Shown: positions 1-44,084 of the stretch, piece after piece
How the letters are laid out: the number at the start of each line of letters is the position of its first letter
Position numbering within the stretch: position 1 is the stretch's first letter
NCBI GenBank assembly: GCA_040754625.1
Contig: JBFMCF010000093.1
Span: 1 to 44,084, forward strand
Length of the DNA stretch: 44,084 bases
Source: a bacterium
GTDB taxonomy: Bacteria; JACRDZ01; JAQUKH01
Direction: 5' to 3'
Made by a program: the position numbers and the translations under genes
The notes under the pieces: generated by a model
Database searches by the model: none
Told to the model about the DNA's origin: nothing
The model's input: the letters and a program-made list of their open reading frames with translations, nothing else

Positions 1-1
1 T

Positions 2-130
2 CTTAGCTCGCTTAATAAAACTCCGAATTCACGAAGTTTTATTGCTCGGTATAATTTACAATATTCATCGAGGCCTCCAACTCGGCCTCTTGATTTATTT
101 CTATTTGAGGATTTCAACAGAACCAAATGA
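2..130 (+). other. Open frame running into ftsX, not recognised
   Basis: Frame 2 is open from the window edge to a TGA at 128-130 and overlaps the ftsX start as ATGA. That is the arrangement expected for the end of ftsE. The translated 42 residues do not resemble an FtsE C-terminus, however, and the stretch contains an inverted repeat. It may be the tail of a degenerate or truncated upstream gene, or chance. Confidence 0.2.
14..43. repeat. Inverted repeat upstream of ftsX
   Basis: AATAAAACT at 14-22 pairs with AGTTTTATT at 35-43 around a 12-nt loop. It is AT-rich and has no clear U-tract. Function unknown. Confidence 0.35.
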
Positions 131-915
131 ATATATTTTATTTCATTTGTGAAGCGGTATTAGAGATTGTAAAACGTCCTTTATCTTTTATATTAAGTTT
201 GCTTGTTTTTATAATTCCAATATATTTTTTGGCGGTATCGGTTTTCCTTTACAGGGAAGGCGGGGCAATTTTAAAGCAGGAAAAAGAAAAATGGGGCAAT
301 TTTTTGGTTGAACTTGATAAGAATGCGGATACCCGGTTTTTGGAAGAACAAATAAAAAGTCTTAAAGAGGTAAAAGGCTTAAAAAATACCATGGACATTG
401 AACCGGGGAAAATTATTTTCCAGGTAAGTCTAAACATTAATCTGGATGAGACCTTAAAAATAGAAGAGGCAAAAAGGATGATTTCCGGCCTGGAAGGAGT
501 AAAGTTTGTTAAATACGAGGGTGAGCGAATTGAATACATGGAAGAAAAAAAGTTGATTTTAACAGTTTCGAGTTTATTTTTAGGTATAATATCTTCGATT
601 TTTGTTGTAAAATATATATATTACAGATTTAAGAAAGAATCCCAGTTGAATAGTGTGCGGATTAAAATTCTGGAAGTGGCCGGCGCGGCTCCTTTTTATA
701 CATATGGTATTTTTATCGCAAAAGGGTATTTTGCTGGCTTAATCAGCGGTCTTTTGACTGTTTTGTTTTTAAATATAAGTTTGAAAAATATATTTTTGAA
801 TAATCAATTGCAATTTTTTATTTATCCGTCAACCGTGTTCATAATTATAACCGGGAGTTTATTTTTAATTAGTATAAACTACTATTTGGCTGTAAAAAAA
901 GCAATAGACATCTGA
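127..915 (+). CDS. ftsX: FtsX-like cell-division ABC permease
   Basis: 262-residue inner-membrane protein with the FtsX layout: one N-terminal membrane helix (about residues 15-40), an extracytoplasmic domain (about 45-140), then three more helices (about 143-163, 190-220 and 230-255). In the family, FtsX works with the ATPase FtsE to control septal murein hydrolases. The M23 peptidase at 4341 is a plausible but unproven partner. The start was chosen because ATG 127 overlaps the TGA of an upstream open frame; a GAGG lies about 15 nt upstream. FtsE itself is not recognisable in the 126 bases available. Length is slightly short for the family (usually about 290), and the divergent sequence makes this a family-level call. 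Confidence 0.75.
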   Translation: MNIFYFICEAVLEIVKRPLSFILSLLVFIIPIYFLAVSVFLYREGGAILKQEKEKWGNFLVELDKNADTRFLEEQIKSLKEVKGLKNTMDIEPGKIIFQVSLNINLDETLKIEEAKRMISGLEGVKFVKYEGERIEYMEEKKLILTVSSLFLGIISSIFVVKYIYYRFKKESQLNSVRIKILEVAGAAPFYTYGIFIAKGYFAGLISGLLTVLFLNISLKNIFLNNQLQFFIYPSTVFIIITGSLFLISINYYLAVKKAIDI

Positions 916-949
916 ATATTTAACTCATTTAAACGGAGGTAGGATTCCA

Positions 950-2296
950 ATGAAAAAGAGATTATTTTTTTCGGCCATACTGATATGTTTAATCGCGTTA
1001 AGCCTAAATTTGGCCTTTATTCACGGGGGCGCGGCCACCAAAAATATCTTCCAGGACTTGCGCTTATTTTCCGAAGTCCTCCATATAGTCCAGGGCAATT
1101 ATGTGGAGGAGGTTAAAAGTTCTGACCTGATTTACGGCGCAATCAAAGGGATGCTCTTAACGCTAGACCCTTACAGCCAATATATGCGCCCGGATGATTA
1201 TAAAGAAATGCAGATACATACAAAAGGAAGTTTTGGAGGATTGGGCATTGTGATTGCAATTAAAGATAACTTTTTGACTATTATTTCCCCGATTGAAGGA
1301 ACGCCTGCTTTTCGCGCGGGGCTGCATTCAGGAGACAGGATTATTAAAATTGACGGAGAACCCACTAAGGACCTCACATTGGAGCAGGCTGTTAATAAAA
1401 TGCGGGGCCCAAAGGGGACAAAGGTTTCAATCAGCATCTTACGGGATGGAGAAGATGAACTTATGGAATTTGACTTAATCAGGGATCTTATTAAAATAAA
1501 AAGTATAAAAGCTAAAATGTTTCCTGACGGTATCGGATATATCCGCCTGATTGAATTTAAAGAAAACAGCGGGGAGGAATTAGGAAAGGCGTTGGATAAG
1601 CTGAAGGCGGAAGGTATGAAGTCATTGATTTTGGATTTAAGGCATAATCCCGGCGGGTTATTAAATGTTTCAGTGCAGGTCGCGGATTATTTTATTCCGA
1701 AAGGAGGGCTAGTTGTTTATACAAAAGGCCGGAGTCCGGACCAGACAGTGGAATTTCGTTCGGACAGGGAACCTATCGATAAAAATATTCCTTTAGTGGT
1801 CCTGGTAAATAAGGGCAGTGCGAGCGCTTCAGAAATTGTCGCAGGAGCAATCCAGGACCATCACCGCGGTGTGATTATCGGCGAGAAGACTTTTGGCAAA
1901 GCGTCAGTCCAGACTATTATTCCCCTTTCGGATGACTCAGGGCTACGTTTGACCACCGCGCGTTATTATACCCCAAGCGGCAGAAGTATACACGGTGAAG
2001 GAATAAACCCTGATTTGGTGATTGAGCTTTCTCACGCCGCCCAGATGAATATAGCTGAAAGTTCCCAGAAGAAAGAAAGTGAAGAAGTTTCTGTGCAGCA
2101 GACTAAATGGGAAGAAAAGCACGAAAATCTTACTTTTGAAGAGAAACTTGAAAGTTCGGAAAATGATGAGATAAATGTAAGGAAATTGACTGCATGGGAA
2201 GATGCCTATGGAACGGATGGAAAAGGAAATTTTGATGTTCAGTTGAAATGGGGTGTGGATGTTTTACTGGCACAGGAGGTTTATAGAAGCCTTTAG
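950..2296 (+). CDS. ctpA: S41-family C-terminal processing protease (CtpA/Prc type)
   Basis: 448-residue exported serine protease with an N-terminal signal or anchor helix (about 5-24), a PDZ domain (about 90-165) and the S41 catalytic domain. The Ser-Lys dyad is readable: Ser292 in GSASASEIVAGA and Lys317 in EKTFGKASVQ, 25 residues apart as in Prc and the D1 protease. Family members trim or degrade periplasmic proteins, often to control murein hydrolases, which fits the neighbours ftsX and an M23 peptidase. The C-terminal 90 residues are Lys/Glu-rich and low in complexity. GGAGG at 935-939 precedes ATG 950, and a terminator follows at 2328. Confidence 0.9.
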   Translation: MKKRLFFSAILICLIALSLNLAFIHGGAATKNIFQDLRLFSEVLHIVQGNYVEEVKSSDLIYGAIKGMLLTLDPYSQYMRPDDYKEMQIHTKGSFGGLGIVIAIKDNFLTIISPIEGTPAFRAGLHSGDRIIKIDGEPTKDLTLEQAVNKMRGPKGTKVSISILRDGEDELMEFDLIRDLIKIKSIKAKMFPDGIGYIRLIEFKENSGEELGKALDKLKAEGMKSLILDLRHNPGGLLNVSVQVADYFIPKGGLVVYTKGRSPDQTVEFRSDREPIDKNIPLVVLVNKGSASASEIVAGAIQDHHRGVIIGEKTFGKASVQTIIPLSDDSGLRLTTARYYTPSGRSIHGEGINPDLVIELSHAAQMNIAESSQKKESEEVSVQQTKWEEKHENLTFEEKLESSENDEINVRKLTAWEDAYGTDGKGNFDVQLKWGVDVLLAQEVYRSL

Positions 2297-2327
2297 GAAA
2301 GATCGTGACCATATCTTTTTAAGATTA

Positions 2328-2362
2328 GGGAGCGGGTTTTAATATCCGCTCTCTTTTGTTTG
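2328..2362 (+). terminator. Rho-independent terminator after the CtpA gene
   Basis: The stem GGGAGCGG (2328-2335) pairs with CCGCTCTC (2346-2353), with one G-U pair and a 10-nt AT-rich loop. It is followed by TTTTGTTTGT. It lies between the protease gene and tsaD, so tsaD probably has its own promoter or depends on read-through. Confidence 0.7.
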
Positions 2363-2376
2363 TGATAGGAGAAAAT

Positions 2377-3396
2377 ATGTATATTCTCGGTATTGAAACT
2401 TCCTGTGATGAAACCGCGGCCGCGGTTGTAAATGATAAAAGCGGATTATTGTCAAATATTGTATTTTCTCAGTTAAAAATTCATAAACCTTATGGCGGCG
2501 TGGTTCCCGAGTTCGCGAGCCGTAACCATTTAGCGAAAACAAATATGGTTATTAACCGGGCAATTGAAAAAGCCCGCATAAAACTCACGGACCTGGACGC
2601 GATAGCGGTTACTTATAAACCCGGCCTTGTTGGTTCACTTTTGATAGGTATTTCGACAGCAAAGGCGTTAGCTTATGCTTTGAATATTCCTGTTATCGGA
2701 ATAAACCATCTTTACGGCCATATTTACGCAAATTACATAGACGACAAAAGAAAAAAATTCCCGGGTATTGCCCTGGTTGTTTCCGGGGGGCATACAAGCC
2801 TGTTTCTTTGTTCAAATCATACTAAATTTTCACAGCTTAGCCAGACAAGAGACGATGCTGCCGGTGAGGCTTTCGATAAAGTTTCGAAGATTATGAATTT
2901 AGGTTACCCGGGCGGGCCTTTGATTGAAAAGCTGGCAAAAGAGGGGAATCCATCTGTATTTAAATTTCCTTTCGCAAGGTTTAAAAAAGGAAATAAATTG
3001 GATTTTAGTTTCAGCGGGTTAAAGACGGCGGTATGGTATGAGTATAATAAAAATAAGAACGCGGATAATAACTATTTGCGGAATCTTGCCGCCGGGTTTC
3101 AGCGGTCGGTTATTGAAGTTTTAGTCAGGAATACTTTTGAGGCCGCGAAAGAATGTAAAATTAAAAATATTTTATTGGCAGGCGGTGTGGCGGCAAATTC
3201 TGCTTTACGCAGGTCAATGGAAGACAAAGCAAAAAAGGAAGGATTAAATCTTTATTGTCCCCCTAAAAAATTTTGCACGGATAATGCGGCGATGATTGCA
3301 ACCGCAGGTATATATAAATATAAAAAAGGAATGAAATTCAGATTTGATTTAGAGGCTCTTAGAACCGGGAATGAATTAAATGTTAAAAATAGGTAA
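2377..3396 (+). CDS. tsaD: tRNA N6-threonylcarbamoyladenosine transferase TsaD
   Basis: 339-residue ASKHA-fold protein that transfers threonylcarbamoyl to A37 of ANN-decoding tRNAs, together with TsaB, TsaE and TsaC. Visible motifs are the N-terminal GIETSCDET, the metal-binding NHLYGHIYA, the VSGGHTSL phosphate loop and the C-terminal DNAAMIATAG. ATG 2377 is chosen over the in-frame TTG at 2356 because AGGAGA at 2367-2372 sits just upstream and the conserved MYILGIETS start matches the family. It overlaps dusB by 17 bases, so the two tRNA-modification genes are probably translationally coupled. Confidence 0.95.
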   Translation: MYILGIETSCDETAAAVVNDKSGLLSNIVFSQLKIHKPYGGVVPEFASRNHLAKTNMVINRAIEKARIKLTDLDAIAVTYKPGLVGSLLIGISTAKALAYALNIPVIGINHLYGHIYANYIDDKRKKFPGIALVVSGGHTSLFLCSNHTKFSQLSQTRDDAAGEAFDKVSKIMNLGYPGGPLIEKLAKEGNPSVFKFPFARFKKGNKLDFSFSGLKTAVWYEYNKNKNADNNYLRNLAAGFQRSVIEVLVRNTFEAAKECKIKNILLAGGVAANSALRRSMEDKAKKEGLNLYCPPKKFCTDNAAMIATAGIYKYKKGMKFRFDLEALRTGNELNVKNR

Positions 3397-4363
3397 TCTT
3401 GAATTAAAAAATAATATTATTTTAGCGCCTATGGCCGGATATACCAATTTACCTTTTAGATTGCTTGTAAAAGAAATATCAGGCTGCGGTTTGGTATGTT
3501 CGGAAATGATAAGCAGCGAAGGATTGGTAAGAAAAAATAAGAAAACACAGGACCTCCTGATAAGCGCAAAAGAAGAAAAACCTGTCAGTTTCCAGATATT
3601 CGGAAACAATCCGGATGTGATGGCTGAGGCAGGTATATTTTTAGAGGAAATGGGAGCTGATATTGTTGATTTAAATTTCGGGTGTCCGGAACCCAAAATT
3701 GTGCGCGCAGGAGGCGGGTCAGTTTTATTAAAAAGCCCGCCCCTGCTTTTTTCAATAGTTTCGGCTGTCAGGAAAAAAATCAAAATTCCCCTGACTGTAA
3801 AAATCCGTTCCGGCTGGGACGAAAATAATATTAACGCGGTAATGGTTGCCAAAGGATGTGAAGACTGCGGGGTGGACGGCATTGTAATTCATCCAAGAAC
3901 AAGGAGCCGGTTTTTTTATGGGCATTCTGACTGGCGGGTTATAAAAGATATTAAATCTGAAGTTAAAATTCCTGTAATCGGGAACGGAGATGTTGCAAAA
4001 GTTTCCGATGCGGAGGAAATGGCAGAAAAAACCGGCTGCGACGGAATCATGATTGGCCGCGGCGCGGTAGGCCGGCCGTGGTTTTTGATGCAGATAAACC
4101 ATTATTTAACAACAGGGAAAAAAATAGAAGACCCGGATTTTTGCGAAAAAATAAATATCATGCTCAAACATATTGAATACCTTTGTTATTATAAAAGCAA
4201 AGAAAAAGCTATTTATGAAATGCGCAAGTATATCTCCTTTTATTTTAAGGGAATGTTTCACGCGAAAATATGGCGCAAAGAATTAATGGATATAAAAACA
4301 ATAAACGGTGTCAGGCATTTTTTGGGGCAGATAAAAACATATGAAAAAACTCAATCTGTTTAA
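3380..4363 (+). CDS. dusB: tRNA-dihydrouridine synthase, DusB type
   Basis: 327-residue FMN-dependent TIM-barrel enzyme that reduces uridines in the tRNA D-loop. It shows APMAGYTNLPFR at the N-terminus, NFGCPEPKIV with the catalytic cysteine (about residue 100), the KIRSGWD strand, IHPRTRSRFFYGHSDW, the phosphate-binding PVIGNGDV and IMIGRGAVGRPW. The length is typical. The gene overlaps tsaD upstream by 17 bases and the M23 gene downstream by 23 bases. Subfamily assignment to DusB rather than DusA or DusC is by overall feel. Confidence 0.93.
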   Translation: MLKIGNLELKNNIILAPMAGYTNLPFRLLVKEISGCGLVCSEMISSEGLVRKNKKTQDLLISAKEEKPVSFQIFGNNPDVMAEAGIFLEEMGADIVDLNFGCPEPKIVRAGGGSVLLKSPPLLFSIVSAVRKKIKIPLTVKIRSGWDENNINAVMVAKGCEDCGVDGIVIHPRTRSRFFYGHSDWRVIKDIKSEVKIPVIGNGDVAKVSDAEEMAEKTGCDGIMIGRGAVGRPWFLMQINHYLTTGKKIEDPDFCEKINIMLKHIEYLCYYKSKEKAIYEMRKYISFYFKGMFHAKIWRKELMDIKTINGVRHFLGQIKTYEKTQSV

Positions 4364-5258
4364 CCTGGTTTTCCTTGTATTATTTTTTCAAAAAACCGCG
4401 ATAGGTTTAGATGTTAAATTTTTTAAGGATAAATTTTTGACAGGAAAAACATTAGCGGGATTAGTAAAAGATAAAAACAAGGAAATAAGCGATGTCCAGG
4501 GAAATTTTATGGGTGCCGCGGTTGATTTTTTTCCCGGGGATGATGGAAGGTTTTATTGTATTAAAGGAATTAATATTTACGCGAAAGGCGGAGAATATCC
4601 GTTTCTTCTTAATATTCAGTATAAAAATGGAGAAAAAGAGGCAATTGAATATAAGTTTCTAATTGAAGGCAGAAAAATAGAAAAAAAAGAGGAAATAAAA
4701 ATCCCGGATAAAAAAATAAAGGACATTACGAAAGAAAATTTGGCAAATGAAGATGTATATATAAGCAATATAATAAAACAAGTTACGGAAAAACGTATGT
4801 GGTGGAGTAATTTTATAATGCCTGTTGAGGGTGTCATTACTTCCTCTTTTGATTCTTTCCGTTCCATAAATAACGGTCTCACAAATTTTTTTCATCTGGG
4901 GCTGGATATCGCGTGCCCGGAAGGGACCCAGATCAAAGCTTCAAACTGCGGAGAGGCGGTTTTGACAGAAAAGTTGATTTCACGCGGGAATACGGTTATA
5001 ATTAATCACGGGCAGGGGATTTTCAGTGTATATTATCACCTGTCTAAAGTGGAAGTTAAAGAAAAGGATTTTGTAAAAAAAGGCGATTTAATCGGGTTAG
5101 CCGGGCAAACGGGTATGTCAACAGGCCCGCACCTTCATTTTGGGATTTTTGCCAATAGGACGGCGGTTGACCCTGAAGATTGGCTGCAGGGCAGTATTGA
5201 AAAGTTTATTTTTGATCACGAGACCGCTGGTTTAAAGGAGTCTGAAAATGGCAGATAG
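4341..5258 (+). CDS. Exported M23-family (LytM) peptidase
   Basis: 305 residues with a signal peptide (about 1-22), an N-terminal region of about 130 residues I do not recognise, and a C-terminal LytM domain (about 160-285). The zinc and catalytic motifs are complete: HLGLD, HGQGIFSVYYHLS and GPHLHFGI. Family members cleave peptidoglycan cross-bridges. A complete active site argues for a working hydrolase rather than an EnvC-like degenerate activator. ATG 4341 lies inside the end of dusB, and the end overlaps coaC by 11 bases, so the gene is embedded in a tightly coupled operon. Confidence 0.85.
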   Translation: MKKLNLFNLVFLVLFFQKTAIGLDVKFFKDKFLTGKTLAGLVKDKNKEISDVQGNFMGAAVDFFPGDDGRFYCIKGINIYAKGGEYPFLLNIQYKNGEKEAIEYKFLIEGRKIEKKEEIKIPDKKIKDITKENLANEDVYISNIIKQVTEKRMWWSNFIMPVEGVITSSFDSFRSINNGLTNFFHLGLDIACPEGTQIKASNCGEAVLTEKLISRGNTVIINHGQGIFSVYYHLSKVEVKEKDFVKKGDLIGLAGQTGMSTGPHLHFGIFANRTAVDPEDWLQGSIEKFIFDHETAGLKESENGR

Positions 5259-5805
5259 AAATGTTTTAATAGGAATAACAGGGAGCATTGCGGCTTATAA
5301 AGTTTGTGAGTTAATCAGATTATTGAAGAATAAAGAATTTTCAGTAAAAGTAATTTTGACAAAAGCAGGAGAACAATTTGTCACACCCCTGACTATTGCC
5401 ACTTTAACCGAAGACAGGGTGTACAGGGATTTATTTGCTGATGACATAGGGGCACAGTGTGCTTCGCCCCTGCTGGAACATATCAATCTTTCCGGGTGGG
5501 CGGATATTTGTGTGGTTGCTCCGGCAAGCGCAAATACAATCGCAAAAATTGCCCATGGCATAGCCGATAATCTTTTAACTTCAACTGTGCTTGCTTTACC
5601 CAAAAAAGTCCCTTTAATTATCTGCCCGGCGATGAATGTGAATATGTGGGAGAATAATATACTACAGAAGAATATTTTAATTATTAAAGAAACAGCGGAA
5701 ATTGTAGGCCCGAAAAAAGGACAACTTGCCTGCGGTGTCGAGGGAATGGGAGCAATGGCGGATGTGGAAGATATATTAGCTGCTATATTAAAAAGATTTC
5801 ATTGA
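5248..5805 (+). CDS. coaC: Stand-alone phosphopantothenoylcysteine decarboxylase (CoaC)
   Basis: 185-residue flavoprotein decarboxylating 4'-phosphopantothenoylcysteine in CoA synthesis. Family marks are GITGSIAAYK, the His-containing HINLSGWADICVVAPASANT, PAMNVNMW (the PXMNXXMW clamp) and ACGVEGMGAMAD with the active cysteine. Most bacteria have a fused CoaBC of about 400 residues. Here the protein stops at the domain boundary and no CoaB synthetase domain follows in the window. The stop codon lies inside an inverted repeat (5801-5867), so separation from a downstream CoaB by repeat insertion is possible. Confidence 0.85.
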   Translation: MADRNVLIGITGSIAAYKVCELIRLLKNKEFSVKVILTKAGEQFVTPLTIATLTEDRVYRDLFADDIGAQCASPLLEHINLSGWADICVVAPASANTIAKIAHGIADNLLTSTVLALPKKVPLIICPAMNVNMWENNILQKNILIIKETAEIVGPKKGQLACGVEGMGAMADVEDILAAILKRFH

Positions 5806-5867
5806 CAATTAAACATTGAGCATTGACAATTTTCAATTGTAAATTGTTAATGCTCAATTGTCAATTA
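5801..5867. repeat. Hairpin of AATTGTCAAT words at the coaC stop codon
   Basis: Arms of about 30 bases built from the words ATTGACAATT, GAGCATT and ACAATTT pair imperfectly with TGCTCAATTGTCAAT and neighbouring sequence, with a 7-nt insertion in the left arm. The left arm contains the coaC stop codon. It belongs to a group of word-built hairpins in this window (see 6800, 32599, 39503). Confidence 0.75.
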
Positions 5868-5896
5868 TAAGAAAATGTAAACATATGGAGTATGTG

Positions 5897-6166
5897 ATGG
5901 AAAATAAGGAAAAGCCTTATATAAGCAAAAAAGAGATTATATACCGGCTTGTAATAAGCGGGTTTTTGCTTTTTATAGCCGGTATCGGGTATATCACGCT
6001 TCTTTATTCAAAGGAACTGAAAGGAATTAAAATTATATTGGGGGCTATTTTAAGTTTATGGAGTTTCCGGAGTGAAAAAGTAAAAGGATTTGTTTTAAAT
6101 AAGTGGGTGATGCGCATCGGCGGGATTAGCCTGCTTCTGTCAGGCATTATCAACTATTTCAAATAG
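5897..6166 (+). CDS. Small membrane protein, unknown function
   Basis: 89 residues with two or three hydrophobic segments (about 16-36, 42-53 and 68-87) and charged N-terminal residues. I do not recognise the family. ATG 5897 is preferred because GGAG at 5887-5890 is well spaced; longer in-frame starts run into the repeat at 5801-5867. It lies 11 bases before tmk and is probably co-transcribed with it. Confidence 0.6.
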   Translation: MENKEKPYISKKEIIYRLVISGFLLFIAGIGYITLLYSKELKGIKIILGAILSLWSFRSEKVKGFVLNKWVMRIGGISLLLSGIINYFK

Positions 6167-6177
6167 GCGCGGGAATC

Positions 6178-6822
6178 GTGAATAAAAAAAAAGGTGTTTT
6201 TATCACATTTGAAGGACCTGACGGCGGCGGCAAGAGCACGCATATAAAATTGCTTGCCGGGTATTTAAAAAAATGCGGGTATCCGGTAGTTATAACGCGT
6301 GAACCGGGCGGGACTACTCTGGGTGAGGATATACGCGGCGTGCTTTTAGACCCAAGAGTAAAAAACCTGTCGTTGTGGAGTGAACTTTTTTTGTATCTTT
6401 CATGCCGCAGCCAGATACTGGAAGAGGTGATAAAACCTGCGCTGAATTCAAAAAAGACAGTTCTCTGTGACCGTTTTATGGATGCGACAGCGGCCTACCA
6501 GGGTTTTGGAAGAAAAATAAATATTAAGCTTATTAATAAATTAAATAGATTACTGGTAGGAGAGTTTAAACCGGAGTTGACTGTTCTTATTGATATTGAA
6601 CCGGAATACGGATTAAAAAGAAGCCGTATCCGGAATAATAAAGCCGACCGTATAGAAAAAGAGAAAATTGATTTTCACAGGAGAGTCAGGAAAGGATATT
6701 TAACTATCGCAGGAAAAGAACCCGGGCGGTTTCTGGTTATTAATGGTAACGACTCTTTGGAAAAAAACAGGCGGATTATTCAAAATGCCGCTGAAAAAGT
6801 AATCGTTAAACGTAAAATGTAA
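6178..6822 (+). CDS. tmk: Thymidylate kinase
   Basis: 214-residue P-loop kinase converting dTMP to dTDP. It shows FEGPDGGGKST (Walker A), TREPGGT, the CDRFMDATAAYQG segment and a lid region around RSRIRNNKADRIE. It starts at GTG 6178; a longer start is excluded by the preceding stop. The last residues and the stop codon (6820-6822) lie within the left arm of the inverted repeat at 6800-6892, so the native C-terminus may have been altered by the repeat. It is followed by the clamp-loader gene, a common tmk-holB pairing. Confidence 0.93.
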   Translation: MNKKKGVFITFEGPDGGGKSTHIKLLAGYLKKCGYPVVITREPGGTTLGEDIRGVLLDPRVKNLSLWSELFLYLSCRSQILEEVIKPALNSKKTVLCDRFMDATAAYQGFGRKINIKLINKLNRLLVGEFKPELTVLIDIEPEYGLKRSRIRNNKADRIEKEKIDFHRRVRKGYLTIAGKEPGRFLVINGNDSLEKNRRIIQNAAEKVIVKRKM

Positions 6823-6892
6823 AACGTGAAATGTAAATCGTTAATTGTTTCAATCCTTTGCTATTCACGTTTTACGTATTACGATTTACGTG
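6800..6892. repeat. Hairpin of ACGTAAAACG words at the tmk stop codon
   Basis: GTAAAACGTGAA (6819-6830) is perfectly inverted as TTCACGTTTTAC (6864-6875). Looser matches built from the same words (CGTAAA, ATTTACG) extend the arms on both sides. It contains the tmk stop codon and ends before the RBS of the next gene. Confidence 0.75.
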
Positions 6893-6910
6893 TTAAATTT
6901 GGGAGAAAGA

Positions 6911-7891
6911 ATGTCCTGGGATAATGTGATCGGGCAAAAAAGAGTTATAGAAACATTAAAGAGAACAATCGGCAATAATCGTGTCCCGCAGGCATATCTT
7001 TTTACCGGGCCTGACGGGACCGGCAAGCATCTCGTTGCAAAAGAGCTGGCCAAAGCGTTAAATTGTCAAAAAAACACAGGCAATGCGTGTAATATTTGTT
7101 CTTCATGTTACAAAATAGAAAAGGGCATTCATCCGGATGTCCAGGTTATTTCCCCTTTTGGGAAGAGCGGCGGGATTAGGATAGAACAGATTTATGGCAT
7201 CAGGGAGCGGATTTTTTTGAAACCCCTGGAGGGAAGATATAAATTTTACATTATTGACCAGGCGGAGGGACTGATTAAACCGCAGGAAGCGTCCGGAAAT
7301 GCGCTTTTAAAACTTCTGGAAGAACCGCCGAATGATACAATTTTTGTTTTAATTCCTTCCGAAAGCAAGGCTCTGATTCCGACAATTGTTTCCCGGTGCC
7401 AGAAAATAAAGTTTGATTATCTTTCAATCAGCGAAGTCGAAAGGATTTTACAGGAAAAATTTTTTTATAATAAAGAGGACACGGCGCTGGCGGCCGCATT
7501 TTCTTTCGGCCGGGTTGACAGGGCATTATCTTTCAAAGATGAAAAAACAAAAACAGAACGGGAAGAGGTTTTTAATAATTTAAAAAGCCCTTTTCTGAAA
7601 AATTTTTTGAACTGGGCCAAAGATTTGGGCGCGACACGCGAAAAGGCAATGGATATATTGGATATAATGGTATTTTACCTGCGCGATATTTTGGTTTACA
7701 AGATTACAAACACTAAGGAAATTTTATTAAACCTTGATTATTTTTCAAATATCGAGGCAGAGCAAGAAAACACAATTGAAAGCATTTTAGGCAAAATAAG
7801 TTTAATACAGAAAACCAAACAATTAATCGAACAAAATGTTAATCTTCAGCTGGCATTGGAAGTTATGTTTATGGACATGACAGAAGAATAA
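6911..7891 (+). CDS. holB: DNA polymerase III delta-prime clamp-loader subunit
   Basis: 326-residue AAA+ protein. It has YLFTGPDGTGKH (Walker A-like), a zinc module (Cys in NCQKNTG, then CNICSSC), the GNALLKLLEEPP box and the SRC sensor motif in VSRCQKIKF. It loads the beta clamp as part of the DnaX complex. ATG 6911 is chosen because GGGAGAAAG at 6901-6909 precedes it and MSWDNVIGQ is the usual start. An in-frame extension to 6845 is only repeat sequence. Separation from DnaX rests on length and the tmk-holB-PSP1-metG order. Confidence 0.88.
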   Translation: MSWDNVIGQKRVIETLKRTIGNNRVPQAYLFTGPDGTGKHLVAKELAKALNCQKNTGNACNICSSCYKIEKGIHPDVQVISPFGKSGGIRIEQIYGIRERIFLKPLEGRYKFYIIDQAEGLIKPQEASGNALLKLLEEPPNDTIFVLIPSESKALIPTIVSRCQKIKFDYLSISEVERILQEKFFYNKEDTALAAAFSFGRVDRALSFKDEKTKTEREEVFNNLKSPFLKNFLNWAKDLGATREKAMDILDIMVFYLRDILVYKITNTKEILLNLDYFSNIEAEQENTIESILGKISLIQKTKQLIEQNVNLQLALEVMFMDMTEE

Positions 7892-7947
7892 TAAAACAGG
7901 AAAATTTTTGCAAGGCAAGTTAATCTATGAAAGGGGGAAAAGCTCCG

Positions 7948-8748
7948 GTGAACAAAATGGTAGGGATAAAATTCAAGGATGTATGCCAGGTATATTATTT
8001 CGGTTTGGAAAATATTGAACTCCAGATTGGAGATGATTGCATTGTCCAGACTAAAGATACCATCGATTTTGGCAAGGTGGTTACTGAAGTAAAGACAGTT
8101 TTGGACGCGAATATGAATGATAGGCTTTCAGGAAGGATTATGCGCGCGGCGAATGAGGAGGATTATAAAAAACTTGAGGAAAACAGGAAAAAAGAAAAAG
8201 AGGCGTTTGATACCTGTATTGTAAAAATAAAAGAACATAATTTGCCGATGAAGCTTGTCTCTGTTGTATATACTTTTGATGCCAAGAAGGCGGTTTTTTA
8301 TTTTACATCGGAAGGAAGGGTGGATTTCAGGGAATTAGTAAAAGATTTGGCTCATATATATAAAATAAGAATCGAACTTCGGCAAATCGGGGTCCGGGAT
8401 GAGGCAAGGATGCTTGGCGGGTTTGGCAATTGCGGCAGGGAAGTGTGCTGTGCAACGTTTCTTGGCGATTTTGAACCTGTTTCAATACGCATGGCAAAAA
8501 CCCAGAATATGATATTAAATCCCCAGAAGATATCGGGTATTTGCGGCCGTCTGATGTGCTGCCTCATGTATGAATATGAAATTTATAAAGATCTTTTGAA
8601 AGACCTGCCTAAAGTGGGAAGTAAAATAACCGTTAAAGAAGGACAGGGAAGAATAATCGCAATAGACCCCCTTCGCGGTATTGTCCGGATAAAACTTGAG
8701 AACGAAAACGAGATAGAGGTAAACGCCCAGGAACTGGTTAAAAAATAA
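7948..8748 (+). CDS. PSP1-domain protein (YaaT/RicT type)
   Basis: About 266 residues with the PSP1 C-terminal domain, including the cysteine-rich [13 protein letters not shown] and [14 protein letters not shown]. In Bacillus the relative YaaT/RicT is part of the Y-complex that binds Fe-S clusters and influences RNase Y. The tmk-holB-yaaT-metG order matches that known in Firmicutes and other phyla. GTG 7948 is favoured because a GGGGGA at 7933-7938 serves it; ATG 7927 is the in-frame alternative. It ends one base before metG. Confidence 0.85.
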
Positions 8749-8749
8749 T

Positions 8750-10267
8750 ATGCCTAAAAAATTTTATTTGACCACACCGTTATATTATGTAAATGACAAA
8801 CCTCATATAGGCCATAGTTATACAAATATAGCTGTAGATACTTTTGCGAGGTATCAAAGATTAAAAGGGAAAAGAGTTTTCTTTTTAACCGGCACCGATG
8901 AACACGGCAAAAAAGTCGAGGATGCTGCGAGAGAACGGAATCTTACGGGGCAGGAACTGGCGGACCAGATGGTTGTCAGGTTCCGGGATTTGTGGAAAAG
9001 GCTGAATATTTCATACGATGAGTTTATAAGGACAACGGAGAAACGGCATAAACTCGCGGTAGAGGCGGTATTTATTAAACTTTTACAAAAAGGTGACATT
9101 TATAAAGGCGAATATGAAGGATGGTATTGCACGCCGTGCGAGACGTTTTTGACCGAGACGCAGGCGGAGAACAATATTTGCCCCGACTGTAAAAGGCCTG
9201 TTGAAAAACTGAAAGAAGAAAGCTATTTCTTTAAAATGTCGAATTACCAGAAAAAGCTGATGGAACATCTTGAAAAAAACAAGGATTTTATAGTTCCATC
9301 TTCAAGATATAACGAAATTTATAGTTTTGTCAAAAGCGGGCTGAACGATTTAAGCGTTTCAAGGACCAATTTCCAATGGGGGATTCCTGTCCCTAATGAC
9401 ACAAAACACGTTGTTTATGTGTGGTTTGACGCGCTTATAAATTATATCACAGCCGCCGGTTACGGTATAAATAACAACGTATTCGAAGAACGGTGGCCCT
9501 CGGATGTCCATTTTATAGGAAAAGACATACTTAAGTTCCACGCTGTAATCTGGCCCGCGATTCTTTTCAGCCTTGAGCTGGAACCGCCTAAACGTATCGC
9601 CGCCCACGGCTGGTGGACGGTTGAAAAGAAAAAGATGTCAAAATCCCTGGGAAATGTGGTTGACCCTGTTGAGATGGTTGAAAGGTTCGGCGTTGACCCG
9701 TTCCGTTATTTTTTGCTACGGGAAATTCCATTCGGGCTTGACGGCGATTTTTCGGTTGATTTATTGATAAAAAGAATTAACGGTGACCTTGCGAATGACC
9801 TGGGGAACCTTTTGAACCGGAGCCTTGTAATGATTGAAAAATATAATAATGGGATTGTTCCGGAAAAAGGGACGCCTGAAAATGAGTTAAAAGCGATGTT
9901 TTATGAAATTCTGCCCAAATTCAACAATGCCATGGATGATATCCAGTTCAGCGAGGCCTTGACGGAGTTATGGCGGCTTGTCCGCCTGGCCAATAAATAT
10001 ATCGATTCACAGGCCCCGTGGAAATTGATAAAAGAGGGAAAAACGACGGAGGCCCTGCAGGTCCTTTATGACCTGGCTGAATCTCTGCGGATTATTTCAA
10101 TCCTGATTCGTCCTTTTATGCCGGAAACTTCAGAAAAAATTTGCGGCCAGCTCGGATTAACGGTAAATTTTGAAAAAGTTCTTATTGATGAAGCTGTCTG
10201 GGGCAAATTCCCTCCAAACATCAAAACAACCCGCGGCGAGCCGATTTTCCCGAGGATAGAAAAATAG
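8750..10267 (+). CDS. metG: Methionyl-tRNA synthetase
   Basis: 505-residue class I synthetase. The HIGH signature is in [12 protein letters not shown] and the KMSKS loop in [13 protein letters not shown] zinc knuckle is formed by CTPC and CPDC (about residues 127-147). The C-terminal dimerising, tRNA-binding EMAP domain found in longer MetG proteins is absent; the protein ends with PIFPRIEK. A near-identical copy of the last 32 bases is found at 21457-21488, marking this 3' end as the left border of an inserted island. Confidence 0.95.
10231..10262 (+). other. Left putative attachment repeat (metG 3' end)
   Basis: These 32 bases match 21457-21488 at 30 positions, with 22 contiguous identical bases at 10241-10262. 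They lie within the last codons of metG (…EPIFPRIE). This is the pattern of a target duplicated by integration into a gene's 3' end. Confidence 0.6.
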
Positions 10268-10406
10268 ACTCTATTTTTTATAATCCTTATTATTCAAATC
10301 TATTTAAATCAATGCAGAATGTCAATAATAGTGATATGGTTTATGTGGATTTATTTGATATGATAAATATTAAAATTTAATATTTAAATAAAACTATATT
10401 TTTTAC

Positions 10407-10433
10407 TTGACAAGCAATTGTTTTTCTGATAAG
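10407..10433 (+). promoter_or_regulatory. Candidate sigma-70 promoter of the restriction-modification island
   Basis: TTGACA at 10407-10412 is followed after 15 bases by GATAAG at 10428-10433, 32 bases before the hsdS start. The -35 is perfect. The -10 matches four of six, and the spacing is short. The 197-base gap 10268-10464 shows nothing else I recognise. Confidence 0.4.
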
Positions 10434-10464
10434 CTGTCTCAAAATAAGATTTATCGGAGAATAA

Positions 10465-11082
10465 ATGACATCTAAAAGTTTAAAATCATTTGCAGAAAAA
10501 TTATTTAATGGCGCTCCATTATATAGTGTCGCAAAATTAATTGAAGATAAGAAAGGAATACCGGTTATAAATATTAAAGATATATCAGATGATAGGATTG
10601 AGATTCATAATCTTAAAAAATTTTCATTGAATAATTTTAAAAATGCCGAACACTATATTGTTTATCCTGATGATATACTTATTACCTGCCGTGGTACTCA
10701 ACTAAAAATTACAGTAGTTCCTAATAGCTTGCCAAAAGCAATAATAACGTCTAATCTCATAGCCATTCGTCTAACCAATGAGGTACTTCCAATATTTCTG
10801 GCCGCGTATTTAAGAACCAGGGAAGGGCAAAGAGTTCTTTTATCAAATATTGCATCTTCAACAATGCAGCTTGTATTAAATATATCTGATATTAGTGAGA
10901 TTAATGTCCCTGTCCCGGCTATAGATTTACAGAAAAAAATATCTAACCTTGCTGATATTTCAGAAGTACAATATCGTTTAAGTATAGAATCAGCTAATTT
11001 GAGAAAAGAAATTACAAATCAAATAGTAATGGATATGTTAATGAATAAGGAGGATTATCGTGGCGAAACTGACCAGTTCTGA
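10465..11082 (+). CDS. hsdS: Half-size type I restriction specificity subunit (HsdS-like)
   Basis: 205 residues resembling a single HsdS repeat: a target-recognition domain (PVINIKDI, DDILITCRGT and SNLIAIRL are typical strand motifs) followed by one conserved helix (about 165-195). Normal HsdS is about 400 residues with two recognition domains. A half-subunit would be expected to dimerise and read a palindromic bipartite site. GGAG at 10454-10457 precedes ATG 10465. The end overlaps hsdM by 23 bases. Having S before M, with R 5 kb downstream, is an unusual order. Confidence 0.75.
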   Translation: MTSKSLKSFAEKLFNGAPLYSVAKLIEDKKGIPVINIKDISDDRIEIHNLKKFSLNNFKNAEHYIVYPDDILITCRGTQLKITVVPNSLPKAIITSNLIAIRLTNEVLPIFLAAYLRTREGQRVLLSNIASSTMQLVLNISDISEINVPVPAIDLQKKISNLADISEVQYRLSIESANLRKEITNQIVMDMLMNKEDYRGETDQF

Positions 11083-12577
11083 ATTGAATAATTATTTATG
11101 GGGGGCAGCGGATATTTTACGAGGTTCTATTGATTCGTCGGATTACAAAAATTATATCTTTGGTTTTCTATTCCTAAAGAGGTTGTCGGATGTTTTTGAC
11201 GAAGAGGCGGAAAAGATTGAACAAAGAGAATTGAAAAGGGGTGTATCAAAATCCGAAGCGCAAAAAATAGCGCGGGAAGACCCGGACGAACATCAATTTT
11301 TTGTTCCCAGGCGCGGCCGGTGGCCTGAAATAAGAAAAATTTCTCAAAATATTGGGGATACGATTAATAAAGCCTGCGGTGTATTGGAGGATCAGAATCC
11401 CGCGTTAGAAGGGGTATTGGCAGATATAGATTTCAACTCAAATAAACTCGGAGACGCTAAAAATCGTGATTCCGTTTTATCCCGCCTCGTTAATCATTTC
11501 TCTCAAATTGACCTGAAAAATTCAAATCTTGAAGATCCGGACATTCTTGGACAGGCTTACGAATACCTGATCGAGAAATTCGCGGATGATGCCGGTAAAA
11601 AAGGCGGGGAATTTTTTTCGCCGCGGAAGGTTGTTCAGCTTATTGTTGAACTTTTAAAACCAAAAGAAGGTATGCGTATCTGTGACCCGACCTGCGGTTC
11701 AGGCGGTATGTTGATTGAATGCGCGCATTACATTGAAAGGAAAAAAGGCAACGCGAAGAATATTTCTTTATGCGGCCAGGAGAAAAATCTTGGAACGTGG
11801 TCCATATGCAAAATGAATATGCTTTTACATAATTTCCCGGACGCGGATATTCAAAAAGGTGATGTAATCCGCGATCCGAAATTCGTTAAAGACGGGGAAT
11901 TAGTGCTTTTTGACAGGGTAATAGCTAATCCGCCTTTCAGCCTTGATAGCTGGGGTACTGAGGCGGCCGAAAATGATGGTTATGTCAGGTTCCGCTATGG
12001 CATTCCACCTAAAACAAAAGGCGATTACGCGTTTGTTCAGCACATGATCGCGACATTAAATAATAACGGTGTCGCGGGGGTTGTGATGCCTCATGGTGTT
12101 CTTTTTAGAGGGGTGTCTGAAGGCAGGATTAGAAAGGCTTTGTTGGAAGAAGATTTTTTTGAGGCAATTATTGGGCTGGCGCCAAATCTTTTTTATGGGA
12201 CGGGCATTCCCGCGGCAATTTTAATATTAAACCGCAATAAACCAAAGGAGCGAAAAAATAAAGTTTTATTTATCAATGCCTCAGAATATTATGAAGCGGG
12301 CAAAAACCAAAACAGGCTGCGTAATGAAGATATAGGAAAAATTGTTAAGGTTTTTGATGAATACAAAGATATTGATAAATTTTCCCGCATTGTTTCACTT
12401 GATGAAATCAGAGAAAATGATCATAACCTTAATATCAGCCGTTACGTTGATATAACCGAACCTGAGCAGAAGATTGATGTAAAAGAGGCCCTCGCTAAAT
12501 TACGTGAACTTGAAAAAGAACGGGATAAGGCGGAGAAAAAAATGAATGAGTGTTTGAAGGAATTGGGGTATGAATAA
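11060..12577 (+). CDS. hsdM: Type I restriction-modification methyltransferase HsdM
   Basis: 505-residue N6-adenine methyltransferase. It has the HsdM N-terminal helical domain (about 1-140), SAM-binding motif I DPTCGSGGML (about 215) and catalytic motif IV ANPPF (about 293). The start is GTG 11060 with a strong AAGGAGG at 11046-11052 inside hsdS. It methylates the HsdS-specified site and forms the restriction complex with HsdR (17626). The C-terminal 40 residues form a Lys/Glu-rich coiled coil. Confidence 0.93.
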   Translation: MAKLTSSELNNYLWGAADILRGSIDSSDYKNYIFGFLFLKRLSDVFDEEAEKIEQRELKRGVSKSEAQKIAREDPDEHQFFVPRRGRWPEIRKISQNIGDTINKACGVLEDQNPALEGVLADIDFNSNKLGDAKNRDSVLSRLVNHFSQIDLKNSNLEDPDILGQAYEYLIEKFADDAGKKGGEFFSPRKVVQLIVELLKPKEGMRICDPTCGSGGMLIECAHYIERKKGNAKNISLCGQEKNLGTWSICKMNMLLHNFPDADIQKGDVIRDPKFVKDGELVLFDRVIANPPFSLDSWGTEAAENDGYVRFRYGIPPKTKGDYAFVQHMIATLNNNGVAGVVMPHGVLFRGVSEGRIRKALLEEDFFEAIIGLAPNLFYGTGIPAAILILNRNKPKERKNKVLFINASEYYEAGKNQNRLRNEDIGKIVKVFDEYKDIDKFSRIVSLDEIRENDHNLNISRYVDITEPEQKIDVKEALAKLRELEKERDKAEKKMNECLKELGYE

Positions 12578-12595
12578 ACCAAAGGAGGATCATCT

Positions 12596-13333
12596 ATGGA
12601 AAATATCTTCAAAGAAATAGACAAACTGCAAAAAGAAATTAACAAGTACAGGCCGTTAGATAACCATTTACTTAGTCAGATTAAAGAATATTATCGTATC
12701 GGATTGACTTACTCAAGCAATGCCCTGGAAGGTAATTCTTTAACGGAAGCAGAAACGAAGATTGTATTGGAAGATGGTATTACCATAGGAGGTAAACCTA
12801 TCAGGGATCACTATGAGGCTGTGGGCCATAGCGAGGCTTATGATCTGGTGTATAAACTGGCGAAAAACAAAGAAATGACTGAAAAGGATATTTTGGATTT
12901 ACACAGGTTATTTTATTATCGTATTGACGAGAAGAACGCGGGACGGTACAGGCAGGTAAAAGTTTTTATTACCGGCTCTAAATATCCTCTGCCATTGCCT
13001 CAGGAGGTTCCGGGCCTTATGAAAAAATTTATTCAGAATTTGCCTGAATCAAGGGGGAAATATCACCCTGTGGAATTCGCCGCCTTGGCGCATAAGGATT
13101 TTGTTTTTATACATCCGTTTGTGGATGGAAATGGAAGGGTAGCAAGACTGCTGATGAATTTGATTCTTTTGCAGGAGGGATATAATATCGCCATTACACC
13201 TCCGATATTGCGCCAGAAATATATTGCCACGCTTGAAAGCGCTCGTGTTGATGACAGGGATTTTATAACATTTATTGCCGGTATAGTCAAAGAAACTCAA
13301 AAAGATTATTTAAGGCTTTTTGGAGAAAATTAA
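12596..13333 (+). CDS. Fic-domain protein (probable AMP transferase)
   Basis: 245 residues with the Fic core motif HPFVDGNGR (about 176-184). At the N-terminus there is an inhibitory-helix motif of the (S/T)xxxE(G/N) type in SSNALEGN (about 39-46), so it is a self-inhibited class II Fic. Family members transfer AMP or other phosphate groups to protein hydroxyls. Fic genes commonly occur inside type I restriction loci as accessory cargo. It starts 18 bases after hsdM behind an AAAGGAGG. Its target is unknown. Confidence 0.88.
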   Translation: MENIFKEIDKLQKEINKYRPLDNHLLSQIKEYYRIGLTYSSNALEGNSLTEAETKIVLEDGITIGGKPIRDHYEAVGHSEAYDLVYKLAKNKEMTEKDILDLHRLFYYRIDEKNAGRYRQVKVFITGSKYPLPLPQEVPGLMKKFIQNLPESRGKYHPVEFAALAHKDFVFIHPFVDGNGRVARLLMNLILLQEGYNIAITPPILRQKYIATLESARVDDRDFITFIAGIVKETQKDYLRLFGEN

Positions 13334-13706
13334 AATCTGTAATCAGAGTATTGCTGATCGTTTTGGTGATATCAACAAAACGATAGTTAAACAAAAGGAT
13401 AAAATATGGCACGAGAAACCTTGTTTTGAGCTGCATCCAATTCAGACAAAACTTATATTCAAATCTCAAATAAAAGAATCTACTATTGTTGAGATGGATG
13501 AAAAAATATTAAATGGATTAAATGAAAGGCAAAGAGCAGCTGTAAATTATATAAGAAAAAATGCAAAGATTGATAGAAAAGAATATGCGAAATTATGTAA
13601 AACAAGCGAGAGAACAGCAAATAGAGAGCTAATGGAGTTGGTTCAAAAGGGAATAATAAAAAGAATGGGAAGCGGTACCAAATTTTATTATGAGTTGGCG
13701 AGCTAA
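13320..13706 (+). CDS. Winged-helix DNA-binding protein, possibly detached from a Fic protein
   Basis: 128 residues. The C-terminal 65 (about 64-128) resemble the winged helix that ends many Fic and AlbA_2 proteins: LNERQRAAVNYI, then KTSERTANRELMELVQKGII and a GSGTKFYYEL wing. The N-terminal half is not recognised. The frame differs from fic and overlaps it by 14 bases, so this could be a Fic C-terminal domain split off by a frameshift or an independent regulator. The start is uncertain: TTG 13320 or ATG 13496. Confidence 0.55.
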   Translation: MEKIKICNQSIADRFGDINKTIVKQKDKIWHEKPCFELHPIQTKLIFKSQIKESTIVEMDEKILNGLNERQRAAVNYIRKNAKIDRKEYAKLCKTSERTANRELMELVQKGIIKRMGSGTKFYYELAS

Positions 13707-13858
13707 TGGCGAGAAGCGGCAAGGAATGAGTTGCCCGTGATGGTAAACAAAAGGGAGAAAGCAAAAAGATAACTTTTTACGAATTTATTTATCGGAAATT
13801 TAGCGGAAAAAATTTTCTCAACAGAATTAAAGGTAATTTTGATGGAAATTCAGCGTTG

Positions 13859-13886
13859 GCCATTTTGTTGACGCCAACAAAATGGC
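13859..13886. repeat. Perfect 12-bp hairpin before the zinc-ribbon gene
   Basis: GCCATTTTGTTG (13859-13870) pairs perfectly with CAACAAAATGGC (13875-13886) over a 4-base loop. An alternative, smaller pairing of GTTGGC with GCCAAC overlaps it. It lies 22 bases before the probable start at 13909 and has no T-run, so a translational or operator role is as likely as termination. Confidence 0.6.
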
Positions 13887-13908
13887 GGCTATGTCAAAAG
13901 GACAAAAA

Positions 13909-14106
13909 ATGGATTGGTGCCCGTATTGCAAAAAATACACTGAATTGCAAATGAGAAAAATTGAAATGCAAGTGATAAAAAAGATATTGCTAATTTATCA
14001 TTGTGCTGGCTGCGGCAAATTTGTAAAAACAGAAGAAAAAAATGATGTGAATGTCGGGGTACAGCGCGCTGTGCCCTCTGAAAAAGGGCTCGTTAATGAA
14101 AAATAA
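13909..14106 (+). CDS. Small zinc-ribbon protein
   Basis: 65 residues with two cysteine pairs, CPYC near the N-terminus and CAGC about 24 residues later, as in small zinc ribbons. ATG 13909 is preferred because AAAGGA at 13897-13902 is well spaced; 13882 and 13891 are alternatives. The C-terminal third is encoded by REP-like palindromic sequence (14057-14076), so the original C-terminus has probably been replaced. Function unknown. Confidence 0.5.
   Translation: MDWCPYCKKYTELQMRKIEMQVIKKILLIYHCAGCGKFVKTEEKNDVNVGVQRAVPSEKGLVNEK
14057..14076. repeat. REP-like palindrome GGG-ACAGCGCGCTGT-CCC
   Basis: A 20-base palindrome centred between 14066 and 14067 with one mismatch. It has the same GGGG-palindrome-CCC design as the elements inside the RAYT gene and at 35667-35696, but a different inner word. 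Confidence 0.6.
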
Positions 14107-14442
14107 AAAGGTGCCGGATGGGTTAACAGAATTACTTTCCGAATGAAAACAATCAAATTGCGGATGAGTATATTTCGGCGGCAAGTGTTCAAAAGTATCT
14201 ATTACGGGCTGAGTTACTGTATCCTCGGTTGTGCCATCTATGTTTTTAGATGTTTTTTCATCCATGCTTGCATGTTAACATTAGTTATAATATTTTGTCA
14301 AGTATAACGTAGATGATCCAAATCTCCAACAAGCCGTTGGAGAAATATCCTGGTGACAAAATCTAGTAATAATGTCGCGAATAAAGGCCATGAAAGATAA
14401 TTACACTAACTGCAGGTCGTGCCTGCAGAAAATAGGGAAAAA
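14107..14442. other. Non-coding stretch with two hairpins before the RAYT gene
   Basis: I see no gene here. Two strong hairpins occur: TCTCCAAC (14323-14330) with GTTGGAGA (14336-14343), and CTGCAGG (14410-14416) with CCTGCAG (14422-14428). The second is 14 bases before the transposase start. Hairpins of this kind are what Y1 transposases recognise, so they may be the element's left-end sites. Confidence 0.45.
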
Positions 14443-15171
14443 ATGAGTAAATATAATCCAGATATTCATCATCGTAACTCTATAAGATTAAAAGATTATG
14501 ATTATGCGCGGGAAGGCGCGTATTTTGTTACGATATGCTGTTGGAATAAAGAATGTTTGTTTGGAGAAATTGGCATTGGTGTAGGGGCGGGTTCTAAACC
14601 CGCCCTGAGTCCTAAACCCGCCCTGAATCCTAAACCCGCCCAAATGATATTGAATGATACGGGACGGATGATTGAAGATACATGGAATGATTTACCAAAT
14701 CATAATGTCTGTATTGAATTGGATGAATTTGTAATAATGCCGAACCATATTCATGGGATTATTGTATTGGCTGGGCTGGCAGGTTTAGAACCTGTAACAA
14801 GCAGGGCAGGTTTGGAACCTGTAACAAACAGGGCAGGTTTGGAACCTGTAACAAACAGGGCAGGTTTGGAACCTGCCCCTACAGGACATAACGTTATGAA
14901 AATGCGTCATGGATTGCCGGAGATTATTCGGCAATTTAAAACATTTTCAGCCAAACGTATAAATAAATTGCGGCAAACCCCGGGTGTTCCTGTTTGGCAG
15001 CGGAATTATTACGAACACATTATCAGAAACGAAATAGAATTAAACAAAATTCGGGAATATATTATTAATAATCCTTTTAATTGGCAGGATGATGAATATT
15101 GTAGGGGTGAATCCATGTATTCGCCCAAATATGAGGCGCAAAATGACAGGAAATTCATTAGCTGTGTTTGA
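14443..15171 (+). CDS. REP-associated tyrosine transposase (RAYT, Y1 family)
   Basis: 242-residue Y1 transposase of the TnpA-REP group. It has the HUH motif in IMPNHIHGI (His102, His104), a catalytic tyrosine in QRNYYEHIIRN (Tyr189 or Tyr190) and the family start IRLKDYDYAREGAYFVT. Such enzymes cut single-stranded REP hairpins. Two low-complexity inserts, at about residues 46-66 (repeats of PKPAL) and 112-147 (repeats of RAGLEPVTN), are encoded by REP-like palindromic DNA in units of 18 and 27 bases, so the frame is kept. ATG 14443 follows an AGGGA. Activity with these inserts is uncertain. Confidence 0.88.
   Translation: MSKYNPDIHHRNSIRLKDYDYAREGAYFVTICCWNKECLFGEIGIGVGAGSKPALSPKPALNPKPAQMILNDTGRMIEDTWNDLPNHNVCIELDEFVIMPNHIHGIIVLAGLAGLEPVTSRAGLEPVTNRAGLEPVTNRAGLEPAPTGHNVMKMRHGLPEIIRQFKTFSAKRINKLRQTPGVPVWQRNYYEHIIRNEIELNKIREYIINNPFNWQDDEYCRGESMYSPKYEAQNDRKFISCV
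14581..14641. repeat. REP palindrome and 18-bp repeats inside the RAYT gene
   Basis: GTAGGGGC at 14581 opens a palindrome, GGGCGGGTT (14585-14593) with AACCCGCCC (14597-14605). It is followed by further 18-bp units of the CTAAACCCGCCCTGAATC type, three in all, each adding six codons. Confidence 0.8.
14777..14884. repeat. Four 27-bp REP-derived repeats inside the RAYT gene
   Basis: Four tandem units at 14777, 14804, 14831 and 14858, each containing the palindrome GGCAGGTTTGGAACCTG. Units 2 and 3 are identical. The last unit ends in GCCCCTACA, completing a full palindrome. The mirrored GTAGGGGC at 14581 suggests the two inserts belong to one REP family. Confidence 0.85.
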
Positions 15172-15403
15172 AAATTACAAAATCCGCAGAATTTATGATG
15201 AAAAATCTGAAACGTGGTATTTTTCTGTGATTGATATTATTCAGGTATTAATCCAGCAGTCCGATTATCAAACTGCCCGAAAATACTGGAATAAACTGAA
15301 AGAACGGCTGAAAAAGGAAGGAAGTGAGTCGGTGACAAATTGTCACCGGTTGAAATCAAGGATTCTTATTTATATTTGCATAAATAATAGTGAGGGGAAA
15401 TAA
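15143..15403 (+). pseudogene. Truncated BRO-N family protein
   Basis: The first 70 or so residues match the start of BRO-N/DinD-like proteins (KIRRIYDEKSETWYFSVID, then YWNKLKERLKKEGSESVTN). After the NCHRLK motif the sequence diverges into unrelated residues and stops at 86, where family members run to about 280. It is a 5' fragment of a gene like the intact one at 15583 but clearly a different allele. It overlaps the RAYT 3' end, with GAGG at 15133-15136. Confidence 0.75.
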
Positions 15404-15502
15404 TGAATTTTGAATTATTAGTTAAGTTTATCCTCAAATCAGGCTGACACTGACTGCCCAATTACAACAGCTTGAAGAATTTGCAAAAAACGAATTAAAA
15501 AA

Positions 15503-15557
15503 GTTATGGCTATGAATATGCGAGACTGGAACGAAATAAATTTATCTGAAAATCCGG
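15503..15557 (+). repeat. First copy of the hsdR 5' repeat
   Basis: The core 15524-15557 (34 bases) is identical to 16482-16515 and matches hsdR 17638-17671 at 33 of 34 positions. The similarity between copies 1 and 2 extends left to 15503. Its reading frame gives an hsdR-like start, DWNEINLSENP. Confidence 0.9.
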
Positions 15558-15586
15558 TTTACATCAAAAAGGGGAAGATCCTATGA
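15512..15586 (+). other. 24-codon leader frame from the hsdR start, coupled to the BRO gene
   Basis: ATG 15512 opens a frame encoding MNMRDWNEINLSENP and nine more residues. It stops at TGA 15584-15586, overlapping the BRO start as ATGA. It is a remnant of hsdR that may now act as a translational coupler for the next gene. Confidence 0.5.
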
Positions 15587-16422
15587 AAGAAAAAGATCTA
15601 ACTAAAATAGCTGTTTTTAGCGGTAAAAGAATAAGACGTCAATTGCTTAATAATGAGTGGTGGTTTTCAGTGGTGGACGTTGTGGCGGTCTTGACAGATA
15701 GTGAAAATCCGCGTGACTACTGGTATAAGATGAAAATACGAGAGAAATCAGAAGCTGGAACTGAACTGTCGACATTTTGTCTACAGTTGAAATTGACCGC
15801 GTCTGATGGGAAATTACGAGAAACAGACTGCTCAAATACTGAGGGTATCCTTCGTATCATCCAGTCAGTTCCTTCCCCAAAAGCTGAACCATTTAAACGC
15901 TGGTTGGCAAAGGTTGGGAAAGAAAGATTAGATGAAATAGAAAACCCGGAACTCGGAATGCAGAGGACTAAAGCGTTATATGAAAAGAAAGGTTATCCTA
16001 AAGAATGGATTGATAAACGCCTGCGCGGTATCGCTGTCCGGCAAAAACTTACCGATGAATGGGATTCGCGCGGGGCGGCGACAGATTTGGAATATGCGAT
16101 TCTTACAAATGAAATAATGCAGGGCGCGTTTGAAATGCCAGTTGATGATTACAAAAAACACAAAGGTTTAAAAAAGGAAAATCTGCGTGATCATATGACG
16201 GATTTAGAGCTTATTATTACTATGCTTGGTGAGGCGACAACAACAAAGATAACACAAGATAGAGATTCTCAAGGAATGCCTAAACTTCAGCGAGACGCCA
16301 AAGACGGCCGTGCAGTTGCCGGAAGAACGCGAAAAGATATTGAAGAGCAGACTGGGACAAAAGTGATTTCAAACGAAAAATTTTTGCCGGGACAGAAACA
16401 AAAACAAATAAAAGGGAAATAA
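15583..16422 (+). CDS. BRO-N domain protein (DinD/phage-antirepressor-like)
   Basis: 279 residues. An N-terminal BRO-type domain (RIRRQLLNNEWWFSVVDVV, about 15-35) leads into the conserved IQSVPSPKAEPFKRWLAKVG (about 96-115). The C-terminal half, with KGLKKENLRDHMTDLELI and EEQTGTKVISNEKFLP, is shared with BRO-like proteins of this length. Related proteins are phage antirepressors or DNA-damage-inducible factors. Their role inside restriction loci is unknown. It starts at ATG 15583, overlapping a short hsdR-derived frame by four bases. Confidence 0.8.
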   Translation: MKEKDLTKIAVFSGKRIRRQLLNNEWWFSVVDVVAVLTDSENPRDYWYKMKIREKSEAGTELSTFCLQLKLTASDGKLRETDCSNTEGILRIIQSVPSPKAEPFKRWLAKVGKERLDEIENPELGMQRTKALYEKKGYPKEWIDKRLRGIAVRQKLTDEWDSRGAATDLEYAILTNEIMQGAFEMPVDDYKKHKGLKKENLRDHMTDLELIITMLGEATTTKITQDRDSQGMPKLQRDAKDGRAVAGRTRKDIEEQTGTKVISNEKFLPGQKQKQIKGK

Positions 16423-16432
16423 ATTCTGTTCA

Positions 16433-16449
16433 GGCAGACAGTGTCTGCC
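16433..16449. repeat. REP-like palindrome GGCAGACA-G-TGTCTGCC
   Basis: Eight-base arms at 16433-16440 and 16442-16449, just after the BRO gene and before the second hsdR repeat. A degenerate version (about 15442-15459) lies in the same position before the first hsdR repeat, so the palindrome and the hsdR start appear to have been copied together. Confidence 0.6.
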
Positions 16450-16460
16450 CAATTAAAGAG

Positions 16461-16515
16461 GTTATGACTATGAATACACAAGACTGGAACGAAATAAATT
16501 TATCTGAAAATCCGG
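16461..16515 (+). repeat. Second copy of the hsdR 5' repeat
   Basis: The core 16482-16515 is identical to the first copy. An open frame from ATG 16470 to TAA 16566-16568 encodes 32 residues starting MNTQDWNEINLSENPAIELL, recognisably the HsdR start, then diverges. It is the remnant of a second hsdR 5' end. Confidence 0.9.
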
Positions 16516-16604
16516 CAATTGAACTTTTGCAGGCAATATTGTCTCCAAACGCGCTTGTCCGTGAATAATTTTTGTTTTTAAGTAATTAGAGAAAGGGAAA
16601 AACG

Positions 16605-17624
16605 ATGCCGCAAAAAGAAATAGACCATAGAGATTATGCAAAATTTTTGGATGAAATTAAGAAGAGAATTACTTCTGCACGGATTAATGCATATCGTAAA
16701 TTAAATGCAGAGCTAATAATATTGTATAGGGATATTGGGAAAAAGATTGTTGAAAAACAGGAAAAATTTGGATGGGGGAAAAATATTGTTGAAAAGTTAT
16801 CAGAAGATCTTACGTCCGAATTCGATGGTAAGAAAGGATTTTCGCCAAATAATCTTTGGCGGATGAGAATTTTTTATTTAACGTATAAAGATAGTCCAAA
16901 ACTTGCACAGCTTGTGCAAGAAATTCCCTGGGGACAAAATATAGTAATTATGCAGCGTATTAAAAACGAAGAAGTGAAAGAATATTATATTAAAAGTACC
17001 ATACAATTTGGCTGGAGCAGAGATGTTCTTATGCATCAGATAGAAGCAGAGGCTCATAAACAAACAAAGATAAAGAAAATGAATAATTTTCGCAAAGCCT
17101 TGCCGGCACACCTGGCAGAACAGGCCGACCTGGCCATGAAAGATAATTATGCCCTTGATTTTATCGACGTGTCTAAGCCGATACAAGAAAGAGAGATGGA
17201 AAGAAAACTTATTTCAGATTTAAAAAAGTTTATCGCTGAATTGGGTTTGGGATTTTGTTTTATAGGAAATCAATATCTAATTAAATTAAGAGATAAGGAA
17301 TATTATATCGATCTTTTATTCTTTCACAGGTATTTACGCTGTCTTGTGGCATTTGAGTTGAAAATAGGTGAGTTTAAACCCGAATATGCAGGCAAAATGA
17401 ATTTCTATTTAAGTTTACTCGATGACAATGTGCGATTACCGGAAGAAAATCCATCCATAGGGATTATTCTCTGCAAAAGTCGCGATAAGTTTGAAGTTGA
17501 ATATGCCTTACGAGATATTCAAAAACCAATAGGTATTTCAGATTACAAAGTAACAAAAAAATTGCCAAAGGGCTTCAATAAATCACTTCCAACCGCTGAG
17601 ATGTTAAAAAAAGGATTAGAATAA
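16605..17624 (+). CDS. YhcG/DUF1016-family PDDEXK nuclease
   Basis: 339 residues. The N-terminal DUF1016-N helical domain (about 10-165) includes the family segments GWGKNIVEKLSEDL and GFSPNNLWRMR. The C-terminal PDDEXK nuclease fold (about 190-335) has the acidic residue in YYIDLLFFHR and the ELK pair in LVAFELKIGEFKPEYAGKM. Members are often found beside type I restriction systems. It starts at ATG 16605 after a GGGAAAAAC and ends one base before hsdR. It is more AT-rich than its neighbours, suggesting separate acquisition. Confidence 0.88.
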   Translation: MPQKEIDHRDYAKFLDEIKKRITSARINAYRKLNAELIILYRDIGKKIVEKQEKFGWGKNIVEKLSEDLTSEFDGKKGFSPNNLWRMRIFYLTYKDSPKLAQLVQEIPWGQNIVIMQRIKNEEVKEYYIKSTIQFGWSRDVLMHQIEAEAHKQTKIKKMNNFRKALPAHLAEQADLAMKDNYALDFIDVSKPIQEREMERKLISDLKKFIAELGLGFCFIGNQYLIKLRDKEYYIDLLFFHRYLRCLVAFELKIGEFKPEYAGKMNFYLSLLDDNVRLPEENPSIGIILCKSRDKFEVEYALRDIQKPIGISDYKVTKKLPKGFNKSLPTAEMLKKGLE

Positions 17625-17625
17625 A

Positions 17626-20600
17626 ATGATTACCCCAGACGGGAACGAAATAAATTTATCTGAAAATCCGGCGGTTGAATTATTGGAAAAGCTTGGATAT
17701 GCGTTTGTGCCGTCGGAAAAATTGGACTTAGAGCGGGAGAGTTTGAGAGATACTGTTTTGGTTCACCGCCTAGAAAAAAAGCTCGAAGAGCTTAATCCGT
17801 GGCTTTCTGATGAAAACCTTAAAAAAGCGGTAAGGGCTGTAACTAATGTTCCCGCGTCCAGTTTAATCGAGGCAAACGAGAAAATTTATATTTCTCTGGC
17901 GCATGGATTATCGCTTGAGCAGGATATTGATGGTAAAGGTAAAAAAAGTCATAATGTTTATTTTATAGATTTTGACCATCCTGAAAAAAATGAGTTTATT
18001 GTAACCCGGCAGTTTAAAATTTCCGGGCCGAAAGAAAATATTATATGCGATGCAGTGGTTTTTGTTAACGGGATACCTCTGGCTGTTTTTGAATGCAAAA
18101 GTCCCACTGTCCACGAGCCCATCAATAAAGCGATTGAACAGTTGTTCAGGTATCAGGAATTGAAAGATGAATATAAAAACAGGGGTGTCCCTAAATTATT
18201 TGAAACCGTTCAAATTCTTATTGCAACCTGCGGGCAGAAAGCGAAATTCGCGACTGTATACGCGCCGTACAGGCATTTCCTGGAATGGAAAGAGCCTTAT
18301 CCAATTACTCTTGATGAACTAAGCAAAAAGCATACCTCCCGAATTTTTAACAAGCCTCCCAACCCGCAGGATATCCTTATCTATGGATTACTTGAAAAAA
18401 ATAATTTTTTGAACATTATACGCAATTTTATCGCTTTTGAGGTGGAAAGTGGCCGGGCAATAAAAAAGATTGCAAGGTATCAGCAGTTTATCGCGGTAAA
18501 TAATGCCATAAGGCGTATTCAGGAAGCTAAAGACTCTGAAAATCGCGGAGGGATTATCTGGCACACGCAGGGTTCGGGAAAATCACTGTCAATGTTATGG
18601 CTTGCGGTAAAGTTAAAACGGTGCAGGAAATTGGAAAATCCAATGTTAATTGTAGTGACAGACCGGATTGACCTTGATAACCAAATCGCCGGGACGTTTC
18701 AGCGATGCGGTTTTCCCAACCCCGTTCAGGCGGAAAGCGTAAAACACTTAAGAGAATTAATTCAGGCTGGAAACGGCCAGTCAATTATGACCACAATTCA
18801 AAAATTTCAGGAATTAACTAATAATGAACATCCTGCCCTGTCCGAAGCCGAAAACATTTTTGTAATGGTTGATGAAGCGCACAGGACACAATACAAAAAC
18901 TTGGCGGCAAACATGAGACAGGCCTTACCAAAATCCTGTTTTTTGGGATTTACAGGCACCCCGATAGATAAGAAAGACAGAAGCACTATACAAACATTCG
19001 GCTCCTATATCCACACTTATACTATCGAGCAGGCTGTTCAGGACGGCGCGACTGTTCCAATATATTATGAAAGCAGGCTCCCGGATGTTCATGTCCATGG
19101 CGCGAATCTGGATATGCTTTTTAACAGGTATTTTCAGGACTATGATGAAAAGGAGCGGGAAGAGATTAAGCGAAAATACGTGACCGAAGAAATAATCGGG
19201 CTTGCCTCTACGCGCGTAGAGGCCATTTGTCTCGATATAATTGAACATTATGAAAAATTCATTATGCCTAACAGTTTTAAGGCCCAGATTGTGACTTCAA
19301 GCCGGGAGGCCGCGATAATATATAAAGATACCCTTGACAGGTTGAATGCTCCGCCTTCGGCAGTTTTAATTTCTGGAAGCAACAATGATCCACAGCGCCT
19401 TAAAAAGCATCATAAGAACCAGGCGGAAGAAAAAGAAATTATCCGGAGCTTTAAAGAAGATCCGGTGGAAAGATTGGCGATTATTGTTGTTTGCGACAAG
19501 CTGTTGACAGGTTTCGACGCGCCTGTCGAACAGGTTATGTATATTGACAGCCCGTTAAAAGAGCATACACTTTTACAGGCAATCGCCCGTGTTAACAGGA
19601 CAGCCGACAAGAAAGATTATGGGCTTATAGTCGATTACTGGGGAATATCACGGGATTTGCAGGAGGCGTTAAATGTGTTTAAGCCTTCTGATATTGAAGA
19701 TATTTTGCGGGCGATAACCCCTAAAAAAGATGAAATTCCCCGCCTTGAAGCCCGTTACAGGGCCGTAATGCGTTTCTTTGACAGAGCGGATAAATCCAGC
19801 CTTGAGGACTGCATAAAAATATTAGAACCGGAAGATATAAGGGCTGATTTTGATGTTTCATTTAGGCGTTTCAGCCAAAGTATGGACATGGTTTTACCCG
19901 ATCCGTCCGCTTTAAGATATAGCGCGGATTTGAGATGGCTGGGTAAAGTAAGAAACGCGGCGAAAGCTCGTTTTCGCGATTCGGCTCTTGATTTATCAAG
20001 CTGTGGAGCAAAAGTCCGCCAGCTTATTGAAGAACATATCAGAACAAATGGAGTCCAGAAACTTCTGGAACCGGTATCAATATTTTCCAAAAAATTCGAT
20101 GAAGTAGTTGAAGCCTTAAGTTCACCGGAAGCGAAGGCGAGTGAAATTGAACACGCTATTCGCCATGAGATACACGTTCATTTGGAGGAAGATCCCGTTT
20201 TTTATCAATCGGTTAAGGAGCGTCTTGAAAAAATTATCGAGGAAAAGAAACAAGAGAGAATAAATGCTGTTGAGGAACTCAAACATTTGCAGGCCCTTGT
20301 TAATGAAGCCCGAAATATGGGAAAAACCGCACATGATTTAGGATTTTCAGAGACAGAATATGCCTTATATAAAATTCTTTCGTTTGAAACCAAAACGGAA
20401 AAACAAGAGGATAATTTAGTTAAAGAACCAGCCGCTCAATATGGCAAAAAGAAAGATATCCATAAAGATTTGACTCATTCTATTATGGGATCATTAGAAA
20501 AACTTACTGTGATTGACTGGATTCATAAGGATGATGTCCAGCGTGAAATGAGAAGGCAGATAAAAGGAATTTTAAGAGAAAAGGGCTGTCAATTCGAGGC

Positions 20601-20658
20601 AATTGAAAATTTAACGGCTAAGATTATGGATTTGGCAAGAGTGAGGCTTGCAAAATAA
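17626..20658 (+). CDS. hsdR: Type I restriction endonuclease HsdR
   Basis: 1010 residues: an N-terminal nuclease domain with the catalytic DAVVFVNG…AVFECKSP (D, then ExK; about residues 143-163), and an SF2 translocase with WHTQGSGKS (Walker A, about 318), MVDEAHRTQ (about 412), GFTGTPI (about 440) and QAIARVNRTADKKDYG (about 650). A C-terminal helical region probably contacts HsdM. It cleaves unmodified DNA after ATP-driven translocation. Its first 15 codons occur twice more upstream. The nuclease and helicase motifs are complete. The stop overlaps the next start by one base (TAATG). Confidence 0.95.
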   Translation: MITPDGNEINLSENPAVELLEKLGYAFVPSEKLDLERESLRDTVLVHRLEKKLEELNPWLSDENLKKAVRAVTNVPASSLIEANEKIYISLAHGLSLEQDIDGKGKKSHNVYFIDFDHPEKNEFIVTRQFKISGPKENIICDAVVFVNGIPLAVFECKSPTVHEPINKAIEQLFRYQELKDEYKNRGVPKLFETVQILIATCGQKAKFATVYAPYRHFLEWKEPYPITLDELSKKHTSRIFNKPPNPQDILIYGLLEKNNFLNIIRNFIAFEVESGRAIKKIARYQQFIAVNNAIRRIQEAKDSENRGGIIWHTQGSGKSLSMLWLAVKLKRCRKLENPMLIVVTDRIDLDNQIAGTFQRCGFPNPVQAESVKHLRELIQAGNGQSIMTTIQKFQELTNNEHPALSEAENIFVMVDEAHRTQYKNLAANMRQALPKSCFLGFTGTPIDKKDRSTIQTFGSYIHTYTIEQAVQDGATVPIYYESRLPDVHVHGANLDMLFNRYFQDYDEKEREEIKRKYVTEEIIGLASTRVEAICLDIIEHYEKFIMPNSFKAQIVTSSREAAIIYKDTLDRLNAPPSAVLISGSNNDPQRLKKHHKNQAEEKEIIRSFKEDPVERLAIIVVCDKLLTGFDAPVEQVMYIDSPLKEHTLLQAIARVNRTADKKDYGLIVDYWGISRDLQEALNVFKPSDIEDILRAITPKKDEIPRLEARYRAVMRFFDRADKSSLEDCIKILEPEDIRADFDVSFRRFSQSMDMVLPDPSALRYSADLRWLGKVRNAAKARFRDSALDLSSCGAKVRQLIEEHIRTNGVQKLLEPVSIFSKKFDEVVEALSSPEAKASEIEHAIRHEIHVHLEEDPVFYQSVKERLEKIIEEKKQERINAVEELKHLQALVNEARNMGKTAHDLGFSETEYALYKILSFETKTEKQEDNLVKEPAAQYGKKKDIHKDLTHSIMGSLEKLTVIDWIHKDDVQREMRRQIKGILREKGCQFEAIENLTAKIMDLARVRLAK
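17638..17671 (+). repeat. Third (native) copy of the hsdR 5' repeat
   Basis: Codons 5-15 of hsdR. One base differs from the two upstream copies, changing Trp to Gly. Confidence 0.9.
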
Positions 20659-21370
20659 TGATAGAAAAAGGCACAGTCTCATTTGGCAGAAAAAATATAA
20701 ACTTTTTTGTTAAACGCAGTAAAAAAAGAAAAACCGTAAGTGTTTTTGTTGATCCTATAGAAGGTGTTTTTTTAAGGGCGCCTTTTAACCTATCGATTGG
20801 TTTCCTTTCAAAATTAGTGCATTCCAAAGCTGTATGGATAATAGATAAACAGCGCCACATAAACGAAATCAGGGAGCATTTGCCAAAAAGAGAATTTATT
20901 ACCGGCGAAACTTTTATGTATTTAGGGAGACAACTGCGGTTAAAAATACTGGAATCTAAAAATAAGCCGACAATTACTGTAAAAGGCGGCAGATTTTTAG
21001 TAATAATTCACGGATGGTCGAAGAAGTTAGAAATATATTGGCTCGTTGGTATAAAAAACACGCGAAAATAGTTTTATCCAAAAGGGTAAAAATATACTCG
21101 AAGAAATTAAAATTAATTACACCTGAGATAATTCTCGCTAATCAAAGCAAACGGTGGGGCAGTTGTAATCGGAAAGGCCAGATTCGTTTTAACTGGCATA
21201 TTGTTATGGCGTCCATGTTCTTGGTGGATTATGTAGTTGCTCACGAGTTGTGCCATTTAAAATATGCGAACCATTCAAAAAATTTTTGGAAAATGCTTGG
21301 CACAATCCTTCCCGATTATGAAATTCGCCGCGAACGGCTTCGTAGAGAAGGTCCGAAGTATTATTTTTAA
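20658..21370 (+). pseudogene. YgjP-like (M48/DUF45) metallopeptidase with a frameshift
   Basis: The N-terminal half (20658 to about 21000) and the C-terminal half (about 20999-21370) of one protein lie in different frames. The second half has the zinc site HELCHLKYANHSKNFW and the family segment SKRWGSCN. A missing base in the T-run at 20994-20998 would restore a single protein of about 237 residues. YgjP-like genes often accompany type I restriction operons. It could be a true mutation or a homopolymer sequencing error. The sequence AGATTTTTAG resembles, but does not match, a canonical -1 slippery site. Confidence 0.8.
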
Positions 21371-21433
21371 ATAATCTCTACCCCATTTTCCCATATATTT
21401 TAGTGCTAATTTATGTGCTTTATTATTAAATGA

Positions 21434-21514
21434 TGCGACGAATTTCTCGGGACCGACCGCGGCGCACCGATTTTCCCGAGGATAGAAACAGTGAGCGGTG
21501 GTCTTGCACTATAA
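21434..21514 (+). pseudogene. Displaced 3' end of a metG gene
   Basis: The frame reads CDEFLGTDRGAPIFPRIETV and then SGGLAL before a stop, matching the MetG C-terminus ([10 protein letters not shown]) in phase. Nothing upstream belongs to it. This is what remains when an element carrying its own copy of a gene end integrates and pushes the original end to its far border. Confidence 0.6.
21457..21488 (+). other. Right putative attachment repeat
   Basis: Direct repeat of 10231-10262, 30 of 32 bases identical, 11.2 kb away. The two copies enclose the whole restriction-modification cluster. Confidence 0.6.
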
Positions 21515-21790
21515 ATTATACCGTTTTGAATTTACAATCTGGGCGTCGATGTTCATATCGATATATTCTTCAATTTCACTGAGCGTTTTGTCCACTATTT
21601 TCCCGCTTGTCGAAATGGCTAAAAAAGCCCATTGGCTGGATTCCAGGCTGTCATGATGGCCGCTTTCGCAGACGGCAACAATGGCCTGTTTTCCTATCTT
21701 GTCTCTTATGCATGAAAGGCGGTGCCTCTTTTCCTTCAGCGAAAAACACGCCTCCAGGTGAAAATCCAAAACCAGTAAACCTATTTTCAA
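21509..21790 (-). CDS. DUF503-family protein
   Basis: 93 residues from a TTG start at 21790, with GGGGAT seven bases upstream. An in-frame ATG at 21823 would add 11 residues not seen in the family. Matches to DUF503 (YlxP-like) are LLVLDFHLEACFSLKEKRH and the later AVCESGHHD. YlxP relatives lie in nusA-infB operons and may bind ribosomes or RNA, but the function is not settled. It is the first gene outside the right island border and points towards the island. Confidence 0.75.
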   Translation of the reverse strand: MKIGLLVLDFHLEACFSLKEKRHRLSCIRDKIGKQAIVAVCESGHHDSLESSQWAFLAISTSGKIVDKTLSEIEEYIDMNIDAQIVNSKRYNL

Positions 21791-22002
21791 TTGTGAATCC
21801 CCGATTATAATTTTAAAGGACAATATTTATTTTAATTTAAAAAATCAAAAAATGCAAAAAAATTTTTACCAGGCGTTTGTTAAACTATTTTATTGAACAT
21901 ATTTTATACTCAGAATGAGCGTTTATAAATAATTCTGCTGACATTATTTAAAATCGGATATACAATGTTTTATTAATAGTTATATAAAATTCAGGAAAAA
22001 AT

Positions 22003-25000
22003 ATGTTACATGTATTAGGAATTGACGCCGGTTCCGTGGCTGTATCATCTGTTTTATTGAATGAAGAAAAACAGATAATTAAAACTTTTTACCGCCTGCA
22101 TCACGGGGCAATCAGGGAAGCAATTATTGATATCTTGAAAGATATTGATATAAATAAACTTGGCGGCATAGCGTCAACCGCGTCAACACCTGATATTATT
22201 AAAGGGGCTGTGAGGTTTGATAACCAGCTTGCCTTGATTACCGCCGTGAAAAAATATCACCCTGGAGCAAGGACCATTCTTAACGTCGGGGGAGAAAATT
22301 TCGGTTTAATCACATTTAATGAACAGGGTGAGTATGAAAGTTATAAAACGAATTCCACCTGCGCAGCAGGGACAGGGAGTTTTTTGGACCAGCAGGTGTC
22401 GAGGCTTAAACTTGAAAGTATCGAAAAGCTGAGCGAGACCGCTTTTTCCAATAAAAATATTATTCCGCCTATTGCCTCCCGGTGCGCCGTTTTCGCGAAA
22501 ACAGACCTTATTCACTGCCAGCAGGAGGGGTATTCACCCCCGCAGGTTTGCGACAGCCTTTGTGAGGGATTGGTAAAAAATATTGCCGACACGCTTTTCG
22601 GGAATGAAAGTATAAAAAAACCGGTGATTTTTACCGGCGGGGTTTCAAGGAATAAGGCGGTTATAAAACATCTGACTAATTTTTTGGGAAGCGTGCCCGT
22701 TGCGGGAGAATATTCTTATCTTTATGGCGCTATTGGCGCGGCGTTGATATTTCTGAACGAGATGCCCAGAAAATCAGGGGTGTCCCAGGACGAGCAGCCG
22801 AAAAGCGGAAAAAATTCTCCGGCCGCTTGTTTAAACAGCGCGGAATCTTTTGTTATTGATAATAAGACAAAGTTGCAATATGGGTATAAACCGCTTGAAC
22901 TTAAGCTTTCAAGTTATCCCGATTTTAAAGGTATAGAAAATTTTAATTATATATCTCCAGGAAAAAGAACCGGGAGTGTGGAGGTTGATATTTATGAAAA
23001 GCTCAAGGCCGTGAATAAGGTATACATGGGCATTGATATCGGCTCCACAAGCACAAAAGCGGTAGTCATAAACGAGAGCAATAATATCCTCGCGGGATTT
23101 TACACGATGACCGCGGGCGAACCTTTAAAGGCCGTCCAGTTAATATTTGAAGCAATTAATGATATTTGCGCACGGAAAAATATCAGCTTCCAGTTTAAAG
23201 GAACGGCCGCGACAGGCGCAGGAAGAAAATTTATCGGGAAGATAATAGGGGCTGACCAGGTAATAGATGAAATTACATCGCATGCGCGGGCGGCTTTTAA
23301 ACTTGACCCGGAGGTTGATACTATTATTGAAATCGGCGGGCAGGATTCAAAGTTCACTACCCTGAAGAACGGCATGGTTACTTTTTGCGTTATGAACAAT
23401 GTCTGCGCCGCCGGGACCGGCAGTTTTATTGAAGAACAGGCGCAAAAATTGGGGTGCGCGTTAAGTGAATATTCCGATAGGGCGATGAATAAAGTATCCC
23501 CGGTATCGAGCGATCGCTGTACGGTTTTTATGGAACGCGATATTAATCATTTTCTCAGCGATGGATACCCGGTTGACGAAATACTCGCATCGGTCCTCCA
23601 TTCGGTAAGGGACAACTATTTTTCGAAAGTTGCCGGGGAAGCGAACATCGGGAAAAAAATATTTTTCCAGGGCGCGACAGCGAAAAATAAGGCGCTTGTC
23701 GCCGCCTTTGAAAATAAGCTTGATAAGCCTATATATGTTTCAAAGTACTGCCACCTGACCGGGGCGTTCGGGTGCGCGTTAATTCTTGCCGAAAGTAATA
23801 TCAAACAGTCAAAATTCCGCGGCATATCGCTTTATAAGGATGAAATACCGGTAGAATCGGAAGTATGCAACCTTTGCCACAATAACTGCAAGATTAAAAA
23901 AGTGACCGTTCAAAATGAAATAGTAGCGTTCGGTTTTTTATGCGGCAGGGATTATAACAGCGGGAAACACGCTGATAAAAAATCCGGTTTCGACCTTGTC
24001 AAAGAATATAAACGGGTGTTTAAAGCTTTCAATAAACCCGGGAAATACAGGTCGAGTATCACTATCGGAATGCCTCACGGGCTGTATCTTTCAGAAGAGA
24101 ATGTGTTATGGACCCATTTTTTTAATACACTTGGGATAAAAACAATTTCGAGCGAATGGGCTAAAGACACATTTAAAACCGGAAAAAAAACAGCAAAGGC
24201 TGAATTCTGCGCGCCGATTACGGAATTCTACGGGCAGGTCAAATATCTTTCGGAGAAATCAGATTATGTGTTTTTGCCTGTTTATTTCGAATCAAGGGAA
24301 AAAGAAAAAGATGTGTTCCGGCACTATTGTTATTATAGTCAATTTGCGGTGTCGCTGGTCTCTTCGTCCCAGGGGATTAAATTAAAAAATAAATCCATTA
24401 CGCCGGTCATTTATCCCGGGGATTTTATGACAAAAGTGGAGCTTTACAGAGCGTTAAGGCCGGCCATAGGCGCCGATTACTGGTCGATCGCTTCCGCTTA
24501 TGACGCCGCTCTTGAATTTTATAAAGAGAGCAGGTCAAAAATTCAGAACATATATCAAAGAGAGATAGCCCAGGGGGATGATATAAAAGTCATGCTTCTC
24601 GGGAGGCCCTATGTTGTTCTCGACAATAACATGAATAAAGGTATCCCGGGAATTTTCGGGGGCCTTAACACAAAGGTTTTTTATCATGATATGCTTGCTT
24701 ACACCAAAAATGATGTCAGGGAAATCGAGCCTTTATTGAGGGCGTTTCATTGGAATTATACCGCCAGGATCCTCGCGGTATCGGCTGTTATCGCGAAAAC
24801 AAAAGGGATTTATCCCGTGTATATATCAAGTTTTAAATGTTCTCCTGATTCTTTCGCCATTGAATATTTTAAACGCATTATGGAAGATTATGAAAAGCCG
24901 TATATTATTCTTGACCTTGATGAACACGGGTCAAACGTGGGTTATGAAACGAGGATCGAGGCCGCTGTCCGTGCGTTCAGGAACCATTTCAACCAGAAGA

Positions 25001-26241
25001 AATCCCCTGCTGTTTACAAAAATTATCTTTCAGTGAACCCGGAAACCGAGGTTGAAATAACCAAAAAAACACTTCTTTTCCCGAGCTGGGATGACCTGAC
25101 GGTAAAACTTGTTGAAGCGGTTCTGAAAAAAGAAGGGATAGACGCGAGACTGGTTCCCGTGACGGAACAAGCCATTAAATTTGGATTAAAAAGCAATAAA
25201 GGGCAGTGCCTGCCGGTCAGCATTATATATCAAAGTTTCATCGATTATATAAAAGAAAACAATCTTAATCCTCTTGATACAGCCGTATGGATGCTTAATT
25301 CAAGGCTCGCGTGCAATATAAGGCTTTATCCGTATCTTGTAAAAAGCATGTTTAAATCTTACGGTAACGGAATGGAGCATATTTCTGTTTACACAGGAAG
25401 CCTGTCGCTGATGGACATATCGCTGAAGGCCGGGGTCGAGACCTATTTCGCGTATATGTTCGGCGGCATGATAAGAAAAATGGGTTGTAAAATAAGGCCG
25501 TATGAAAGAGATAAAGGCAGTACGGACAAGGTAATCGGCCAATCGGTAAATATTTTTTATGACGCTTTTATCGGGAAAAAACCGCTGGAAAAAGCGGTGG
25601 TTGAAGTCGTCGGGAATTTTAAAAACATTAGGATAGAAAAAACAAACCGGCCTAAAATAGCGCTTTTTGGAGACCTTTATGTGAGGGACAACGATATTAT
25701 GAACCAGTACCTTGTGAAATTTATAGAAGACGTGGGCGGGGAGGTTATTACCGTATCCTTGAGCGATTTCGCTAAAATGGTCACTAATTCATACGTGAAA
25801 AGATGGCTCTGGGATGGGCGCATTAAAGACGCGATTACGAGCAAGGGTGTTATGATGATGGCGGGGACCATTGAGAACATTTACTACAAGCATTTTAATG
25901 AAATACTTAAGGAAAAAGAAACAAAAAAACCCATCGACCTCAAATTTATAATGGAAAAATTTCATGTGATGCCGGAACACGCGGGAGAATCAATGGATAA
26001 TCTTATTACGATCTTTTCCCTGCTTGAACAATACCCGGATATTTCACTTTTTGCCCAGCTAAGCCCGGCTTTCTGCTGCGCGGGGCTTATCACCGAAGCG
26101 ATGACGCCTTCCATTGAATCTGTTACCGGCGTTCCGATCGTTTCCCTGACCTATGACGGGACGGGGAAAAAACAGAATGACAAATTGATTCCCTATATTA
26201 AATTTCCCAAGAAAAGAACAATCCGCTCAATGCAGGCGTAA
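22003..26241 (+). CDS. Double-domain acyl-CoA dehydratase activase with DUF2229 region
   Basis: 1412 residues. There are two BadF/BcrA-type ASKHA ATPase domains in tandem (about 1-250 and 340-610). Each keeps both cluster-ligand motifs: TCAAGTGSF and SRCAVFAKTD in the first, VCAAGTGSF and DRCTVFMERD in the second. A Cys motif CNLCHNNC (about 625) then opens a long DUF2229/COG3580-3581-like region to the end. In HgdC-type activases two monomers share one [4Fe-4S] cluster and drive ATP-dependent electron transfer to a dehydratase. Here one chain could form the whole site. No dehydratase subunits are nearby, so the partner is unknown. AGGA lies before ATG 22003. Confidence 0.9.
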   Translation: MLHVLGIDAGSVAVSSVLLNEEKQIIKTFYRLHHGAIREAIIDILKDIDINKLGGIASTASTPDIIKGAVRFDNQLALITAVKKYHPGARTILNVGGENFGLITFNEQGEYESYKTNSTCAAGTGSFLDQQVSRLKLESIEKLSETAFSNKNIIPPIASRCAVFAKTDLIHCQQEGYSPPQVCDSLCEGLVKNIADTLFGNESIKKPVIFTGGVSRNKAVIKHLTNFLGSVPVAGEYSYLYGAIGAALIFLNEMPRKSGVSQDEQPKSGKNSPAACLNSAESFVIDNKTKLQYGYKPLELKLSSYPDFKGIENFNYISPGKRTGSVEVDIYEKLKAVNKVYMGIDIGSTSTKAVVINESNNILAGFYTMTAGEPLKAVQLIFEAINDICARKNISFQFKGTAATGAGRKFIGKIIGADQVIDEITSHARAAFKLDPEVDTIIEIGGQDSKFTTLKNGMVTFCVMNNVCAAGTGSFIEEQAQKLGCALSEYSDRAMNKVSPVSSDRCTVFMERDINHFLSDGYPVDEILASVLHSVRDNYFSKVAGEANIGKKIFFQGATAKNKALVAAFENKLDKPIYVSKYCHLTGAFGCALILAESNIKQSKFRGISLYKDEIPVESEVCNLCHNNCKIKKVTVQNEIVAFGFLCGRDYNSGKHADKKSGFDLVKEYKRVFKAFNKPGKYRSSITIGMPHGLYLSEENVLWTHFFNTLGIKTISSEWAKDTFKTGKKTAKAEFCAPITEFYGQVKYLSEKSDYVFLPVYFESREKEKDVFRHYCYYSQFAVSLVSSSQGIKLKNKSITPVIYPGDFMTKVELYRALRPAIGADYWSIASAYDAALEFYKESRSKIQNIYQREIAQGDDIKVMLLGRPYVVLDNNMNKGIPGIFGGLNTKVFYHDMLAYTKNDVREIEPLLRAFHWNYTARILAVSAVIAKTKGIYPVYISSFKCSPDSFAIEYFKRIMEDYEKPYIILDLDEHGSNVGYETRIEAAVRAFRNHFNQKKSPAVYKNYLSVNPETEVEITKKTLLFPSWDDLTVKLVEAVLKKEGIDARLVPVTEQAIKFGLKSNKGQCLPVSIIYQSFIDYIKENNLNPLDTAVWMLNSRLACNIRLYPYLVKSMFKSYGNGMEHISVYTGSLSLMDISLKAGVETYFAYMFGGMIRKMGCKIRPYERDKGSTDKVIGQSVNIFYDAFIGKKPLEKAVVEVVGNFKNIRIEKTNRPKIALFGDLYVRDNDIMNQYLVKFIEDVGGEVITVSLSDFAKMVTNSYVKRWLWDGRIKDAITSKGVMMMAGTIENIYYKHFNEILKEKETKKPIDLKFIMEKFHVMPEHAGESMDNLITIFSLLEQYPDISLFAQLSPAFCCAGLITEAMTPSIESVTGVPIVSLTYDGTGKKQNDKLIPYIKFPKKRTIRSMQA

Positions 26242-26245
26242 TCAT

Positions 26246-26935
26246 TTACTTTAAAAATCTTTTCTTTAATCCTCCGAAACCAAATAAGCCGGTTGCCAGA
26301 CTTCCCAGTAAAAGCATTGTGCCGGGTTCAGGGACTTGAGTATTAGAATCTTCAACGTTCATATTATCCACACTTGGCCAGTATACATATGAACCGGCAG
26401 GAACGGGTAATCCTCCATCACTTGGCGGTAAATCATACATCGGGTTCCATGGATTTGCGGTCCCCCATGGAGCGTAAAAAATAAGTTTGCTTACGTTGTC
26501 CGTCTCAACGGAGACTGTAAGCCAGGTGTTCCAGTCTGTGTAGTTTGTTAAATCGGCAGTTCCGCTCCAGACTTCATTATTGTTATTGTCAAATGCCGCA
26601 ATATTCATCGGCCCAAAAGTATGCCTGGAATCCTGGTAGCCCGGAGTGGGCAGACCGTTTATTTCAAATTGTTTTAAGTATTTAGGAGTGTCAAATATCA
26701 GATAATCATTGCCGGCATAACCCTGCATAAAAAGATGCCCGCCGCCGTAACCATTCCACCATGCGTTATAACTTAAAGTAAGCCCGTATTCTTCATATCT
26801 CCATTCAGGGGGATGATCATAGGAATCCCAGCCGGAAGGCATATTATCGAATGTCATGATGTAACAATAAGAAGCATTAATTAAAAGCAGAAAAAACAAT
26901 AAACAAGCGGTTAAAACACCTTTCATTTTTTTCAT
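26246..26935 (-). CDS. PEP-CTERM-anchored exported protein
   Basis: 229 residues with a signal peptide (about 1-25), a Trp/Tyr/Asn-rich beta-type body that I cannot assign further, and a C-terminal sorting signal: VPEPGTMLLLGSLATGLFG followed by a basic tail. Exosortase is expected to process such proteins at the cell envelope, typically in exopolysaccharide-producing Gram-negatives. No exosortase gene is in the window. It converges on the activase gene with a gap of four bases. A GGGGGATGG lies upstream of the start. Confidence 0.88.
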   Translation of the reverse strand: MKKMKGVLTACLLFFLLLINASYCYIMTFDNMPSGWDSYDHPPEWRYEEYGLTLSYNAWWNGYGGGHLFMQGYAGNDYLIFDTPKYLKQFEINGLPTPGYQDSRHTFGPMNIAAFDNNNNEVWSGTADLTNYTDWNTWLTVSVETDNVSKLIFYAPWGTANPWNPMYDLPPSDGGLPVPAGSYVYWPSVDNMNVEDSNTQVPEPGTMLLLGSLATGLFGFGGLKKRFLK

Positions 26936-27136
26936 AATTTTCCATCCCCCTTTTGAAGTTTCTTAAAATCGCAAATTATCTTGGCTTAAAAAAACTAACA
27001 TAAATTATATCATGATAAAATATATAAGTAAAGGATTATTTTATTGATTGTTATTGCTGTTATAAAATCGGATAGAATGTTTCAGCAAAAAAGGGTAAAA
27101 TATAAAATTATTTATGGGAAAGTTTGGGCAGGCCCG

Positions 27137-28366
27137 ATGATTAAGAGCAAAGAAAAACAAACCGCGATAATGCTGATAATTCTTTTTGGTATTATCAGTT
27201 TATTCGGGGATATTATTTATGAAGGCGCGCGCAGTGTCTATGGCCCATTTGCCAAAATCATCGGAATGGACATCGTCTTACTCGGATTTATAACCGGTAT
27301 GGCAGAATTTCTCGGCTACTTTATCAGGTTCATTTCCGGTTATCTTTCCGATAAAACAAAGGCTTACTGGATATTTACGATTGCCGGATATGGAATGATT
27401 ATAAGCATTCCTCTCCTGTCGATGGCCTCTGTATGGCAGACTGTCGCGATATTAATTATCTGTGAAAGGCTGGGCAAGGCTGTGAGGAGCCCCGCTAAAG
27501 ATACTATTTTATCAAGCATAGTAGGGCCGGTCGGGACCGGATGGGGTTTTGCGCTGCATGAAGCTATGGACCAAACTGGCGCGATTATCGGGCCTTTGAT
27601 TTTTACCGGAATATTTCTTGCCGGAACAGGGGCCGTAAAAACCATATCGGATTACCAGATGGGGTTCCGGCTGCTGTGGATACCATTTATAATTGTTATG
27701 ATAGCTGTGCTGCTGGCGTTTTTAAAAGCGCCTGATCCTGGAAAATTTGAAGCCAAATTTGATTTGCAAAACCCTCCCGGTAAATTATCAAAGATATTCT
27801 GGTTGTATGCAATTTTTACTTTTGTTACAACACTGGGTTTTGTGAGCTTTGTAATATTGGGATACCATTTTAAAGACAAGGGTATAATCAGCGACGCGCA
27901 AATTCCCGTGTTTTATTCAATAGCGATGGGTCTTGACGCGGTTGCGGCCTTGATAATCGGGAGAATTTATGACAGGTTGAAAGAAAAATATAATAATGAA
28001 AGGGCGGGGACCAAGATTCTTTTTATAATCCCCCTGTTTACCTTGTTTATCCCTTTTTTCGGTTTTATGAAAAATATTTTATTTATCACAATAGCTGTTG
28101 TGTTATGGGGTATTGTAATGGGAACCCATGAAACCATTATGAAATCAACAATTGCCGACTTAACGCATTTTAAGAAAAGAGGGCTGGGGTACGGGATATT
28201 TAACATGGTGTATGGGCTCGCGGTGTTTTTTGGAAGTTTATTAATGGGGCTGTTATATAAAATCCACATAACATTAATAATAATACTGGTTATAAATGTT
28301 GAAATTGCGGCTTTAGTTATATATTTCGTATTGCTTAAAGAGGCTAAGGAGAGAGAGGCAAATTGA
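27137..28366 (+). CDS. Major facilitator superfamily transporter
   Basis: About 409 residues with some 11-12 membrane helices. It has the MFS loop motif after helix 2 in GYLSDKTKAYW, and ERLGKAVRSPAKDT in the middle of the first half. The substrate cannot be read from the sequence. ATG 27137 (MIKSKEKQTAIML) is preferred; an in-frame TTG at 27044 would add 31 residues before the first helix. No partner gene is adjacent. Confidence 0.8.
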   Translation: MIKSKEKQTAIMLIILFGIISLFGDIIYEGARSVYGPFAKIIGMDIVLLGFITGMAEFLGYFIRFISGYLSDKTKAYWIFTIAGYGMIISIPLLSMASVWQTVAILIICERLGKAVRSPAKDTILSSIVGPVGTGWGFALHEAMDQTGAIIGPLIFTGIFLAGTGAVKTISDYQMGFRLLWIPFIIVMIAVLLAFLKAPDPGKFEAKFDLQNPPGKLSKIFWLYAIFTFVTTLGFVSFVILGYHFKDKGIISDAQIPVFYSIAMGLDAVAALIIGRIYDRLKEKYNNERAGTKILFIIPLFTLFIPFFGFMKNILFITIAVVLWGIVMGTHETIMKSTIADLTHFKKRGLGYGIFNMVYGLAVFFGSLLMGLLYKIHITLIIILVINVEIAALVIYFVLLKEAKEREAN

Positions 28367-28437
28367 ATCGCAAAAAAGTTAACAAGCTGTATTTCCTAAA
28401 AAGTGCTCAGGATAAGGAGCCTAACACTCCCTGGCCG

Positions 28438-30408
28438 TTAAGATAATCTTCTTTCAGGCTCGAGTTTGCTTCCAAAATTGCGTTTTATTTCTTCAATGGT
28501 CTGTGAAATGTTTTCTAATCTGGCGGAATAGCGTAACTTTATGCGGGACTCAAAATCTTTCAACTGTTCCAGCAATTTATAGAGGCTGTTGTCATCTATC
28601 CTTTGGATGTTCACGATATTAAGAACAATATCGGCCTTTTTTTCCCTGATAAATAAACCAGACAGTTTATGCTGTAAATTTTTCACGTTTATCGAATCCA
28701 GGATACCGTGCAGTTCCAGGTGTATATTATTGCCTGAGACAGCGTTCTTTAATTTGATTTCAAGCGTGTTAAGAGTAAGGTCGGGCAGGAGTTTTCCTTT
28801 TAATACCGCGGGGAAAAAGTTAAACTCAGGTTTGTGGTATCTTGTATAATGCGTTTTCGGCTGTTTAACATCGCCCGCTGTTTTTAATTTAAAATATTCT
28901 TTAACGGCATAAAGATAAGCTCCAAGCGTCAATAACTTCTGCTTTATGGTTTTTGGCCCCAGGGTTTTTTCATATAAGCTTATGACCCGTTCCGTTATTT
29001 TTCTTGTGAGGGTATTCGGCATAAAAGTTTTCAGGACATTCAGGAGAGGATAATACCGCACACAGTTTTCCCTTAACTGGTTATTCCGCATTTTGAGCCA
29101 CGGGTCATCCCGGTATTTTTGCGTGTAAAGATACCCCTGCATGTTTGTTTCAACCATTCTTAGTATAGAAGGCCCCAGCTCGCGGTAGTCTTTAAGAAAT
29201 GCGTCGCGAAGGTATATCTCAGACTCTTCAGGCGTGAATTCAGGGTGTTTAAACCAAAGGCGGTGCTGGCCGTGCCATTCTTCGTAAGGGACATCTTCGC
29301 GCAAAAGCCCTTTTTTCTTATAATCAAGATATAGCTGTGTCTGAGGGAGAGGGCCAAGCTGCATGAATTGGACAAAATCAGGCCTTAAGTCCAGCGTGTA
29401 ATCAACATCCTCCCAGATGGTTTTTTTGTCATGATGTTCCTGGAAAAGTATTGTAGAGGCAAGGACGGAAATTCCATGGTTTCTCAATTCAGTAAAGAGC
29501 TTTTTCATGTCTATATTTTTATTTTTTGTATAGCAGTAGTCTTTGGATTCAACACCGATCCATATAAACCTTATGCCTATTTCAAACATGAATTTGACCC
29601 CAACTTCATTTATCGTTTCAGCCGAGGAGAAAACCCCGAAATAATAATGTTTTTTATGGGTTTTCATTAACTCCAGGAGTTCAATGGCCCTGTTTTTGGA
29701 TTTAAGAAAATTTTCATCCATGACAAAGAAATCAACGCATCCAAGTTCATTTTCCATTTTTCGCATGACGTTAAACATCTCGAGGCTGGTTTTAAAGAAA
29801 GGAGTGTATTTAAAGCTAAACATGTGGGTTGTACAGCAGAAACGGCACCCGTTGGGGCATCCCACACCGGGCAAAAGAACGCCTGTTGTGTCGTTTATGG
29901 GTATGCCCATGATTTTCCTGTTGTCCGATGAAGAAAGTGAGACATGCTTTACCGGGGCGTCTTCAGGCTCCCCGAATATTTTACGAAGGCCTGTTACTCC
30001 TTCGCCTTTTACAATATGGTCGCAATCTATCATCTTTTCAAGGCCGGGTATATGCGTGCCGTGGCCACCAAGGATTATTTTTGATTTTGGGGAATATTCG
30101 CGGATAAGTTCGCACATTTTTTTAGCTTTTATGAAATTAGGTGTGATAAAGGAAATGCCGACATAATCATACCCTTTTTTGATTTCCCTGATAAAACGTT
30201 TTATGGACGGGAAATCCAAAACGGTACTCGGCATGTTAACGTTCTCGGCCAATAAATAAAGGTTAAAGCTTTTATGATGGTAACGGAAGGAGAAAATTCC
30301 CTGCTCTCTCGTGACCTGATTATGGAAAAGCTCCATAATATTTTCTTTGCGGCCGTATTCATCGTCGACCCCGTAAGGTTTAAAAACTGAGGACAATAAT
30401 AACTTCAC
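28438..30408 (-). CDS. B12-binding radical SAM protein with C-terminal STAS-like domain
   Basis: 656 residues. The N-terminal cobalamin-binding-type Rossmann domain (about 55-150) contains ILGGHGTHIPG. The radical SAM barrel (about 175-400) has the cluster motif CPNGCRFC (Cys184, 188, 191). A helical region follows (400-540), then a STAS-like alpha/beta domain (about 560-645, including LHGILDSINVKNLQHKL). The cobalamin-ligand motif DxHxxG is not visible, so B12 binding is doubtful. The substrate is unknown. The start is GTG 30408 with AGGAGG (complement of 30418-30423). An inverted repeat can mask both. Confidence 0.8.
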   Translation of the reverse strand: MKLLLSSVFKPYGVDDEYGRKENIMELFHNQVTREQGIFSFRYHHKSFNLYLLAENVNMPSTVLDFPSIKRFIREIKKGYDYVGISFITPNFIKAKKMCELIREYSPKSKIILGGHGTHIPGLEKMIDCDHIVKGEGVTGLRKIFGEPEDAPVKHVSLSSSDNRKIMGIPINDTTGVLLPGVGCPNGCRFCCTTHMFSFKYTPFFKTSLEMFNVMRKMENELGCVDFFVMDENFLKSKNRAIELLELMKTHKKHYYFGVFSSAETINEVGVKFMFEIGIRFIWIGVESKDYCYTKNKNIDMKKLFTELRNHGISVLASTILFQEHHDKKTIWEDVDYTLDLRPDFVQFMQLGPLPQTQLYLDYKKKGLLREDVPYEEWHGQHRLWFKHPEFTPEESEIYLRDAFLKDYRELGPSILRMVETNMQGYLYTQKYRDDPWLKMRNNQLRENCVRYYPLLNVLKTFMPNTLTRKITERVISLYEKTLGPKTIKQKLLTLGAYLYAVKEYFKLKTAGDVKQPKTHYTRYHKPEFNFFPAVLKGKLLPDLTLNTLEIKLKNAVSGNNIHLELHGILDSINVKNLQHKLSGLFIREKKADIVLNIVNIQRIDDNSLYKLLEQLKDFESRIKLRYSARLENISQTIEEIKRNFGSKLEPERRLS

Positions 30409-30486
30409 CCAGCCCTTCCTCCTATTAGTATTCCTAAACTAACTATTAACCCTAATCCTTCCTTTTATTATTCAGGAAGGGCTGGG
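30408..30486 (-). promoter_or_regulatory. Hairpin that can mask the radical SAM gene's RBS and start codon
   Basis: CCCAGCCCTTCCT (30408-30420) pairs perfectly with AGGAAGGGCTGGG (30474-30486), with a 53-nt loop. In the mRNA the downstream arm covers part of the Shine-Dalgarno AGGAGG and the first base of the GTG start. This may be a regulatory switch or an intergenic repeat that happens to lie there. Confidence 0.5.
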
Positions 30487-30561
30487 TTCATTTTCTATTA
30501 TCAGTTATTATATATTTAATATGCTGAATTGTAAAGATAAATATTTCCCCCATCCTTCCTA

Positions 30562-30833
30562 GTGCTCTGGCAAATTAATTTTTGATAGATAGAATGCCCC
30601 AGATTTGAGACAATTTCGACGAAGGACGACGCGATGTATCCGCAGTGATACATCAAGGAGGAGTGAGGAAGAAATTGACCAAAGATGGGCATTCCCGAAG
30701 GGCAGGGCTCTTTTGCCCTGCTTCTGCGTTGCTCGTCGCTTACCATACCGCAGAGGGTATGTTGCGCTACGAGCGCCTTGAATCAGGACAAAATAGCCTC
30801 TGCTATCTATCAAAAATTAACTTGCCAGAGCAC
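30562..30833. mobile_element. MITE-like element with 31-bp inverted ends and TA duplication
   Basis: 272 bases. The ends begin GTGCTCTGGCAA and match over 31 bases with one mismatch. TA flanks both sides (30560-30561 and 30834-30835), the target duplication of IS630/mariner-type elements. It has no coding capacity. The interior carries three hairpins: GATGTATC/GATACATC (30633-30654), GCAGGGC/GCCCTGC (30702-30721) and CATACC/GGTATG (30744-30761). A single similar end lies at 40425. Confidence 0.75.
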
Positions 30834-30836
30834 TAT

Positions 30837-31009
30837 AAGCGGTTTCATAAGTTTCTTCTACTACAGTTAGCTACAGGACTTATGCACTGCGTTATCGGCA
30901 CAAAATGTCCTCGACATAGCACTGCTATGCCTCCGGGCATTTTGCGCCTGCTGCCTTGTTCATAAGTCCTTCGCTTAACTTCGTGACGAATCGACTTATG
31001 AAATCGCTT
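30837..31009. mobile_element. Second MITE-like element, adjacent to the first
   Basis: The ends AAGCGGTTTCATAAGT (30837-30852) and ACTTATGAAATCGCTT (30994-31009) are inverted with one mismatch. An inner inverted pair AGGACTTATG (30875-30884) and CATAAGTCCT (30961-30970) encloses a long imperfect hairpin with CATAGCA-C-TGCTATG at its tip. No target duplication is clear. There is no gene in 30409-31097; this element and the one before it account for most of the gap. Confidence 0.65.
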
Positions 31010-31097
31010 CTAAAAAATCCCCGTGGAATGCCGATAAATTTAAGTAGTATTTTGCTTTAAATCAAATCGTAAATAATGTTTTATAATAAAACGCGAA

Positions 31098-32582
31098 ATG
31101 AACATAAAACACAAAACATTTTCCGGCGGGTATAAACTGAAAAATTTTGAGGGGGAGCCGAAAGAGACCCTGATTGAGCTTGGAATCCCGGAAATGGTGG
31201 CTATTCCTTTAAAGCAGGGTTTTGGGAAAGAAGTCCCCCCGGTTGTCCGGCAGGGGCAGAGAGTGAAAGCAGGCCAGATTATCGGCAGGGATGACGATTC
31301 GATTTCAACTCCCGTCCACGCGAGTATCGGAGGGATTGTCGAGGAAATAAAAAAAATAGATTACCTGCATGGAAAAGTAGATGCCGTAGTGATAAAATCA
31401 GATGGTTCTGCCGATTGGCAGTCCCTGCAGGGCCATAATTACGATTGGAAAGGAAAATCTTCCGAAAAAATTGAAGAATCATTGTATTTATCAGGTGTTA
31501 CCGCTTTGAACAGGGGAGGCATTCCCACCCGCTATAAGAGTTCCCCGATTTTCCCCGGACAGGTTCAGGACGTAATTATTCATGGGATTGGTTCAGATGT
31601 ATACAGCCTTTCTTCATTTTTATTATTGAAAGACTCATGGATTTCTAATTTTGTCGACGGCATAAAAATTCTAAAAAAGATTATGCCCGGCGCACGGTTT
31701 CATATCGCCTTCGGCGAAGGCAGGGGAACATTAATAGAAAAAATTTACAGCCTTCTGGATGATGAAACCGTTACGTTTTACAGCCTGGCCTCAAAATACC
31801 CGCAGGCATTCGACGAAATCCTTATTTCCACGATTTTAGGGAAGACTTTTCCTTACGGAAAAATACCGACGGACATCGGCGTGGTGGTTTTTCATATACA
31901 GAATGTCATCCAGGTTTACGAGGCCGTTACAATGGGGAAACCCTTCATAGAAAGGACCATCGCCCTTTGCGGCCATGGATTCAGAGAAAGTTTGTATGTT
32001 AAGACGCGGATAGGGACACCGGTGGAATATATTATTAAAGGAAGAATAAATGAAGACGAGGATTTGCGGTTTGTAATAAACAGCCTTTTGAACGGCATTG
32101 GGATTATGGATTTATCCCTGCCTTTAGACCGGACGTGTTACAAGATAATTTCAGTTTCAGAAAAAAAACCGGAAGAAATTTTTCCTTTTATAAAACTTGG
32201 TTTTGGCGATGACTCCTATTCAAACACGTTCCCGCCCAATGTTTTAGGTTTTAAAAAAATCATAAATACCAATATGCGCGGGGAGAGAAGGGCATGCGTG
32301 TCCTGCGGGTTTTGCGAGGAGGTCTGCCCTGTCGGGATAATACCGCATCTTATTTATAAATATTTTGAAAAAGGAATTATTGACGAAACGCTGATGACCC
32401 TTAAAATGTTCAGTTGTGTGGGATGTAATCTTTGCAGTTACGTCTGCCCTTCAAAAATACCGGTGTCAAAATATATCATGGAAGGGAAACTGAAACTCAT
32501 CAATGAAGGCCGCGACGCGTTTTCGTTTAAGCTGCCTTATGTTGATTTGAAAGGGTTTGAGGAGTACAGGGGAATTAAATAA
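31098..32582 (+). CDS. RnfC/NqrA-like iron-sulfur subunit of an NQR-type complex
   Basis: 494 residues. The N-terminal half is RnfC-like (IPLKQGFGKEVPPVVRQGQ, then STPVHASIGGIVE). The C-terminus has two [4Fe-4S] motifs: CVSCGFCEEVCP (about 400) and CVGCNLCSYVCPSK (about 440). The RnfC flavin/NADH motifs are degenerate: GGAGFPT has become RGGIPT (about 140) and the following ECEPY has become GSDVY. The segment NTNMRGERRA and the CSYVCPSK ending recall NqrA. It occupies the nqrA/rnfC position of the operon. A TATAAT at 31082-31087, only 10 bases before ATG 31098, suggests a nearly leaderless transcript. Confidence 0.8.
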   Translation: MNIKHKTFSGGYKLKNFEGEPKETLIELGIPEMVAIPLKQGFGKEVPPVVRQGQRVKAGQIIGRDDDSISTPVHASIGGIVEEIKKIDYLHGKVDAVVIKSDGSADWQSLQGHNYDWKGKSSEKIEESLYLSGVTALNRGGIPTRYKSSPIFPGQVQDVIIHGIGSDVYSLSSFLLLKDSWISNFVDGIKILKKIMPGARFHIAFGEGRGTLIEKIYSLLDDETVTFYSLASKYPQAFDEILISTILGKTFPYGKIPTDIGVVVFHIQNVIQVYEAVTMGKPFIERTIALCGHGFRESLYVKTRIGTPVEYIIKGRINEDEDLRFVINSLLNGIGIMDLSLPLDRTCYKIISVSEKKPEEIFPFIKLGFGDDSYSNTFPPNVLGFKKIINTNMRGERRACVSCGFCEEVCPVGIIPHLIYKYFEKGIIDETLMTLKMFSCVGCNLCSYVCPSKIPVSKYIMEGKLKLINEGRDAFSFKLPYVDLKGFEEYRGIK

Positions 32583-32598
32583 TAAGTACACTGGGTCG

Positions 32599-32667
32599 CC
32601 AGTGCACCATGTCGCCAGTTGAGAAGAAAAGAAATTCTTTTTGAAAAACTGGTGACATAGTGACTGG
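32599..32667. repeat. Hairpin of CCAGT/GTCGCCAGTT words between subunit genes
   Basis: The 22-base arm at 32599-32620 pairs imperfectly with 32647-32667 (AACTGGTGACATAGTGACTGG). It sits in the gap between the first subunit and nqrB and is built from repeated ACTGG/CACCAG words. Confidence 0.65.
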
Positions 32668-32692
32668 TTCTCTGGTGCTCGGTATAATTATT

Positions 32693-33682
32693 ATGGAATC
32701 AAAAAATACACATTTGAAAATTTTGTCCAATGTAGTTAAAGGGATTCTTTACGGTACGGATTCAAGGACGGAGCACGCGCCGCACATCCTGGACCACTTG
32801 GAATTGAAGCGGTATATGTTCTTCGTGATTATCGCGCTTATGCCGAGTGTGATAGCGTCGGTATATTTTTTCGGGACAAGGGTAATAAAAATCATTCTTG
32901 TTTCCTATATTTTCGGCGGAATAGTTGAAGTGGCGTTCGCCCTTATAAGGAAAAAGGACATTGAAGAGGGTTTTTTTGTCACGGGACTGATTTTCCCGCT
33001 TATCCTGCCGCCTACCGTGCCTTTATGGATTGTTGCTTCAGGGATCATATTCGGGACATTTTTCGGGAAAGAGGTTTTCGGGGGCACAGGTAGAAATATT
33101 TTTAATCCCGCATTAACCGGGAGGGTGTTTATTACAATCGCTTTTCCTGAAATCATGACGGCAAGCTGGCAGGTCCCGCTGACGGACGCGATAACTTCCG
33201 CGACACCCCTTACAATGTTTAAAACCGAACATTTTATTACATCATACCGCGACCTTTTAATGGGAAATGTTTCAGGAAGCCTTGGGGAAACTTTTCGCTT
33301 GGGAATAATTATAGGCGGTGTGTTTTTAATGTGGACAAAGGTCAGCAACTGGCGTGTCCCTTTTTCATATCTTGGTTCAGTCTTTATGTTTTCACTGGCC
33401 GGGAACATGCTTTTCCCGTCTAAGATAGCGCCTTTTTTATTCCAGCTTTTGTCAGGCGGGCTTTTATTTTGCGCAATGTTTATGGCAACCGATCCTGTAA
33501 CTTCGCCTTTTACAAGGGAGGGTAAATATGTCTTTGGGGTCCTGTGCGGGCTTTTTACGGTTTTAATACGAAGCTTTTCAGGTTATGTGGAGGGCGTGAT
33601 GTTCAGCATTCTTTTAATGAACGCGTTCAGCCCTTTGATAGACCAGGTTATTTTGAAGATAAAATATAAGCCGCTGGCATGA
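32693..33682 (+). CDS. nqrB: NqrB-type membrane subunit
   Basis: 329 residues with about nine membrane helices. It resembles NqrB more than RnfD: GKEVFGGTGRNIFNPALTGR, MATDPVTSPFT and YVEGVMFSILLMNAFSPLID. The covalent FMN site appears as TSATPLT (about residues 164-170), where the usual motif is SGATPL. In NQR and RNF this subunit carries flavins and forms part of the ion path. ATG 32693 is preferred over the in-frame GTG 32660, which falls in the inverted repeat. Confidence 0.88.
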   Translation: MESKNTHLKILSNVVKGILYGTDSRTEHAPHILDHLELKRYMFFVIIALMPSVIASVYFFGTRVIKIILVSYIFGGIVEVAFALIRKKDIEEGFFVTGLIFPLILPPTVPLWIVASGIIFGTFFGKEVFGGTGRNIFNPALTGRVFITIAFPEIMTASWQVPLTDAITSATPLTMFKTEHFITSYRDLLMGNVSGSLGETFRLGIIIGGVFLMWTKVSNWRVPFSYLGSVFMFSLAGNMLFPSKIAPFLFQLLSGGLLFCAMFMATDPVTSPFTREGKYVFGVLCGLFTVLIRSFSGYVEGVMFSILLMNAFSPLIDQVILKIKYKPLA

Positions 33683-33725
33683 TATAAAAGAAAACTAAAG
33701 AACGGAAAATACCCAGGAGAATGGT

Positions 33726-34316
33726 GTGAAGGAAAAAATTAAAATGGTTATATTTGTCGTTATACTGGGGACAGTGTGCACTTTTTCCCTTGTGGCCATA
33801 AACGGTTATACGGCGCCGATTGTCGAGAAGAATAAGGAAATAAAAATCAAAAAAAGTCTTTTAGAGGCGTATGGTATTTCTTATGAAAAGGGAAATAAAG
33901 AAAATATAGAAAAAATTTTCATGGAAAATGTAACTGTATCCGGGAATGAAGGCAAAAAAATTTATATTAATAAGGATAAAGAAACAGCCTTTGAATTCGC
34001 GGGCTCCGGGCTCTGGGGGCCGATTACAGGTGTTATTTCTTTTATGCCGGACCTCGAAACAATTAAAAACATTGTGATAATCCACCAGGAAGAGACCCCG
34101 GGGCTGGGCGGGAGGATAGGTGAGAAGGCGTATCTTGACAAATTTAAAGATAAAAAATTTCTGCCGGACATAAAAATAGTCCCGCCGGGAAAAGCGCAGA
34201 AAGAAAATGAGATTGACGGGATTACCGGCGCGACAATGACGGTTAAGGCGTTTGAGAAACTGGTTAATAAACAGGTGGAAATGTATAGGAATAGTTTGAA
34301 AAGCAAAAAAAATTGA
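33726..34316 (+). CDS. nqrC: NqrC/RnfG-type FMN-binding subunit
   Basis: 196 residues with one N-terminal membrane anchor (about 5-27) and a periplasmic FMN-binding domain. The covalent attachment motif is TGATMT in DGITGATMTVKAFEKLV (about residues 164-180). The conserved HQEETPGLGGRIGE and LWGPITGVISF are present. It passes electrons between membrane flavins. GTG 33726 has AGGAGA at 33715-33720. A gap with hairpins separates it from nqrD. Confidence 0.9.
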   Translation: MKEKIKMVIFVVILGTVCTFSLVAINGYTAPIVEKNKEIKIKKSLLEAYGISYEKGNKENIEKIFMENVTVSGNEGKKIYINKDKETAFEFAGSGLWGPITGVISFMPDLETIKNIVIIHQEETPGLGGRIGEKAYLDKFKDKKFLPDIKIVPPGKAQKENEIDGITGATMTVKAFEKLVNKQVEMYRNSLKSKKN

Positions 34317-34336
34317 ATTTATTTTTTTGCTCAAAT

Positions 34337-34412
34337 AACCCCTATTAATCTCCCCTTATCAGGGGAGTAATTCGTGTTATCCCCCCTGGTAAGGGGGAAT
34401 AAAAAGGGGGTT
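34337..34412. repeat. Paired CTCCCC/GGGGAG hairpins between nqrC and nqrD
   Basis: CTCCCC-TTATCA-GGGGAG (34350-34367) and CCCCC-TGGTAA-GGGGG (34382-34397) are adjacent hairpins. They are enclosed by CCCC (34339-34342) and GGGGG (34406-34410), which can pair. The same words recur at 38534-38625. Confidence 0.7.
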
Positions 34413-34424
34413 AAAATACAGAAT

Positions 34425-35090
34425 ATGTCAAAGATAACCCAATCCAAAAGCTATAAAGTTCTCATGGACGGCCTCTGGAACGACCATCCCGTCTGCAGTA
34501 TGATACTTGGGATATGTTCGTCCCTTGCCATAACAAACAAGCTTGAAAATGCCATTGTTATGGGATTGGGCGTAACATTCTGCCTGGTTTGCACCGCGGT
34601 TTTTATTTCGGCGATGCGGAATTTTATACCGTCGCACGCGAGAATGATAGTTTACATGATTGTTATAGCCTCATTTGTCATAATAGTCGACAGGTTTATA
34701 AAAGCGTATTATCCCGATATAAGCGAGGCAATCGGGCCTTATATCGGTTTAATAATTACCAATTGCATTCTTATGGGAAGGGCGGAAGCGTTTGCGATAA
34801 AAAACGGTATTTTTTACTCGGTTTTGGATGGGATTGGTTATGGGCTTGGATACACTTACACGTTAGTTGTTTTTTCGGTCATCAGGGAATCGTTTGGTTT
34901 TGGAAGCATATTGGGAATGAGGGTCATGCCTCAGAATTGGACAAACTGGGTGGTTATGGTCATGGCACCGGGCGCGTTTTTTGTTTTAAGCCTTTATTTA
35001 TGGATATATAAGACATTGAGAAGCGTTCGCGTAGAAAGGAAAAGTGTTGTTAACAAGGGGCATGACCTCTTGTTGAGGAGTAAAAAGTGA
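34425..35090 (+). CDS. nqrD: NqrD-type membrane subunit
   Basis: 221 residues with about six membrane helices. NqrD-like features are HPVCSMILGICSSLAITNK, GLIITNCILMGRAEAFAIKN and SVLDGIGYGLGYTYTL. Together with NqrE it forms the inverted-repeat pair at the pump core. ATG 34425 is preferred to an in-frame start at 34374, which lies in the hairpin repeats. The end overlaps nqrE by four bases (GTGA). Confidence 0.9.
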   Translation: MSKITQSKSYKVLMDGLWNDHPVCSMILGICSSLAITNKLENAIVMGLGVTFCLVCTAVFISAMRNFIPSHARMIVYMIVIASFVIIVDRFIKAYYPDISEAIGPYIGLIITNCILMGRAEAFAIKNGIFYSVLDGIGYGLGYTYTLVVFSVIRESFGFGSILGMRVMPQNWTNWVVMVMAPGAFFVLSLYLWIYKTLRSVRVERKSVVNKGHDLLLRSKK

Positions 35091-35671
35091 CAAAACTATT
35101 AATCATTTTTTTCGCGACGATTTGGACAAACAATATTGCGTTTACATATATCCTTGGAATGTGCCCTTTTATTTCACTTTCACGAAGCATGAAAACCGCT
35201 GTCGGAATGAGTATTGCCGTGGTTTTTGTGGTTGTTTTGACCGCGGCCATAAACTGGCCTGTTTATCATCTTATCCTGGTCCCGTATAAAAGCGAGATTA
35301 TTTATTATATAGTTTTTATCATTGTAATCGCGGCGACTGTTCAATTGCTTGAAATGATAATGGGTAAATTTTTCCCGGTGCTTGAAGCGATGTTCGGGAT
35401 TTTTCTCCCTTTGATTACAGTTAATTGCATTGTCCTGGCTGTGTCCCTTTTTATGGTTTTAAGAAATTATTCTTTCCGGGAATCGATTGTTTTTGCGTTT
35501 GGTTCAAGCGTGGGGTGGATGTTCGCGATTATTGTTGTAGCGGCGATCAATGAAAAATTAAATTTGATTGGAGACATTCCTGATGGTTTAAAGGGGCCCG
35601 GAATTGTTTTGATTATCGCGGGGATAATTTCATTGGCATTTCTGGGGTTCGCGGGAATGGTTAATTTGTAG
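35087..35671 (+). CDS. nqrE: NqrE-type membrane subunit
   Basis: 194 residues with six membrane helices. NqrE marks are FATIWTNNIAFTYILGMCPF, with the membrane cysteine that in NQR helps bind the intramembrane Fe-S centre, then FGIFLPLITVNCIVLAVS with the second cysteine, and IPDGLKGPGIVLIIAG. It starts at GTG 35087 within the nqrD stop. Its own stop (35669-35671) is inside a perfect 30-base palindrome. Confidence 0.92.
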   Translation: MTKLLIIFFATIWTNNIAFTYILGMCPFISLSRSMKTAVGMSIAVVFVVVLTAAINWPVYHLILVPYKSEIIYYIVFIIVIAATVQLLEMIMGKFFPVLEAMFGIFLPLITVNCIVLAVSLFMVLRNYSFRESIVFAFGSSVGWMFAIIVVAAINEKLNLIGDIPDGLKGPGIVLIIAGIISLAFLGFAGMVNL

Positions 35672-35696
35672 GGGCTCAAAATTTTGAGCCCCTACA
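35667..35696. repeat. Perfect 30-bp REP palindrome at the nqrE stop codon
   Basis: TGTAGGGGCTCAAAA (35667-35681) is followed directly by its exact complement (35682-35696). It shares the GTAGGGGC…GCCCCTAC frame with the RAYT-associated repeats and includes the nqrE stop codon. Confidence 0.9.
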
Positions 35697-35713
35697 TATA
35701 ATTTATTAATATT

Positions 35714-36667
35714 ATGACTACTATCTTAATAATGGACCTGATTTTGATAGCGGTGACGGTTTTGATCCTCATAGGCGAGAAATTACTGCTTAATTACGGG
35801 GAATGCAAAATAACAATCGAGCAAAACGGGAAAAGAAAAGAATTGAAGGTCCAGGGAGGGAGGACACTCCTGGATTACCTTGTTGAGAACAAAATCGATA
35901 TTTCTTCATCGTGCGGCGGAAAATCAAGCTGCGGTTACTGCAAGATAAAAATAATAAAGGGCGGGGGTGAGATATTTCCCCAGGAAGAAGTGTTTATGAC
36001 CCGTGAAGAAAAACGCAGCGGGATGCGGCTTGCGTGTCAGGTCAGGGTAAAAGAGGATATCGAAATTTATATACCGGATTTTTTAGAAACTATTAAAGGA
36101 ATGGTCAGGAACCGGAGTTACGACCCGGCCAAACGCTGGCAGTTCAGGATAAAAAACCAGGTTTATTACGATGTTGATTTAAAGGAACAGTACCTTGCCC
36201 CGGGAGAGAAAGAGATAATCGATAAAATATTTGACGAGGTTAAAAATATAAAAGGCCCGCTGATGCCGGTCCTTCAAAAATCTAATGAGGCTTTCAGGTA
36301 TTTGTCTGAACCTGTTTTAAGGTATATATCACAGAGACTGGAGATACCGGTAAGCGTTACATTTAGAATCGCTACCTTTTATAACGCGTTCAGTTTAAAG
36401 CCGAAAGGCAGGTACCAGGTGGATGTGTGTCTGGGTACCGCGTGTCACGTAAAGGGCGCCGCGGACCTTATTCTTGCTCTTGAAAAAGGGTTAAATCTTA
36501 AAACAGGGGAAACCACGAAAGACATGCGGTTCAGCCTTGAAACAGTCAGGTGTCTCGGCTGCTGCGGGCTCGCGCCCGCGCTGAAGATCAACCAGGATGT
36601 GTATGGGCTGATGACAAGGAAGAAGGCACCGGAACTGGTCAAAAAATATGAAAAAACTGAAAATTGA
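35714..36667 (+). CDS. Fusion of NqrF [2Fe-2S] domain with NuoE
   Basis: 317 residues. The N-terminal membrane helix (about 4-22) and plant-type [2Fe-2S] domain (Cys67, Cys73, Cys76, Cys108; SSSCGGKSSCGYCKIKI) match the start of NqrF. The FAD/NADH-binding domain of NqrF is missing. In its place is a NuoE/HoxE-type thioredoxin-like domain (about 160-317) with Cys239, Cys244, Cys280 and Cys284 in VCLGTACHVKGA and RCLGCCGLAP. It would wire a soluble diaphorase to the membrane pump. It overlaps the next gene by 20 bases. No strong RBS is seen after the palindrome. Confidence 0.88.
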   Translation: MTTILIMDLILIAVTVLILIGEKLLLNYGECKITIEQNGKRKELKVQGGRTLLDYLVENKIDISSSCGGKSSCGYCKIKIIKGGGEIFPQEEVFMTREEKRSGMRLACQVRVKEDIEIYIPDFLETIKGMVRNRSYDPAKRWQFRIKNQVYYDVDLKEQYLAPGEKEIIDKIFDEVKNIKGPLMPVLQKSNEAFRYLSEPVLRYISQRLEIPVSVTFRIATFYNAFSLKPKGRYQVDVCLGTACHVKGAADLILALEKGLNLKTGETTKDMRFSLETVRCLGCCGLAPALKINQDVYGLMTRKKAPELVKKYEKTEN

Positions 36668-38522
36668 AGATCTTGACAGGATTTCTAAAACGCTTGAAGA
36701 AATAATTCGCGGCCGCGAAGGCAAAATCCTGGACAACGGAAAGAAATACCTGATGCTTTGCGGCGGGACCGGTTGTATCTCAAACAAGTCTTTTAAGGTA
36801 AGGGACGCCCTTCAGGCTGAAATAAAAAAACGGAACCTGGAGGAAAAAACATCCGTCGTTATAACAGGGTGCAACGCGTTTTGCGCGAAAGGGCCGATCA
36901 TTATTGTTATGCCGGACGGGATATTTTATCACAGCGTGACAGAGGAGATTGTCCCCGAGCTTGTGGATGAGCATCTTATAAAAGGTAAACCTTTCGAAAA
37001 ACTCATGTATGTTTCGGAAAAGACAAATACCACGATCCCAAAAATCAAAGACATTCCTTTTTTCGCGAGGCAAACGATTGTTTCATTAAAAAACAGGGGA
37101 ATAATAGACCCTGAAAATATAGATGATTACATCGCGATAAACGGTTACAGGGCACTCGCGAAGGCGCTTTCCAAAATGACGCCGGCGGAAATAATAGATG
37201 AGATAAAAAAATCTGGGCTTCGCGGAAGGGGCGGGGCCGGTTTTCCCGCGGGCTTAAAATGGGAGATGTGCAGGAATGCCCGGGGAAATATTAAATACGT
37301 GGTATGTAACGCTGATGAAGGTGATCCTGGCGCTTACATGGACAGGAGTATTATAGAACTTGACCCGCATTCTGTCCTTGAAGGCATGCTGATAGCTGCT
37401 CTTGCGGTAGGCGCGAACGAAGGATATATTTATATAAGGACCGAATATCCTCTTGCGAGGCAAAGGCTTGAGACCGCGATTAAACAGGCAAGAGAATACG
37501 GGATACTCGGCAAAAATATTTTCGGGACTGATTTTTATTGTGACATTTTTATCAGGCAGGGATCAGGCGCGTTTGTGTGCGGAGAGGCCACGGCGCTTGT
37601 CGCGTCGATAGAAGGAAAATACCCCGAACCGAGGCATAAACCGCCGCACCTTGTCGATTCAGGGCTCTGGGGGAAACCCACATCGCTGAACAATGTTGAG
37701 ACTTTCGCGACGGTGCCTTCCATTATAAATAACGGCGCTGAATGGTTTAATAAAATCGGGACGGAAAAGAGCAAAGGGACAAAGGTATTTTCTCTTGTCG
37801 GCAAAATTCAAAACAGCGGGCTTGTGGAAGTCCCGATGGGGATTACTTTAAAGGAAATAATTTTTGACATAGGAGGAGGTATCCCGAAGGGCAAAAAATT
37901 TAAAGCGGTCCAGACTGGCGGGCCGTCAGGCGGGTGTATTCCCGAAAGCCTGCTGGACCTGCCCGTCGATTATGAAAGGCTCGCGGGAGCCGGTTCGATA
38001 ATGGGTTCCGGCGGGATGATTGTCATGGACGAGGACACCTGTATGGTAGATGTGGCGCGGTATTATATCGAGTTTACAAACGACGAATCCTGCGGGAGAT
38101 GTTCATCATGCAGGGACGGTTCGTCCGCGATACTTGAAATATTGGAAAGGATATGTAAAGGCGAAGGCAGTGAAGATGACCTTGTTTTTCTTGAGGAGCT
38201 TTCCGCGGTCATAAAGGACGCGTCAATGTGCGGGTTGGGGCAGAGCCTGCCGAACCCTGTTTTGACAACGCTCCGTTATTTTAAAGATGAATATGAAGCG
38301 CATATAAAAGAAAAAAAATGCCCTGCGAAAGTTTGCAAGACGCTGATAAGATATCATATTGATGAGAAAAAATGCACCGGATGCATGCTTTGCGCTAAAA
38401 ATTGCGCAAGCGGTGCAATTTCGGGCGAAGCTAAAAAAATCCATAAAATTGATTTGGATAAATGCGTAAAATGCGGGCTGTGCATGGAACTGTGCAGGTT
38501 TAAGGCAGTGGTGGTGGAATAG
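36648..38522 (+). CDS. NuoF/HoxF/HydB-type NADH-oxidising flavoprotein
   Basis: 624 residues in the HydB/HndC layout. An N-terminal thioredoxin-like [2Fe-2S] domain has Cys38, 43, 75 and 79. The NuoF core has the NADH/FMN sites GLRGRGGAGFPAGLKW (about 190-205) and CNADEGDPGAYMDR (about 220-233). An SLBB region and the N3-type cluster SCGRCSSCRDG follow, then two C-terminal [4Fe-4S] motifs, CTGCMLCAKNC and CVKCGLCMELC. All catalytic motifs are intact, so this is the likely NADH site of the complex. It starts inside the NqrF-NuoE fusion gene. Confidence 0.92.
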   Translation: MKKLKIEDLDRISKTLEEIIRGREGKILDNGKKYLMLCGGTGCISNKSFKVRDALQAEIKKRNLEEKTSVVITGCNAFCAKGPIIIVMPDGIFYHSVTEEIVPELVDEHLIKGKPFEKLMYVSEKTNTTIPKIKDIPFFARQTIVSLKNRGIIDPENIDDYIAINGYRALAKALSKMTPAEIIDEIKKSGLRGRGGAGFPAGLKWEMCRNARGNIKYVVCNADEGDPGAYMDRSIIELDPHSVLEGMLIAALAVGANEGYIYIRTEYPLARQRLETAIKQAREYGILGKNIFGTDFYCDIFIRQGSGAFVCGEATALVASIEGKYPEPRHKPPHLVDSGLWGKPTSLNNVETFATVPSIINNGAEWFNKIGTEKSKGTKVFSLVGKIQNSGLVEVPMGITLKEIIFDIGGGIPKGKKFKAVQTGGPSGGCIPESLLDLPVDYERLAGAGSIMGSGGMIVMDEDTCMVDVARYYIEFTNDESCGRCSSCRDGSSAILEILERICKGEGSEDDLVFLEELSAVIKDASMCGLGQSLPNPVLTTLRYFKDEYEAHIKEKKCPAKVCKTLIRYHIDEKKCTGCMLCAKNCASGAISGEAKKIHKIDLDKCVKCGLCMELCRFKAVVVE

Positions 38523-38533
38523 AAATTTTGTCT

Positions 38534-38664
38534 AACCCACTTTTATTCCCCCTTATCAGGGGGATAAAGAAACTGGGTGGGAATAATTCTGATTACTCCC
38601 CTGATAAGGGGAGATTAAGAGGGGTTTTTAATGTTTTTCCGCCAGAGGCGGATCTGCCTTAGGC
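38534..38664. repeat. Cluster of three hairpins between nuoF- and hoxU-type genes
   Basis: CCCCC-TTATCA-GGGGG (38548-38563) and CTCCCC-TGATAA-GGGGAG (38596-38613) are the same family as at 34337. CCGCC-AGA-GGCGG (38639-38651) and GCCT-T-AGGC (38656-38664) follow. These fill the 181-base gap inside the operon. Confidence 0.7.
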
Positions 38665-38703
38665 ATGAAATTTAGCTCAAAAAAATTAGGCAAAAATTTT
38701 AAA

Positions 38704-39270
38704 ATGATAAATATAATAATCGACGGCAAAAATTTACAAATGGAGGAAGGAAAAACAATCCTTGAGGCGGCCAGGGAAGCCAGTATAAGAATACCCACGC
38801 TTTGTTATCACAAAATGCTTACGCCTTACGGTTCATGCAGATTGTGCCTTGTTGAAGTTATCCGCGGCGGCCGCACGGCCATCCACTCGTCGTGCCTTTA
38901 CAAGGTTACAGAAGGCCTTGAGGTTAAAACGAATACGGAGAGGTTGAGAAAAATCCGAAAGATTATTCTGGAGCTTTTGCTCGCAAGGTGTCCTGATGCT
39001 GAAGCGGTCAAAGCGCTCGCGGAGGAATATGGAATAACACAGGTAAGGATCAGCCGTAAAAATAAAGAGGACTGTATTTTGTGCGGCTTGTGTGTTCGCG
39101 TGTGCAAAGAAATAACAGGAATGAACGCGATAAATTTTACAGGGAGGGGCTCCCGGAAAAAAGTCCAAACCCCGTTTAATAAAATTTCCGAGACCTGTAT
39201 CGGGTGTGGAGCCTGCGCCTATATTTGTCCAATAAAGGCTATAAAGATTGAAGAAAAGGTCGAAATATGA
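38704..39270 (+). CDS. HoxU/NuoG-N-type iron-sulfur subunit
   Basis: 188 residues. The [2Fe-2S] domain uses Cys34, 45, 48 and 64 (CYHKMLTPYGSCRLC). Two [4Fe-4S] motifs follow, CILCGLCVRVC (124-134) and CIGCGACAYIC (165-175). The His-Cys3 cluster normally between them in NuoG is missing; only Cys96 remains. There is no molybdopterin or hydrogenase domain, so the protein resembles HoxU or the N-terminus of HydA. It would collect electrons from the flavoprotein, or contact ferredoxin. ATG 38704 gives the usual start MINIIIDGK. Confidence 0.88.
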   Translation: MINIIIDGKNLQMEEGKTILEAAREASIRIPTLCYHKMLTPYGSCRLCLVEVIRGGRTAIHSSCLYKVTEGLEVKTNTERLRKIRKIILELLLARCPDAEAVKALAEEYGITQVRISRKNKEDCILCGLCVRVCKEITGMNAINFTGRGSRKKVQTPFNKISETCIGCGACAYICPIKAIKIEEKVEI

Positions 39271-39457
39271 AAAAATATTAGTTATGCCTGACGGCAACTG
39301 GCTTTCCCATACCTCAAAGGCCGTGGAAAATATTCTCGCGGACAAAACCTACAAAGATAATGCCCGCAAATATAAAAAAATACTGGAAAAATACAATGGC
39401 CCCAAAATGGGGGCCGAATTGATAGGGAAATATTTACAAATACCGGAAGAAAATTAG
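39266..39457 (+). pseudogene. Internally deleted glycosyltransferase remnant
   Basis: The first residues (KILVMPDGNWLSHTSKAVE) look like the start of a glycosyltransferase. They run directly into what looks like the family's C-terminal tail (ARKYKKILEKYNGPKMGAEL). Most of the enzyme is absent. The natural start ATG 39266 is out of frame by one base in an A-run; the frame is open only from TTG 39248 or ATG 39284. A double lesion, a large deletion plus a frameshift, is the simplest reading. Confidence 0.5.
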
Positions 39458-39502
39458 CAATCAGGCTGAAACCGAAATTGTGAAAATTTATATGGAGGGT
39501 AT

Positions 39503-39640
39503 AAATTTTGTAATCGGTCAGTTATCAGTGGTAGCCGCAACCTTTAGGTTGCGGAAGTAGTTGGAATATAAGCATTTTTTAACGCAAGCTAAAGCTTGCG
39601 CCTACCGAAAACCACCAATAACTGACCGGTTACTAAATTT
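39503..39640. repeat. Nested inverted repeat enclosing two REP-like palindromes (BIME-like)
   Basis: Outer arms of 30 bases (39503-39532 and 39611-39640) match at 26 positions and contain CGGTCAGTTAT. Inside are CCGCAACCT-TT-AGGTTGCGG (39535-39554) and CGCAAGCT-AA-AGCTTGCG (39583-39600), two inverted copies of one REP: GTAG before the first, CCTAC after the second. Confidence 0.8.
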
Positions 39641-39670
39641 TTAAATATAATATTGATAAAATAATATTAT
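39622..39670 (+). promoter_or_regulatory. Candidate promoter and operator of the VapBC pair
   Basis: A perfect TATAAT at 39646-39651 lies 18 bases after CTGACC (39622-39627). It overlaps the inverted repeat ATAATATT (39647-39654) / AATATTAT (39663-39670). Toxin-antitoxin operons are normally repressed by the antitoxin at such a site. Confidence 0.4.
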
Positions 39671-39718
39671 TGTGGTAAAGTAATTATGTCGAAAGTAAAG
39701 CAGATTGGAGGTGTAATC

Positions 39719-39946
39719 ATGTCATCAATAGTTAAAGTAAGCGGTAAAAACCAGATTGTTGTACCAAAAGAGGCAAGAGAATCCTTACATATAAAGAGCG
39801 GAACGAAACTTCTGGTAATGGTGAAAGAAGGAAGAGTCATTCTTGTCCCCGAGCCCGATGATTACGTTAAAGCCCTTAAGGGGTTAGGTAAAGAGGTATG
39901 GGAAGAGAGTGCTGAATATCTGAAAAAGGAAAGGGAAAACTGGTGA
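39719..39946 (+). CDS. vapB: AbrB/MazE-type antitoxin (VapB)
   Basis: 75 residues. A SpoVT-AbrB swapped-hairpin DNA-binding domain (VSGKNQIVVPKEARESLHIK, then GTKLLVMVKEGRVILVPEP) is followed by a C-terminal tail that would bind the toxin. ATG 39719 has GGAGG at 39707-39711; the in-frame ATG 39686 lacks an RBS. The stop overlaps the toxin start as GTGA. Confidence 0.88.
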   Translation: MSSIVKVSGKNQIVVPKEARESLHIKSGTKLLVMVKEGRVILVPEPDDYVKALKGLGKEVWEESAEYLKKERENW

Positions 39947-40386
39947 ACCTGATTGAACGGATAAGTTCATGCAAAAAAATTTCGCTTGATACATCTGTTT
40001 TTATTTATCATTTTGAAGAAAACCCGCGCTATCTAAAACTCACCCAGCAGATTTTAAACTTCATTGCTTCCCAAAAAATCAATGCCTTTTGTTCTGAACT
40101 GATTATACTTGAAATACTGGTACAGCCCTATAAAAAAGAAGGGAATGACCTGATCGACCGCTACGAAATTTTATTAAGCAATTTCCCTCATTTGACCATT
40201 CTTCCGGTCGACCGTTCTGTTTTAAGGAAGGCTGCTGAACTCAGGGCAAGGTACCATATAAAAAGTCCCGATGCAATTCATCTTGCCAGCGCAATTAATT
40301 CCGAATCTGAAATTTTTATTGGGAATGATAGAAATTTATCAAAAGTAGATGATGTAGACGTGATTTTTTTAGATGAGTATTTATAG
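39943..40386 (+). CDS. vapC: PIN-domain toxin (VapC)
   Basis: 147-residue PIN-domain ribonuclease with the acidic metal site: Asp16 in SLDTSVFIY, Glu in SELIILEIL (about 43-51), Asp in SPDAIHLAS (about 113) and Asp in GNDRNL (about 129). VapC toxins usually cut specific tRNAs or rRNA. It starts at GTG 39943 within the antitoxin stop. The pair follows a BIME-like repeat and a gene remnant, so this is a rearranged spot. Confidence 0.9.
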   Translation: MNLIERISSCKKISLDTSVFIYHFEENPRYLKLTQQILNFIASQKINAFCSELIILEILVQPYKKEGNDLIDRYEILLSNFPHLTILPVDRSVLRKAAELRARYHIKSPDAIHLASAINSESEIFIGNDRNLSKVDDVDVIFLDEYL

Positions 40387-40424
40387 AATTAAAAATTCCT
40401 CGTCCCACGCTTCTTAAAAGAGTA

Positions 40425-40444
40425 GTGCTCTGGCAAATAAATTT
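40425..40444 (+). mobile_element. Solo MITE end directly before the acyltransferase start
   Basis: GTGCTCTGGCAAATAAATTT matches the end of the element at 30562 with one mismatch in the 20 bases, preceded by TA. No opposite end is seen nearby. It forms the whole region immediately before ATG 40445, so that gene has no ordinary RBS. Confidence 0.6.
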
Positions 40445-41545
40445 ATGCTTGAACAAAATAGAAAAATACTTTATATCGAGAACCTGCGGATTTTGCTTAC
40501 GATACTGATTATTATGCTTCATATAGCCGTGACATACGGCTCCGCCGGTTCATGGTATTATTATGAACGATCTGATGACGCAATCTCGAATATCTTATTG
40601 ACAATGTTTACGGCTGTTGTCCAGTCTTTTTCCCTGGGTTTTTTCTTTTTAATATCCGCGTATTTCACGCCTGCTTCATTTGAACGAAAAGGCCTGAAAA
40701 GTTTTTTAAAAAGCCGCCTTTTACATCTGGGAATTCCATTTGTATTTTATTACTTCGTTATTAATCCCTTAATATTATATATTCTGAAAACCATTTTTAT
40801 GGGAGAACATGTCCAGAGCAAAAATCTGTTCGGGCCCGGGCCTTTATGGTTTGTTGAAACCTTGTTTATTTTTAACATGGTTTACGCGTTATGGGCCGGT
40901 TTTTCCGGCATGGAGGAAACAGGACGTCAAAGATTGCCCCCGCGCAATAAAAATATTTTGGTATATTTGATAATCTTGTCTTTTATAAATTTTATTATTA
41001 GAATGTTTTGCCCTGCCGGAAAGTGGTTTTTTGATTTTCAGCCGGCGTTTTACCCGGGATATATCAGTTTATTTATAACCGGGATAATTGCAGGGAGAAA
41101 TAAATGGTTTGATAATTTTCCAGAAACCGCCGGGAAAAGGTGGCTTATCGTGTCTCTCACGCTTATTTTACTTCTTCCTTTCATTATGTTTTTCAGCGGC
41201 GCCGTAAATGATGTTTCTCCTTTTCTCGGTGGATTTACATGGCAGTCACTGCTTTATTCTTCATGGGAGGCATTCACGGGTGTCGGAATTATCGCGGGGC
41301 TTTTTGTTATATTCCGTAAAAAGTTTAACCGGCAGGGCGATTTGGCGAAAATAATGTCTGATAACGCGTATCCGGTGTATATTTTCCACCCGCCGGTGAT
41401 TGTTTTTCTTGCCTATTCTGTTAGAAATGTTTTAATGCATCCATTGTTGAAATTTTTATTTGTTTCAATTGCAGGTGTTCCATTGTGTTTTCTGATAAGC
41501 CGTTATATAATTAAAAAAATCCCGTTCGCGAAAAAAATATTATAG
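40445..41545 (+). CDS. Acyltransferase-3 family membrane protein
   Basis: 366 residues with about ten membrane helices. It opens YIENLRILLTILIIMLHIAV, the acyltransferase-3 start with its conserved arginine and histidine. Later it has GPLWFVETLFIF and a C-terminal NAYPVYIFHPPVI. Members acylate sugars of surface polysaccharides or peptidoglycan. The SGNH hydrolase gene 9 bases downstream is a frequent partner or fused domain in this family. The start lies against a MITE end, so expression may have been altered. Confidence 0.87.
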   Translation: MLEQNRKILYIENLRILLTILIIMLHIAVTYGSAGSWYYYERSDDAISNILLTMFTAVVQSFSLGFFFLISAYFTPASFERKGLKSFLKSRLLHLGIPFVFYYFVINPLILYILKTIFMGEHVQSKNLFGPGPLWFVETLFIFNMVYALWAGFSGMEETGRQRLPPRNKNILVYLIILSFINFIIRMFCPAGKWFFDFQPAFYPGYISLFITGIIAGRNKWFDNFPETAGKRWLIVSLTLILLLPFIMFFSGAVNDVSPFLGGFTWQSLLYSSWEAFTGVGIIAGLFVIFRKKFNRQGDLAKIMSDNAYPVYIFHPPVIVFLAYSVRNVLMHPLLKFLFVSIAGVPLCFLISRYIIKKIPFAKKIL

Positions 41546-41554
41546 GGATTAAAA

Positions 41555-42155
41555 ATGAAACGTATAATTTCAGCAGTTTTTATATTTTGCCTTTTAGCGG
41601 GATGCCTGAAAAGTTCGAATAAACTTTCTCCCCTGGGTGAAGATGCCGTAATACTCGCGTTTGGCGACAGCCTTACATTCGGCACGGGCGCGAGAGCGGA
41701 CGAAAGCTACCCGGCAATTTTGGAGAGCCTTATTGGCCGCAAGGTAGTTAATGTTGGGGTGCCCGGGGAAATCACACTGAGCGGGCTGAAAAGGCTTCCC
41801 GGTTTGCTTGATGAATATAATCCTGCCTTATTAATTTTATGCCACGGCGGGAATGATTTAATTCGCAGGATGGATGAAAAACAGGCTGTAAACAACATAA
41901 AGGAAATGATAAGCTAAAAGCAGGAATATCGATGTAGTCCTTTTAGGCGTTCCAAGGTTTGGCATATTGCTGTCGGGGGCCGAATTTTATAAAGATATCG
42001 CGGAAGAATTCGATATCCCTTACGATAATGAAACGCTGCCTGAAATTCTGATAAAACCTGATTTAAAAAGCGACCAGATTCATCCGAATGCGCAAGGTTA
42101 CAGAAAAATGGCTGAAACACTGGCAAAATTGCTGAAAAAACACGGGGCGATTTAA
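41555..42155 (+). pseudogene. SGNH/GDSL hydrolase lipoprotein (TesA-like) with a frameshift
   Basis: The first part (41555-41917) has a lipoprotein signal (LLAGC), block I FGDSLTFG and block III HGGND. The second part (about 41921-42155, in another frame) has NIDVVLLGVPRFG and block V DQIHPNAQG with the catalytic Asp and His. One protein of about 200 residues has been split by a +1 shift near 41908-41920. It could be a true mutation or a sequencing error. The intact enzyme would be an esterase or deacetylase. Confidence 0.82.
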
Positions 42156-42171
42156 TAATTTTAAATTTGAT

Positions 42172-42543
42172 TTATCCCGCCTTGTTTTTCCCTGCAAGCT
42201 TAATAACCTTCATAATCATATTTTGAGAACTTTTATTTTTAATTTTTCTGAAGGATTTTAAAAGCTTATTTTCTTCCCTGGCCGCATACGAAGCCCGTTT
42301 TTCAGAAATTGGGATAAATTCCCTGGCTCCAAAGAAATAAGATACCGGCACAGAAAGTATTTCCGCTATCAACTGGATATTTTCTACATTAAGTTTATTG
42401 CTTCCGTTTTCGTATCTTTGGACCTGCTGGTAAGTTACATCTAATGCTTCCGCGAGTTCTTCCTGCGAAATCCCAAGTTCTTTTCTTCGCTCTTTAATCC
42501 TTACACCGATTTGCCCGCTTGTTTTTATAGTATATTTTTTCAT
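42172..42543 (-). CDS. XRE-family transcriptional regulator
   Basis: 123 residues with an N-terminal HTH (about 11-65: RIKERRKELGISQEELAEAL, YQQVQRYENG) and a Lys-rich C-terminal helical region. ATG 42543 gives a normal XRE start. A longer frame to 42681 would read through the promoter and is rejected. It is divergent from the porin. Inverted repeats in the intergenic region (TACTAT-N7-ATAGTA near 42581-42599) are candidate operators. Confidence 0.85.
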   Translation of the reverse strand: MKKYTIKTSGQIGVRIKERRKELGISQEELAEALDVTYQQVQRYENGSNKLNVENIQLIAEILSVPVSYFFGAREFIPISEKRASYAAREENKLLKSFRKIKNKSSQNMIMKVIKLAGKNKAG

Positions 42544-42609
42544 ATTATCTGCTAATGTTACAGTTTTTATATGCCGATTGCTACTATGTAATAAATAGTA
42601 AAAAAACAC

Positions 42610-42639
42610 TTGACAAACACAATGTAACAGGTGTATAAA
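42610..42639 (+). promoter_or_regulatory. Strong sigma-70-type promoter towards the porin
   Basis: TTGACA (42610-42615), an 18-base spacer and TATAAA (42634-42639). It lies between the divergent XRE gene and the porin. AATGTAACAG within the spacer nearly repeats AATGTTACAG near 42554, so the XRE protein may control it. Confidence 0.65.
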
Positions 42640-42645
42640 GTATAA

Positions 42646-42780
42646 GCGAAATAAAACGGGGTGGGATGGTTTAAATTTCAATGTTTCTTTTGCTTACTGA
42701 GAGAGAGTCGCTTCCTCCTTTAAGCAATGGCGGACCCCCGTGAGAGGACTTCCTCTCGCGGGGGAAGCCTATTTTTAAAA
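42646..42780 (+). ncRNA. Structured leader or small RNA before the porin gene
   Basis: Downstream of the promoter are two hairpins: TTGCTTA (42690-42696) with TAAGCAA (42721-42727), and a 13-bp stem from CCCCCG-T-GAGAGG (42735-42747) to CCTCTC-G-CGGGGG (42752-42764) with a four-base loop. A T-run follows eight bases later (42772-42776). This could be an attenuator, a stabilising 5' leader or a separate small RNA. I do not recognise a known riboswitch. Confidence 0.5.
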
Positions 42781-42913
42781 AAATCAGCTTGTGAAAGAGT
42801 GGAAACAATATCAAAACATAAGAGGAAGGGAGGGGATAAGTAATTTAGATAAGAGTAAAATTAGAAATTGGAAATTTATATTTTCATTAAAAAATATTTC
42901 AGAAGGAGGAAAA

Positions 42914-43906
42914 ATGAAAAAAGTGAACATGTTGATTTTGGCGGCAGTAATGATGATGGGTTTGACAACGCTCGCATCGGCTGTGGATGTAAAAGTTAAT
43001 GGAAAAGTTGATTTTCGGTATAACATAGGTGGGGCGGTTAGTACGGATGGAAAGAACGATACCACTAGTTTTGTTTTTAAAAATTTAGATCTTCGTGAAG
43101 CAAGATTAACAGCAAAGGCTAATATTACAGATAAAATAAGCGCGCAGGTTTCTAACAATTTTGCAGGTGCTAACTCTGTTACATTAGAAAAGAATAATAC
43201 CGGGTTAGGAGATGCTTATATTAATTTTACACTTGGCAATGGAAATTTACTTGTTGGTGCTGCCTCACTGCCTGGAATTGCTATCAGGGGAACTATATTA
43301 AATACAAAGTTACTTACTACTGGTAGCAATGGGGGAAATGTAAATAAATTAACCAGCAATGCCATTAATCAGGTTTCTTTTGCGGAGAAAGTAAATCCTC
43401 TTTCTTATGCGATTGCAATTGTTGATGGTGATGTCAATACGGAAACCGGGGGGACTTCAAAAGATTTATTTTTAAATATTGGTGCTGATGTTTCAGGTGT
43501 GACATTAGGCGCCGCATATAATTTAGATCTGAATGTGAATGATATTGATGCTCAACAGGGTTCATTTTATGCGGCTAATATTGGATATGCGTTAAATCCG
43601 GTAGATTTTAAAGTGCAATATATCGGCGGTCTTAAAAAGGCAGTGACAGGTACTGCCGGGAAAGATATTTCCGATCCGACAGCAGATGCTCCAACAGGAG
43701 AATTTGTAGTAGAAGTTGGTTTCAAAAATATTCTAACTCTTGGTTATGATATGTTTGGAAAATCAAATGCATTTACAGTAAAAGGCAATTGGAAAATAGC
43801 CGAGGGCGTTACAGGGATTGCGAGAGCAGATATATTAGGGAGCAAATACAAAGATGTTAACTTAGCAGCAAATAATATTTCTCTAGGTGTTGCTGCTGAA
43901 TTTTAG
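42914..43906 (+). CDS. Outer-membrane porin-like beta-barrel protein
   Basis: 330 residues. It has a signal peptide (about 1-22, ending LASA), many alternating strands from VDVKVNGKVDFRYNIGG onwards, and a terminal phenylalanine (GVAAEF), the BAM-recognition feature. It looks like a phosphate-selective or general porin of 14-16 strands, but the family is not certain. AAGGAGG at 42903-42909 fixes ATG 42914; an in-frame start at 42791 only adds leader sequence. The long 5' leader with hairpins suggests high, regulated expression. Confidence 0.78.
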   Translation: MKKVNMLILAAVMMMGLTTLASAVDVKVNGKVDFRYNIGGAVSTDGKNDTTSFVFKNLDLREARLTAKANITDKISAQVSNNFAGANSVTLEKNNTGLGDAYINFTLGNGNLLVGAASLPGIAIRGTILNTKLLTTGSNGGNVNKLTSNAINQVSFAEKVNPLSYAIAIVDGDVNTETGGTSKDLFLNIGADVSGVTLGAAYNLDLNVNDIDAQQGSFYAANIGYALNPVDFKVQYIGGLKKAVTGTAGKDISDPTADAPTGEFVVEVGFKNILTLGYDMFGKSNAFTVKGNWKIAEGVTGIARADILGSKYKDVNLAANNISLGVAAEF

Positions 43907-43927
43907 TTGTTTTGAATAATATAGAAA

Positions 43928-43958
43928 GGCTCACAGGTTTATTTTATACCTGTGAGCC
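43928..43958 (+). terminator. Hairpin after the porin gene, probable transcript end
   Basis: GGCTCACAGGT (43928-43938) pairs perfectly with ACCTGTGAGCC (43948-43958), 22 bases after the stop. The following T-run is weak and distant, so it may stabilise the 3' end as well as, or instead of, terminating. Confidence 0.6.
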
Positions 43959-44084
43959 TCCTGACTTGTCCAGCTTCCTTTTTCTAAAAAAACAAACCTA
44001 ATAAAATCAATGAGTTAGCGAGATAAAAGTGTAATTTTGTCGCACTAAGGTATAATAGAAGCATGTTTTATGTTCGTGCTGTTA

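Follow-up and report, generated by a model that had tools for sequence, protein, structure and literature searches.

We found that the start of the type I restriction gene hsdR occurs three times in the window (the whole stretch of 44,084 nt that was analysed; all features given below lie on its + strand), once in the full-length gene and twice as a truncated stub in front of an accessory gene. One of the stubs continues beyond the common core as a different hsdR lineage, and type I loci elsewhere have accessory genes in the same slot but lack such stubs. We conclude with moderate confidence that, in a hotspot of gene turnover, the locus recombined at least twice with incoming type I DNA bearing its own hsdR start, and that the stubs are the scars of these events.

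The 34-nt core of the repeat, GACTGGAACGAAATAAATTTATCTGAAAATCCGG, encodes DWNEINLSENP. It lies at 15524..15557 (copy 1), identically at 16482..16515 (copy 2), and inside the real hsdR at 17638..17671 (copy 3, GACGGG..., with one mismatch, TGG to GGG), the three cores being 33-34/34 identical. When up to three mismatches were allowed, the core had exactly three sites in the 2.75-Mb genome, and a backwards-read control pattern had none. Copies 1 and 2 were also alike over 65 nt at 91% (15493-15557 and 16451-16515), about 31 nt of it upstream of the core, and over a second stretch of 26 nt at 88% (15439-15464 and 16430-16455) with a palindrome inside. All mismatches between these two copies fall outside the core, and 33 nt of the copy 1 region are absent from copy 2. 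These results confirmed the three positions given by an earlier sequence-only reading, the upstream sequence and palindrome common to copies 1 and 2, and the gene order of BRO-N after copy 1, YhcG after copy 2 and the real hsdR with copy 3. Its description of the repeat as a 34-base segment holds for the core itself, but in copy 2 the protein-level hsdR homology (ENPAIELLQ) runs six codons further, as a divergent allele. The assembly has 138 contigs, of which the window is one, and this could speak for chance similarity or an assembly artefact behind the three-fold core. We regard either as extremely improbable: an identity of 34 nt has no chance matches in the 2.75 Mb, and the flanks differ among the three copies, unlike a collapsed or duplicated contig end.

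Compared as protein and as DNA, the stubs matched best to true hsdR starts: one in a sister species over 54 nt at 93%, one in an Omnitrophota locus over 71 nt at 83%, and others in Nitrospirota loci. The possibility that the repeat belongs to the accessory genes themselves, which the sequence-only reading had named as its refuter, was examined at 61 loci of BRO and YhcG relatives and rejected: no stub was found beside the genes, and no locus ranked with the best stub matches, in 30 YhcG and 30 BRO loci from 384 Omnitrophota genomes or in one same-phylum BRO locus. The latter adjoins Cas3/Cas4-like ORFs, as read from translations, and BRO relatives at 73-79% identity are present in Omnitrophota. 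Because the repeat matches only true hsdR starts and is missing beside BRO and YhcG relatives elsewhere, these alignments show that it is derived from hsdR, as had been proposed. No viral contig was found to carry an HsdR N-terminus or a degenerate core.

The stubs form short reading frames. In stub ORF 1 (MNMRDWNEINLSENPVYIKKGKIL and a stop, 15512..15586), the stop codon and the BRO start codon overlap as ATGA. Stub ORF 2 (MNTQDWNEINLSENPAIELLQAILSPNALVRE and a stop, 16470..16568), a divergent hsdR allele cut short after its start, ends 36 nt before the YhcG start. The overlap at stub 1 might suggest that the stubs were retained for a function, as a translation-initiation leader of the accessory gene or an attachment sequence for a recombinase. 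We consider this very unlikely: such an overlap is unremarkable under spacer shuffles (P ~0.46), stub 2 stops short of YhcG, accessory genes at other loci have no stub, and no recombinase gene was recognised beside the stubs, the nearest mobile-element gene being the Y1-like ORF at 14419. For the peptide upstream of copy 1 (IRLTLTAQLQQLEEFAKNELKKLWL), Pfam, plasmids and the 384 Omnitrophota genomes all failed to yield a confident match.

Beyond the core, copy 2 reads GCAATTGAACTTTTGCAG (AIELLQ) and the resident hsdR reads GCGGTTGAATTATTGGAA (AVELLE). Over these 18 nt, copy 2 agrees with the Omnitrophota hsdR L009 at 15/18 positions versus 11/18 with the resident, and the resident agrees with the sister species at 17/18. 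L009 and L034 also have AIELLQ at this place, and AVELLE/AVEFLE is common to the resident and the sister species. Informative sites, counted by eye on an alignment of copy 2, the resident, the sister species and L009, were divided 6:0 in favour of the resident lineage in the core and 5:2 in favour of the L009 lineage downstream (Fisher p = 0.021). This is moderate evidence, from an informative stretch of 18 nt only, that the continuation of copy 2 belongs to a non-resident hsdR lineage, and it disfavours recent copying of the resident start as the source of copy 2. On the same alignment, the tree (L009,(copy 2,(resident, sister species))) fits both the core and the downstream sites, and a crossover is not required. 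Copy 1 loses its similarity to hsdR exactly where the core ends.

The copies lie in an 11-kb island between the metG 3′ end (10231..10262) and a 30/32 copy of it (21457..21488). The island holds a half-length HsdS-like protein of 205 aa that is kept in the sister species (10465..11082), HsdM (11060..12577; Pfam and PADLOC) and a Fic-domain protein (12596..13333; PADLOC PDC-S04). Two short DinD-like motifs follow near 13320 and 13861, with a small Cys-rich ORF 85% identical to its sister-species counterpart (13909..14103) and the first codons of hsdS (MKNKKVPDG..., 14097..14121); the rest of the sister-species HsdS was undetectable anywhere in the window. Further on are an ORF resembling Y1/REP-associated tyrosine transposases, with internal palindromic repeats and a score below the NCBIfam cut-off (14419..15171), and the 5′ fragment of a second BRO-type gene (15143..15403). 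Between the hsdS remnant and hsdR sit the BRO-N protein (15583..16422; Pfam Bro-N, PADLOC PDC-S13) and the YhcG/DUF1016 PD-(D/E)XK nuclease (16605..17624; PADLOC PDC-S02). HsdR itself has 1010 aa in an unbroken reading frame (17626..20658) and is followed by a YgjP-like metallopeptidase gene that is split by a frameshift (20658..21370) and is a single ORF of 241 aa in the sister species. The locus was thus found intact as far as the full-length hsdR is concerned, and not in its hsdS, cut to the first codons, or in the frameshifted YgjP-like gene. HsdM and HsdR of a type I system are present, a full-length HsdS is absent and only the 205-aa half-S is intact; DNA restriction by the locus, if retained, would need that half-S protein. 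With its remnants of hsdS, BRO and DinD and its frameshifted YgjP-like gene, the island looks like the debris of turnover. Fic, BRO-N and YhcG are presumed to be add-on anti-phage factors from family membership only, the PADLOC families that they match being candidate listings.

The sister-species genome (G001, JAQUKH010000016.1) has an orthologous operon in the order half-S, HsdM, DinD, small Cys-rich ORF, HsdS, trypsin-like protease, DUF2188, 285-aa protein, HsdR (82%) and YgjP-like protein. It has a single hsdR start, and the slot before it is filled by three other accessory genes; no close relative with an empty slot was found. Downstream of metG in the sister species, DNA matching the window from 41576 onward sets in within ~480 nt. 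Identity between window and sister at four-fold sites was 53% for hsdR and 62% for HsdM (p = 0.09), with 44% for MetG and 52% for RicT. Since its divergence at these sites is about that of hsdM and the core genes, long residence of hsdR is plausible, and the body of the gene is compatible with a long-term resident.

The comparison was extended to other type I loci. In the window and in 22 other loci from genomes and plasmids, the hsdR start (-30 to +80) was matched against as much as 9 kb of upstream sequence, with the reversed upstream sequence as control. The window scored 80 versus 25 for its control, and all other loci stayed near the control, the starts being approximate for a few distant loci and the upstream sequence much shorter than 9 kb for four. 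Copies of the hsdR start were found in none of 25 comparator type I loci (sister species included), at least nine of which have accessory genes before hsdR. Cargo between hsdS and hsdR included Fic with AbiE, Abi, HigBA with Fic, and an ATPase with TPR and HrgA. In a series of plasmids with hsdR 88-99% identical, the slot holds no gene, one (YecA) or two (YecA and a cold-shock-domain protein), and the junctions are clean and without start copies. Borderline start-like repeats in L013 and L051 seem to be chance matches within unrelated coding sequence. A Klebsiella plasmid gave two matches to the hsdR start; the second covers the whole 121-nt query, lies far off on the plasmid and is no truncated stub next to hsdR. 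A subfamily of HsdR with the start DWNE(I/L)(N/H)LSE(N/D)P was found in L009 (Omnitrophota) and in L010, L011 and L034 (Nitrospirota). These belong to the same hsdR family as the window (59-79% over the first 100 aa) and, unlike the window, have one hsdR start each; a YgjP-like gene after hsdR is also present in L006, L009, L033 and L034. The alignment of type I loci with cargo, as proposed by the sequence-only reading, thus bore out the hsdS–hsdR interval as a slot for accessory genes, but the start copies expected at its insertions were absent from the comparators.

The palindrome inside the stretch upstream of copies 1 and 2 is GGCAGACAGTGTCTGCC, exact at 16433-16449 within the segment 16430..16455, and has an imperfect counterpart with two mismatches at 15442-15458, within the matching segment 15439..15464 (GGCTGACACTGACTGCC). 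Its chance expectation at up to three mismatches is 0.07 per window. With at most one mismatch it had one site in this genome, besides the imperfect second copy at 15442. The suggestion that it marks breakpoints was not borne out, the palindrome being confined to this locus among six genomes searched, and a dispersed element of the REP/RAYT type was rejected for this genome, which showed no dispersal. Since a similar palindrome in L038 sits within a DUF1016-type reading frame, it may be coding sequence imported from elsewhere.

Three accounts of the stubs were weighed. The sequence-only reading had proposed that each capture of an accessory gene duplicated the resident hsdR start, as in insertion with long target duplication. 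The likeness of copies 1 and 2 through the 65-nt stretch and the palindrome and the near-identity of all three cores are consistent with this, as are the repeat of the metG end around the whole island and the long, variable target duplications described around restriction-modification (RM) genes (PMC3031569, citing Nobusato et al. 2000). The stub-free comparators, the sister species among them, despite their cargo, the clean junctions of the plasmid series with zero, one or two inserts and the debris-like state of the island argue against it. Given the continuation of copy 2 in another hsdR lineage, this account appears less likely than the other two, and we regard it as unlikely. The main rival is that the stubs are debris of displaced hsdR alleles, whose bodies were deleted or replaced by modules of an accessory gene and a new hsdR, leaving the starts behind with no duplication at all; the decay of such alleles predicts the same picture. 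The hsdS start at 14097 persists without its body, indicating that start-only remnants arise here by body loss, and the DinD and BRO fragments in the same interval, the non-resident nature of copy 2 and the restriction of copy 1/copy 2 mismatches to positions outside the core point the same way. Against it, two or more independent hsdR alleles would have had to lose nearly all of their sequence beyond nearly the same codons; the upstream sequence and palindrome common to copies 1 and 2 also speak against it. We consider it a serious possibility, if a minority one.

Recombination with incoming type I DNA is favoured because copy 2 beyond the core is nearer to L009 than to the resident, and the remnants of hsdS, BRO and DinD show that the interval has been rewritten repeatedly. 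Also in its favour are the stub-free BRO and YhcG relatives, the hsdR body that fits a long-term resident and the occurrence of close BRO relatives in Omnitrophota. The incoming DNA would bring an accessory gene together with a related hsdR start of its own, and would join the locus at or beside the conserved hsdR start by a single crossover within the common 34 nt. The left copy would then consist of resident sequence upstream and donor sequence downstream, followed by the cargo, and the right copy of donor sequence upstream and the resident body, so that hsdR would survive and a dead start would stay ahead of the cargo. The crossover, the order of events and the origin of the donor in another type I locus are what we infer. 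The short informative stretch (18 nt), the fit of a simple tree without a crossover and the right flank of copy 1 (VYIKKGKIL), which is not hsdR-like, count against it. A donor locus with the predicted gene order was not found among the loci compared, and no circular intermediate or integrase was visible at the locus. A stronger version, in which the hsdR start of this lineage would be a preferred short-homology landing site where circular or tandem DNA of accessory gene and hsdR start integrates by single crossover, rebuilding hsdR each time while cargo accumulates, seems to us rather doubtful.

The entry of accessory genes into RM operons is seldom visible at the sequence level, and what is unusual at the window is the preservation of its footprints. 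With the hsdR-start stubs, one of a second lineage, the repeated metG end and the remnants of hsdS, BRO and DinD, a small number of further genomes would make the routes of entry and loss testable. Generalising calls for caution, since related loci take up accessory genes in this slot without start copies.

The R-linked genes of Campylobacter type I loci are named rlo, and we know of no hsdR-start repeats in these loci. As with those genes and PrrC/RloC, genes unrelated to restriction are linked in the window to type I RM genes. The hsdS–hsdR interval has been called a potential recombination hotspot, where DarTG2 and further modules sit within type I RM loci as 'guilt-by-embedding' candidates (the RptR paper, PMC12255303), and the window likewise has accessory defence-type genes in this interval, its Fic, BRO and YhcG falling in the PADLOC candidate families. 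Stubs derived from the start are present in the window and absent from the comparators analysed here, and none are mentioned for the hotspot in the sections consulted of that paper. The hotspot and insertion with long target duplication have both been published before, and the window does not look like a new loading mechanism. As in the insertions described in PMC3031569, inserted RM-related genes in the window are flanked by direct repeats of host sequence, here those of the hsdR start and of the metG 3′ end. The window differs from such insertions, as described there, in that one repeat continues as a non-resident allele and in that accessory genes within the RM operon are involved besides the RM island itself.

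We found that the 3′ end of metG (10231-10262) has a 30/32 copy at 21457-21488, on the opposite edge of the 11-kb type I island, an arrangement reminiscent of a duplicated target or attachment site. Scanning of island genes revealed no recognisable integrase. Within the island, only the initial codons of an hsdS (MKNKKVPDG, 14097-14121) were left and the body of the gene was gone, while the type I system retains a 205-aa half-S protein, which was kept in the sister species as well.

At the resident hsdR start, the Trp of DWNE found in close relatives was changed to Gly (17635-17643, GACGGG versus GACTGG), whereas it was retained in both short hsdR-start stubs that precede the BRO-N and YhcG genes. 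The YgjP-like metallopeptidase gene (20658-21370) was split by an apparent frameshift, either a real mutation or a sequencing error, and formed one ORF in the sister species.

Two short stretches, 13320-13385 and 13861-13908, weakly resembled the same DinD motif (xIADHFVDVNKM...KGAK; E 0.003-0.04), and at the corresponding position the sister species had a DinD gene that was intact. The ORF at 14419-15171 was Y1/REP-associated transposase-like, with palindromic GGGTTT/AAACCC-type segments recurring inside the coding sequence at periods of 18 and 27 nt. At the locus L038 (9580-9650), a DUF1016-type reading frame contained several in-frame palindromic segments that encode (R)QTxSA-type repeats and are similar to the window's palindrome.

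Among the plasmid type I loci L126, L127 and L128, hsdR was closely related throughout and the hsdS-hsdR interval held zero, one (YecA) or two (YecA and a cold-shock-domain protein) genes, providing a natural series for the study of accessory gene gain.
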